From: Leptolyngbya sp. 'hensonii'
Lineage (GTDB): Bacteria; Cyanobacteriota; Cyanobacteriia; GCF-001939115
Reading direction: 5' to 3'
NCBI RefSeq assembly: GCF_001939115.1
Contig: NZ_MQTZ01000045.1
Span: 117,189 to 162,004 of the forward strand
Length of the DNA stretch: 44,816 bases
A program made the translations under genes and the position numbers. The notes beneath the pieces are model-generated. The model had not been told where the DNA came from. It ran no database searches and worked only from the letters and a program-made list of their open reading frames with translations. This document shows positions 1 through 44,816 of this stretch, piece after piece; within the stretch, counting starts at the first letter, position 1; each line of letters begins with the position of its first letter.

Positions 1-94
1 CGATCTGGTAGTCTCCGGCTGGGATTTCTGCTGGAAGCTGAACTTTTAGTTGGTGATCAGGGGTGACGGTAGCGGTAATTTGTAGAGTTCTCAT
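1..94 (-). CDS. Partial small protein, possibly an antitoxin (N-terminus only)
   Basis: An ATG at 94 opens a frame that stays open to the left edge, giving 31 residues that begin MRTLQITATVTPDHQL and continue with a proline-containing LPAEIPAGDYQ stretch. This N-terminus resembles short cyanobacterial proteins that often precede PIN-domain toxins, but the fragment is too short to assign. The gene continues beyond the window. Low-complexity repeat DNA lies directly upstream. The antitoxin role is inferred only from general resemblance. Confidence 0.5.
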   Translation of the reverse strand, partial: MRTLQITATVTPDHQLKVQLPAEIPAGDYQI

Positions 95-99
95 AGTTG

Positions 100-250
100 G
101 GTGGTTAAGGGGGAGGTTGGGGAGTCGAGGGAGTCGAAGGTTGCTAGGGGGTCGAGGGGGGCTAAGGAGTTGAGGGGGGCTAGTGGTCTTTGGTGTAAAT
201 CTGTCTACCTCTCCTGACTTCTGACTCCTGACTCCCCTGATTCCCTCGAT
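100..250. repeat. Low-complexity GAGTCGAGG / CTGACTCCTGA repeat tract
   Basis: The first half is purine-rich with irregular repeats of GGAGTCGAGG and GGGGGGCTA. The second half is pyrimidine-rich with repeated TCCTGACT units. The halves are partly complementary, for example GTCGAGGGA against TCCCTCGAT, so the tract could fold into a long imperfect hairpin between two minus-strand ORFs. Tracts of this kind are common intergenic repeats in filamentous cyanobacteria. No coding frame is supported. Confidence 0.55.
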
Positions 251-262
251 TTCCTCCTCCAA

Positions 263-586
263 TTATGAACTTTGGTCGATCGCATTTGCCTTAAATCGCT
301 TACCAAACTTCAAATCTGCCCATGCAGGGGTAAACGAGTCTTTAGCATCCTCATCCTGTAGGTGCTTAATCTTATCTGTATCGCCCTCAAGAGCGGCGGT
401 TCTCAGGTCACGATTACGGTAGGCATTATTTAAGGCATCTTGCCCAGAGCGAGAACTGGTCTCAAAGCATTTCTTCAAAGCGTCGTAGATCCCGGTGCGA
501 CGAGAAGATGTTTTATATTGACGTTCGGTATCCAGAAGTTTTGCCATTAGCTCTAGCTGCATCGGATCATCACAAATTTCTTCCAA
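263..586 (-). CDS. Hypothetical protein, 107 aa
   Basis: I do not recognise this protein. It is charged, soluble and mostly helical in character (many Lys, Asp, Glu and Ala), with no signal peptide, membrane segment or cysteine motif. It starts with ATG at 586 and is transcribed away from the Xre-type regulator at 636, with about 50 bases between the starts. That gap contains a palindrome at 616-634, so both genes may answer to the same regulator. Its position next to a small HTH gene and a defence cluster would fit a toxin, antitoxin or phage-response role, but nothing in the sequence proves it. Confidence 0.5.
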   Translation of the reverse strand: MEEICDDPMQLELMAKLLDTERQYKTSSRRTGIYDALKKCFETSSRSGQDALNNAYRNRDLRTAALEGDTDKIKHLQDEDAKDSFTPAWADLKFGKRFKANAIDQSS

Positions 587-615
587 AAGGACTCATTCCT
601 TTACTGGCTCATCGT

Positions 616-634
616 TTTCTGACACGATCAGAAA
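616..634. promoter_or_regulatory. Palindromic operator just before the Xre gene
   Basis: Perfect 7-bp arms TTTCTGA and TCAGAAA are separated by 5 bases and end one base before the ATG at 636. The palindrome lies in the short gap between two divergent genes. This is the usual place for autoregulation by a small Xre-type repressor. The regulator-operator pairing is inferred. Confidence 0.45.
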
Positions 635-635
635 C

Positions 636-875
636 ATGGGAAAAGCGGGAAGAGTCCTTAAAACTGTGCTGGAGACGCATGGGATAAGGCAAACCAAGCT
701 AGCTGATGTGCTGGGGGTTGGGCGATCGAACCTCTATCGTTGGGTCAATGAAGTGAGAGATCCAACGTCTGAAACGGTTGTTGGAATTGTCAAAGCCCTA
801 GAAGGAATTAACCCAGATGCCGCAGCAGAATTTAGAAGGCTCTACATGGGAGATGAATCCCAACGCGAGGATTAA
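636..875 (+). CDS. Xre-family helix-turn-helix regulator, 79 aa
   Basis: The protein is essentially one HTH_3/Xre DNA-binding domain at residues 5-60: an LKTVLETHGIRQTKLADVLG helix pair followed by the recognition helix GRSNLYRWVNEVRDPTSE. A short acidic tail follows (GDESQRED). Proteins of this type are small repressors or antitoxins. A perfect palindrome abuts its start codon, and the gene is divergent from the 107-aa ORF at 263-586, suggesting control of both. Its stop codon at 873-875 directly abuts the stop of the convergent HNH gene, with no intergenic base. Confidence 0.75.
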   Translation: MGKAGRVLKTVLETHGIRQTKLADVLGVGRSNLYRWVNEVRDPTSETVVGIVKALEGINPDAAAEFRRLYMGDESQRED

Positions 876-1844
876 TCAAGCTATTTTCCAGTAATCCCGA
901 TGCCATGCAAGAGCTTCTTGCCGTGGATTGTATTGCTCTTGCGTCGGTAAAAGTAGCCTTTCTCTATCGAATGCCCTCGTCGGGCGGGTTTCAATTGGAG
1001 CTTCTTCATGGAAGCGATCGTGAGGAACAAGAATCCTATAGTCGTCATCGATGCCAAACCAGCCGTGATCGAATGCCCAATGATGGTTCTTGCATAGGGC
1101 TAAACCATTGTCGAAGCGATCGTCTCGAAATTCCGAGAAAGGTTTGATATGTGCCCCATCAACAATATTTTGGCTATCCTGGCTGATGATTTTCAATTTG
1201 CAGAACGCACAGCGATAGTCATAAAGCGATACAACAATCTTGCGGAAAGCGGCATCTCTGACGATCGTTTTCTCTTCGTCCGCTAACTCTTCAACTCGGT
1301 AAACGGCTCCACCTTTCTCAAATAAGCGTAGTTGAATATCTTGGAACGCATCAACATTGAGTAGTTTACCAACTTCATCATCTTTCCCTTGAAACCACTT
1401 TTGAACCAGGATTGTGATTAAACTGGCTCTTGATAAAGGATCTAGCAGTAGTTCAAACAATGAATCATCAATATAGGCATACTTGATTGCATTTCTGAGT
1501 GCTTCCAGGCTTCTGGGTCTGTTTCTAGAAGCGATCGCAGCTTCGTAACCGGGATTAGGCAAAAGATGCCAGAATTTATCACTTGTTAGATGAAAAAATG
1601 GTAAAGCAATATCTGAACGATGATTTTCTGAACCGAGATAACCCCAGTATTTAAGAAATGTAGAGATGAGTTCTGGGGTTAAATAAATTTGATTTTGCTT
1701 TATCTTATTGTGTGCAATCAATTCGATAATAGATAGAATCACAATGGGTTTGTGAGGCGCAATACCATGAGCGCGATCGACTCTTAACTGTGTAAATAGC
1801 TTGGAATAGTAACTGAGTTGCTCTATCTGCTGACTGTCTGCCAT
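876..1844 (-). CDS. HNH endonuclease with probable phosphorothioate-DNA (sulfur) binding N-terminal domain
   Basis: The 322-aa protein has two parts. Residues 10-150 (YYSKLFTQL, HGIAPHKPIVILSIIELI, YLTPELISTFLKYW, ALPFFHL) resemble the N-terminal domain of enzymes annotated as phosphorothioated-DNA-binding restriction endonucleases. Residues 205-265 form an HNH nuclease: CAFC, DGAHIKPF, NGLALCKNHHWAFD, with two cysteines of CxxC type and the His-Asn-His triad visible. The gene is last in the minus-strand dnd-related run, 5 bases after phosphorothioation-associated protein 4. Enzymes of this type cut sulfur-modified DNA, which would conflict with a resident modification system, so its role here is uncertain. 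The family assignment is from recognition, not a search. Confidence 0.7.
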   Translation of the reverse strand: MADSQQIEQLSYYSKLFTQLRVDRAHGIAPHKPIVILSIIELIAHNKIKQNQIYLTPELISTFLKYWGYLGSENHRSDIALPFFHLTSDKFWHLLPNPGYEAAIASRNRPRSLEALRNAIKYAYIDDSLFELLLDPLSRASLITILVQKWFQGKDDEVGKLLNVDAFQDIQLRLFEKGGAVYRVEELADEEKTIVRDAAFRKIVVSLYDYRCAFCKLKIISQDSQNIVDGAHIKPFSEFRDDRFDNGLALCKNHHWAFDHGWFGIDDDYRILVPHDRFHEEAPIETRPTRAFDRERLLLPTQEQYNPRQEALAWHRDYWKIA

Positions 1845-1849
1845 AGCCT

Positions 1850-2308
1850 TTACAGAAATCTAGATAAGTCAAACTCTTCTACGCCTAAATTTTCTTTTTC
1901 TCGTTCAGCTTTCAACATTAGTAGAATTTGTTCAGAGTAATCGACAACTCCCTGTAACTCCGTTTGCAGAATTTCCAGACCGCCATTTACAAATTCTTGA
2001 AAGATTTGAACGCGGATAGCATCACATTCTTCAGTTGGTAGTAAAACTCGTAAATCTTCCTCTGAGATCGCTGCGCCTAAACTGATCAACGCTCCCGTTT
2101 GCCGGAACTGGTCTTGTGGAACTGGATCAGGATCTTTTCTAGAAAATTTTCCAAGGGGCGATCGTTTAGATCTGCTGATTCCTAACATTCCCGCAAATGC
2201 TAAAACGTCAGCATAAGTTTGGAAAGGACCAGTCCCATCTTCTGCGTCTCTCAACGCTTTGACCAGTTCTGCTTTATCTTCAGAAATTTGAACCCTAGCT
2301 AAAGCCAT
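1850..2308 (-). CDS. DNA phosphorothioation-associated protein 4
   Basis: The 152-aa soluble protein starts MALARVQISEDKAELVKAL and contains GPFQTYADVLAFAGMLG followed by SPLGKFSRKDPDPVPQDQF. I recognise this pattern as the Dnd-associated family named DNA phosphorothioation-associated protein 4. Members occur beside dnd genes and have no established biochemical activity. The stop lies 5 bases before the HNH endonuclease start, so the two are probably co-transcribed. No good Shine-Dalgarno is seen before the ATG at 2308. It is not DndE, whose N-terminus and length differ. Confidence 0.75.
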   Translation of the reverse strand: MALARVQISEDKAELVKALRDAEDGTGPFQTYADVLAFAGMLGISRSKRSPLGKFSRKDPDPVPQDQFRQTGALISLGAAISEEDLRVLLPTEECDAIRVQIFQEFVNGGLEILQTELQGVVDYSEQILLMLKAEREKENLGVEEFDLSRFL

Positions 2309-2385
2309 ATGTACCGAAACTAATATGATTTAAGATTGTACTTTTGCAGATTCAACGTCAAAAATGAAAAGCGCAGGACATTCCA

Positions 2386-2676
2386 TCAACAATCCTCTGG
2401 TTCAGGCGCTATCTCAAAATCAGAGAAGCATAATTCCTCAGAATTTACAGCACCACTATTAACATTAGCAATTAAGCGGAATCCGACAGTAGGTCGAAAA
2501 TCGGAGCCTCCCTTTTCGCGAATTAATGATACTGGCAATCGCACAACTTTGTCAGGGTTCCAACCAGAAATAATGACATCTACAACTTCCTCACCAGATT
2601 CTTGAGCAAGAGCAACAATTCGCACAATGTTTCTGTAAAGCTTTTTATGGCTTGGAATAGTATCATTCAATTTCAT
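2386..2676 (-). CDS. Hypothetical protein, 96 aa, downstream of a truncated PIN gene
   Basis: I do not recognise this protein. It has a mixed helix/strand pattern, an EEVVDVIISGWNPDKVVRLPVSLI segment and an acidic C-terminus, with no membrane or metal motif. Its first ATG (2676) lies inside the last codons of the PIN remnant at 2663-2740 in another frame, so the ORF may be translated by coupling to that remnant or may have been brought next to it by recombination. The true start could be further in. It lies 77 bases before phosphorothioation-associated protein 4 and may be part of the same operon. Confidence 0.45.
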   Translation of the reverse strand: MKLNDTIPSHKKLYRNIVRIVALAQESGEEVVDVIISGWNPDKVVRLPVSLIREKGGSDFRPTVGFRLIANVNSGAVNSEELCFSDFEIAPEPEDC

Positions 2677-2740
2677 TGGACGACTCGTAAGCCTTAATAT
2701 AAACGTTGGTATCTAAGAAGATTGGGCTTGGCAACTCCAT
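2663..2740 (-). pseudogene. N-terminal remnant of a PIN-domain (VapC-like) toxin gene
   Basis: An ATG 9 bases after the antitoxin stop opens a 25-codon frame, MELPSPIFLDTNVYIKAYE and six further residues, then TGA. FLDTNVYI is the first PIN motif, with the catalytic Asp. The start position is exactly where the toxin partner of the antitoxin at 2750 should begin. The other PIN acidic residues are missing, so no active nuclease is possible. The gene appears to have been cut after codon 25 and joined to unrelated sequence. Confidence 0.7.
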
Positions 2741-2749
2741 TGTGCAACA

Positions 2750-3070
2750 CTAACCCCCAATTGAGCCTTGGCTCCGTTCTTCCGCTATCTCCTGCTTAAT
2801 CTGCTGCACCAGTTCGACAATCTTTTCTCGCGAATCGTAGCCTGCTACTTCAAATGACTGTTGCAAGCTAGTTTGTAATTGATTTAATGGCATCAGCGAT
2901 CGATTTGTATATTGCCAAGCACTAACTAAAGCATTAAGCATTTTGATATTCAGCAATACGCCCTTTGTTTCATCATCTTCAGTTAGCAGAATGGGTGCTT
3001 CTTCTGCTGTCGCTTGCCTCAATAATTCTGACAAGTGATTGTTTGCCTCAGAAATCCTAACCTTTCTCAT
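2750..3070 (-). CDS. Phd/YefM-type antitoxin
   Basis: The protein starts MRKVRISEANNHLSELLRQA, the Phd/YefM fold N-terminus that binds DNA. A middle region (APILLTEDDETKGVLLNI) completes the domain, and a longer helical tail would wrap a toxin. I chose the ATG at 3070 because GGAG lies six bases upstream. The ATG at 3076 would sit directly on that ribosome site. The expected PIN toxin follows 9 bases later but is cut after 25 codons, leaving this antitoxin without a functional partner. It may persist as a repressor or an orphan antitoxin. Confidence 0.75.
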   Translation of the reverse strand: MRKVRISEANNHLSELLRQATAEEAPILLTEDDETKGVLLNIKMLNALVSAWQYTNRSLMPLNQLQTSLQQSFEVAGYDSREKIVELVQQIKQEIAEERSQGSIGG

Positions 3071-3118
3071 TTCCATCTCCTTACAACTCTAGTATTAACC
3101 ATTTATTAGAGTCTAACT

Positions 3119-3544
3119 TTAAGGTTTACTTTCGGGCATGATGACTGGAATCGTCTGATTTGTATTCCTCCGATAAATTGTGAAATCCCTATCCAATGTC
3201 AAAACAGCACTTTCGGAAAACTGTTCACTCATTCTGACCAAACAAGCATCTGCTAGCGACATTGGCACTGATTGATAACGAATTAACAGTTCTCCAACTC
3301 GATTAATTTCTGCCTCCAAATCAAATGAGATTTTGAGGTGCCTTGCCTTCACCATCCCCACTACAGCATTTTTGCCGTTTGTCACTCGACCTAAAAGGAA
3401 GCAGGCTTCAGAAATTACCGATTCACAGGTTAGAAACGGGGGTGGAAGTGTAGCAACTGTTGTAGTTGCCCAAGAATGATACTGGTCACGTTTATCAATC
3501 AATGCAACCAGTGGTCCCGTATCTAGCAATACCTGTCTCCTCAT
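3119..3544 (-). CDS. vapC: VapC-like PIN-domain toxin
   Basis: From the ATG at 3544 the 141-aa product starts MRRQVLLDTGPLVALIDKRD, with the first PIN aspartate in LLDTGPLVA. The SEACFLL segment supplies the middle acidic residue, and MSLADACLVRMSE plus VLTLDRDF supply the last acidic residues. PIN toxins are Mg-dependent ribonucleases that cut tRNA or other RNA. A longer frame reaches 3607, but its extra residues overlap the antitoxin and lack PIN character. The start codon overlaps the antitoxin stop by one base, which indicates translational coupling. All expected catalytic acids appear present, so the toxin is probably active. Confidence 0.8.
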   Translation of the reverse strand: MRRQVLLDTGPLVALIDKRDQYHSWATTTVATLPPPFLTCESVISEACFLLGRVTNGKNAVVGMVKARHLKISFDLEAEINRVGELLIRYQSVPMSLADACLVRMSEQFSESAVLTLDRDFTIYRRNTNQTIPVIMPESKP

Positions 3545-3777
3545 TACTTGCCATATCCCTCCATATATTTCGGATTTGTCGAGAGATCTCCTGGACCTTC
3601 TACACATCCAATAAATTCACGAGCGGCATCTAGAAAGGAGACTTCAGTTTTTTCGGAAGAGCTTATTTCTTCGCGCTCTGCTTCCTTTTGCATCAACTCT
3701 ACAAAATCAAGCACCTTCTGCTGCTTATTGGTTGGTAAAGTCCTTAGCTTCTCTAAAACCGTTTGCTCAATGCTCAT
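3544..3777 (-). CDS. Antitoxin of the VapBC-type pair (DUF2281-like)
   Basis: The 77-aa protein has an N-terminal helix pair (LEKLRTLPTNKQQKVLDFVELM) of the kind seen in short cyanobacterial VapB-like antitoxins, an acidic linker, and a C-terminal motif FIGCVEGPGDLSTNPKYMEGYGK that usually contacts the PIN toxin. Its start overlaps the end of dndD by 11 bases, and its stop overlaps the vapC start. The pair is therefore embedded in the dnd transcript. A toxin-antitoxin module in this position would penalise loss of the defence cluster. That function is inferred from layout. Confidence 0.75.
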   Translation of the reverse strand: MSIEQTVLEKLRTLPTNKQQKVLDFVELMQKEAEREEISSSEKTEVSFLDAAREFIGCVEGPGDLSTNPKYMEGYGK

Positions 3778-5842
3778 GGCTCACCTCCAAAATCTCAGTA
3801 TATTCAAACTCATTCGGGCTTTGCCTGACCAGGGGATAGACCTGCCCATACCACTTGATCAATGCCTCTTCACAATCCGGCTTCGGTGAATTAAACGTCA
3901 ACACATACTCCCTACCAATCCGGGGCTGCATTTCTTGCTCCACTTCCCCTCGCCACTGGGTCTGGGATGCCATCACCACCAACTGATTCGCTAGCAGCGG
4001 AACCAACCTTGCCACCTGCCGCCGGTAAATTTCATCCAGGTTGCCAAACGGCGAATCCATCACCACTGGGAAGGTGCTGCTATCCGGTCCCATTACCAGG
4101 CCTGCCTTACTCCACTGGCGCACCCGCTCAATCACACTGCCAATAAACGACAGGCTGAGGATTTGATTTTCTCCAGTTGAGGCACCTACCAGTACATCTT
4201 GCTTGCCTGCGACTTCGACCAGGCTCAGCTCATAGCGATCGCTCAATCGTGGCAAATATGCCTTAAATGAAATCTGCCCATACAACTCTTCAATCTGCTG
4301 CTCCAACTGCTTACGGAAAACCTCATCCCGGTTTTCTTTCACCTGCTTGAGACGATCGATCGCCTCCTGAGCCGCCTCAATTCGCTTCACAGCCAGCTTC
4401 TGTCGCTTCTCGTTAGAACGGCTTTCCTTCAGTTGCTTGCCTAATCGCCCTGCTTGCAGCTCCAGGTTTGCAATCTTCTCCTGGTTGGCTCCTTTTTCAG
4501 TCGTTAGGCGATCGATCGCCCTATCCACCTCATCGAGCCGGTTCTGAAGTTCCCGAATGTCTTCCCTGGGGCTATGGCGTAATTGATCGCGGATGTCCTC
4601 TAAATCATCCTGGATCCGCTCTAGGGTTCCTTTGTTGTGGTTGATGCTTGCCTGCTCCCGGTCAACTTCCTGCCAGAAGTCATCAATCTGGCTCTCCAGT
4701 TCATTGACCCGCGCCTCAATTCGGTAGGTGGCTGACTCCACCTCTGAAAGACCCGATCGCTCTAACCAGGATTTAACCGAAGTACAGGCAGTAGATCCCT
4801 CATGCAACTCTGTCCCACAGATGCACTTTTGGCGATCGAGCAAATCCTGGACAAACTTCTGCTTAATGTCCGCAGGCAGTTCCCCCCGTTCCTCCCGCTC
4901 TCGAATCAGCGATCGAAATTCTGTGGCAATCTTCGGCAGAAAAACAATATAGCCTCGATTCGAAATTGCCCGTTTGAGCGTTTTCTTGCTCTGCTGAATC
5001 TTTTCGCGGATTTCCCGCTCCTGCTCCTCCAGAGTATTGAGTTGCATTTGCAACCCTTCGACTTCCGTCAACTCCAGTTGCTTCTGCCGAAGCTGCTGTC
5101 GTCGCGTGGACTGGTGCTCCAACTCCTGGTCAATTTCAAGCTGGCGATCCTGGAGCTGCTCAGCTTCCTGCTCTAGTTTACGCTTCTGGGCTAACAGGCT
5201 CTGGGTCTCCGCATCCCCGATCCCTTCCAACTCTTCCTCTAGCGTTTTACGCGCTGTCGTCAGGTGCTTGATCGCCCGATCCAAGACCTCAACCCCTAGC
5301 AATTTCTTCGTCGCCTCGGCAATTTCTGAACGATTGTCAGTGCGGGTAATATTCTCAATCCGCTCTCCGTCAAAGAAAAAGTACTGATGCAGGCTCTTCG
5401 GCAAGATGCGGGTAATTACATCCTCAGGCATCTGAGAGGATGGCAAGAAAGTCCAACGACCATCGTCCCCCACGAATTGCATCATCAGTTCGCTCTTCGC
5501 CTGCTCGACCGAGCCATCCTTCTTCCGGTAAGCACGGCACTCTCGCTTCACCCGATACTGCTTGCCGTCATGTTCAAAGGACACCTCGACCCAGCAGGGA
5601 ACGGGCTTGTCAACTTTTGCCTCGGCGATCGCCCTCCGATTCACTAACTGCTCAGGAGACGCGAGCGCCGCCGTAAATTTCTCGTAGAGTGCCCAGGTGA
5701 AAGCATTCAGCAGAGCTGTCTTCCCCGAACCATTGTTACCATGAATCACCGTAATATTGCGCTCGTCCGATTTAGCAAGCGTGAGGCTGTGTTCACCGTA
5801 AAAGGGTCGAAAATTGCAAAGCTTGAGCGCAAGGAGCTTCAT
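3767..5842 (-). CDS. dndD: DNA sulfur modification protein DndD (SMC/Rad50-like ATPase)
   Basis: The 691-aa protein has an N-terminal ATPase half with Walker A GNNGSGKTALLN (about residues 35-46), a long charged coiled-coil region (about 190-500) interrupted by a CICGTELHEGSTAC zinc-hook-like cysteine cluster, and a C-terminal half with STGENQILSLSFIGS (signature-like) and VMDSPFGNLDE (Walker B). The order and length match DndD, the ATPase of the phosphorothioation complex that helps swap a non-bridging phosphate oxygen for sulfur. Its start overlaps the stop of the 57-aa gene. DndC, the sulfur-transfer partner, is not in the window. Confidence 0.88.
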   Translation of the reverse strand: MKLLALKLCNFRPFYGEHSLTLAKSDERNITVIHGNNGSGKTALLNAFTWALYEKFTAALASPEQLVNRRAIAEAKVDKPVPCWVEVSFEHDGKQYRVKRECRAYRKKDGSVEQAKSELMMQFVGDDGRWTFLPSSQMPEDVITRILPKSLHQYFFFDGERIENITRTDNRSEIAEATKKLLGVEVLDRAIKHLTTARKTLEEELEGIGDAETQSLLAQKRKLEQEAEQLQDRQLEIDQELEHQSTRRQQLRQKQLELTEVEGLQMQLNTLEEQEREIREKIQQSKKTLKRAISNRGYIVFLPKIATEFRSLIREREERGELPADIKQKFVQDLLDRQKCICGTELHEGSTACTSVKSWLERSGLSEVESATYRIEARVNELESQIDDFWQEVDREQASINHNKGTLERIQDDLEDIRDQLRHSPREDIRELQNRLDEVDRAIDRLTTEKGANQEKIANLELQAGRLGKQLKESRSNEKRQKLAVKRIEAAQEAIDRLKQVKENRDEVFRKQLEQQIEELYGQISFKAYLPRLSDRYELSLVEVAGKQDVLVGASTGENQILSLSFIGSVIERVRQWSKAGLVMGPDSSTFPVVMDSPFGNLDEIYRRQVARLVPLLANQLVVMASQTQWRGEVEQEMQPRIGREYVLTFNSPKPDCEEALIKWYGQVYPLVRQSPNEFEYTEILEVSHEH

Positions 5843-6012
5843 TGGATGGCTTCCTTGATGATTTTCAAGATTTCATCATTAATTGGACTGCGCTCATTTT
5901 TATCTAGCCGATCTTTCTCAATTTCTAAGACTCGCTGGATGATTTGACGGACCTCAGGCGAAGCACTATTAATGGGTTCATGCACAGCATCACTGCTAAT
6001 TTTCTTCACCAT
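5839..6012 (-). CDS. Small conserved protein between the Dnd restriction enzyme and dndD, 57 aa
   Basis: An ATG at 6012 opens a 57-codon frame starting MVKKISSDAVHEPINSASPE, followed by an amphipathic helix rich in Arg, Glu and Ile. Its TGA overlaps the dndD ATG (ATGA), a strong sign of real, coupled translation. The start lies 34 bases after the restriction enzyme stop. I cannot name a family. It could be a small subunit or adaptor linking DndD to the restriction enzyme. No domain or motif proves that. Confidence 0.65.
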   Translation of the reverse strand: MVKKISSDAVHEPINSASPEVRQIIQRVLEIEKDRLDKNERSPINDEILKIIKEAIQ

Positions 6013-6046
6013 ACCGCTTCTTCCAGCCAGAGATTAACCAATTATT

Positions 6047-8182
6047 CTACACATCCAGCAGCCCATAGCGGGTCTGTAGTCCTAAAAGTTTTAACCTTGC
6101 TTCCCCTGCATTGTCTGCCAGGTCGGCAAACTCAGCAAAGCGTCGCAGTTCACTCCTTAAAAGGCTACGCTCCATTTCTGAGGTTTCCCGTTCCATCTCT
6201 GGCGGTAACACAATCATGTCAAATAGGGTGGCTCGTTGCTTATTGGGATGACGGCGCAGAATTCTCCCTCGCCGCTGGATAAATTGGCGCGGGTTACTGC
6301 TGCTAGCCATAATCACCGCTGTTTGAACGGCTGGAATGTCCACCCCTTCATCCAAACAGCGAATTGCCACTAACCCTTGTAATTCCCCAGTTTCAAACTG
6401 TCGTCTTAAATCTTCCCGCTCCTCCAGAGAGGTTTCTGCCGTATAGGTGTTAATTCGATATCCCAATTCCCTACCCAGGATCTTGGCAACCTCCTCCAAC
6501 TGCCGTCGGCTTTCCTCACTGGTCTCCTCAACGGACCCGTCGCCACAGTAGAACAGAGTGTGCTGCGTCTTGAGCCGCTGCTTCATTAGTTGTCTCAAAG
6601 CGTCTAATTTATTGGCAGCCGCTCCAACCAAACGCGATCGCTGCATCAAAAGGGCTTTGAGGGCTTCATCTTCCTCCTGATCTTTGCCGAGCGAAAGCAG
6701 ACGACCAATTTTGATAGACAGTGCTGCATAGGTTTGAGCTTCCTGCTCGGTTAACTCCACCAGAATCGGGTAGTAGAGGTAGTGAACTAACGCTCCTTGC
6801 TCGATCGCATCCCGGAGCGTAAATTCTGGCTCCAAAACGGAACCAAAATAGTCGAAGAGGGATTGCGTCCCGCGATCGTCGAAGTACCGCTCCGGAGTAG
6901 CAGACAGAGCTAACCGTAACCCTACATTCCGTGGCAGACTAGCTTCTAATCGCCTGGCTCCCAGATTATGCGCCTCATCTCCCACAATCAGGGTTTTCTC
7001 TGGCAGATAGGGTAACTGTGATTGTAAGCCTTGACTCATCAAAGTTGCGTTGGTTGTGATAACTGTCAGGAAAGATTGATTGCCAGAACGAACGTTATAA
7101 AGCTGAGTGGAAAGCTTACTCTGCCAGGTACGAACATTCTCAAACGCCAGAATTGGCTCCAGTCCAAACTTCTGGCACTCCCTTGCCCATTGGCTCACCA
7201 GATGACGGTAGGGGCAAACCACCAGCAGAACTTGAAGACCAATCTTTTTGTAGAGTTCTGTGCTCAAGGATAGGGCAGTAATCGTTTTGCCACTACCTGT
7301 TGCCATTTTCAGGGTGCCTCTGCCCTTATTGGCAAACCAGTTATCGATCGCCTGCCTCTGATAAGGGCGAATTTGTAGCCTAAATGGAAGGCTGGGAATT
7401 CCTTTGAGACGGGTTTCTACTTCTATCGGTGGTAACTGGTACTCACCCTTCGTTGTGGACACTCCGGGTTCTAAGATTGGTGGATTGGACGGACAACGCT
7501 TAAGAAGCGATCGTCGCGCAGCCTCCGGAAACTCCATCACCTCTAAATTAAGCGTTTGGTTATCCCAGAGTCTCTGAAAATCCTCTAGCTTCTCAAGGAT
7601 CCGCTCATCATCCCCTGCACGCCACGATCGAAATACATCAATACACTCAAAGTTATTCCTCAACGCACTGGCGCTTTCATTAGCAGAGCCGGAGAAAACA
7701 ACCTGATTCTCTTCTGAATCGGTGAAGACTCCCAATTTCTCGTGATAAATACCCTGATGATAGAGATCGCAATGGACAGCTAACTTGATCTCCAAAAAAC
7801 CTTTGCTCAATAACCAAGCCAAGCAAGCAAGGCGATTCTCGATATGAGAGGCTTCGCCAACGCCCAAAATCTGCTCAAACTCTTGCTCCAATTCACGTAT
7901 AACACTGTCTGAGATCGCCTCATCTCGCTGTTTCAGTCCCTTCTCGATCGCCGCAATGTCCTCTGCAGAGAGGTGAGGTGAAGCAACCAACCTCATCCGT
8001 CCGTTTGACTGGATGAAATAGGACAATCCCTGAGTGGCTAAGGCTAAAGAGGTGCTTGAAAAGAAACCAACAGCGCGATCGTAGGTTACTGCCCGACTCA
8101 AGCAAGGAACATAAAAATCCTGGAGCAGATTATGGCGATCGCTCCGATACTGATTCCGTAGGGCAAGATCTTTAAGACTCAC
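6047..8182 (-). CDS. DNA phosphorothioation system restriction enzyme (PLD nuclease plus SF2 helicase)
   Basis: The protein combines a phospholipase-D-type nuclease (HEKLGVFTD, an HxKxxxxxD motif, then GSANES) in the N-terminal third with an SF2 helicase: Walker A MATGSGKT, DEAH box GDEAHN, and motif VI QRRGRILRR. This is the layout of the Dnd system restriction enzyme, which attacks DNA lacking the sulfur mark. The longest frame starts at a TTG (8206). I prefer the GTG at 8182, giving MSLKDLALRNQYRSDR over 711 residues, because GGAG lies eight bases upstream and the family begins this way. It is the first gene of the minus-strand dnd run. Confidence 0.82.
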   Translation of the reverse strand: MSLKDLALRNQYRSDRHNLLQDFYVPCLSRAVTYDRAVGFFSSTSLALATQGLSYFIQSNGRMRLVASPHLSAEDIAAIEKGLKQRDEAISDSVIRELEQEFEQILGVGEASHIENRLACLAWLLSKGFLEIKLAVHCDLYHQGIYHEKLGVFTDSEENQVVFSGSANESASALRNNFECIDVFRSWRAGDDERILEKLEDFQRLWDNQTLNLEVMEFPEAARRSLLKRCPSNPPILEPGVSTTKGEYQLPPIEVETRLKGIPSLPFRLQIRPYQRQAIDNWFANKGRGTLKMATGSGKTITALSLSTELYKKIGLQVLLVVCPYRHLVSQWARECQKFGLEPILAFENVRTWQSKLSTQLYNVRSGNQSFLTVITTNATLMSQGLQSQLPYLPEKTLIVGDEAHNLGARRLEASLPRNVGLRLALSATPERYFDDRGTQSLFDYFGSVLEPEFTLRDAIEQGALVHYLYYPILVELTEQEAQTYAALSIKIGRLLSLGKDQEEDEALKALLMQRSRLVGAAANKLDALRQLMKQRLKTQHTLFYCGDGSVEETSEESRRQLEEVAKILGRELGYRINTYTAETSLEEREDLRRQFETGELQGLVAIRCLDEGVDIPAVQTAVIMASSSNPRQFIQRRGRILRRHPNKQRATLFDMIVLPPEMERETSEMERSLLRSELRRFAEFADLADNAGEARLKLLGLQTRYGLLDV

Positions 8183-8295
8183 ACAAGACAGGCTCCGCAC
8201 AGACAATGCTCTGAGTCTAATTTGCCCCTGTAAAGAATTGTTGATAACTTTTGGACAGTCGTTGGGTTCGGAAACTGATGTTTGTCCAAAATTTG

Positions 8296-8456
8296 GGCAT
8301 TAATATACTTCATGCACCAACACTGCCCTCACCCCCGGCCCCTCTCCCAGAGCGGGAGAGGGGAGAAATTAAGCGTTAATGCCCCTTCTCCCCATGGTGG
8401 GAGAAGGAGGTGGGGGATGAGGGGAAAGGGATTGGTGTGCCAAGTATATTGTTGCC
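8296..8456. repeat. MITE/REP-like element with AATATACTT-type inverted ends
   Basis: Imperfect inverted ends read GGCATTAATATACTT on the left and GGCAACAATATACTT on the complement of the right (13 of 15 equal). They enclose a core of paired CCCCTCTCCC / GGGAGAGGGG and CCTTCTCCC / GGGAGAAGG hairpins. The CCCTCACCCC...GATGAGGG core resembles the cores of the elements at 11456 and 35971, but the ends differ. No transposase is present. The element fills most of the gap between the dnd run and the ABC importer and could act as a transcript end for the importer. Confidence 0.6.
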
Positions 8457-8463
8457 TAATTAA

Positions 8464-9285
8464 TTACCCCTGATGATGAAGATATGGCGTAATATCCAAC
8501 TTCGTCTTCGCTCCAATGGGGATGCAGAGCGGCGTTCCTGCAACAGGGTCAGAATAGATTTGACATTTCAGGTTGAATACCGCCTGAATTGTATCCTCCG
8601 TCACCACATCCTGTGGCGTACCTGCGGCAAAAATCCGTCCTTCTTTCAGTGCAACTAAATAGTCGGCATAGCGACAGGCATGATTCAAATCGTGGAGGAC
8701 CATGACAACGGTACGTTCCTGCTGCTGATTCAGGTTATGAAGCAGATCCAGGACTTCAATCTGATGGGCCAGATCCAGAAATGTGGTCGGTTCATCCAAC
8801 AATAGAATTTCAGTGTTCTGGGCAAGGGCCATGGCAATCCAGGCTCGTTGACGTTGTCCGCCAGAGAGGGTATCCAGAGGACGATTCCTGAGTTCCATTA
8901 AGTCCGTAGTTTCTAAAGCCTGGTGAACCACAGCTTCATCCTGGCTGGACCATTGCTGAACCCAATTCTGGTAGGGATAACGCCCCTGGGCAACCAGATC
9001 CTTGACCGTTAATCCTTCTGGCGCGATCGGACTTTGAGGCAACAGTCCCAATTGGCGGGCGATAGATCGGGTCGATCGCTGCATAATGGCTTTGCCATCT
9101 AAATAAACCATCCCTGCTGAGGGTTTGAGTAATCGGGCCAGCCCTCGCAATAAGGTGGATTTGCCACAACCATTGGCACCGACTAAGGCCGTAATCTTTC
9201 CGGGAGGAATCATTAAGGTTAAATCCCGAATAATGGGCGTGCCTGTGTAGGATAAAGCTAGATTTTGAGCAAGAAGTTCTGGCAT
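8464..9285 (-). CDS. Iron-siderophore ABC transporter ATP-binding protein (FecE/FepC type)
   Basis: The 273-aa ABC ATPase has Walker [10 protein letters not shown] (residues 36-44), a Q-loop near LLPQSPIAP, signature [17 protein letters not shown], Walker [13 protein letters not shown] and switch histidine [10 protein letters not shown]. The pattern matches FecE/FepC/FhuC ATPases that drive ferric-siderophore import. The start codon overlaps the stop of the permease at 9285 (TGATG), so the three genes form one operon ending here. No binding-protein gene accompanies them. The lipoprotein at 30829 could serve several importers. The substrate cannot be read from the sequence. Confidence 0.88.
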
Positions 9286-10322
9286 CAGCGGTGACGGTTG
9301 TAAATGAGTAAGGATAGGAAAAATGGTGCCCCGATCGTAGCCGTGATCACACCACAGGGTAGCTCAATGGGAGCAAAGAGGGTTCTCCCGGCCAGATCTG
9401 CCAATGTGACCAGCAAACCACCTAGCAGGGCTGCGACAGGTAATAACCGGTGATGATTCGGACCTGTTAGTTGGCGTCCGATGTGGGGCGCAACTAACCC
9501 GACAAAGGCGATCGTGCCTGCAGTGGCAACGGATGACCCAGCCAGAGCAACTGCCACCAAAACTAAGAGTCCCCGCTGCCATTCCACCCGACTGCCCAGG
9601 CTTTTGGCGACCTCATCCCCCAAGTTCAAGACATTCAACTGGCGAGAGCCAGACAGGGCAACTGGAACACCCAGGACAATCCAGGGCAGGAAGGCAAAAA
9701 CCTGCTCCCAAGTCCGTCCATAAACACTCCCGGCCAACCAGACTAGGGCTTGACTGACATCATAAATCGAGCCGAAAGTAATCATGAAACTGGTGACAGC
9801 AGTAGCGATCGCAGACAGGCCAAGCCCTAACAAAATCAGTCGGGTGGGGGATGAACCGCCATTCCAGGCCAGCCCATAGATAAGCATTGCCATCAAAGAT
9901 GCCCCAGCAAAGGCTGCGATCGGCAACAGATAAGTTGGCGCTGGAGGCAAGAGGACAATCACCGTCATAGCAGCCAGACTTGCTCCTGCATTAATACCGA
10001 TGATGCTGGGATCAGCCAGGGGATTACCGGTTAAACCTTGGAAGATTGTGCCAGAAATAGCAAGCGCCACTCCAACCATAAAGGCAACCAATGTTCTCGG
10101 TAGGCGCAGGGTGTAAATGACAAAAGCATGATCAGGATTGCCCGTATTGATGCCAAACAGGGTCTTGAGGATGTCAAGGGTTGCAATTGGGTACTCTCCT
10201 TGCTGGAGATTCAAGAGCATCGCGACAACACTGAAGACCGCTAACCCGATCAACAGGGTCAGTAAGCGGCGATCGCCCCAGGGTGATACCCCTAGAGATC
10301 GGACTGCCAGGCTCTCTTTCAT
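9285..10322 (-). CDS. FecCD-family iron-siderophore permease (second subunit)
   Basis: This is a 345-aa polytopic inner-membrane protein of the FecCD family with about ten hydrophobic segments. Family landmarks are visible: [60 protein letters not shown] (the loop region contacting the ATPase) and the terminal [20 protein letters not shown]. It pairs with the permease at 10319 to form a heterodimeric channel, with the ATPase at 8464. Its start overlaps the preceding permease stop by four bases (ATGA). Length is normal and no defects are visible. Confidence 0.88.
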
Positions 10323-11344
10323 CGCTTCACCTTGACTTTGGCCAGATAGACAAACACAGGCGCACCGACGAGGGCTGTCATAACTCCGATCGGCAGTTCC
10401 TGGGGTTTCAGCAAAACCCGTGCCGCCATGTCTGAGACTAATAAGAGCATGGCCCCTAACAAGGCTGAGTAGGGCAAAATCCAGCGATAATCGGTTTTGA
10501 TGAAAAACCGTACCAGGTGGGGGATAATCAAGCCAACAAAGCCGATCGGACCCGCGATCGCCACCGACCCCCCTGCTAGCAGTACAATGCTGACTGCTGC
10601 GAGGAGCTTAATCCAGACGGTTTGTTGTCCTAAACCTCTGGCAATGTCGTCTCCCAAACTCAGGGTTGTGATCTGCTTCCCCAGAAGAAATGCCAGCAGC
10701 AGACCGATCGCCATAAAGGGCAGAACTTTGAGGAACAACGCAAAATCGCGTCCTGCGAGGGAACCTGCCAGCCAGAAGCGAATTTCTTCCAAAGTGCGTT
10801 GACTCACAATCAAAATTGCCGTGGTCACGGAAGAAATAAATGCGGTCATGGCAGCTCCGGCCAGGGTCAGATTTAATGGGGTGGCACCACCCCGACCCAG
10901 AGAGCCCAATCCATACACAGAAACTGCAGCGATCGCCGCTCCCAGAAATGCCACTGCTGCGTAAACAGTCAGGGATGAACTGCCAAACAGGAACAGGGTC
11001 ACCACAACTGCCAGAGCACCGCCTGCTTCAATGCCTAAAATACCAGTTTCTGCCAGTGGATTGCGGGTTAAGCCCTGCATTAATGCCCCTGACACTGCCA
11101 GGGCTGACCCTACGGCCATGGCCATCAGCGATCGGGGCAAGCGCACGGTTTGAATGATGAGATGATCAAAGGACTGGTCAAAGGCAAGAAACGAGTTGAG
11201 AATACTTCTCAAAGGGATGTCCTTAGCACCTAGCGTGATACTGTAGACCAGACAGATCAGGAGTGCGATCGTGCCCAGCCCCAACCCCAACAGGGGCAGT
11301 CGTTTACCCGGATTGACAGGACTGGAAGAAGTTGAGGAAATCAT
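10319..11344 (-). CDS. FecCD-family iron-siderophore permease (first subunit)
   Basis: The 341-aa FecCD permease has VRLPRSLMAMAVGSALAVSG, MQGLTRNPLAETGILGIEAG, VAIAGPIGFVGLIIPHLVRF and a terminal ELPIGVMTALVGAPVFVYL block, as in FhuB/FepD/FecC proteins. It starts with the ATG at 11344 after a Ser/Pro-rich cytoplasmic N-terminus and is the first gene of a three-gene importer operon. A Fur-like box lies 23-37 bases upstream of the start, which indicates iron-repressed expression. No binding protein is encoded in this unit. Confidence 0.88.
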   Translation of the reverse strand: MISSTSSSPVNPGKRLPLLGLGLGTIALLICLVYSITLGAKDIPLRSILNSFLAFDQSFDHLIIQTVRLPRSLMAMAVGSALAVSGALMQGLTRNPLAETGILGIEAGGALAVVVTLFLFGSSSLTVYAAVAFLGAAIAAVSVYGLGSLGRGGATPLNLTLAGAAMTAFISSVTTAILIVSQRTLEEIRFWLAGSLAGRDFALFLKVLPFMAIGLLLAFLLGKQITTLSLGDDIARGLGQQTVWIKLLAAVSIVLLAGGSVAIAGPIGFVGLIIPHLVRFFIKTDYRWILPYSALLGAMLLLVSDMAARVLLKPQELPIGVMTALVGAPVFVYLAKVKVKR

Positions 11345-11366
11345 GAAGGCAAATTCAGTGCTTTAT

Positions 11367-11381
11367 TGATAATTATTCTTA
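11367..11381. promoter_or_regulatory. fur box: Fur-like box upstream of the siderophore permease operon
   Basis: TGATAATTATTCTTA lies 23 bases upstream of the permease ATG. Read on the minus strand as TAAGAATAATTATCA it matches 12 of the 14 informative positions of the 7-1-7 Fur consensus TGATAATNATTATCA. Position and sequence both fit iron-dependent repression of the importer. This is a by-eye match, not a scored one. Confidence 0.6.
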
Positions 11382-11455
11382 AGTGTACTCCTATTTTTAG
11401 GGCAGACATTGTGAAGGGGTCAGCTAAGAACAGAAAAATCGCTGGTTATGCTCTA

Positions 11456-11600
11456 GGCGTTGCTGAATAGAAGGATGATTTTCGTGCTTGAGCCTTATGC
11501 AGCCCTCTCCCAAGGGAGAGGGAACAAGAGTTTTAGCTCCCTTCTCCTGCGGGAGAAGGGTTGGGGATGAGGGTAATTCATATTTGCATTCAGCAAAGCC
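11456..11600. repeat. 145-bp MITE with 8-bp target-site duplication
   Basis: The ends read GGCGTTGCTGAAT on the left and GGCTTTGCTGAAT on the complement of the right (12 of 13 equal). The octamer ATGCTCTA flanks the element at 11448-11455 and 11601-11608, a perfect 8-bp target duplication. The interior holds two hairpins (CCCTCTCCC/GGGAGAGGG and CCTTCTCC/GGAGAAGG). It carries no gene. The element at 35971 has the same ends and size, so both belong to one family moved in trans. Confidence 0.75.
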
Positions 11601-11608
11601 ATGCTCTA

Positions 11609-11747
11609 AACCTGTGGATAGGAGATATGCAATGTTAGCAAAGAGACGGATTAGGCCAAATTTATCCAAGATCAAACGATAGGTTACTTGGGCTCTATAT
11701 TGATCTTCCAGAACCTCAAGGAGCGCATTTCTCAGTTGCTCAACCAT
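11609..11747 (-). pseudogene. N-terminal remnant of a DUF2202-like ferritin-family gene
   Basis: An ATG at 11747, overlapping the last codons of the ferritin gene in another frame, opens MVEQLRNALLEVLEDQYRAQ, followed by TYRLILDKFGLIRLFANI. This resembles the first helices of DUF2202/rubrerythrin-like proteins (EQLRNALLEALEDEYRAQATY). Homology stops after ANI, where a second-helix ExxH motif would be expected, and the frame then runs into the MITE at 11456-11600. The gene therefore lost its 3' part. As the fragment lacks most metal ligands, it is probably non-functional. Confidence 0.6.
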
Positions 11748-12279
11748 CAGGACTAGCAGGAGACATTGATGTGGCTTCCTTGCCTTTGGTGGTAGCCAGG
11801 GCAGCGACCTCGCGATCGATAAAAAACAACCCCTGCCCATCTGTACCAATTAGCTTGATCTTATCGAGAATACTCTTAAACAAGAACTCTTCCTGGTGTT
11901 GTTCGGCAACATACCATTGCAGAAATTGCAGAGTGGAATAGTCGGGTTCTGTATTCGCTAGATGCACGAGATCGTTGATTTTTCTGGTAATAGATTGTTC
12001 ATGGATGTAAATCTTCTCAAACATTTCCTGCAATGAGTTAAACTCCTTCGGCGGTGCGTCCATACCTCCGACAATGGCGAGTGCCCCTGTTTCTTGCAGA
12101 TAACTGATCAACCGCCGCATGTGCATCATTTCTTCATCAGCATGTTGGTTCAGAAAGGTTGCACAGCCATCTAGCGCTTTGTAGGCACACCAGGAGCTCA
12201 TTTGCAAATAAAGATGGGAAGAAAACATTTCCAGGTTGATTTGTTCATTTAACCGATCAATCATTGCTTGTGACAGCAT
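11740..12279 (-). CDS. ftnA: Non-haem ferritin (FtnA-like)
   Basis: The protein aligns by eye over its length with bacterial ferritin A: MLSQAMIDRLNEQINLEMFS, YLQMSSWCAYKALDGCATFL, HADEEMMHMRRLISYL, then YIHEQSITRKINDLVHLA and FLQWYVAEQHQEEFLFKSIL. The ferroxidase ligands (Glu of NLEMFS, ExxH of ADEEMMHM, Glu of HEQSI, Gln/Glu of AEQHQEE) are all present. I use the ATG at 12279 because AGAGG precedes it, and the family starts there. A longer frame reaches 12300. It stores iron as a mineral in the cytosol. It follows the feo genes in one minus-strand run, linking ferrous uptake to storage. Confidence 0.9.
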   Translation of the reverse strand: MLSQAMIDRLNEQINLEMFSSHLYLQMSSWCAYKALDGCATFLNQHADEEMMHMRRLISYLQETGALAIVGGMDAPPKEFNSLQEMFEKIYIHEQSITRKINDLVHLANTEPDYSTLQFLQWYVAEQHQEEFLFKSILDKIKLIGTDGQGLFFIDREVAALATTKGKEATSMSPASPDG

Positions 12280-12307
12280 TAAGACCTCTTCTCCGTTCAA
12301 TAGTTAT

Positions 12308-13171
12308 TCAGTAATAATAAAGCGCCAATTGACCATAGCAAACAACTGCCGCGAATAGGATGGCGGCAGTCGTTTCAATGATGGCAACATTGTGAATAGC
12401 AGTCTCGCAGAACCACTCACGCTGCCAAAGAATCACGCCATACCTAATGAGCGCGATCGCAAAAGCTAGGACAACAAATAGAGGCAAAACATTAAACTTA
12501 TAAAGCGCGATCACGATCAAGGTTGCAATCAGATGGTAAATCGCCCCAGGTTGTACTGGATGAGACTTCAACTTGCGAAACTTAAGGGTAAAGATGGCAC
12601 TACTAAAAAACAACGTGTTGAGTAACCATAGCCCGATGATTGAAAGTGACAGGGTGCCAGTAGTGGCGATATAGGCAAATGGGGCAGAGAGACAGACTGC
12701 CGCAAAGGTCATTCCCTCATTCAGTATCGATCTCTGCTGGCGATAGAATACGGCAATAGCATCGATGATCAATGCTGCGATCGCTCCTGCATACAGCCAG
12801 CCTACAATAGGAGCCTGGAGATACAAGTAGAGAGCAATGACGAGAGCAATGCCACCGTAGATCCCACCCCAAATCAAAAACCGCAGCTTTAAGGTTTTGC
12901 GTTGTTTGATTTGCAGGGCGATCGGGTGCTCTGCTTGAAAGCCCAGGAACGCACAGACTAATGCCAACAGGGTTGCTCCATTAAACCCTTGTGCCGCTGC
13001 GATACCTGTTAAATAGGCAATGAGTAACATCACATAAACCCCATGCTCAGAAGAGAAGGTTGGACGATACCAACCCTGAGTTTCTAAACTGGCAAAAGAT
13101 TTGTTGGAAGCCGGTTTGCTGACATGAATTTCTGTCGCCTCAGGGACTTGAAGTGATGTATCTAGCTGCAT
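12308..13171 (-). CDS. YwiC-like family membrane protein
   Basis: The 287-aa protein has a soluble N-terminus of about 35 residues, then SSEHGVYVMLLIAYLTGIAA, matching the start of YwiC-like proteins (HGxxxMLL). About nine hydrophobic segments follow. YwiC-like proteins have no established function. Its location, 22 bases after feoC and 28 bases before ferritin, suggests a role connected with ferrous iron entry, or with respiration under low oxygen, but that is inference from neighbours only. Confidence 0.7.
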   Translation of the reverse strand: MQLDTSLQVPEATEIHVSKPASNKSFASLETQGWYRPTFSSEHGVYVMLLIAYLTGIAAAQGFNGATLLALVCAFLGFQAEHPIALQIKQRKTLKLRFLIWGGIYGGIALVIALYLYLQAPIVGWLYAGAIAALIIDAIAVFYRQQRSILNEGMTFAAVCLSAPFAYIATTGTLSLSIIGLWLLNTLFFSSAIFTLKFRKLKSHPVQPGAIYHLIATLIVIALYKFNVLPLFVVLAFAIALIRYGVILWQREWFCETAIHNVAIIETTAAILFAAVVCYGQLALYYY

Positions 13172-13193
13172 ATTACCCGCCTATATTGAGACA

Positions 13194-13412
13194 TTATTTC
13201 GTGACCCACTCATACAGTTCCAAACTCTCTGGCGCACAGCTATGACAGCCACTACATTGTTTGCCCGCCAGTTGACGCACCCGTCCTTTACGAATCAGCA
13301 GATGCAGCATTTCCCGCAGGGCATCTGCGTCTGTTTGAAACTGACGGGCGAGTTCTTCCAGAGAGGTTTGGGGATGGGTGCGGAGGTAGGTTTGAAGTTG
13401 TTGCAGAATCAT
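13194..13412 (-). CDS. feoC: FeoC-like regulator of ferrous iron transport
   Basis: The 72-aa protein has a winged-helix N-terminal half (LQTYLRTHPQTSLEELARQF, then ALREMLHLLIRKGRV) and a cysteine cluster CSGCHSC in the C-terminal third. This is the FeoC pattern, in which the cysteines may bind an Fe-S cluster that reports iron or oxygen and tunes FeoB. Here only three cysteines are clustered, one fewer than the four described for enterobacterial FeoC. It starts 55 bases after the feoB stop and is in the same operon. Confidence 0.8.
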   Translation of the reverse strand: MILQQLQTYLRTHPQTSLEELARQFQTDADALREMLHLLIRKGRVRQLAGKQCSGCHSCAPESLELYEWVTK

Positions 13413-13467
13413 GGGGAGTGAGGAGTGGAAAATAGGGAGGGCACCATCTGTCTACCGATCCACCTTG

Positions 13468-15819
13468 TTATTGATTGGCCAACGCTCTTGGACGGTTGGA
13501 ACTCTGGGGTGGCATGCGGTGGCGATCGCTGAACCATTTCAATCCGAGCAGGATGGCAACCATCACCAGGGCGAGACCGATCAACCAGGCGATCGTGCTA
13601 CCAGGATGCTGATTGAAGGTCATGGACTGGTAGTAGAACACTGCTACCCAGTAGGCCAGCCCGGTGGTCCAGGCTCCGACAAAAGCTGTCCAGCCCAGAT
13701 TGGTTTCACGATAGACTGCGGCAGTGGCAGAGACACAGGGGAAGTAGAGCAGCACGAAGAGCAGGAAGGCGATCGCGGCGGTGGTACTGCCAAATCGAGT
13801 CGCCATTTGCCCAAAAGTGGTGTAGCTAACTTCCTGCGCTGCCGCTGCCGCCTGTTGATCACCCGTATCGTTCAGAATGCTGAGACCGATCGGGTCAAGC
13901 ACCTGATTGGTCAGATCTGCCAGATTCTTGGGAATGCTGGCGAAGGCTTCTCTAATGCCACCCCAAAAATCAAACGGTTCTGCTTCCTCACTGGTGCCGG
14001 ATGCCTGTTCTGCCAGTTGGGTATAAAGAGAATCCATCGTACCGACCATGACTTCCTTGGCGAACACCCCGGTCATTAATCCCACCGTCGCGGGCCAGTT
14101 CTCTTGCTGAATTCCCATTGGTGTGAACACGGGGGTAATGGTGCGGCTGAAGGCACTTAGAATCGAATCCTGGCTATTCTGTTTACCAAAAGAACCATCG
14201 ACCCCAACGGAGTTAATTAAGCCTAAAATCAACACCATCACGATAATCATGCGTCCAGCTTTGGTAATGAATGCCTTGAGCCGATCCCAGGCGCGAATCA
14301 GCACCCCTTTGATAGTGGGAATGTGGTACGGCGGTAATTCCATCACAAACGGGGCGGCCTCCCCCCGGAACAGGGTGCGTTTCATCACCAGGCCGGTAAA
14401 GACTGCTGCCAGGATGCCCAGAATGTAAAGTAAGAAAACGATGTTTTGTCCGTTAGTGGGGAAAAATGCGGCGCAAAAGAGCGCATACACCGGCAGACGG
14501 GCACCGCAAGACATAAACGGATTCATCAGGATGGTCATCAGGCGATCGCGCCGATTTTCCAGCGTCCGGGTTGCCATGATGCCCGGAATGTTGCAACCAA
14601 AGCCCACCATCATCGGGACAAAGGATTTGCCCGGAAGTCCAATAAACCGCATCAGCCGATCCATGACAAATGCAGCGCGGGCTAAATAGCCAGAATCCTC
14701 CAGGATGGAAAGGAAAATGAACAATAGACCAATTTGGGGAATAAAAGTGGACGTGGTTTGAATTCCGCCTCCGACGCCATCCGCCAACAGCCCAATCAAC
14801 CATCCGGGAGCCTTAATTTGCTCTAATAAATGAGCTGTTCCACCTACGAAAATGGTACCAACGCCAATATCAAAAAAATCAATAAACGCACCACCTAAGT
14901 TAATAGCAACGAGAAACATGAGATACATCACCACCAAAAAGATGGGAATTCCCAGCCACCGGTTGAGCACCACCCGATCGATGCGATCGGATAGCGTTTG
15001 TTTCACCACGTTCGTGCGCTCAGTAACACCCTGGATGATGTGCCGAATCCAGGTGTAGCGGCTATCAGCAATCAGTAAATCGGTATCTTCTCCCAGGGTT
15101 TGATGAATGCGGTGCCGATGCTCGGCAATCTGTCGCAGAGTGGACTGTCCCAGCTCTGGCAAGTGGCGATCGTCGTATTGCAATAAATTCAATGCAAACC
15201 AGCGAACATGGGCACGATTGGCGATTGCCCCTGCTTCCAGAGATGGCATTAAATCGGTCAGCGCTTCCTCAATCACGGGAGGATAAGCCACATAAGTACT
15301 GGGAATGGTGGGGTGCGTCAAAGCCTGATGCACTGCTTCTTTTAACTGCGGCACCCCTTTGCCAGTATGGGCACAGAGGGGAATCACTGGACATCCCAAT
15401 CGTTCAGACAATAACTGGGAATCGATGCGAATTTCCCGCTTTGCTGCCAGGTCCATCATGTTGAGGGCGATGATCATTGGCACACCGATCTCCAGAATCT
15501 GGGTCGTGAGATAGAGGTTCCGCTCCAGATTCGATGCATCCACGATGTTCACAATCACATTTGCCTCGCCAGACAGCAGATAATCCCGCGCCACCAGCTC
15601 ATCCAGGCCAGTGCTGGTGTCTTCCGCATCCACAGAATAGACACCGGGCAAATCAACCACTGTCACGGGTTGACCATGGGCACGGTAGCCGCCTTCCTTC
15701 CGCTCAACCGTCACACCGGGCCAGTTCCCGACACGCTGGTTGGCTCCGGTTAAGGCATTGAACAGTGTGGTTTTGCCACAGTTGGGGTTGCCGACCAGTC
15801 CGATCGTTGCCTGCTTCAT
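13468..15819 (-). CDS. feoB: Ferrous iron transport protein FeoB
   Basis: This is a full-length 783-aa FeoB. The N-terminal G-protein domain shows G1 GNPNCGKTTLFN (residues 10-21), G3 VVDLPG, and G4 NMMD. A GDI-like helical region follows, then a polytopic membrane domain with the conserved blocks FGCNIPGIMATRTLENRRDR and NPFMSCGARLPVYALF, and a second Gate domain including FAKEVMVGTMDSLY. It imports Fe(II) across the inner membrane in a nucleotide-dependent way. Its ATG overlaps the feoA stop (ATGA). A FeoC gene follows. No residue defects are visible. Confidence 0.95.
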   Translation of the reverse strand: MKQATIGLVGNPNCGKTTLFNALTGANQRVGNWPGVTVERKEGGYRAHGQPVTVVDLPGVYSVDAEDTSTGLDELVARDYLLSGEANVIVNIVDASNLERNLYLTTQILEIGVPMIIALNMMDLAAKREIRIDSQLLSERLGCPVIPLCAHTGKGVPQLKEAVHQALTHPTIPSTYVAYPPVIEEALTDLMPSLEAGAIANRAHVRWFALNLLQYDDRHLPELGQSTLRQIAEHRHRIHQTLGEDTDLLIADSRYTWIRHIIQGVTERTNVVKQTLSDRIDRVVLNRWLGIPIFLVVMYLMFLVAINLGGAFIDFFDIGVGTIFVGGTAHLLEQIKAPGWLIGLLADGVGGGIQTTSTFIPQIGLLFIFLSILEDSGYLARAAFVMDRLMRFIGLPGKSFVPMMVGFGCNIPGIMATRTLENRRDRLMTILMNPFMSCGARLPVYALFCAAFFPTNGQNIVFLLYILGILAAVFTGLVMKRTLFRGEAAPFVMELPPYHIPTIKGVLIRAWDRLKAFITKAGRMIIVMVLILGLINSVGVDGSFGKQNSQDSILSAFSRTITPVFTPMGIQQENWPATVGLMTGVFAKEVMVGTMDSLYTQLAEQASGTSEEAEPFDFWGGIREAFASIPKNLADLTNQVLDPIGLSILNDTGDQQAAAAAQEVSYTTFGQMATRFGSTTAAIAFLLFVLLYFPCVSATAAVYRETNLGWTAFVGAWTTGLAYWVAVFYYQSMTFNQHPGSTIAWLIGLALVMVAILLGLKWFSDRHRMPPQSSNRPRALANQ

Positions 15820-16508
15820 GACTCTCCTCCTGCGACAGGTGCGACAATCAGGGCATCAGCCTCATCTTTTCGCAGACTCAGGTGAAAGTCGCGCACCTCA
15901 ATTTCTGTTGGGTCACCCAGGGGGGCATGGCGCGTCACCCGCAACTCCGTTCCAGGTGTTAGCCCCATTGCCAGTAGCTTGCGTTTATAGTCCCGTGCGG
16001 TCGGTTCATAGCCAATCACTCGTAACGTCGCACCGATGTTCGCATCTCGCAGTTTGACCATGGATAGGTCTGGGGTAGTTGCCATGGGTGTCATCCTTGT
16101 TTTGGAGGGAGTTGGAGGCTCATCTAGCGGTTGTGCTGCGGCCATCACCTGAATCCGTTGTGCCATTTCTGCGCCCAAGCCCAAGCGTTGGTCTTGCCAT
16201 GCCACAATCACTGACCCCTTCGCGGTGCAACTAATCACCTCCAGGACGATATCCGGCATCAGACCCATGCCCATCAGTCGGCTGTTGGACTCCCCGCAGT
16301 TGAGGGAAATCACGCGAACGCGATCGCCTAAGTTCGTCGTAGATAGGGGAAAAACTCTGGCGTTGAGGGAATTCTCTGACCCATCTAGCGGCACATCTGC
16401 CTGACTCGGCAAGTCACTGACCCCATCGCTGACATAAACAAAGCCTTGCCAGCCAGAGGGTTGCTGATTAGCCGCTTGATGATTAACCAAATTCTCTCCA
16501 CGATTCAT
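15816..16508 (-). CDS. feoA: FeoA with two tandem FeoA domains
   Basis: The product carries two SH3-like FeoA domains in one chain. The first, near residues 60-125, has LGDRVRVISLNCGESNSRLM followed by GMGLMPDIVLEV. The second, in the last 75 residues, has IGATLRVIGYEPTARDYKRK then LLAMGLTPGTELRV. Most FeoA proteins are single domains of about 75-80 residues. I use the ATG at 16508 because AGGG lies eight bases upstream and a Fur-like site covers the region just before 16553. The longer frame would add 15 residues. The stop overlaps the feoB start. Confidence 0.85.
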   Translation of the reverse strand: MNRGENLVNHQAANQQPSGWQGFVYVSDGVSDLPSQADVPLDGSENSLNARVFPLSTTNLGDRVRVISLNCGESNSRLMGMGLMPDIVLEVISCTAKGSVIVAWQDQRLGLGAEMAQRIQVMAAAQPLDEPPTPSKTRMTPMATTPDLSMVKLRDANIGATLRVIGYEPTARDYKRKLLAMGLTPGTELRVTRHAPLGDPTEIEVRDFHLSLRKDEADALIVAPVAGGES

Positions 16509-16537
16509 GAATTTTTCCCTACGAGAGATAGAACTAT

Positions 16538-16552
16538 CAAAAACTATTCTCA
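16538..16552. promoter_or_regulatory. Weak Fur-like site upstream of feoA
   Basis: On the minus strand TGAGAATAGTTTTTG matches 10 of 14 positions of TGAGAATNATTCTCA, with a perfect left half and a poor right half. It lies 30-44 bases upstream of the preferred feoA start. Placement supports iron control of the feo operon, but the match is weak. Confidence 0.35.
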
Positions 16553-16964
16553 ACTATACTACCTGAAATCTTGCAGCTTGCATCTCTCCATAACTTTAAA
16601 GTGATTAAGTTTCAATAAATTCTCTATCTCTTTACCGAGGCAGTTTAAGCTCCCAAAGTAGGGCTTCCCTATTGAGGAAGATTCAGCCGAAACCTTGATG
16701 AATACTGACTTGGCAACAGCTTCACCCTAAAGCAACGGAGCAGCCTTCAGGATTTGCCCCCCAGCCCCAGCAAGGATTTTAATGCGGTTTTTTAATGCAA
16801 TATATTATCAATAGTTCTACTAAAATCACAATCCTGGCTAAACTTTTATCAATCCTTAAGAAAATAGGGAATGGATTGAAAATTTTCTAGCTTGATGGGG
16901 TTGCTCAACATCTAACGGGCGGATATTGAATTGGAAGGAAGACGGGGTGGCATGAGTACTGGGT
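16553..16964. other. Intergenic region between the Crp-type gene and feoA, no gene seen
   Basis: This 412-base stretch is AT-rich at both ends with no convincing frame on either strand. It holds a short direct repeat TTTTAATGC at about 16777 and 16789. It must contain the end of the isi-crp transcript and the feo promoter. I see no strong rho-independent terminator, tRNA or riboswitch core. Confidence 0.5.
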
Positions 16965-17552
16965 TTACTGAGCGCTAGCTTCAACGCAAAGGATGAGGTT
17001 TCGTTGCCATCGCTCAATCTTCCCCTCTCGCTGCATCTGACCCAACAACCGAGTCACACTTACCCGCGTCGAACCAATCGTGTCTGCCAGATCCTGATGG
17101 GTTAGCCGCAACTCAAGCAATGTTCCAGAAATAACAGGTTTGCCAAACTGCTCTGAAAGCCACAGCAACAAATGAAAGAGGCGATCGGAGATCGAAGGCT
17201 GATGAATAATTTTCAGCAATTCCTCACTTTTCCAGGCGTGAACCAATAGTGCATGTTGTAAATAGCTGTTCTCTGGTGCAAACTCACTGATCTGTACTGT
17301 AGTCAGGCACTCCACCTGATACGGATTCATCCGAGATAAGGGATGCCCCACTACATCCCCTTTGCCCCAAAATCCTAAAGTGACAGTTCTACCTTCCGCA
17401 TCCCAGGTGAGAGAGCGCACCACACCCGATTCAATCTTCCAGAGTGTATCGGATTTCAATGGCAAACTCTCTTTGGATTTGAATGTCGATTGGGAATACA
17501 CAATACGAAGGTGAAAAGAATGGCTTGAGAGAAGTGATGGCACGGATTGCAT
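16965..17552 (-). CDS. Crp/Fnr-family transcriptional regulator
   Basis: The protein has a short cyclic-nucleotide-binding-like beta domain (LWKIESGVVRSLTW, GRTVTLGFWGKGDVVG) and a C-terminal winged helix with LTHQDLADTIGSTRVSVTRL as the HTH, as in NtcA/Crp proteins. At 195 residues it is somewhat short at the N-terminus, and no Fnr-type cysteine set is present, so its signal is unknown. The first frame codon is a TTG at 17564. I use the ATG at 17552. It is the last gene of the isi operon, 8 bases after the preceding stop, so it may feed iron or redox state back on this operon. Confidence 0.82.
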   Translation of the reverse strand: MQSVPSLLSSHSFHLRIVYSQSTFKSKESLPLKSDTLWKIESGVVRSLTWDAEGRTVTLGFWGKGDVVGHPLSRMNPYQVECLTTVQISEFAPENSYLQHALLVHAWKSEELLKIIHQPSISDRLFHLLLWLSEQFGKPVISGTLLELRLTHQDLADTIGSTRVSVTRLLGQMQREGKIERWQRNLILCVEASAQ

Positions 17553-17560
17553 AGAAATTC

Positions 17561-17878
17561 TCAAAAAATAAACTCACGGATTAAGGTTAGACGTTTCTTG
17601 GGCGCAGCCTTGATTGGCGATCGCACCTGTTGTTCAGAAGAGACAGGCTCATAATCTAAGCAGTCGATCGCCTCTTCAGATAATGCCTTACAAGGATGTA
17701 CCGTACATTTTAGGCGATAGTCCCCCGTGTAAAATGCGCAATGGCTACAGGGAACTTGGTGCAATTGCCGCAATCGTGTGATGCCATCCCGTACCGCAAG
17801 ACAAACTGCTAGAAAAAAACTAACTAATAGAATCCAAATTAGAATTGGACAGAGCAAAGTTATGGAGAAGTGAATCAT
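17561..17878 (-). CDS. Small membrane protein with a conserved cysteine cluster
   Basis: From the ATG at 17878 the product is 105 aa: one N-terminal transmembrane helix (ITLLCPILIWILLVSFFLAV) followed by a soluble part with five cysteines in the order CSHC, LKCTVHPC, then IDC. Proteins of this appearance are widespread in cyanobacteria, but I know of no assigned function. The cysteines could bind a metal or a cluster. The ATG overlaps the stop of the hydrolase remnant (ATGA), and the product lies between that remnant and a Crp-type regulator in the isi operon. Confidence 0.65.
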   Translation of the reverse strand: MIHFSITLLCPILIWILLVSFFLAVCLAVRDGITRLRQLHQVPCSHCAFYTGDYRLKCTVHPCKALSEEAIDCLDYEPVSSEQQVRSPIKAAPKKRLTLIREFIF

Positions 17879-18288
17879 GGGCGAAAAAAGAGAGCGCAGA
17901 TTAAGGGCCAGCATTGACAGGAATATCTACGAGCATTCGATGAGCTAGCGAACGTTGGAACAATTTGCTCACGCACCTGTTGTGGATAGAAGTAGTGAAA
18001 AAAGTAACGTCCTCCTGGGCAAATCCAGAGGCGCGACACTGGATGCTGCTTCCAGTGTCGAAGCTGATTGGGATCAATCACCACATTATCGACGCTACTG
18101 CAGACCAGGAGGGGGACTTCAATTGAAATTGGTAATAATCTCATCAATCGCGCCAAACTATGGGGCGAAAGAGATTGATAGAGATCCTGTTCCAACAGCT
18201 TGATCAGCGTCTTGGTTATGTCTTTGGGAGGGCATCCCAGTAAGCCATATACCATCTGTCTCAAAATGGTTTGTTGATCGCAGGGCAA
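17875..18288 (-). pseudogene. isiC-like: IsiC-like alpha/beta hydrolase, N-terminally truncated
   Basis: The frame encodes what looks like the C-terminal part of an alpha/beta hydrolase: an LLVCSSVDNVVIDP segment carrying the late acidic residue of the triad, then WICPGGRYFFHYFYPQQV with a late histidine. The nucleophile elbow (GxSxG) and oxyanion region are missing. No ATG opens the frame. It can only start at TTG 18288 (or an adjacent CTG), with an in-frame TGA a few codons upstream. Hydrolases of this type follow isiA/isiB in some isi operons. The remnant still overlaps the next start (ATGA), so it may be translated. Confidence 0.6.
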
Positions 18289-18388
18289 CAGACATCGAAC
18301 ACTTCAGGATCAGATCTGGAATCTCGTTCCTGTACATACTGCATTGACTTTTAAACTCCAATTAAAAACCCAAAAGGCACATCCCTTG

Positions 18389-19102
18389 CTACTTAGGTGC
18401 AATTACGAAAATCAATGTTGCAACCAATAGTGCAACTGAAGCAGTGGGCACCAGGAATAGTACTTTCCGGTAAACCGATGCACTGTAATCGACTACTTTG
18501 GGACTGAATGAACGCCACTGCTCTGATTGCAGAAGCTGACTCAAATGATACTGGTCATAGCGCGCCATCTGGGCAAAGGGTATCTCTCCTTGCGATCGCT
18601 GCGGCAAAATTCTACGTCGCTGATAGGGAACTGTCTGATCACCAAACTGCTTGAGATATTCCTCCGTATTAAGCAAGGCATCAATAAATCCTTGTAGCCC
18701 TTTAGTAGCCAACAAAATTGACCAGGAAAGCGTTTCACGATTGTTATAAACCCGGCGACCCAGAATACGCTGAATGCACATTTCCACAAAGCGATAGTTG
18801 TTATTTGTGTCATAATTCAGCCGACGAAACGAATCAGACAGGACTAATCCACGTATAAAATCTCGCACAGTAATCTGACCAGCCCGCAATTGTGACTCTA
18901 ATGCAATTTGACGATGATACAAAATGATTTGCTGCTCATTAAAGACTTGTCGATAGGCAGCCCAGATGATCTGATTCATTTCAGTCCCAGCAGGCAAGTT
19001 GTCTAGGGAATACAATCTGGGTTGCTCATCGCCGGGAATTTCAAAACTGTTAACGCGCTGATTTTGACTAGCCAGTGGATAACTCAAGAGGGGAATTGTC
19101 AT
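18389..19102 (-). CDS. cpcL: Phycobilisome rod linker CpcL (CpcG2 type, membrane-anchored)
   Basis: From the ATG at 19102 the product is 237 aa, starting MTIPLLSYPLASQNQRVNSF and DEQPRLYS, as in CpcG linkers. The linker domain spans residues 20-150 (IIWAAYRQVFNEQQIIL, FIRGLVLSDSFRRLNY, RFVEMCIQRILGRRVYN). The C-terminus is one hydrophobic helix (VALLVATLIFVIAPK) instead of the core-binding tail. A C-terminal membrane anchor is the mark of CpcL, which attaches phycocyanin rods to photosystem I rather than to a phycobilisome core. The gene follows the IsiA-PsaL gene after 87 bases. A longer frame to 19177 has no support. Confidence 0.88.
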   Translation of the reverse strand: MTIPLLSYPLASQNQRVNSFEIPGDEQPRLYSLDNLPAGTEMNQIIWAAYRQVFNEQQIILYHRQIALESQLRAGQITVRDFIRGLVLSDSFRRLNYDTNNNYRFVEMCIQRILGRRVYNNRETLSWSILLATKGLQGFIDALLNTEEYLKQFGDQTVPYQRRRILPQRSQGEIPFAQMARYDQYHLSQLLQSEQWRSFSPKVVDYSASVYRKVLFLVPTASVALLVATLIFVIAPK

Positions 19103-19189
19103 GATGAAAAGCTCTGTAAAAAAGTAGTGTGGAGGGGAAGGGAGGGAGGGGGAATGGGGAGTATTTAGTTCCATCACCCCATTACTCCG

Positions 19190-20761
19190 CTACATGATTC
19201 CCGATCGCCCAATTTCTAGAAGAATGAAGATGGCGAAAAGAATTCCACCTAATCCACCAATTAGGAAACCAGAGGTAAATTGGCTCCAGTCTTTATAGGT
19301 TTGCAAATTAGCTGGTAATTCACCTACGGGTTTACGGCTACCCTGAAAACCAGCATTGCCATACAGGAACAGGCAGACACTCAAAATTACGACCAAACCG
19401 GATGCACCACCCCATCCTCCCCACAGGGCAATGTCAGTATCACGCAATGGACCGAGTTTAAGGAATGGACCCAGCAGAAGATAGCCATGTACCATGCCAA
19501 TCTCTAGACCCCGCGTAATCGGCGATAGACCATGCCGATAAATCGGCAAATTTTTAATCCAACTGCGGGTGACATCACTACCATTGATCGGTGTGACTAA
19601 GTTGCCAATTTGGGGATTGTCTTGAGGGACTCGTACAATCCCTGCAAACAACGGTTCACTGCTGAACTGGGTATCTCCAAATCGTGCATTGGCACTAAAC
19701 TTCATTTTGCTAAAGACAAAGCCTGCGGCGATCGCCCGTGCCCTCAGGGCGTGCCAGAAATGACCAGCCAGCAGCAAACTGGCAAAGATGACATGGAACA
19801 ACATCAACCAAGTGCGTGGTGTGATCACCCCATCTACAGTTGTTGTGCCTGTGGGACCGTAGAACACTGAGGGATAGACGATATCGTTGATCCAAACAAA
19901 GTAAGCGGCAAAGAAGCCCATGTACGCTAACGCAGCTTGACTGTAAGAGAGATAAGCTTCCCCGGACCAGACAAATAAGCCTTTTGCCCATTTTGCTGGT
20001 TCAGTACAAATATGCCAGATCCCGCCGAGAATACATAGACTGCCAACCCAGATGTGGCCACCAACCACATCCTCCAGGTTGTTAACCGCTGCCATCCCCT
20101 TTAATGTCCAACCATTGGGGGCGATTCCCACCAAATAGCCAAAAATTGTCAGTGGATTCAGCGTGGGATTGGTAATGAGACGCACGCTAGAGATCGCCGG
20201 ATCATACAAACCACCGATAAACACGGCTTTCAGCACGAGCAATAATGCACCCACCCCCAGCAGCACCAGATGAATGCCCAGAATGGAGGTCATTTTGCGA
20301 CCATCTTCCCATTGATAGCCAAAACCCTTTTCATCCAACTTTTCGGGACCTAAGACAGCATGATAAATGCCACCTGCACCTAAAATTGCTGAACCAATCA
20401 GGTGAATCACACCGATCGCAAAGTAAGGATCGGGACTCATAATTTGCCCATTGGCTCCGACGCCGAAACCCAGACTTGCCAGATGGGGCAACAAAATTAA
20501 ACCCTGACCATACATGGGCAAGTTGGGATTAAATCGTGAGAGTTCAAACAGCGTCATGGCCCCTGCCCACAGCACAATCAGCCCTGCATGGGCAATATGG
20601 GCACCCAGCAATTTCCCTGACAAATTGGCAAAGCGTAAATTACCTGCCCACCAGGAATAGGGATCAACCGAATCTTGGACATAGCGAGTTTCAGGGGTAC
20701 TCCCCGGAAACTCCAACGAAGACACTGTCCGATTTGGGGATGGTATATCTGCGGTTGTCAT
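19190..20761 (-). CDS. IsiA-PsaL fusion: CP43'-type chlorophyll antenna joined to a PSI subunit XI domain
   Basis: Residues 40-355 form a six-helix IsiA/Pcb antenna with [60 protein letters not shown] and GHFWHALRA, holding the chlorophyll-ligand histidines. Residues 385-523 match Psa[61 protein letters not shown], then two further membrane helices. PsaL normally sits at the PSI trimer interface. The fusion could tether an antenna to PSI at the PsaL position. The start follows the preceding isiA stop by one base. Such fusions are known in some cyanobacteria. Confidence 0.93.
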
Positions 20762-20762
20762 G

Positions 20763-21794
20763 TTAGCTCACCTGCCCGCGTGGGGATGCAATCACTCGCC
20801 CTTCAACAAAGCTATAGCCTGCAGCTCGCAGGGCATGGAACAAGTGCCCCTGAAGGAAGAAAAAACCCAACCAGAAGTGGGCATTGGCTAACCAGACCCG
20901 CGAGGTTAACGTACCATCAACACTGGCAAACACTGGGAAGCGATCGAACTGAAGAATTAACGGGGAACCAAAAAATTCAGATGGAAAGACCGTCGTATTG
21001 ATGGAAACAAACAACGTAGCAATGAATGCCATCAAACTGACTGCCCCAATGCTGTAGGACAGATAGGCTTCCCCGGACCAGACCAACAATTTTTTTGCCC
21101 ACGGAAAGGGTTGGGTGCGAATGTGCCAAATGCCACCCAGAATGCACATCACACCCACCCAAATGTGACCCCCGACAACATCTTCCAGGTTATTCACACT
21201 GGCAATCCAAAACTTTCCTTGGGTGCCCAACAAATAGCTGAAGATCGGCACTGGATTTAAGGTTGGGTTGGTAATTAGCCGCACGTTGTGGATTGCTGGA
21301 TCGTAAAGTCCACCCCAGGCGATCGCCTTTGCTACCAGCAATAGTGCTCCAGTTCCTAACAGCATCAGATGAATACCTAGGATTGTCGTCATCTGGCTGG
21401 CATCATCCCAGCGATAGCCAAAGAATGGAAACTTATCTTCCAGTTTGCGGGGTCCTTTTAACACATGAAACAGTCCACCTGCACCCAAAAAGGCAGAGCT
21501 AATCAAATGGAGGACTCCAATCACAAAGTAAGGATAGGTGTCTCTAATCATCCCATTTTGTCCTACACCCAAACCTAATCGCACCAGATTGGGGAGCAAA
21601 ATCAGTCCTTGCTCAAACATCGGTTGAGCCGGATCAACGTTGGATAGTTCAATCAAGGTCATGGCTCCAACCCAAGCCACAATCAATCCGGCATGGGCAA
21701 TATGGGCACCCAATAACCATCCAGACAAGTTAACCAGACGAGCATTTCCCGCCCGCCAGGGAATTTGTGCCATTGTATCTGTCGCGATCGCCAT
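20763..21794 (-). CDS. isiA: Iron-stress chlorophyll-binding protein IsiA (CP43')
   Basis: The 343-aa, six-helix chlorophyll protein lacks the large lumenal loop of CP43, as IsiA does. Landmarks are [55 protein letters not shown] and a C-terminal [20 protein letters not shown]. That last block and the FPSEFFG loop are closest to the standard IsiA sequence, so I call this copy the main isiA. IsiA forms rings round photosystem I under iron limitation. The ATG at 21794 is preceded by AAGGAGAG. A longer frame to 21857 is unlikely. It lies 66 bases after the preceding isiA-like gene. Confidence 0.9.
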
Positions 21795-21860
21795 AGCGAT
21801 TCTCTCCTTCGTTGAAATTCGTGTGATCAATCCAAGGTGCAGCAGGTGAGTATTCAATCC

Positions 21861-22949
21861 CTATTTAGAGGGTTTAATTTGCAAACTGGCAGGAACGGTA
21901 AGCATCACATCCTTCGCTATATAGTCAAAGAAGGTCACGAATTGTAGTCCTCGCGTTGCGGCACGAGCGCGATAAGCATGCCAAATATGCCCTACTAGGG
22001 CCAGAAATCCTAATCCTGCATGAACGCTGGCTAACGCAGCACGGGTGGACTGGGTGATAGCATCCACATCTCCATAAAAGACACTGGGGTAAGCAATGTC
22101 ATTGACCGAGATAAAGCAAGCCACATTGAAGCCTGCGATCGCCAACGCACCCAGACTGTAGGAAAGATAAGCTTCTCCTGACCACACCAGGGCTTTCTTT
22201 GCCCAGTCCAAAGGCTGCGACACAATGTGGAAAATGCCACCTGCGATGCAGAGAACCCCTACCCAAACATGACCACCAATCACATCTTCCAGATTATTGA
22301 CGCTTGCCATGCCAGTCATCGTCCAGCCGTTGGGGCTAAAGCCAAGCAAATAGCCAAAGATGCAGGCTGGATTGAGGTTAGGCTGGATCAGCCGAACTCG
22401 CTCCATCAGCGGATCATAAACGCCACCCCAATGGGTCGCCTTCAGAACCAGTAATAATGCCCCAACCCCTAGCAACACAAGATGAATTCCTAAAATCGTG
22501 GTCATCTTCTTGCCATCCTGCCAGTTGTAGCCAAACCCTTTTTCATCCAGGATTTCAGGTCCTAGAACTGCATGGTAAATTCCCCCAGCCCCTAACACGG
22601 CTGAACTGATTAAATGCAGCATGCCGATTAGGTAATAGGGATAGGTATCGATGACTTGCCCACCCGCACCGATACCCAATCCAAGCGTGGCTAAATGGGG
22701 CAGCAGAATCAAATTCTGCTCCTGCATGGGCAAGCCTGGATTAAATCGAGACAGTTCAAATAAGGTCATTGCCCCTGCCCACAACATCATCAATCCAGCA
22801 TGGGCAATATGGGCACCCAATAGCCGTCCCGAAAGATTAATAAACTGGGCGTTACCTGCCAGTAATGGTGCCCCGGATTGTTGTGTGACTGCTTCAGAAG
22901 ACCAACCCAGCGCTCGCAGCAGCGGCTTCCAGAAAATGGCATCATTCAT
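21861..22949 (-). CDS. isiA-like: IsiA-family chlorophyll antenna protein, second paralog
   Basis: This 362-aa IsiA/Pcb protein resembles the antenna half of the IsiA-PsaL fusion more than the neighbouring isiA. Shared signs are the lumenal insertion [20 protein letters not shown], the [11 protein letters not shown] loop and near-identical [20 protein letters not shown]. It has an extra 30-residue N-terminus and a 20-residue C-terminal tail ([20 protein letters not shown]). The standard [16 protein letters not shown] block is changed to [18 protein letters not shown]. The start has a GAGG ribosome site and lies 12 bases after isiB. It probably binds a different place or complex than the main IsiA. 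Confidence 0.88.
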
Positions 22950-22961
22950 GGTTCAATTCCT

Positions 22962-23474
22962 CTAAACCCCAAATTCTTGCTTCAACTGAGCCACCCAGAC
23001 TTTGATGCGTGTATCGGTCAGGTCTGATTGATTGTCTTCGTCGATCGCCAGTCCCACAAACTTGCCGTTCTTCACCGCTTTCGATTCGCTGTGTTCATAG
23101 CCATTAGTCGGCCAATAACCCACTGTTGTGCCGCCCAGCGATGAAATTTTCTCCTCTAAAATGCCCATTGCATCTTGGAAATTATCGGCATAACCAATCT
23201 GATCACCTGCCCCAAAATACGCCACCTTCTTTCCGACAAAATCAATGGTATCCAACTCATCGTAGAAACCTTCCCAGTCGCTTTGCAATTCCCCAATATT
23301 CCATGTGGGACAACCAACAATCAGACACTCATACTGCTTAAAGTCATCTGCATCGACACCAGAGATATCGTATATCTCTACAACACTATCACCACCAAAT
23401 TCTTTTTGAATGAACTCTGCAGCAGTTTGAGTGTTGCCTGTCTGAGTGCCATAAAACAGACCGATCTTTGCCAT
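22962..23474 (-). CDS. isiB: Flavodoxin
   Basis: This is a 170-aa long-chain flavodoxin with the FMN phosphate loop GTQTGNTQTAAE near the N-terminus, the first aromatic loop PTWNIGELQSDW and the second loop FGAGDQIGYADNFQDAMG. It replaces ferredoxin as the soluble electron carrier from photosystem I when iron is scarce. I use the ATG at 23474, which has GGGGAGA just upstream. The frame extends to 23540 without family support. It is the second gene of the isi operon, and the isiA-like gene follows after 12 bases. Confidence 0.95.
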   Translation of the reverse strand: MAKIGLFYGTQTGNTQTAAEFIQKEFGGDSVVEIYDISGVDADDFKQYECLIVGCPTWNIGELQSDWEGFYDELDTIDFVGKKVAYFGAGDQIGYADNFQDAMGILEEKISSLGGTTVGYWPTNGYEHSESKAVKNGKFVGLAIDEDNQSDLTDTRIKVWVAQLKQEFGV

Positions 23475-23555
23475 TTTTTCTCCCCAGATAATTCTATTGA
23501 ATGTGTTGTGTGTTCTCTGATCTCCAGGAGATGAATTCACGCTTCAGCCAGTACC

Positions 23556-23756
23556 TTAACTTGCAAATTGTTCTGGTTGGAGTGGAATGTATATCCAAAA
23601 CTGGCGATTGGGACTTAAGGAACAATTAACCTGCAATCTGCTTGGATTAATAGCTAGCAAAATAGGCATCGGTTGTCGGCAATCTGGGCAATACCAGTAC
23701 AGCCCTTTTGAACCGATATGTTGCAGCAGTTTTCCAGAACAACAAGGACAATTCAT
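23556..23756 (-). CDS. Small zinc-ribbon protein, first gene of the isi operon
   Basis: From the ATG at 23756 the product is 66 aa with CPCC near the N-terminus and CPDC about 22 residues later, a treble-cysteine zinc-ribbon or rubredoxin-like knuckle. The rest is hydrophobic/basic and unstructured in appearance. Proteins beginning MNCPCC...YWFCxxC are common in cyanobacteria without a known role. It lies 81 bases before isiB and about 190 bases after two Fur-like sites, so it is probably iron-regulated with the operon. A longer frame upstream to 23882 is not supported. Confidence 0.65.
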
Positions 23757-23940
23757 GAGTAACAGCACAATCGTGAATTCAAGCAAACAGCCCAAAAGGT
23801 AATCAGGGCTGCCTGAGCCCCATGAGCGCCAATGAATAAGCCAGAATGACTGATGAAGCACGTGTTTCCTGCCCACCGGCATATTTGACTCATGGATGAT
23901 TGTAAGTCTGCGTAGATGAAACCATAAGTGAAGACATCAA

Positions 23941-23965
23941 TTTATTGAGATAGGTTCTCAATAAA
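23941..23965. promoter_or_regulatory. fur box: Perfect palindromic Fur-like operator of the isi operon
   Basis: Arms TTTATTGAGA and TCTCAATAAA are perfectly complementary around a 5-base centre. The central 15 bases (23946-23960) match 11 of 14 positions of TGAGAATNATTCTCA. The centre lies 32 bases from the second Fur-like site at 23978, about three DNA turns, so proteins on both sites would face the same side. It lies upstream of the zinc-ribbon and isiB genes. Confidence 0.6.
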
Positions 23966-23977
23966 TACAAAGCTAGT

Positions 23978-23992
23978 TTAGAATCTTTCTCA
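23978..23992. promoter_or_regulatory. fur box: Second Fur-like box of the isi operon
   Basis: On the minus strand TGAGAAAGATTCTAA matches 12 of 14 positions of the Fur consensus. The same sequence with two changes occurs before the TonB receptor at 26786 (site 26806-26820). It lies upstream of the palindrome at 23941 and with it forms a double operator for the isi operon. Confidence 0.55.
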
Positions 23993-24152
23993 ATAATATA
24001 GGGTTAAGTTTTGTTAAAAAGTGCCCCAGGTAGCCCCTAGCAATCTCACGACTGTCGGCATCATATGCCAGCCCTTAGGCTAGGTCAGAGCAACACTTAT
24101 CCATTGATTGGCAAATTTCTTCGTCAGATATTTATTAATAAATTTGCTCAAT

Positions 24153-24190
24153 AAACTGTGGTCCGCAGCCGAGGCTGCGGACCACAGTTT
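24153..24190. terminator. Perfect 18-bp hairpin after the TonB receptor gene
   Basis: Arms AAACTGTGGTCCGCAGCC and GGCTGCGGACCACAGTTT are perfect complements with a 2-base loop. It lies 22 bases after the receptor stop (24213, minus strand). On that strand the stem is followed by TTTATT, a short U-rich end, so it could terminate the receptor transcript and shield the isi promoter. The very long perfect stem could also be a mobile repeat. Confidence 0.6.
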
Positions 24191-24212
24191 GCCATAACCA
24201 GAATCCTGTAAC

Positions 24213-26786
24213 TTAAAACTGAATCCCCACGGAGCCAATTACGGTTAAGGGTTCACCGGGTTCAATACCGCCATCATTGCCAGTTAATGCTCGAATATAG
24301 CTGGCATTAGAGAAGTTCCGAATATTAAGGGCAATGCGGTAGTTGTCCCGCCGATAAAAGATTCCGGCATTGCCAATGAAATAGCTGCCCACCCGGAAAC
24401 TATTGGCCAGATCCCCAAAACGACTATCCGCATATTCCAGCCCAATACCAAAGCCCAGTCCTTGCAAATCTCCTTGCTGAATTTCATAAGTTGTCCATAA
24501 ACTGGCCTTGTTGTGGGGAATACCAAAAAGTTGATTACCGATGAGGGTGGTATCTGTGTCATTTGTAACTCTGGCATCAATGTAAGCGTAGGAGGTGATC
24601 ACCTTCCATCCGGGTAACAGTTCTCCAGAGATATCCAGTTCAACCCCCCGGCTATTTTGCTCCCCAACGGCGATCGAAAACAGGGGATTATTGGGATCGG
24701 CCACGCCCACATTTTTCTTCGTGATATCAAAGTAGGTTAGGGTTGCTAACAACTTCTGGTTCAATAGCTCGGTCTTCACGCCCACTTCAAAGCCCTCCCC
24801 CCTTTCTGGTTTTAAAATCCCGCCAGTGGCAGTGGTGGCGGTGCTGGGTTTGAAGGATTGAGAATAGTTAGCAAAGAGGGCCAGTTCTGGAACAGGCCGA
24901 TACAACAATCCGACCCGTGGCGTCAGGGCATCATCCGTTTGCTGGGTCATCCCTCCTGGCGTAAAAGCGGTGGCCACATTGCTGGTTTTGCTACTGATGG
25001 TGTCGTAGCGAAAACCCGCCACCAGGATCAGGCTTTCCAGCAGATAAACCTGGTCCTGTAAGTAAAAGCCCAGGCGGTTCGCGGTCGTGAGCGTATTGCC
25101 AAACAGGACCAGGTCAGCCCGATTGGGTTTTGGAAATAAATCGTAATTGGGGTTAAAAATATCCAGAGGAGCCGGATTACCAAACAGGGTGAGAATGCTG
25201 GATTCACTCCAGTTCAGGTCAACGCCTGCGGTCAGGGTATGTCTGATGGAACCTGTAGAGAATTTACCGACCACACTGGTGAAGAAAGAGTAGGAACGGT
25301 CTTGACCATCTTGATCGGCAAAAAAGCGCAAGATGGTTGAGTTCTGGACGACTAAGGGGAGGGCGACCACACTGTAGTTATAGTCATAGCTGACATAGCG
25401 GAAACTATTCCGTAGTTTCCATTCCTCGTTGAAACGGTATTCGAGATTGTAGCCTGTACTCAAATAGTTGGTGGTGATGGAGTCATCCGGGTTATTGATG
25501 ACAAATTCCCGTGAAACGGGTGCCACTCCGTTCCCGAATCGGGAAATGCCAAAATCAGCCGGACCCGTCTGGTTCAGGTATTCCAGGTTCAGGGATAAAT
25601 CGGTACGATCGTCTACTTTCCATTGCAAGGCTGGGGCAATGGCGTATCGATTGGTGTCAGTGATAAAGTTACGGAAAGTGCGATCGGTCTGATAGAGTGC
25701 ATTCAGGCGATATAACAGACGACCATCTGGGGTCAGGGGGCCAGTCAGATCAATTCGAGGCCGGATGAGCCTGCGACTGCCCACCTGAAGTTCAGCTTCG
25801 TATAAGGGCTGAGCCAGGGGCTTTTTAGAGGTCAGATTAATCACCCCACCCGGTTCAATTTCCCCATACAAAATGGAAGCAGGCCCTTTCAAGACTTCCA
25901 CCCGATCGACATTCGCCAGTTCTGAAATCCCCTGAAAATTGCCATAAAGACGATACCCATCCCTGAGGGTGGGCACCGATCCAGCAAACTGGTTGCCAAA
26001 ACCGCGAATACTGAAGGCAGCCTCCCGTCCACCGTTATTGCCTGCTGAAGAGATGCTACTGATGTTGGTCAGGGCATCTTCAAGGCGGATCACCTGCTGA
26101 TCCTGCAGAACCTCCTTGGGAACAACCTGCACTGAAAAGGGCGTCTCCAGAACTGGGGTGTCGGTGCCCGTGCCCACGGAAGCGTTGGGGACGTTGTAGC
26201 CTGCAGGTCTGCTCCCGGTCACCACAATTTCCTGGTCAGTGCCCTCCTCTTCTGGATTCAGCACATAGGCAAAGCTGCCTGTTTTCAGGACCACTTCGGT
26301 CGTTGGGAGGATACCATTCCCCACCACTACCACCTGAATGGTCTCGATCGTCCTTTGCGTAATTTGCAGGGTGACAATATCGGTTGTCGGGTTTTCAGCC
26401 CGAAATTCCTGACCTCCCGGCAAGGTCAGAATCGCATTCGAAATATCGGCAATTAACTTGTTGCCCTCCGTGCGGAATTTCGTTGCATCAATTTGCAGAG
26501 GTTTGCCTTCAGCCGTCTCCAGGGTAATCTGCAAGCCTGCATCAGTACGATCGAGGCTCACCCGAGTAACTTTAACGGTGGCAGCTTCGATTTGGGCAAT
26601 CCAATCCTTGACGGTAGTCGCTGGTTGCTGGCGCTGCTGCAGGGATATCGCACGATCGCGCAGGCGCACAATGGGTGGCTCAGGGGATGGGGTCTCACGC
26701 ACTTGCCCACTCTCCTCCGCCTCAGACGGTAACACCCATCCCAAGGAACAAAGACCCGCCAGAATCAACCAAACCTGAGATCGCAT
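24213..26786 (-). CDS. TonB-dependent siderophore receptor with AMIN domain
   Basis: This is an outer-membrane receptor of about 857 aa: signal peptide (MRSQVWLILAGLCSLGWVLP), AMIN domain (about 60-170, VKDWIAQIEAATVKVTRVSL, ADISNAILTLPGG), a TonB-box-like EEIVVTG-type segment (DQEIVVTGSRPAG), plug with IRGFGNQ, RVEVLKGPASILYGEIEPGG and VINLTSKKPL, then a 22-strand barrel ending in IGSVGIQF with terminal Phe. Plug motifs are those of siderophore receptors. The AMIN domain before the plug is a cyanobacterial feature. The frame begins at TTG 26804. ATGs at 26792 or 26786 are likelier. An AraC-type regulator lies upstream. Confidence 0.9.
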   Translation of the reverse strand: MRSQVWLILAGLCSLGWVLPSEAEESGQVRETPSPEPPIVRLRDRAISLQQRQQPATTVKDWIAQIEAATVKVTRVSLDRTDAGLQITLETAEGKPLQIDATKFRTEGNKLIADISNAILTLPGGQEFRAENPTTDIVTLQITQRTIETIQVVVVGNGILPTTEVVLKTGSFAYVLNPEEEGTDQEIVVTGSRPAGYNVPNASVGTGTDTPVLETPFSVQVVPKEVLQDQQVIRLEDALTNISSISSAGNNGGREAAFSIRGFGNQFAGSVPTLRDGYRLYGNFQGISELANVDRVEVLKGPASILYGEIEPGGVINLTSKKPLAQPLYEAELQVGSRRLIRPRIDLTGPLTPDGRLLYRLNALYQTDRTFRNFITDTNRYAIAPALQWKVDDRTDLSLNLEYLNQTGPADFGISRFGNGVAPVSREFVINNPDDSITTNYLSTGYNLEYRFNEEWKLRNSFRYVSYDYNYSVVALPLVVQNSTILRFFADQDGQDRSYSFFTSVVGKFSTGSIRHTLTAGVDLNWSESSILTLFGNPAPLDIFNPNYDLFPKPNRADLVLFGNTLTTANRLGFYLQDQVYLLESLILVAGFRYDTISSKTSNVATAFTPGGMTQQTDDALTPRVGLLYRPVPELALFANYSQSFKPSTATTATGGILKPERGEGFEVGVKTELLNQKLLATLTYFDITKKNVGVADPNNPLFSIAVGEQNSRGVELDISGELLPGWKVITSYAYIDARVTNDTDTTLIGNQLFGIPHNKASLWTTYEIQQGDLQGLGFGIGLEYADSRFGDLANSFRVGSYFIGNAGIFYRRDNYRIALNIRNFSNASYIRALTGNDGGIEPGEPLTVIGSVGIQF

Positions 26787-26805
26787 GATCATCTCTGTAA
26801 CCAAT

Positions 26806-26820
26806 TAAGAATCTTTCTCA
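26806..26820. promoter_or_regulatory. fur box: Fur-like box before the first siderophore receptor
   Basis: TAAGAATCTTTCTCA, read on the minus strand as TGAGAAAGATTCTTA, matches 12 of 14 positions of TGAGAATNATTCTCA. It ends 20 bases before the receptor ATG at 26786 and shares AGAATCTTTCTCA with the isi operon box at 23978. The AraC regulator upstream could use overlapping bases. Confidence 0.55.
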
Positions 26821-26887
26821 ACAAATTACAAGGTAGGTAGGGGGAAAGAAAAGGAATTTTGTTCGCTGGCCGGAATCGTTTTGTTCG

Positions 26888-27874
26888 CTAGGCGGATTTT
26901 CTGCACTGGATCTGATAATCCTTGGGATTCATGCCAAATTTCTTCCGAAAGGCGATCGAGAAATAGCTCCGACTTTCAAACCCGATCGCAGTCGCGACTT
27001 CTGCCACCTTCAGCTCACCACTCGCAAGTAGCTGCCGTGCCTGTTCTAGGCGATAGTCATGTAAATAGCCAAACACAGTCGTGCCAAATACTTGTCGAAA
27101 ACCACGCTTTAGGGCATTGTCATTTACCCCGACCAATCGGGCCAGTTCCATCAGGGAGGGAGGATGGTTGATCCGTTGTATTAAAATCTTTCGGGCTGCA
27201 TGAATGCGATCGACCTCATCAAAGGGTAACGGCAGGGATGACAGACCCGATTTCTCCTGCTCCGTCATCAGCGCCAACAGTTCCAGAATTTTACTTTCCA
27301 GATACATCCGTTTGGTCAGTCCTTGGTAAGGGCAACCCAGTAATTGCCGTAAGGCAAGCTGCATCTCTGGTGTCACGACACCGTACCGATAAAAATATGA
27401 CTCCTCTAAACTCCGGAACAGGTGGGCCAGATCCGGTGGTACCTCCCCCCCTGTCATGACCATCGACTCATAGATACAGGGTGCGACGTGGATCTCCACT
27501 CGGAGGATTTGCTGGGTTGCAGACTCTTCGTACAACCCTCCTGATGCTAACCCTGTGCCACAGAACCAGTTCATTCCTGACCTGACAGCTTCTATTCCCC
27601 GATAGCGGTTGCATCCCTGCAACAAAAACCCCATCTGGATCGGATGGTGATGTTCTGGGATCTGGCGGGTCAGATCCTGATGCAATCGATAATCCTCGAT
27701 CGTCATATCAAACCCAGCCTGCCATTCAATTTTTCGATAAAAGCCGCGCCCCAACTCAGGCGGAATCCTAAATAGCCTGTCCAGAGGATCTGCAGGATCG
27801 ATCAGTTGTGGGGCTGGATTTGTTTTCTGCCATAGGGCATCACAGGCTGATTCAGAAATCGTCAGCGGGGGCAT
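26888..27874 (-). CDS. AraC-family regulator (PchR-like) of the first siderophore receptor
   Basis: The C-terminal third holds two HTH motifs of the AraC type: SLMELARLVGVNDNALKRGF and VAEVATAIGFESRSYFSIAF, followed by RKKFGMNPKDYQ. The N-terminal part is a cupin-like sensor domain, with HHHPIQMGFLLQGCN. PchR-type regulators sense a ferric siderophore and activate the receptor and import genes. The receptor starts about 100 bases downstream on the same strand. I prefer the ATG at 27874 (MPPLTISESACDALW) because the paralog at 34573 starts in the same way. The frame is open to 27940. Confidence 0.85.
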   Translation of the reverse strand: MPPLTISESACDALWQKTNPAPQLIDPADPLDRLFRIPPELGRGFYRKIEWQAGFDMTIEDYRLHQDLTRQIPEHHHPIQMGFLLQGCNRYRGIEAVRSGMNWFCGTGLASGGLYEESATQQILRVEIHVAPCIYESMVMTGGEVPPDLAHLFRSLEESYFYRYGVVTPEMQLALRQLLGCPYQGLTKRMYLESKILELLALMTEQEKSGLSSLPLPFDEVDRIHAARKILIQRINHPPSLMELARLVGVNDNALKRGFRQVFGTTVFGYLHDYRLEQARQLLASGELKVAEVATAIGFESRSYFSIAFRKKFGMNPKDYQIQCRKSA

Positions 27875-28006
27875 AAGATCTGCAAAGTTAAAGCACTTAT
27901 TGAAAGTATTTCTTAATTGATACCATGCTTTTACTGGCATTTGAACAGTTTGAGCCAGCCTATAAGTTCAGCCTATAATTTTGGACAGCGATGGCATTCC
28001 AGTCAG

Positions 28007-28438
28007 AACGATCCCTATGCTCCTCAACCAGATGCAGCCTTGTTTATTGGCGCATCATCAGGGGGGCCGGTTCGGTTAAGTAACGATGATTACATTGAGG
28101 GGGCACCGGAACTTCTGGCAGAAATTGCAGCGAGCAGTGCTGCGATTGACCTGGGGGACAAGAAGCGGGCCTATCGTCGCAATGGCGTCCAGGAATACCT
28201 GGTCTGGAGGGTCTACGATCGCCAGATTGACTGGTTCAGGCTACAGGATGGGGATTATGTATCGCTGCCTGTTGATGAACAGGGGATTATGCGAAGTCAA
28301 GTCTTTCCAGGATTGTGGCTGGCAGTGAGTGCCATGCTGTCAGGAGAGATGCAGGCAGTGCTGGCCGCTTTAAATCTGGGCCTGAGTTCTACTGAGTACC
28401 TTGTATTCAAGCAGAGGTTAGCAATACCGCAGTCATAG
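28007..28438 (+). pseudogene. Uma2-family endonuclease fragment, N-terminus missing
   Basis: The last 140 residues match the C-terminal core of Uma2 (PF05685) proteins: QPDAALFI, DYIEGAPELLAEIAASSAA, KKRAYRRNGVQEYLVW and VFPGLWL, including the acidic and lysine residues of the PD-(D/E)xK-like site. About 70 N-terminal residues of a normal member are missing, and the frame before QNDPYAPQPD (to 27917) has no family similarity. The gene was therefore truncated at about 28007. Uma2 genes are abundant and often broken in cyanobacteria. Confidence 0.7.
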
Positions 28439-28461
28439 TTTGGGGCGTTGCCTTTGAGCAT

Positions 28462-29790
28462 CTAGCGCGATCGGGGTTGTGCCTCAACCGCTTTGTAGTC
28501 TGGCATCAGCGCTTCAGCCGCTCGCAGTTGCCCTATGGTGAAACCACCTACCCCAATCAGCACGATGAAAATTGCCGCAATGACATAGAGTAGGGCAATG
28601 CCACTGCCACCGCCAACCCCCACCACAGGACTGAGCAGGCGGAAAACCCATGTACCTGATTGCATTGCAGGGGTGAAAATTCGATCGGCTAACAGGCCAG
28701 CGGCCAGACTGGCCAGGGATTCAATCACCAGACCAATCAAATAATCAGCCGCCAGAACTCGCCCTTGCAGGTCAGGCGCGATTTTGGCATACCAGATGGC
28801 CATGTAGGAACTAAAAATCAGGGGATTGTGTAGGGATACCCCAAACCGGGCGATCGCCCAGATTGCTGGGAATTGTCCAATCCCCAATAAGAGGTGACTG
28901 AACCCGGTGCCGATGAATCCCAGTAACAGGCCAAAGACCCGTCGCCGAAATCCGCTCCACAGGCTCAATCCGATCGCCCCAATCACCCCCCCGATCCCTG
29001 ATGCTGCCACCACCATGCCTAGAATCTGACCATTTCCCCCTGTTCGCGCCAGAATAAGTGGCTGATACAAGGTTTCACCGATATTGTTGACGAAGGAAAA
29101 AGCAGATAGGGCGAATACCATGGCCAGCAAACTGGGGTGGGAAGCAATATAGCGAAATCCGAACGTGACATTCTGCCAAAGTTGTTGATCGGGTTTGGCA
29201 GACCCAGTTTCCTCTCCAGAGTCTTGCGACTGGGTTTTAGGGATGGACAATGCCAGCAGGGTCAGAATTGCAATTAAAAAGGTGGCCAGATCAATTAGCG
29301 TGATTCCCAACAGCCCAAAGTGGGGATATAGGATTCCAGCCAGAGCAGGAGCCAGAATTCCTGCTCCATAGTGGAGCATTGCACCCATGCTGATGGCGCG
29401 CGTGTGGTGTTGTTTGGGGACAATGGCTGGAATAATGACGGAATAGGTGAGGGATTGGATGTTTCCAAAACAGCCAATGATGGCAGCGATCAGGTAAATG
29501 TGCCAGATCTGGAGGATGTGAGCAGCCGCCAGAAGTCCGACAGAAAGAGTACAGCAAGCCGCACCACTGTCACTCAGAAGCAACAGCCGTTTGCGAGAAA
29601 CCCGATCCACCAGCAGCCCAGAAAAGAGGGCGATCGCAATCTGGGGAAGTTGATAGAAGAAGAGAATCAGGGCGATCGCGGTTGCAGATTGGGTCTGTTG
29701 CCAGACCCACAGAGTCAGGGCAAAGTAGGTCATGCTACTCCCTACTGCAGAGGCCATTTGCCCCAACCAGAGAATGATAAAAGTTCCCAT
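28462..29790 (-). CDS. MFS transporter, probable siderophore exporter (EntS-like)
   Basis: The 442-aa protein has about 12 membrane helices and the MFS loop motif GLLVDRVSRKRLLL between helices 2 and 3. N-terminal TYFALTLWVWQQTQSATAIA is typical of the EntS/MFS_3 subgroup. It is last in the operon TonB receptor, binding lipoprotein, sucrase/ferredoxin-like protein, MFS, so it may export a siderophore or return emptied ligand from the cell. No siderophore biosynthesis gene occurs in the window. Spacing from the preceding stop is 6 bases. Substrate is inferred only from context. Confidence 0.8.
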   Translation of the reverse strand: MGTFIILWLGQMASAVGSSMTYFALTLWVWQQTQSATAIALILFFYQLPQIAIALFSGLLVDRVSRKRLLLLSDSGAACCTLSVGLLAAAHILQIWHIYLIAAIIGCFGNIQSLTYSVIIPAIVPKQHHTRAISMGAMLHYGAGILAPALAGILYPHFGLLGITLIDLATFLIAILTLLALSIPKTQSQDSGEETGSAKPDQQLWQNVTFGFRYIASHPSLLAMVFALSAFSFVNNIGETLYQPLILARTGGNGQILGMVVAASGIGGVIGAIGLSLWSGFRRRVFGLLLGFIGTGFSHLLLGIGQFPAIWAIARFGVSLHNPLIFSSYMAIWYAKIAPDLQGRVLAADYLIGLVIESLASLAAGLLADRIFTPAMQSGTWVFRLLSPVVGVGGGSGIALLYVIAAIFIVLIGVGGFTIGQLRAAEALMPDYKAVEAQPRSR

Positions 29791-29796
29791 GGGAGA

Positions 29797-30801
29797 TCAA
29801 GCAACCCGATCGCAACGACTGACTCGATACTGTTTCACCGCGATCGGGTCCTCTCCAGAATTCCAGACCGTTTCCACGGTACCGCAGGCTTCAACCCGGG
29901 CTTCATAGGCCCCAGTGACCGTACCATCAGGGGCAGCGAACTCCAATCGAAGCTCTGCCCAATCAGCATTCTCGGCTTCGTTATCTGGATCTTGGGCCAG
30001 GACTTGGCCAGATTTGGCGTAATTCAGCCATGGCCAACCTTCCTGCATCCAGATTTCACGCTCGACCATTTGCTCAAACCGGGTCAACCCAACCCAACCA
30101 CGATAAAATTGCCGCAGCCCAGTTACGTCTTGATCGCGGTGTACCAGCACATCGAGGATTTCAGGTTCCAGATGGCCCCAGACGTGACCTGTAGGCAGAT
30201 CCATCAGGGTTGGGGCAAATTGATGTCCACCGAAGTGGGAACAGCGCCAGACTCGTAGACGATCGGAGGCATACTGTTTACGGAGTCGCTCGTAAATCGG
30301 AGATCCAAACCGGGCGCAGGCAATGTCCACATTGCCATGGGTGCAAACCATGATATCGCGCAGGGGAGACCAGGGTTGTCGATCGGCCGCAAAGGCAGGC
30401 AGATGATCAGGGTTTTGCACCAGTCCAAAAGCCAGTTCTGCAAGTTGATGTTCCGAGACTAAGAATTCCTGGCGGTTAAACTCAGCAAAGGGTTGGCTGG
30501 GGCGCTGGTAACACATCACCCGATGCCGATTGGGGACTGAATAGGCCCGATCGGGTGCGATCGCCATGATCGCCACAGGAAGCTGTTGATCATGGATTTC
30601 GTGGAATAAATCGTGAATTTGCTTCAACACCGGATTCGCCAACAGACGTTCTTCAGTCCAGGGCTGAGAAATTTCCATGACCAGGAGGGTATCAAAGGGG
30701 TTGGCTGTTCCAATGGGATCCTCCCCATTGGCCCTGGAAACGACGGAGCAGTATCTGCAGTCGGCGATGTCATCTGGAGTAGTTATTTCGATGGAGGTCA
30801 T
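29797..30801 (-). CDS. Sucrase/ferredoxin-like family protein, possible siderophore reductase
   Basis: The 334-aa soluble protein of the Suc_Fer-like family (PF06999) has CRYCSVVSRANGEDPIGTA at the N-terminus and a thioredoxin-like domain with CTHGNVDIACARFG, followed by WRCSHFGGHQFAPTLMDLPT. The cysteines of CTHGNVDIAC and RCSHFGGH fit a [2Fe-2S] site of the thioredoxin-like ferredoxin type. Family members in iron operons could reduce ferric siderophore to release iron, but direct evidence for this copy is lacking. It lies between the binding protein (27 bases) and the MFS gene (6 bases). Confidence 0.82.
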   Translation of the reverse strand: MTSIEITTPDDIADCRYCSVVSRANGEDPIGTANPFDTLLVMEISQPWTEERLLANPVLKQIHDLFHEIHDQQLPVAIMAIAPDRAYSVPNRHRVMCYQRPSQPFAEFNRQEFLVSEHQLAELAFGLVQNPDHLPAFAADRQPWSPLRDIMVCTHGNVDIACARFGSPIYERLRKQYASDRLRVWRCSHFGGHQFAPTLMDLPTGHVWGHLEPEILDVLVHRDQDVTGLRQFYRGWVGLTRFEQMVEREIWMQEGWPWLNYAKSGQVLAQDPDNEAENADWAELRLEFAAPDGTVTGAYEARVEACGTVETVWNSGEDPIAVKQYRVSRCDRVA

Positions 30802-30828
30802 GGGAATTAAATGAACTCAGGTGTTGAT

Positions 30829-31899
30829 TTACTGTGAAGTCAGAAGTTGCTGTTTAAGTCTGTCGAGATAGAGATCAGTGCCAATGGGACCCGGTAACCC
30901 CAGACAAAGATAGGCCGGAATGAAATAGACTCGTCCAGCTTGACTGGCGTTCAGGGCCTGGGTAATCCCATTCCTGGCCCAGGCTTGCTTGAGAGGGTTC
31001 AGTTGATAGCTTTCAAAGCTATCTGTGTTTTGGAACTCCTTCAGATCGCTGAAATTATGACCCAACAAAACGATCAGGTCAGCATGATCAAGTTGAGGCA
31101 ATGCTTCCAGAGAAATGGGCACAGGAACTGGCTGCTTAGGTCTGCGGAACCCAGCAGGGGCAATGAGCTGAAATCCTAAATCTTCCAGTAAGGTACTACA
31201 AAGACCATGGGAACTGTAGCCTAAATAAATCTCACGTAGTTGGGGGGAACTCAGTAAGAGCAGTTTGGGATATTTAGCCACAATGGGGGCAAATGCGTTG
31301 CGAGCCGTTGCAATTTTTTGCCTGGTTTCCAGCAGCAGTTGCTGAGCTTGTTCACTGCGATTGACAGCTTTAGCGATCGTCCTGAGATTGACATCTGGCT
31401 CGTCATACTTGAGCAACAGGGTGGGTGCAATTTTGGACAGGGTTTCATAATGAGCCAGATTGTTCGTTGCGGTGCCCAAAATTAAATCGGGTTTGACTTT
31501 GAGAATAGCCTCGATCGAAGGGTTATAAGCAATGCCCATGTTCACCAGAGGCTGGGAAATCTGATCCCCCAGATAGGGGATCTGCTGACTCGGGTCATTG
31601 TAGTCTCCTCGGTGGAATCCGATATGGTCAGCAAACCCCACGGGTTGAACCTTCAGGGCCAGCAATGTCTCCAACAGGTAAGGTCCGAGGATGGCGATCC
31701 GCTGTGGCTGGCCGCAGATCCTGGTCTTACCCATGACATGGGGAATAGTGCGACAGTCCGTGGGTTCTGATGATGAAATTGGGAGGGGACTATCCCGCCC
31801 TCGATCGACCTGGGCCTGACAGGAGACGATCGCCATGACCATCAGTAGCCCGAATACCAGAAATCGCAGTAGTCTGGCCAATCCCGCTCGCCTGATCAT
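30829..31899 (-). CDS. Iron-siderophore binding lipoprotein (FecB/FhuD type)
   Basis: The 356-aa protein starts with a positively charged N-terminus, a hydrophobic helix and the lipobox AIVSC (Cys 27), so it is a membrane-anchored periplasmic binding protein. The PF01497 domain follows: RIAILGPYLLETLLALKVQP, NMGIAYNPSIEAILKVKPDL ILGTA, and a second lobe ending in RVYFIPAYLCL. It delivers ferric siderophore to FecCD permeases. Its start is 3 bases after the TonB receptor stop. No permease is in this operon, so it probably works with the importer at 8464-11344 or another. Confidence 0.87.
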   Translation of the reverse strand: MIRRAGLARLLRFLVFGLLMVMAIVSCQAQVDRGRDSPLPISSSEPTDCRTIPHVMGKTRICGQPQRIAILGPYLLETLLALKVQPVGFADHIGFHRGDYNDPSQQIPYLGDQISQPLVNMGIAYNPSIEAILKVKPDLILGTATNNLAHYETLSKIAPTLLLKYDEPDVNLRTIAKAVNRSEQAQQLLLETRQKIATARNAFAPIVAKYPKLLLLSSPQLREIYLGYSSHGLCSTLLEDLGFQLIAPAGFRRPKQPVPVPISLEALPQLDHADLIVLLGHNFSDLKEFQNTDSFESYQLNPLKQAWARNGITQALNASQAGRVYFIPAYLCLGLPGPIGTDLYLDRLKQQLLTSQ

Positions 31900-31902
31900 C
31901 GA

Positions 31903-34443
31903 TCAAAACTCCACAGCCAAGGTACCAATCACATTGAAGGGGGCTCCTGGGGCATTGCCAAAGTTGCGACCATTAAAGCTGCTACTGGTGTAGTTCACAT
32001 CAAACAGATTGTTAATATTCAACCCCAAACGCCAGCGATCGCGCTTATAGAATAGGGCCAGGTTTGTCAGCAAATAGTCACCCAATTCAAAAGAATTGGC
32101 TAGATCCCCAAAGCGGCTCCCCACATAATTGATGCCAAACCCGAAACCTAACCCCTGCAGTTCGCCCTGTTGAATTTCGTAGGTTGTCCAGAGGCCAGCA
32201 CTATGGAAGGGCGCATTAAACAACCGATTCCCTACTGGAATATTGTTGTCTCGCGTGACTCTGGCATCCGTGTAGGCGTAACTGGCAATGATATTCCAAC
32301 CGGGCAAAATCTCTCCAGCAACATCCAGCTCAACTCCCTGGCTCAGTTGCTCCCCGGTGGTGACAGAGAAGAATGGGTTGGTGGGGTCGGGGGTTGCCAC
32401 ATTTTGTTTAGCGATATCGAAATAGGCCAGGGTGAGAAACATTTTGCCATTCAAAAGTTCCGTTTTGGCACCAATTTCAAATCCCCTGGATTTTTCTGCT
32501 TCTAAAGGACTGCCAGCGGCAGTTCGGCCAAAATTGGGTTTGAAGGATTGCGCATAGTTAGTATAGAGGGACACTGTCTCTACAGGCTTATAAATCAAGC
32601 CAATCCGAGGACTCCAGACCTGATCGGATCGGTTCGTCTGATTGGGGTCATAATCTGGTGCGATCCGGAAATTGATGCTGTCATAACGCAAACTCCCTAC
32701 CAGAATGAAGCTATCACTGAAGGCAACCTGATCCTGGAGGAACACCCCAATGCGATCGTACTCGGTATCAAAGGGAGCAAAAGGCTGGACAGCACTTAAG
32801 TCTGGTCGAGGAACTGTGCCATAGACCGGGTTAAAGATGTTCAAGATGAGCGGGGTAGTAAAGTCAACTCGGGTGAATTGTTCATCAAACCGATTGAAGT
32901 TCAAGTCAATTCCCGCCAGCAGAGTATGGCGAATCGAACCCGTCTCAAATTTGCCCACCACATTTGTTTGGATGGAGTAGTCATCAGAACGATATTCCCG
33001 GTCTGCGAAAAACAGAGTGACATCCCCTGTGGCCTGGTCTACAAAGAAGGGGAGGGCAGGAAATACGTTGTAGTTCTGGGTGACATAACGCAAGCCATGG
33101 TTCAAAGTCCAGTTACTGTTGATTTTATGCTTCAGGTCATAGCCCAAAGTGAGAGCACGGTTGTTTAAGAAATCCCCCCGATCCCCAATCACCCGGTTGC
33201 GGGGCACATTGGCCACCCGGTTGCCAAGGGCAGGTAGACCCAGATCGAAAGGATTTTTTTCATCGGTATACTCCAGCACGAGGGAGAGATTAGTCTGCTC
33301 ACTAATATCCCAACTCAAAACAGGTGCAATAAAAAAGCGTTCCGTATTGACGGTGAAGTCTCGGAATCCAGTCTCACGCTGGTAGGCGAGATTCAAACGA
33401 TAACGCAGCCCACGATCGTCCGTTAAAGGGCCAGAGATGTCGATACTAGGGCGAATTAGCCCAAAACTACCTGCCTGGAATTCAAGTTTGTAGAAGGGGT
33501 CTGCCAGGGGGCGCTTGGTCACCAAGTTGATAATACCGCCCGGATCATTTTGCCCATAAAGAACAGAAGAGGGACCCTTCAGGACTTCAATCCGTTCAAT
33601 GTTGGCAGTTTCCTGAGTACCTAGATTATCAGTCACTCGGAACCCGTCCCGCAAAATAGCCCCAGCCGTAAAATTATCAGCAGTAAAGCCCCGAATAGTC
33701 AGACTGGTACTGGCTCCAAAGGGATTCAGTCGGCCTACAACATTACTGACATTCCGCAGGGCATCATCCACTCGAATAATCTGCTGGTCTCTAAAAATCT
33801 GTTGAGGTATGACCTGAATCGACTGGGGTGTATCGAGAATAGATGTATCAGTGCGGGTGGCTGTGGTGGCGTTGGGGACAACATAGCCTCGTTGTCTTTC
33901 CCCCGTCACCACAATTTCCTCATCCGGTTCGCCCGCTTCCGGGTTGAGACTATAGGCAAAGGAGCCGGTTTTCAGCACGACTTCCTGGGTGGGTAATGCC
34001 GTTTTGCCAGTGACCGTAATGCGAATGGTAGCAGCATCCAATTGCACCACACGGACAATAGCAACCTCATCAGTAGGATTATCGGCATTGAACGCCTGTC
34101 CATTGGGGAGGGCCAGGACCGTGCTAGAAATCTCCGCAATCAGGGTACTGCCCTCTGCCCGGAACTTTGTGGCATCGACAAGCAACACTTTATTGTCCTG
34201 GGTTTCCAGGATAATTTCCAGGCCACCCGTTTCAGTCGGGTTAAGGCGAATTTGAGTGATGGCTACCGTTACGGCATCAATTTGCGATCGCCATTCTTGG
34301 AGTGTCTTGGCAGGACGATTCCCATCTCGCCCATAGGAGATCGCATTTGATGGCTGAAGAGCCTGGGCCTGCACAGGCTGCGCCATCAGCATCAGGATGC
34401 TTGCTGGGGTCAACCAGAATAGAGGAATTGAATTGGGTTTCAC
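31903..34443 (-). CDS. TonB-dependent siderophore receptor with AMIN domain, second copy
   Basis: The 846-aa paralog of the receptor at 24213 has a signal peptide, AMIN domain (LQEWRSQIDAVTVAITQIRL, AEISSTVLALPNGQAF), TonB-box-like EEIVVTGERQRG, plug motifs IRGFTADNF, RIEVLKGPSSVLYGQNDPGG and INLVTKRPL, and a barrel ending in IGTLAVEF. The order and length are the same, with many positions shared. The gene starts an operon with binding lipoprotein, sucrase/ferredoxin-like protein and MFS. It lies 129 bases downstream of an AraC regulator on the same strand. The ligand cannot be read from the sequence. Confidence 0.9.
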   Translation of the reverse strand: MKPNSIPLFWLTPASILMLMAQPVQAQALQPSNAISYGRDGNRPAKTLQEWRSQIDAVTVAITQIRLNPTETGGLEIILETQDNKVLLVDATKFRAEGSTLIAEISSTVLALPNGQAFNADNPTDEVAIVRVVQLDAATIRITVTGKTALPTQEVVLKTGSFAYSLNPEAGEPDEEIVVTGERQRGYVVPNATTATRTDTSILDTPQSIQVIPQQIFRDQQIIRVDDALRNVSNVVGRLNPFGASTSLTIRGFTADNFTAGAILRDGFRVTDNLGTQETANIERIEVLKGPSSVLYGQNDPGGIINLVTKRPLADPFYKLEFQAGSFGLIRPSIDISGPLTDDRGLRYRLNLAYQRETGFRDFTVNTERFFIAPVLSWDISEQTNLSLVLEYTDEKNPFDLGLPALGNRVANVPRNRVIGDRGDFLNNRALTLGYDLKHKINSNWTLNHGLRYVTQNYNVFPALPFFVDQATGDVTLFFADREYRSDDYSIQTNVVGKFETGSIRHTLLAGIDLNFNRFDEQFTRVDFTTPLILNIFNPVYGTVPRPDLSAVQPFAPFDTEYDRIGVFLQDQVAFSDSFILVGSLRYDSINFRIAPDYDPNQTNRSDQVWSPRIGLIYKPVETVSLYTNYAQSFKPNFGRTAAGSPLEAEKSRGFEIGAKTELLNGKMFLTLAYFDIAKQNVATPDPTNPFFSVTTGEQLSQGVELDVAGEILPGWNIIASYAYTDARVTRDNNIPVGNRLFNAPFHSAGLWTTYEIQQGELQGLGFGFGINYVGSRFGDLANSFELGDYLLTNLALFYKRDRWRLGLNINNLFDVNYTSSSFNGRNFGNAPGAPFNVIGTLAVEF

Positions 34444-34495
34444 AATGATGTTTTGAATCTTGAGCTAAGGTTGGTTCACAGGTGCCTAAGGCTAT

Positions 34496-34510
34496 TGAAA
34501 AACTTTCTCG
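34496..34510. promoter_or_regulatory. Possible Fur or AraC site before the second receptor
   Basis: On the minus strand CGAGAAAGTTTTTCA matches 10 of 14 Fur positions and shares GAGAAAG with the site before the first receptor. It lies 53-67 bases upstream of the receptor ATG, in the gap after the AraC gene. The match is weak by itself. The shared GAGAAAG core is the main support. Confidence 0.35.
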
Positions 34511-34551
34511 ACTGTCTGGATCAAATCCTAGAGCGATCGCCAAGTTTTGTC

Positions 34552-34593
34552 TTATCCCAGCCGGACTTTCTGTTATCCCAGCCGGACTTTTTG
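34552..34593. repeat. 21-bp tandem duplication at the end of the AraC gene
   Basis: Two adjacent 21-base copies (34552-34572 and 34573-34593) differ at one base. On the minus strand each encodes QKVRLG followed by TAA, so the second copy lies just after the stop. The effect is a duplicated C-terminus and stop codon, which does not lengthen the protein. Confidence 0.8.
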
Positions 34594-35616
34594 GGTGGAT
34601 CGTCCAGTCAGATAGGCGATCGGACTTTCCCCATACTTTTTCCGAAAAGCTTTGCTAAAGGAAGGCAGGCTACTATAGCCCACCCGGTGAGCTATCTCCG
34701 TTACACTCATGTCACCAGATTCCAACAATTGGCGGGATTGTTCCATCCGACAGTCATGTAAATACCCAAATACAGTTTTGCCAAAGAGTTGCAAGAAGCC
34801 TTGTTTGAGTTTGCGATCATTTAGCCCCACCTGTCGCGCCAGTTCCAAGAGAGAAGGGGGGTGGCTGATCTGTTGGATTAGAATAGCTTGTGCCTGGTGT
34901 AGACGATCAATATCATTCGATCGTAAGCGGATTGGGCAATCGGGTTTTGGAGAGAATTCTGTCCATTGAGCAAACTGCAAGGCCAATAACTCCAAGGCTT
35001 TTCCTTCCAAATACAGCTGTTGGATTAATCCCTGATAAGGGCAGGCCAAAATCTGTTGGAGAACCTGCACCATTGCAGGAGTCGTTTTGCCCAGTAATTG
35101 GTGAAAGGGCTGGATAGAATCTCTTTCAATCCATTGGTACAGCAGTTCGGGAAATAATCGATGATCCGAATGATCCGGTTTAAATTGCCTGAAGTAGTTG
35201 AGATCGGCATAGATCATAACGACTCGAATGGGTACCTGTGCTGGCCATTCCTCAACTTCGACTAGGTCAGGCAGATAGTAGAGATAGTTGTAGCCTGCCT
35301 TCTCCTGGTAATCGCTCTTGACCGTGGGAATATTCGCCGTACAAACCCTGGAGCAGCTGGAGAGAAAGAATTTTGAGGTTAAGGGGAAGGAACTTCCATG
35401 CTGTCGGATTAGGCGCAAATCCTCTCTCAATAAACAGTCCCGGATATCCAGAATGAGACCATTCCGCAGCAAGATGGTCTGCTCCCCTCCTACACCTAAC
35501 TGTTGAGGAAGATTAAGCCAACTCCCGGTAGATGTTGCATGATAAATCGCCTCCCCTTGCAATTGGGCAATTTCGTAGAGTTCATACCAATCCATCTCAC
35601 TCAGTACAATCGTCAT
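34573..35616 (-). CDS. AraC-family regulator (PchR-like) of the second siderophore receptor
   Basis: The 347-aa paralog of the regulator at 26888 has an N-terminal sensor part, then SLLELARQVGLNDRKLKQGF and VTEIAHRVGYSSLPSFSKAF as the two HTH motifs and RKKYGESPIAYL. The two regulators share CPYQGL(I/T), a LYLEGKALELLALQF-type helix and KTVFGYLHDCRMEQSRQLLE. It likely activates the receptor operon that starts 129 bases downstream when its ferric siderophore is bound. Start is the ATG at 35616. The C-terminus ends in a duplicated QKVRLG unit. Confidence 0.86.
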   Translation of the reverse strand: MTIVLSEMDWYELYEIAQLQGEAIYHATSTGSWLNLPQQLGVGGEQTILLRNGLILDIRDCLLREDLRLIRQHGSSFPLTSKFFLSSCSRVCTANIPTVKSDYQEKAGYNYLYYLPDLVEVEEWPAQVPIRVVMIYADLNYFRQFKPDHSDHRLFPELLYQWIERDSIQPFHQLLGKTTPAMVQVLQQILACPYQGLIQQLYLEGKALELLALQFAQWTEFSPKPDCPIRLRSNDIDRLHQAQAILIQQISHPPSLLELARQVGLNDRKLKQGFLQLFGKTVFGYLHDCRMEQSRQLLESGDMSVTEIAHRVGYSSLPSFSKAFRKKYGESPIAYLTGRSTQKVRLG

Positions 35617-35795
35617 TCCAGCTCAGGAGGCTCTTTTACCGCAGTTTCCAAATGCATAGACCCTGGAGACAGATCCCCAGCAAGGGAGAATGGAAGCCCT
35701 ATCCCCTTCTTGATGCCCATGAAATTGACTGTCAATGCCACACACCCATGCGGTGCATGACCTAACACAACAATAGTTCAAACTATAAATCCAAA

Positions 35796-35810
35796 TGAGA
35801 TTAATTATCA
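35796..35810. promoter_or_regulatory. fur box: Fur-like box between the AraC gene and the haem-type importer
   Basis: TGAGATTAATTATCA matches 12 of 14 positions of TGATAATNATTATCA with a perfect right half. It lies in the 580-base gap between the divergent AraC gene (start 35616) and the permease gene (start 36197), 180 bases from the former. Either or both could be controlled. The rest of the gap is AT-rich DNA and a MITE. Confidence 0.5.
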
Positions 35811-35970
35811 AATAATTTGTCATAAATCAACTGTAAATGCTGAGAAATAGCGCTTTTACTAGATTCCAGGCGGGTCTATCTGCTCAATCCCTGTCATCAA
35901 TCTCGATAATTACTTGCAAAGTATTCTCATTAGGCTCTATAGTTTCTCCAACATGATTAGAACGTGTTGC

Positions 35971-36119
35971 GGCGTTGCTGATTTTGGACAGGAAGCGGCT
36001 CAATTCACCCTCACCCTAGCCCTAGCCCCAGGAGAGAGGGAACAAGAACTCTAGCTTCCTTCTTCCTGAGGGAGAAGAGTTGGGGATGAGGGCAATTCAT
36101 TGCTTCATTCAGCAACGTC
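35971..36119. repeat. 149-bp MITE with near-perfect 8-bp target-site duplication
   Basis: The left end GGCGTTGCTGA and the complement of the right end GACGTTGCTGA differ at one base. Flanks CGTGTTGC (35963-35970) and CGTGGTGC (36120-36127) differ at one base and fit an 8-bp duplication. Internal hairpins resemble those of the element at 11456, with GAGAGGGAACAAGA in both. It ends 77 bases before the permease ATG, so it lies between that gene and the Fur-like box at 35796. Confidence 0.7.
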
Positions 36120-36196
36120 CGTGGTGCTTGAGAGAAACCTCTCCTGTCGTCGGTGTTCTCTCTAATTCGTACAGACATGTGCGGATATGTGGATAT

Positions 36197-37222
36197 ATGG
36201 TTAGTAAACGCTTTGAACTTAAGTTGGGATGCTCTCCAAGCGATCGGATTCTGCCCACCCTCGTCCTCCTCAGTGGTGGCCTGGTGGTCACGATCGCCCT
36301 ATCCCTTTGCCAGGGAACAATTCCACTGAGTCTGGCAGATTTGGGACAGGCCCTGGGGCACCGAGGCGAGCCCTTGTACCAGACCATCGTGTGGGACCTG
36401 AGACTTCCCAGGGTGATCGCAGCGTTGCTGGTAGGAGCTGCCCTGGGAATGTCTGGAGCCATGTTGCAGGGCATGCTGCGGAATGGACTGGCCGATCCTT
36501 TTGTGTTGGGGATCTCTGCCGGATCTGGCCTGGTGGCGATCGCCCTGATCAGCCTGAATGTGCTGCAAACTTGGGTGCCTCTGGGTGCCTGGATTGGCGC
36601 TCTCCTGACCGCTATACCCGTCTATGCCCTGGGCTCTATCGGGGGGGAATTGTCGATCGAACGGTTAATTCTGGCAGGGGTTGCCCTCAATGCCATGCTG
36701 AGTGCAATTCAGACCCTGTTTTTACTGTTGGCTGATGATGGACGGCTACAAGTCGCTCTGAACTGGCTGATCGGCAGTTTAAACGGACGGGGCTGGTCAG
36801 AGGTCATGATGGCGGGTCCCTACGTGGGCATGGCCCTGGTGGCCGGGTGTCTGCTGGCCCGCCCTCTGAATTTACTGGCCCTGGGGGATGATCTGGCGGT
36901 GGGTTTAGGAGCCTCTCTGGTGAGATCGCGGCTGTTGATGGGGGCAGTGGCCAGTTTACTGGCCGCCAGCGCTGTCAGTATTGCCGGATTAATTGGCTTT
37001 GTCGGACTGGTCATTCCCCATGGGGTTCGGTTACTGGTGGGGTCCGATTACCGCTGGATCTTACCCTGCTCTGCCCTGGGAGGAGCCTGGGTGTTAATCC
37101 TGGCCGATCTCCTCTCCCGCATGGGGGCGATCGAGCTGCCCGTGGGAGCTGTTACCGCATTACTGGGTTCCCCCTGCTTTATCTGGCTTCTGTATCAGCG
37201 TCGTAGGGAGGTGGGTCGATGA
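36197..37222 (+). CDS. FecCD-family permease of the haem-type importer
   Basis: From the ATG at 36197 the product is 341 aa with about ten membrane segments and the family blocks LRLPRVIAALLVGAALGMSG, LQGMLRNGLADPFVLGISAG, VSIAGLIGFVGLVIPHGVRL and ELPVGAVTALLGSPCFIWLL. Only one permease gene is present, so it probably works as a homodimer, as haem and cobalamin permeases (HmuU, BtuC) do. The frame extends to 36080 into the MITE and is not credible there. The stop overlaps the next start by four bases (ATGA). Confidence 0.88.
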   Translation: MVSKRFELKLGCSPSDRILPTLVLLSGGLVVTIALSLCQGTIPLSLADLGQALGHRGEPLYQTIVWDLRLPRVIAALLVGAALGMSGAMLQGMLRNGLADPFVLGISAGSGLVAIALISLNVLQTWVPLGAWIGALLTAIPVYALGSIGGELSIERLILAGVALNAMLSAIQTLFLLLADDGRLQVALNWLIGSLNGRGWSEVMMAGPYVGMALVAGCLLARPLNLLALGDDLAVGLGASLVRSRLLMGAVASLLAASAVSIAGLIGFVGLVIPHGVRLLVGSDYRWILPCSALGGAWVLILADLLSRMGAIELPVGAVTALLGSPCFIWLLYQRRREVGR

Positions 37223-38046
37223 TCCTGGAGGCTCGAAACCTGACGGGAGGATATGCAGATTGCCCGATCGTGCGGGATATTAATCTGTCCCTGGAACCGG
37301 GAGAATGGCTCAGTCTGGTAGGGGCGAACGGATCTGGAAAGTCTACCTTGCTACGCCTGTGCAGCCGGATTCTCCTGCCCCAGGGAGGCACTGTCCTGTT
37401 GGATGGAAAGGCCATTCATACCCAGTCCGCCCGATCGGTGGCGCGGCAACTGGCGATTTTACCCCAGCAGCAACCAATTCCAGCAGGGTTGACGGTGCGG
37501 CAACTGGTGAGTCTGGGGCGGACTCCCCACCAACATCGGTGGCAGTGGGAGCTGGATCAGGCGGATCGACAACAGATTGAACGGGCGATCGCCCAAACCG
37601 ATCTGGAAGCCCTAGCCAATCGCCCGGTGGAGCAACTTTCGGGGGGAGAACGGCAGCGAGTGTTTCTGGCCCTAACCCTGGCCCAGGATCCACAGATTTT
37701 ACTGCTGGATGAACCGACCACCTTTCTGGATCTGCATCACCAGTTGGAACTGCTGGAATTGCTCAAACACCTGAATCAGCAGCGGCAACTGACCCTGATC
37801 ACGGTGCTCCATGATGTTAATCTGGCAGCCCGGTACAGCGATCGGATGGCCATGCTCACCCAGGGACATATCACCGCTATCGGGACTCCCAGAGAAGTGA
37901 TGACGCCTGATCATTTACGCCAGGTGTTTGGAGTTGAAGCAATCCTGCTGAATACACCCGTGGGATTACAGGTTTGTTTGCTGTCTCCAACGCCAACCTG
38001 GCCCCGGAGTCGGGATGGCCCTGGTGTTCTCACCCTGCATGCATGA
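37219..38046 (+). CDS. ABC transporter ATP-binding protein of the haem-type importer
   Basis: The 275-aa ABC ATPase has Walker A GANGSGKST (residues 35-43), signature LSGGERQRVFLALTLAQ, Walker [13 protein letters not shown] and switch region ITVLHDVNLA. Its first half matches HmuV/FecE-type ATPases of iron, haem or cobalamin import. The ATG overlaps the permease stop. The gene is followed by about 250 bases with two hairpins and then by the receptor, so the receptor may have its own promoter. Confidence 0.88.
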   Translation: MILEARNLTGGYADCPIVRDINLSLEPGEWLSLVGANGSGKSTLLRLCSRILLPQGGTVLLDGKAIHTQSARSVARQLAILPQQQPIPAGLTVRQLVSLGRTPHQHRWQWELDQADRQQIERAIAQTDLEALANRPVEQLSGGERQRVFLALTLAQDPQILLLDEPTTFLDLHHQLELLELLKHLNQQRQLTLITVLHDVNLAARYSDRMAMLTQGHITAIGTPREVMTPDHLRQVFGVEAILLNTPVGLQVCLLSPTPTWPRSRDGPGVLTLHA

Positions 38047-38079
38047 ACAGAACCGGAGCGATCGAGGGGGAATAAAAAA

Positions 38080-38103
38080 CAGGGCAAGCACCAACTTGCC
38101 CTG
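38080..38103 (-). terminator. Intrinsic terminator-like hairpin facing the minus strand
   Basis: Arms CAGGGCAAG and CTTGCCCTG (9 bp) enclose loop CACCAA. Upstream on the plus strand is AATAAAAAA, so on the minus strand the stem is followed by TTTTTTATT, a classical terminator. Both flanking genes are on the plus strand, so it would end a minus-strand transcript, not either gene. A second hairpin with the same loop lies at 38243. Confidence 0.6.
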
Positions 38104-38242
38104 GATCAATCGACATTGAATCGACTTCTCTATCATAGAAAATTCGATCCCGTTCAGTCCGATCGATTCCTGCTGGTCTGTAATGATTGACGATCGGTTC
38201 ACTGTGTTGATCCAGTGCACCTGATGACGCAAACAAGATCAA

Positions 38243-38262
38243 CAGCAAGCACCAACTTGCTG
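38243..38262. other. Hairpin sharing its loop and stem core with the hairpin at 38080
   Basis: Arms CAGCAAG and CTTGCTG (7 bp) enclose the same CACCAA loop. The common unit GCAAGCACCAACTTGC is 16 bases, identical in both places 160 bases apart. It lies 33 bases before the receptor ATG. It may be a repeated regulatory hairpin or a duplicated repeat. No T-run follows on either strand. Confidence 0.55.
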
Positions 38263-38295
38263 CCCGCGTAAAAAGACATTGAAATCGATACGGCC

Positions 38296-41001
38296 ATGAA
38301 ATATTTCCTCCTATTGAACAGTGTGTTCCTGATCCTGTTATCTATGCCTGTGGCAAGTGGGGACGCAAAAACGATCGGGCCTCATGAGATCACAGCCTCT
38401 GAAACAGATCAATCGCTTGCTTTCAATCCACCGGTGACAGCCCTCCAGGAAGGGGTAGATCCCAGGCCAATGGCAGAGAGGCAAGGGGTGGTCCAGGTAA
38501 CCCAGGTGCAGTTAGATAGCACGGAGACGGGACTGAACATCACTCTGGCAACCGCAGATGGAACGCCACTGCAGATTGAGATTGCCCGATTTAGCAAAGA
38601 TGGTAATGCACTGGTGGCTGAGATTCCCAATGCAGTCCTGGCTTTACCAGAAGGTAATACCTTTCAGCGCACTGACCCCATCCCAGGAATTGCCCTTGTC
38701 AAGCTGTTGTCCCTGAATGCGACAACGATTCAAATCAGAGTTGTCCGATCTGAAACGGCTCCAGTCCCAACAGTGACCCTGAGCAACAGCGGAATCCTCT
38801 ACAGTCTCGATCCAGAAACCGACGATCAAACTGCTGAGGGGGAAGAGGAGGAAATCACGGTCACGGGAACGCGAACCCCCCGACCCACACGCCTCACGCC
38901 TGCTTCGATCTCCGTGATTGATGAGCGAGAAATTGATGAATTTCTGGTCCGGGATCTGCGGGATGTGTTTCGCTACGAACCCAACATCTCCGTCGGCAAC
39001 GATCGGCGCTATGGGTTGCAGGACATCAATATCCGGGGTTTGGGTGGGAATCGAGTCCTGATTCTGAATGACGGGATTCGTGTTCCCAACCAGTTTCAAT
39101 TTGGAACTCCCTCCCTGGGGCGAGATTATGTCGATCTTGAAACCTTGCAACGGATCGAGGTGGTTCGTGGTCCTGCTTCCGCTCTTTACGGCAGTGATGC
39201 ACTCGGTGGTGTGGTCAGTTTCAGGACGATCGACCCTGGGGATTTGCTCAATCGGATTCCAGGACAATCCGTTGTCACCAGCTTGTCAGCAAACGTGGAG
39301 ACGGTTGATCGCAGCTCCGTCTTCACCGGGATTGTGGCCTTTCGGGAGGGAGATCTGGAGGGGCTACTCGGCTACACCCGCCGAGATGGATCTGAAGCGC
39401 GTGTCCCCACGGGGAATGAGTTTGTGGATGCCCGCTCCAATGCCCGGAATAATGGGTTGGGCAAGCTGATTTACCGGTTGAATGACACCAGTAAAATTGG
39501 GTTTACTGCTGAGTTTTTCAGAAACGAAGATGACTTTACCGTTGCACCCATCACGGCAGCCAGTCTGATCGGACCCACTGGCTTCCGGGGGCAGAATGAA
39601 ACGCTGGAAAACAATACTTCCCGCGATCGTTTCAGTCTCTTCTATCTCTTTGACGATCCCAACGGTAGCAGTTTTCTGAATGCCGCCCGGATCCAGGTGT
39701 ACTATCAGAACGCTGAAGTGAATGAGGTCCGGACTCAGGACTTTGTGCGCACAGGCGCTGGGGTAGACCGTCGGCGTCTCAGGAACTTGCAGAATACGTT
39801 TCTCGATCGCACCGTCGGTGCTGAAGTTCAGCTCCAAAGTCGCTTCAATCTTGATACCGTCGTCAATCAATTAACCTATGGGGTGGATATTTCCAGCACC
39901 CGGAATGAGCGGGTTCGCAACGGTTTGGAAAGCCGGTTTAATGCAGCCGGTCTCCCCATTTTGACGACAAACGTGATCGGGGCCGACAACTTCCCGGTCA
40001 AGGATTTTCCCGACTCAGACACCTTTCGTCTCGGTCTTTATATCCAGGATGAGATTGCCCTGGACAATACGCTGACCCTAATTCCTGGGGTCCGCTTTGA
40101 TGTCTATCAGTTGAGTACCCAAATTGATGCCCTCTATCTGCGCAATCCTGGGGCAACTGCCGCCAACTTTAGCGACTCCGCCCTCTCTCCCAACCTGGGC
40201 GTTGTCTGGCGAGCGACGCCAGAACTGGCGATCGTGGGGCGTTATGCCCGTGGTTTCCGAGCCCCCCTGTATAACGAAATCAACTCTGGGTTTACGAACC
40301 TAACCAGTCCAACCTTTCGATACAAGACCCTCTCCAATCCTAATCTGCGACCGGAAACCAGCGATACCTTCGAAGTGGGAGTGCGGGGAGCCTATCCTCA
40401 GTTCAACTTCAGCCTGACTGGGTTTTACAACAGCTATGACAACTTCATTGAGGCTTTTGCCCCAGCGGGGATTGATCTCACCCTCGTACCAGGGTTTCCA
40501 GTCAATCTGTTTCAGACCCAAAACGTTGCTCGTGCCCGCACCTATGGCTTTGAGTTGAGCGGAGAATACCGCTTCAGTCCGCAGGCAGATGGGTTCAGCC
40601 TAATTGCTGGGTTGGGATTAACCGTGGGAGACAACTTAACCACCAATCAACCCCTGGAAAGTGTGGACCCGTTTAAGGCCGTGGTCGGTTTCCGTTATCG
40701 TGCGCCAGAAAACCTCTGGGGAGCTGATCTGATAGCAACCTTTGCCGCCCAACCTCGCCTCAGGGATAACCGTCCCCTCGGTTCCTATACCCCCCAGGGA
40801 TATACCGTCGTTGATCTGATCGGGTACTACAACATCACCCCATTGATCACCCTCAATTTGGGGGTATTCAATTTGCTCAATGATCAATATTTCCTCTACT
40901 CCGATGTTCGTCCCCTGATTAATTCCCCCACCCCTGCGGACATCGCTCGCTTTGCTCAGCCAGGAATCAGCCTGAGGGCCGGGATAACCTGGCGATTCTA
41001 G
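38296..41001 (+). CDS. TonB-dependent receptor of the haem-receptor type, with AMIN domain
   Basis: The 901-aa protein has a signal peptide (MKYFLLLNSVFLILLSM), an AMIN domain (about 60-180, GVVQVTQVQLDSTETGLNIT), TonB-box-like EEEEITVTGTRTPR, and plug motifs INIRGLGGNRVLILNDGIR and RIEVVRGPASALYGSDALGG like haem/haemoglobin receptors. In the barrel are the FRAP box (RGFRAPLYNE, about residue 653) and the NPNL box (SNPNLRPETS, about 680), known marks of haem receptors. The histidine usually conserved between them is absent here. The barrel ends in ITWRF. The substrate could be haem or another ligand. The context (single permease, HmuV-like ATPase, binding lipoprotein) also fits haem. Confidence 0.88.
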   Translation: MKYFLLLNSVFLILLSMPVASGDAKTIGPHEITASETDQSLAFNPPVTALQEGVDPRPMAERQGVVQVTQVQLDSTETGLNITLATADGTPLQIEIARFSKDGNALVAEIPNAVLALPEGNTFQRTDPIPGIALVKLLSLNATTIQIRVVRSETAPVPTVTLSNSGILYSLDPETDDQTAEGEEEEITVTGTRTPRPTRLTPASISVIDEREIDEFLVRDLRDVFRYEPNISVGNDRRYGLQDINIRGLGGNRVLILNDGIRVPNQFQFGTPSLGRDYVDLETLQRIEVVRGPASALYGSDALGGVVSFRTIDPGDLLNRIPGQSVVTSLSANVETVDRSSVFTGIVAFREGDLEGLLGYTRRDGSEARVPTGNEFVDARSNARNNGLGKLIYRLNDTSKIGFTAEFFRNEDDFTVAPITAASLIGPTGFRGQNETLENNTSRDRFSLFYLFDDPNGSSFLNAARIQVYYQNAEVNEVRTQDFVRTGAGVDRRRLRNLQNTFLDRTVGAEVQLQSRFNLDTVVNQLTYGVDISSTRNERVRNGLESRFNAAGLPILTTNVIGADNFPVKDFPDSDTFRLGLYIQDEIALDNTLTLIPGVRFDVYQLSTQIDALYLRNPGATAANFSDSALSPNLGVVWRATPELAIVGRYARGFRAPLYNEINSGFTNLTSPTFRYKTLSNPNLRPETSDTFEVGVRGAYPQFNFSLTGFYNSYDNFIEAFAPAGIDLTLVPGFPVNLFQTQNVARARTYGFELSGEYRFSPQADGFSLIAGLGLTVGDNLTTNQPLESVDPFKAVVGFRYRAPENLWGADLIATFAAQPRLRDNRPLGSYTPQGYTVVDLIGYYNITPLITLNLGVFNLLNDQYFLYSDVRPLINSPTPADIARFAQPGISLRAGITWRF

Positions 41002-41038
41002 ACCCCATGATCAATCACTCAATTTTAAGGAGACCTCA

Positions 41039-41410
41039 ATGACTGCTCAATTCAGACACATCATGCTGATGGTAAAAGATGTTTCTGCCACCGTTCAGTT
41101 TTATCACCAGGGACTGGGCCTGCCAGTGATTAAAGAGAGTCCAACCTGGGCAGAACTGGATGCCAATGGAACGACGATCGCCCTGCATGGGGTTGAAGAA
41201 GACCCGGACACTGGTAGTTCCCCCATCCTCAGTTTTGTTGTAGAGGATGTGCATGGGGCGATCGCGGCCCTGGAAGCTCTGGGAGGTCAGCTAGAAGGCC
41301 GGGTACGTGAACCTTTCTTCGGTAAAGTTGCCGCAGTTCGCACCCCAGAAGGGCATCTGGTCAGCCTGTTGCAACCAGCGACAACACTGCCCATTCCTCA
41401 AGCATCTTAG
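41039..41410 (+). CDS. VOC-family (glyoxalase/bleomycin-resistance-like) protein
   Basis: The 123-aa protein is a single VOC unit with the paired beta-alpha-beta modules FRHIMLMVKDVSATVQFYHQ and SFVVEDVHGAIAALEALGGQ, ending in PEGHLVSLLQ. Candidate metal ligands are His 6, His 38 and Glu 112. VOC proteins include dioxygenases and resistance proteins, so the reaction cannot be fixed. It has an AAGGAG ribosome site and lies 37 bases after the receptor, and so is likely in the same operon. It could act on the tetrapyrrole or a ligand, but that is only a guess from position. Confidence 0.75.
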   Translation: MTAQFRHIMLMVKDVSATVQFYHQGLGLPVIKESPTWAELDANGTTIALHGVEEDPDTGSSPILSFVVEDVHGAIAALEALGGQLEGRVREPFFGKVAAVRTPEGHLVSLLQPATTLPIPQAS

Positions 41411-41463
41411 GCCAAATTCCTGAACACAATGCCGAGAAAAGTCATCCTATTCATCAACTGCCC

Positions 41464-42387
41464 ATGCTTTCCATTAAACTTAAATCATTGCTGCAAATCA
41501 GTCTGCCATTATTGGGCTTGATCGTGATGGGATGCTCCCCAACATCCCCGATCACTGCGCCATCGCAAAGTACCCCCATTTCCTCCACTCCAGCACCATC
41601 TGTCCGACCTGCGAAAGCACCTGAGGTGCAACGGATTGTCACACTCACATCCCTTTCGACAGACGTTATTCACAGGCTGGATAAAACAAAACTGGTCGGC
41701 ATTCCTGGCAGCAGATTACTCCGAAAAAATCCTGACCTGGCAGGAATCCCCCAGGTTAGTGAAGGCCAAACTCCCCCCAATCTGGAAAAAATTGTGGCGC
41801 TGAAGCCTGATCTGGTCATTGGGGCTGCGGGCTTTCATGAGCAGGTACTGGAGAAACTGCAAGCATTGGGGATTCGCACCCTGCTGACCCAGGTCGAGAA
41901 CTGGCGATCGCTGCAGGACCTCACCCGCACCTTAGCGGGGGAGATCCAGGCCGATCCAGAGCCCCTGTTACAGTCCTACCAATCCTGCTTTGCCACCACA
42001 GCCAGAAACAAACCCTCGACCCTGATCCTGGTCAGCTATCAGCCGATTCTGGCTCCCAACAAAACGAGCTGGGCTGGAGACTTGCTGGCCCAATTTCAGG
42101 CCAACAATCTGGTTGCCGATCTCCAAGGAAACAGTCCTCAGCGCGGATATGTTACCCTTTCCCCTGAAAAAATCCTGGAGGCTAATCCGGAAGTTCTGAT
42201 GCTTGTGGATGTGGGAGATGGCGCTGTCGCCAAGCTCAAAGCAGCTCCTTTCTGGCGTCAGTTGAAGGCTGTGAGCAACGATCGGGTGTATGTCTTTGAC
42301 TACTATGGCCTGGTGAATCCGGGTAGTATTGGCGCGATTCAAACAGCCTGTCAACAATTACAGCAGGTATTTGTCAGTAGATCTTAG
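41464..42387 (+). CDS. Periplasmic binding lipoprotein of the haem-type importer (HmuT/BtuF-like)
   Basis: The 307-aa protein starts with a signal and lipobox VMGC (Cys 22), a Pro/Ser-rich linker, then a PF01497 domain: RIVTLTSLSTDVIHRLDKTK, VSEGQTPPNLEKIVALKPDL VIGAA, and a second lobe ending VYVFDYYGLVNPGSIGAIQT. The linker and domain fit HmuT, BtuF or FecB. It is the only binding protein of this plus-strand unit and follows the VOC gene by 53 bases. No good ribosome site precedes the ATG, so translation may be weak or coupled. Confidence 0.85.
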   Translation: MLSIKLKSLLQISLPLLGLIVMGCSPTSPITAPSQSTPISSTPAPSVRPAKAPEVQRIVTLTSLSTDVIHRLDKTKLVGIPGSRLLRKNPDLAGIPQVSEGQTPPNLEKIVALKPDLVIGAAGFHEQVLEKLQALGIRTLLTQVENWRSLQDLTRTLAGEIQADPEPLLQSYQSCFATTARNKPSTLILVSYQPILAPNKTSWAGDLLAQFQANNLVADLQGNSPQRGYVTLSPEKILEANPEVLMLVDVGDGAVAKLKAAPFWRQLKAVSNDRVYVFDYYGLVNPGSIGAIQTACQQLQQVFVSRS

Positions 42388-42453
42388 AAAATATCAGCTC
42401 TTCACCCCAGAATAAAATTGAGATATATTTTCATTAGCTTGCTAATTCTTGTT

Positions 42454-42483
42454 CCTGGAAAGGGCCATGAGAGCCTTTCCAGG
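42454..42483. terminator. 10-bp perfect hairpin after the binding-protein gene
   Basis: Arms CCTGGAAAGG and CCTTTCCAGG surround a 10-base loop. It lies 66 bases after the binding-protein stop and 180 bases before exbB. No T-run follows on the plus strand, so it would be a weak terminator or a processing stem. The remaining 270-base gap holds only AT-rich DNA and a Fur-like site at 42617. Confidence 0.45.
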
Positions 42484-42616
42484 TAAAGGGAAGACTCCGA
42501 TCAGGATTAATAGCTGCTTTGTTGGGCTGGTGGAGTTTCTCTTAAATCTCTTGCCCAAGAAAGCTTACAGCCCATTTAAGCTTTACCTAGCAACTGCAAC
42601 TTTATAGTAAGCTAAT

Positions 42617-42631
42617 TGAGAATTAGTCTTG
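42617..42631. promoter_or_regulatory. fur box: Fur-like site before exbB
   Basis: TGAGAATTAGTCTTG matches 11 of 14 positions of TGAGAATNATTCTCA. It ends 31 bases upstream of the exbB ATG, near an AAAGGAG ribosome site. Position fits iron control of the TonB system. Confidence 0.45.
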
Positions 42632-42662
42632 ATAATTCCTTGTCCTCAAAGGAGCGTGATCA

Positions 42663-43313
42663 ATGAGCATTGCTCAAATATTTGTAGCGGGTGGTGTGGT
42701 CATGTGGCCCCTACTTGCATTCTCGATCGTGGCTCTGGCATTGATTGCAGAGCGATGTGTTTTCTGGTTTCGGGTCCAGCGACGACAACGTCGGGTCGTG
42801 CGAGAGGTATTGGCACTCTACCCCCAGGACTCTAGTGCAGCCCTGTTCCAACTCCGGAAGCATGCTGGCTTGCCAATCGCCCGGATTTTTCTGGCTGCCC
42901 TGGAACTGGAGCAGGCCGGTCAGGAGGAATTTCGTCTGGCCCTGGAAAGTGAAGCGCAGGCAGAACTTCCGACTCTACGGCGGTTCAATACCGTCTTCGA
43001 GACGATCGTCACTGTGGCTCCCCTGCTGGGCCTGCTGGGGACAGTGCTAGGGCTGATCAATTCCTTTGCCTCTCTCCGACTGGGGGATCTGGCCGGGAGC
43101 AATACCGCCAATGTGACCGCTGGAATTAGCGAGGCCTTGATTTCAACTGCCACTGGCCTGGTTGTGGCGATCGTCACCCTCCTATTCTCCAATCTGTTCA
43201 AGGGCTTCTACCTGAGACAGAAAGCCCAGATCCAGGAATACGGCGGTCATCTGGAATTGCTCCATCGTCGTCACTATGCCCAGGGAGTCCTGTCCTATGC
43301 AACTACCCGATGA
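42663..43313 (+). CDS. exbB: ExbB/TolQ-type proton channel subunit
   Basis: The 216-aa protein has three membrane segments: an N-terminal one (IFVAGGVVMWPLLAFSIVAL), and two in the second half within TVAPLLGLLGTVLGLINSFA and ISEALISTATGLVVAIVTLL, the hallmark MotA/TolQ/ExbB block. It forms the inner-membrane motor with ExbD that energises TonB. An AAAGGAG site precedes the ATG. Its end overlaps exbD by 17 bases. It is the first gene of an exbB-exbD-tonB operon, next to three TonB receptors it can serve. Confidence 0.93.
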   Translation: MSIAQIFVAGGVVMWPLLAFSIVALALIAERCVFWFRVQRRQRRVVREVLALYPQDSSAALFQLRKHAGLPIARIFLAALELEQAGQEEFRLALESEAQAELPTLRRFNTVFETIVTVAPLLGLLGTVLGLINSFASLRLGDLAGSNTANVTAGISEALISTATGLVVAIVTLLFSNLFKGFYLRQKAQIQEYGGHLELLHRRHYAQGVLSYATTR

Positions 43314-43698
43314 GCCGGAAACCTCCGGGCAGATCAACATCGTGCCCATGATCGATGTCATTTTCGCCATTCTGACCTTTTTCATCATGTCCACCCTGTT
43401 CCTGAATCGAACTGAGGGGTTGCCCGTTAACCTGCCCAAAGCAACCACAGCAAAACTGCAGAACCAGAGCAAGATCGTGATCACGATCGACGCCCAAGGA
43501 AAAATTGCTTTGAATCGTCAGACCACAGAGGCAGATCAGATTAAAGCTCAGTTGCAGCGTCTGGTGGACGCCCAGAAAGGGGCAATCGTGATCATTAATG
43601 CGGATCAGCAGGTCCCCCACGGTCGGGTGATTACCGTGATGGATCAGGTCCGCCAGGTGCCGGGGGCCAGATTGGCCGTAGCGACCCAACAGCCATAG
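43297..43698 (+). CDS. exbD: ExbD/TolR-type proton channel subunit
   Basis: From the ATG at 43297 the product is 133 aa: a cytoplasmic N-terminus, one membrane helix with the key aspartate in INIVPMIDVIFAILTFFI, and a periplasmic domain (QSKIVITIDAQGKIALNRQT, ending in PGARLAVATQ). This is the ExbD family form. It overlaps the exbB end by 17 bases, which suggests coupled translation. The longer frame to 43276 adds only seven residues lying in exbB. The asparate residue of the helix, essential for proton use, is present. Confidence 0.92.
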   Translation: MQLPDEPETSGQINIVPMIDVIFAILTFFIMSTLFLNRTEGLPVNLPKATTAKLQNQSKIVITIDAQGKIALNRQTTEADQIKAQLQRLVDAQKGAIVIINADQQVPHGRVITVMDQVRQVPGARLAVATQQP

Positions 43699-43713
43699 GG
43701 GGAGGAGATTACA

Positions 43714-44816
43714 ATGGGTCTTTCCAGTTTTGCAGATTCACGACGGGAGCAGGAGGAGAAGGTGCTCCTGGTGGCACTAGCCTGTAGCCTCCTGGGTTCT
43801 GTCGCCCTCCATAGTACCCTGGGGTTTCTCAGGGTCGATCGGTTCTCCCCGGTACAGACGGCTGACGAGGAAAGCTGGACGGAGGTTGTGGTGACGGAAG
43901 ACCCAGCCCCGCCACCGGAGGCACCGGAGGCACCCAGGGTAGAGCCAGCTCCAGATGTAGCTGTCTTGCCCCCAGCGACAATTCCTATCGATAGGACTGA
44001 ACTGCCCCCTGAAGCAGATCCCGCTCCTGGCAGGTTGGAACCCACTGCCAGACCGGTAGCAGCACTCCAGGACTTCCAACCTGGGCTTGCGGTGCGGCAA
44101 GCAATACCAGGACGTAAAACTGTGGTGCCCTCCTTCGGCGATCGTCTGCGGGACTTCAGAAGCCTGTTTGGTGGAGCCAGCCCCTCTCGCACTGGCGGTT
44201 CAGCCCTTAGCCTACCCACAGGAAAAGGGCCAACCGGCTCTGGAATGACCCCCAATCTACCGGCAACCCCAACCGCAACAGGGACGACTACCCCCACTCC
44301 AGCTCAGAATTCGAGTCGAACCGTTTGTGTGAGTTGCCCCAAACCCCAATATCAGGGCACCCAGGGAAGTGCTCGGGTTGTCTTTGACATTGACCCCAAT
44401 GGGAATGTGGTCAATGTGCGCTTAAGGCAGTCCAGCGGCGATGCCAGGACAGATCAGGCCACGCTGGAAGCTGTCAGAAAGTGGAAGTTTTCCCCCTCGG
44501 ACGGAGGACAGCGAGGTGTGCGGAAGAAGGTCACCTTTGAGGAGGAAGGCTCCAGCTACCAACAGCAGAATCAGCAACGCCGATCCGAAGCCCAGAAACG
44601 GCGTGAAGCCCAGCAGAGTCAGCCCAATCCAGCCCCAGCGGTTAGTAATTCCCCATCGGTGTCTCCTCCGGCCAGTCCGAATCCTGCTGCACCTGCAGCC
44701 CCAGCCACACCAGTTCCTGCCCCGGCTGCCCCAGCGGCTGAGAATACCCCTGCTCCAGTTCCAGCAGAACCTGCACCACCGCCCCCTGCCCCCGCGCCAG
44801 CAGAACCTGCACCACC
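43714..44816 (+). CDS. tonB: TonB energy transducer with a C-terminal proline-rich tail (partial)
   Basis: The frame starts at ATG 43714 with GGAGGAG just upstream and is open to the right edge (367 codons). It has one N-terminal membrane helix (LLVALACSLLGSVALHSTLG), a Pro/Glu/Ala linker, and the TonB C-terminal fold starting at about residue 207 (CVSCPKPQYQGTQGSARVVF, DIDPNGNVVNVRLRQSSGD, AVRKWKFSP). Unusually the fold is followed by a Gln/Arg-rich helix and then a second proline/alanine-rich region (NPAPAVSNSPSVSPP, PAEPAPPPPAPAPAEPAP) of at least 65 residues. The stop is outside the window, so the true length is unknown. It acts in the periplasm with ExbBD. Confidence 0.9.
   Translation, partial: MGLSSFADSRREQEEKVLLVALACSLLGSVALHSTLGFLRVDRFSPVQTADEESWTEVVVTEDPAPPPEAPEAPRVEPAPDVAVLPPATIPIDRTELPPEADPAPGRLEPTARPVAALQDFQPGLAVRQAIPGRKTVVPSFGDRLRDFRSLFGGASPSRTGGSALSLPTGKGPTGSGMTPNLPATPTATGTTTPTPAQNSSRTVCVSCPKPQYQGTQGSARVVFDIDPNGNVVNVRLRQSSGDARTDQATLEAVRKWKFSPSDGGQRGVRKKVTFEEEGSSYQQQNQQRRSEAQKRREAQQSQPNPAPAVSNSPSVSPPASPNPAAPAAPATPVPAPAAPAAENTPAPVPAEPAPPPPAPAPAEPAP

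Follow-up and report, generated by a model that had tools for sequence, protein, structure and literature searches.

The window, by which is meant the whole 44,816-nt stretch of Leptolyngbya sp. 'hensonii' DNA that was analysed, contains two plus-strand iron-uptake genes separated by a short gap, and the features considered here lie in and around that gap:

37219..38046, plus strand: FecE-like ABC ATPase (PF00005; best NCBIfam match FecE, under that equivalog's cut-off)
38071..38079, minus strand: T6ATT tail of the terminator, read from the sequence
38080..38103, minus strand: terminator hairpin, its stem and loop kept in five families
38074..38125, minus strand: predicted 52-nt antisense small RNA GUCGAUUCAAUGUCGAUUGAUCCAGGGCAAGUUGGUGCUUGCCCUGUUUUUU, between the -10 box and the T-run and conserved in related copies, with a presumptive 5' end
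38109..38125, minus strand: 5' hairpin GUCGAU-UCAAU-GUCGAU, predicted from the window sequence alone, and also the segment proposed to pair just upstream of the receptor start codon
38130..38152, plus strand: decayed receptor start, ATCATAGAAAATTCGATCCCG for ATCATATGAAATTTCATCCC, seen in alignment with relatives and followed by no open frame
38132..38137, minus strand: predicted -10 box TATGAT of the small RNA, kept in all T-tailed f23, g9 and window copies
38243..38263, plus strand: leader hairpin CAGCAAG-CACCAA-CTTGCTG, predicted target of the terminator hairpin and loop, with compensatory stem changes relative to copy 1
38274..38290, plus strand: leader segment AGACAUUGAAAUCGAUA, complementary to the RNA 5' end and 5 nt upstream of the ATG
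38296..41001, plus strand: TonB-dependent haem/haemoglobin-type receptor, the predicted target gene (TIGR01785 and TIGR01786 above cut-off; Plug and beta-barrel domains)

The original prediction was right about the flanking genes: the upstream one is a FecE-like ATPase and the downstream one a TonB receptor that scores 402 bits against the haem/haemoglobin receptor model NCBIfam TIGR01785 (cut-off 317). Both belong to a dense iron cluster (8464-42387) holding several FecCD/FecE/FecB-type transport genes, at least three TonB receptors, an isiA cluster, two AraC-type regulators (26888-27940 and 34573-35616) and a FeoB-like gene (13468-15819). Three plus-strand matches to the antisense RNA IsrR (Rfam RF01419, 102-121 bits) at 20134-20311, 21233-21410 and 22349-22523 each sit within a different member of a tandem set of three minus-strand isiA/CP43'-like genes (19190-22949), the isiA-IsrR pair being triplicated.

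Read on the minus strand, positions 38103-38071 consist of CAGGGCAAGTTGGTGCTTGCCCTG followed by TTTTTTATT, that is, a hairpin (38103-38080) with a 10-bp stem containing one wobble pair, a tetraloop and the adjoining T6ATT tail. No T-run follows this hairpin on the plus strand and no plausible minus-strand gene ends at it, the two open reading frames that cross it (72 and 88 aa) being mechanical frames; sequence and reading-frame check agree with the earlier claim of a hairpin that is T-tailed on the minus strand only and ends no gene. The 16-base unit said to be shared by two hairpins was likewise found, GCAAGCACCAACTTGC occurring identically at 38084-38099 (copy 1) and 38245-38260 (copy 2), with no third site in the 5.94-Mb genome when one mismatch is allowed. 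A dispersed repeat or mobile element was rejected, as the genome holds only these two copies and relatives carry the element at receptor starts. The 204-nt minus strand folds better than 200 of 200 shuffles (z -4.3), and the stable GC-rich hairpin with a U-run at the 3' end is as expected of an intrinsically terminated small RNA gene. A simple terminator scan yielded 3 matches against 1.5 expected in 2 kb, which alone is not significant, so that the significance of the hairpin rests on its conservation. A 13-nt inverted repeat (92%) links 38097-38109 in copy 1 with 38207-38219 in the receptor leader, so that a sequence much like part of the small RNA (TTGATCCAG) stands on the receptor strand, possibly by chance.

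A first search of the intergenic DNA against 95 relatives recovered the same sequence in other genera. With model R1, run on 388 genomes of the class and with ordinary terminators discarded by eye, a conserved element of about 75 bp was found in 25 copies from 19 of the 388 cyanobacterial genomes, representing five families. Inspection by eye assigned three weak hits (L056, L059, L066) to the ordinary terminators of unrelated genes; these, and one hit with E = 0.001 (L072), were left out of this count. A second model (R2), run at family, genus and order level, added no genomes beyond the 19. Twenty-two copies immediately precede an intact TonB-receptor gene of one of two paralogue types, overlapping or abutting its start, and three are detached (38074-38137 in the window, L032:4682-4755 in genome G008 and L031/L062 in genome G075). 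The G075 copy (L031 4360-4470, minus strand) is a full element with -10 box, hairpins and T-run, followed by about 45 codons left of a frameshifted receptor. Among the cases examined, receptors less than about 60% identical mostly lack the element, a single f26 receptor that has it being the exception. In genus g23 the antisense element and an ATGAAA start precede a second, different type of TonB receptor (L042, L043, L045, L046, L049 and L061), and the element is thus shared between receptor paralogues.

Every non-diverged copy presents the same order on the antisense strand, namely a -10 box, six variable bases, a conserved stretch of 14-32 nt, the terminator and a T-run, giving predicted RNAs of 41-59 nt. 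The -10 box is TATGAT, or CATACT in families f15 and f26, at a fixed distance from the RNA (the six variable nucleotides), and most f15 and f26 copies read TTGAAY-N17-CATACT, with TTGAAY as a -35 assigned by eye. The family terminator, GGGCAAGU-UGGC-GCUUGCCC, is the best conserved part of the element, and nothing is conserved past the T-run. In 23 of the 25 copies at least six of the nine receptor-strand nucleotides next to the stem are A, the exceptions being those at 38243 and L032:800. In one genus, no nine-codon stretch of the receptor gene is as conserved at synonymous sites as the first nine codons after the ATG (97% vs 58%, rank 1 of 873); the constraint is weaker in f15 and f26 (rank 13 of 798) and was not reproduced in the second group of receptors (rank 116 of 511). 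Constraint at the start of a gene is in any case frequent, and a test that is strong in one group and not reproduced in another provides only minor support.

The strand on which this structure is conserved was assessed by applying the two-hairpin structure of the window RNA to 13 distinct copies, which came from f23, G008 and the window itself. All 181 of 181 cells are paired on the antisense strand (148 Watson-Crick and 33 G-U), whereas the same positions on the receptor strand give 148 of 181 Watson-Crick pairs, no G-U and 33 A-C mismatches. Since every one of the 33 G-U cells becomes an A-C mismatch on the receptor strand, the conserved RNA is read as the antisense one. Slid controls of the structure gave 32-46% paired cells; a shuffle control is uninformative because the changes are one-sided, and the argument rests on the strand comparison. 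Across the whole family, five of the six departures within the terminator stem are G-U on the antisense strand only and none is G-U on the receptor strand; the sixth, an outer-pair T-T in L032:800, fits neither. More than half of the copies come from one genus, so these events are not all independent; counted by column and lineage the independent ones are few, roughly seven or eight, and all that discriminate favour the antisense strand. Such conserved secondary structure on the transcribed strand is a mark of a small RNA gene, and the claim of a minus-strand small RNA ended by the 38080 hairpin is supported, its strand fixed by the wobble-pair evidence from the 13 distinct copies.

The same data bear on whether the hairpin might act instead in the 5' leader of the receptor mRNA, through translation, stability or protein binding, with copy 1 as a leftover duplicate and no antisense RNA. 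Such a role would suit the 22 of 25 copies in which the ATG follows the element directly, and the compensatory stem changes at 38243 and L032:800 preserve the sense-strand hairpin as well. The 33 conserved antisense G-U cells, however, are A-C mismatches on the sense strand; the A-run conserved 5' of the stem, whose complement is the terminator tail, has to our knowledge no sense-strand role; and the -10 box persists in copy 1 despite the loss of the ATG there. We regard a sense-strand leader element as unlikely. A DNA operator, in the form of an inverted repeat bound by a dimer, is unlikely too, since the arms vary compensatorily and the loop is constant (L032:800 and 38243).

Taken together, the copies make it fairly probable that minus-strand positions 38125-38074 encode a regulatory RNA of about 52 nt, a member of a conserved cyanobacterial family that, as the sequences show, normally lies antisense across the translation start of a TonB-receptor gene. 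The predicted 52-nt RNA has a minimum free energy of -22.9 kcal/mol and folds into the terminator and, before it, a small 5' hairpin (38109..38125), which relatives preserve through exchanges among G-U, A-U and G-C that suit the minus strand only. The transcript of about 190 nt from near 38265 that had been proposed to carry both copies of the 16-base unit was rejected: the element spans only about 75 bp, its conserved unit of about 52 nt starts just after the TATGAT box (38137-38132), and copy 2 is without a -10 box and T-tail. The TATGAT box is retained in copy 1 although the receptor ATG that it overlaps has been lost there, and the decayed start at this point suggests that a receptor start formerly adjoined copy 1. 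No good -35 precedes the box, a poor match being the best available, and a promoter scan of 37000-39000 returned no sigma-70 promoter. Comparison by eye with the published FurA-box consensus, which is that of Anabaena (PMC4005646), revealed no convincing FurA box at the predicted promoter. The predicted RNA is convergent with the FecE-like ATPase gene (37219..38046).

Copy 2 differs from copy 1 in its stem (CAGCAAG/CTTGCTG for GGGCAAG/CTTGCCC) while the 16-base core is identical, and the leader around it (38243-38295) retains GACATTGAAATCGA. With neither an antisense -10 box nor a T-run, and matching the receptor's own leader, the 38243-38263 hairpin is likely to be the target of the RNA and not a part of it. 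The element is split in the window: the receptor leader has lost the antisense -10 box and terminator though not the segments for pairing, and the duplicate copy 161 bp upstream keeps the -10 box, RNA and terminator without a receptor start, lying about 170 nt upstream of the receptor ATG and antisense to the leader side. G008 is split alike, its RNA copy standing behind a substrate-binding-protein gene about 4 kb off and its receptor leader rebuilt as GATCAG-CGCCAA-CTGATC.

The earlier proposal that the RNA is antisense to the haem-receptor leader is matched by the complementarity found, the duplex of window RNA and receptor leader being predicted at -51.0 kcal/mol with none of 1000 shuffles as good. 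The 5' tail alone gives -17.5 kcal/mol, only mildly better than shuffles (21 of 1000 as good or better). In G008 the detached RNA and its own receptor leader give -45.9 kcal/mol, and the tail alone is matched or beaten by 1 of 1000 shuffles. Common ancestry of the copies accounts for part of this complementarity. A cis-antisense RNA of a TonB receptor may have come loose in these two genomes, the present one and G008, and become trans-acting, a suggestion we advance tentatively.

If copy 1 were an inactive remnant left by duplication of a receptor 5' end, the family could still be real elsewhere, and both the decayed receptor start beside copy 1 and the G075 copy (L031), which likewise precedes a frameshifted receptor remnant, are compatible with such decay. 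What copy 1 has kept, however, is exactly the set of RNA features (-10 box, 5' hairpin, terminator and T6), with the ATG and coding part gone; it is the functional receptor's own leader that is without those features, and G008 shows the same split at a different place. We regard a dead relic as unlikely, and as somewhat less credible still than a sense-strand element. That the hairpin serves to stop antisense read-through from the receptor gene toward the fecE side, with no dedicated small RNA, would be in keeping with the terminator being the best conserved part and with the frequency of antisense transcription in cyanobacteria (PMC6202907), but the 20-30 nt upstream of it and the -10 box are also conserved, with a structure that fits the antisense strand only, and conservation ends at the T-run, making this highly improbable.

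If the antisense RNA is made, then in most genomes its promoter would lie at the receptor start codon and the RNA would run back over the leader to the U-tailed terminator, which would render it perfectly complementary to the ribosome-binding region of the receptor. In the window, transcription would begin at about 38125 and terminate at about 38074. The detached RNA would meet the receptor mRNA through a loop-loop contact of UUGGUG with CACCAA, and its 5' segment would pair with 38274-38290, five bases before the ATG. Such pairing would lower translation of the receptor or stability of its mRNA, and we infer that the small RNA controls the haem receptor, probably holding its level down when iron or haem suffices, although both the direction and the signal are guesses.

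Control of haem and iron receptors has so far been seen to centre on FurA, IutR/PchR-type activators, IsrR and IsaR1. A family of small antisense RNAs, if transcribed, would add a post-transcriptional layer to that control in several cyanobacterial families, and the two genomes in which a detached RNA accompanies a bare target leader would provide a concrete case of a cis-antisense RNA turning trans-acting. No Rfam family covers the element: the only matches, to DapZ (RF02551; 20.3 bits, terminator-driven, against a gathering score of 56 bits) and isrO, fall far under threshold, and a known family was rejected. No paper describing it was found in an open-access subset of the literature, and it may have been described elsewhere in print.

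Among known RNAs, IsrR is, like the candidate described here, associated with iron in cyanobacteria, being an iron-stress antisense RNA with three copies in the window, but it is about 177 nt long, internal to isiA and different in sequence and structure; it has no match at 37950-38400, its only matches in the window falling at 20134-22523. IsaR1, an iron-stress sRNA of Synechocystis (PMC6202907), is likewise small (68 nt), iron-related, cyanobacterial and, as proposed for the detached copies, trans-acting. It is reported to be conserved in cyanobacteria, whereas the element was found with model R1 in 19 of 388 genomes, short of such broad conservation, and is tied to TonB receptors, so that the two are set apart by description. 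RusT of Caulobacter is a small RNA that responds to iron and, when expressed, reduces the mRNAs of several TonB-dependent receptors (PMC11005374); unlike the element, it is among the Hfq-bound RNAs of an alphaproteobacterium and has many receptors as its trans targets, and the part of that account available reports no cis-antisense arrangement. Nearer in arrangement is sll1206-as1 (as-fhuA) of Synechocystis, an antisense RNA to a TonB receptor; in the published table iron loss brings its level down and that of the receptor up, and the authors suggested fine-tuning of the base level (PMC3516471). The likeness, antisense to a cyanobacterial TonB receptor, is one of description, as the accessible portion of the source gives neither start-codon position nor structure, and from that portion no homologue of the element can be assigned to it.

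By analogy, the closest known system is the DonS family of Bacteroides, short cis-antisense RNAs divergent to TonB-receptor genes (susC homologues) at many loci, which are reported to lower expression of the receptor operons (PMC7366714, PMC11697453). The cyanobacterial element shares the antisense, divergent placement at the 5' end of a TonB-receptor gene (22 of 25 copies), in its case known from sequence. It belongs to another phylum, and its predicted RNAs of 41-59 nt are shorter than the 78-128 nt of DonS; a relation in sequence is not expected across phyla, and DonS is likened to it by description, as a system that works in a similar way. DonS RNAs accompany glycan systems, whereas the cyanobacterial element accompanies iron and haem uptake, and it is in the latter that the detached copy occurs.
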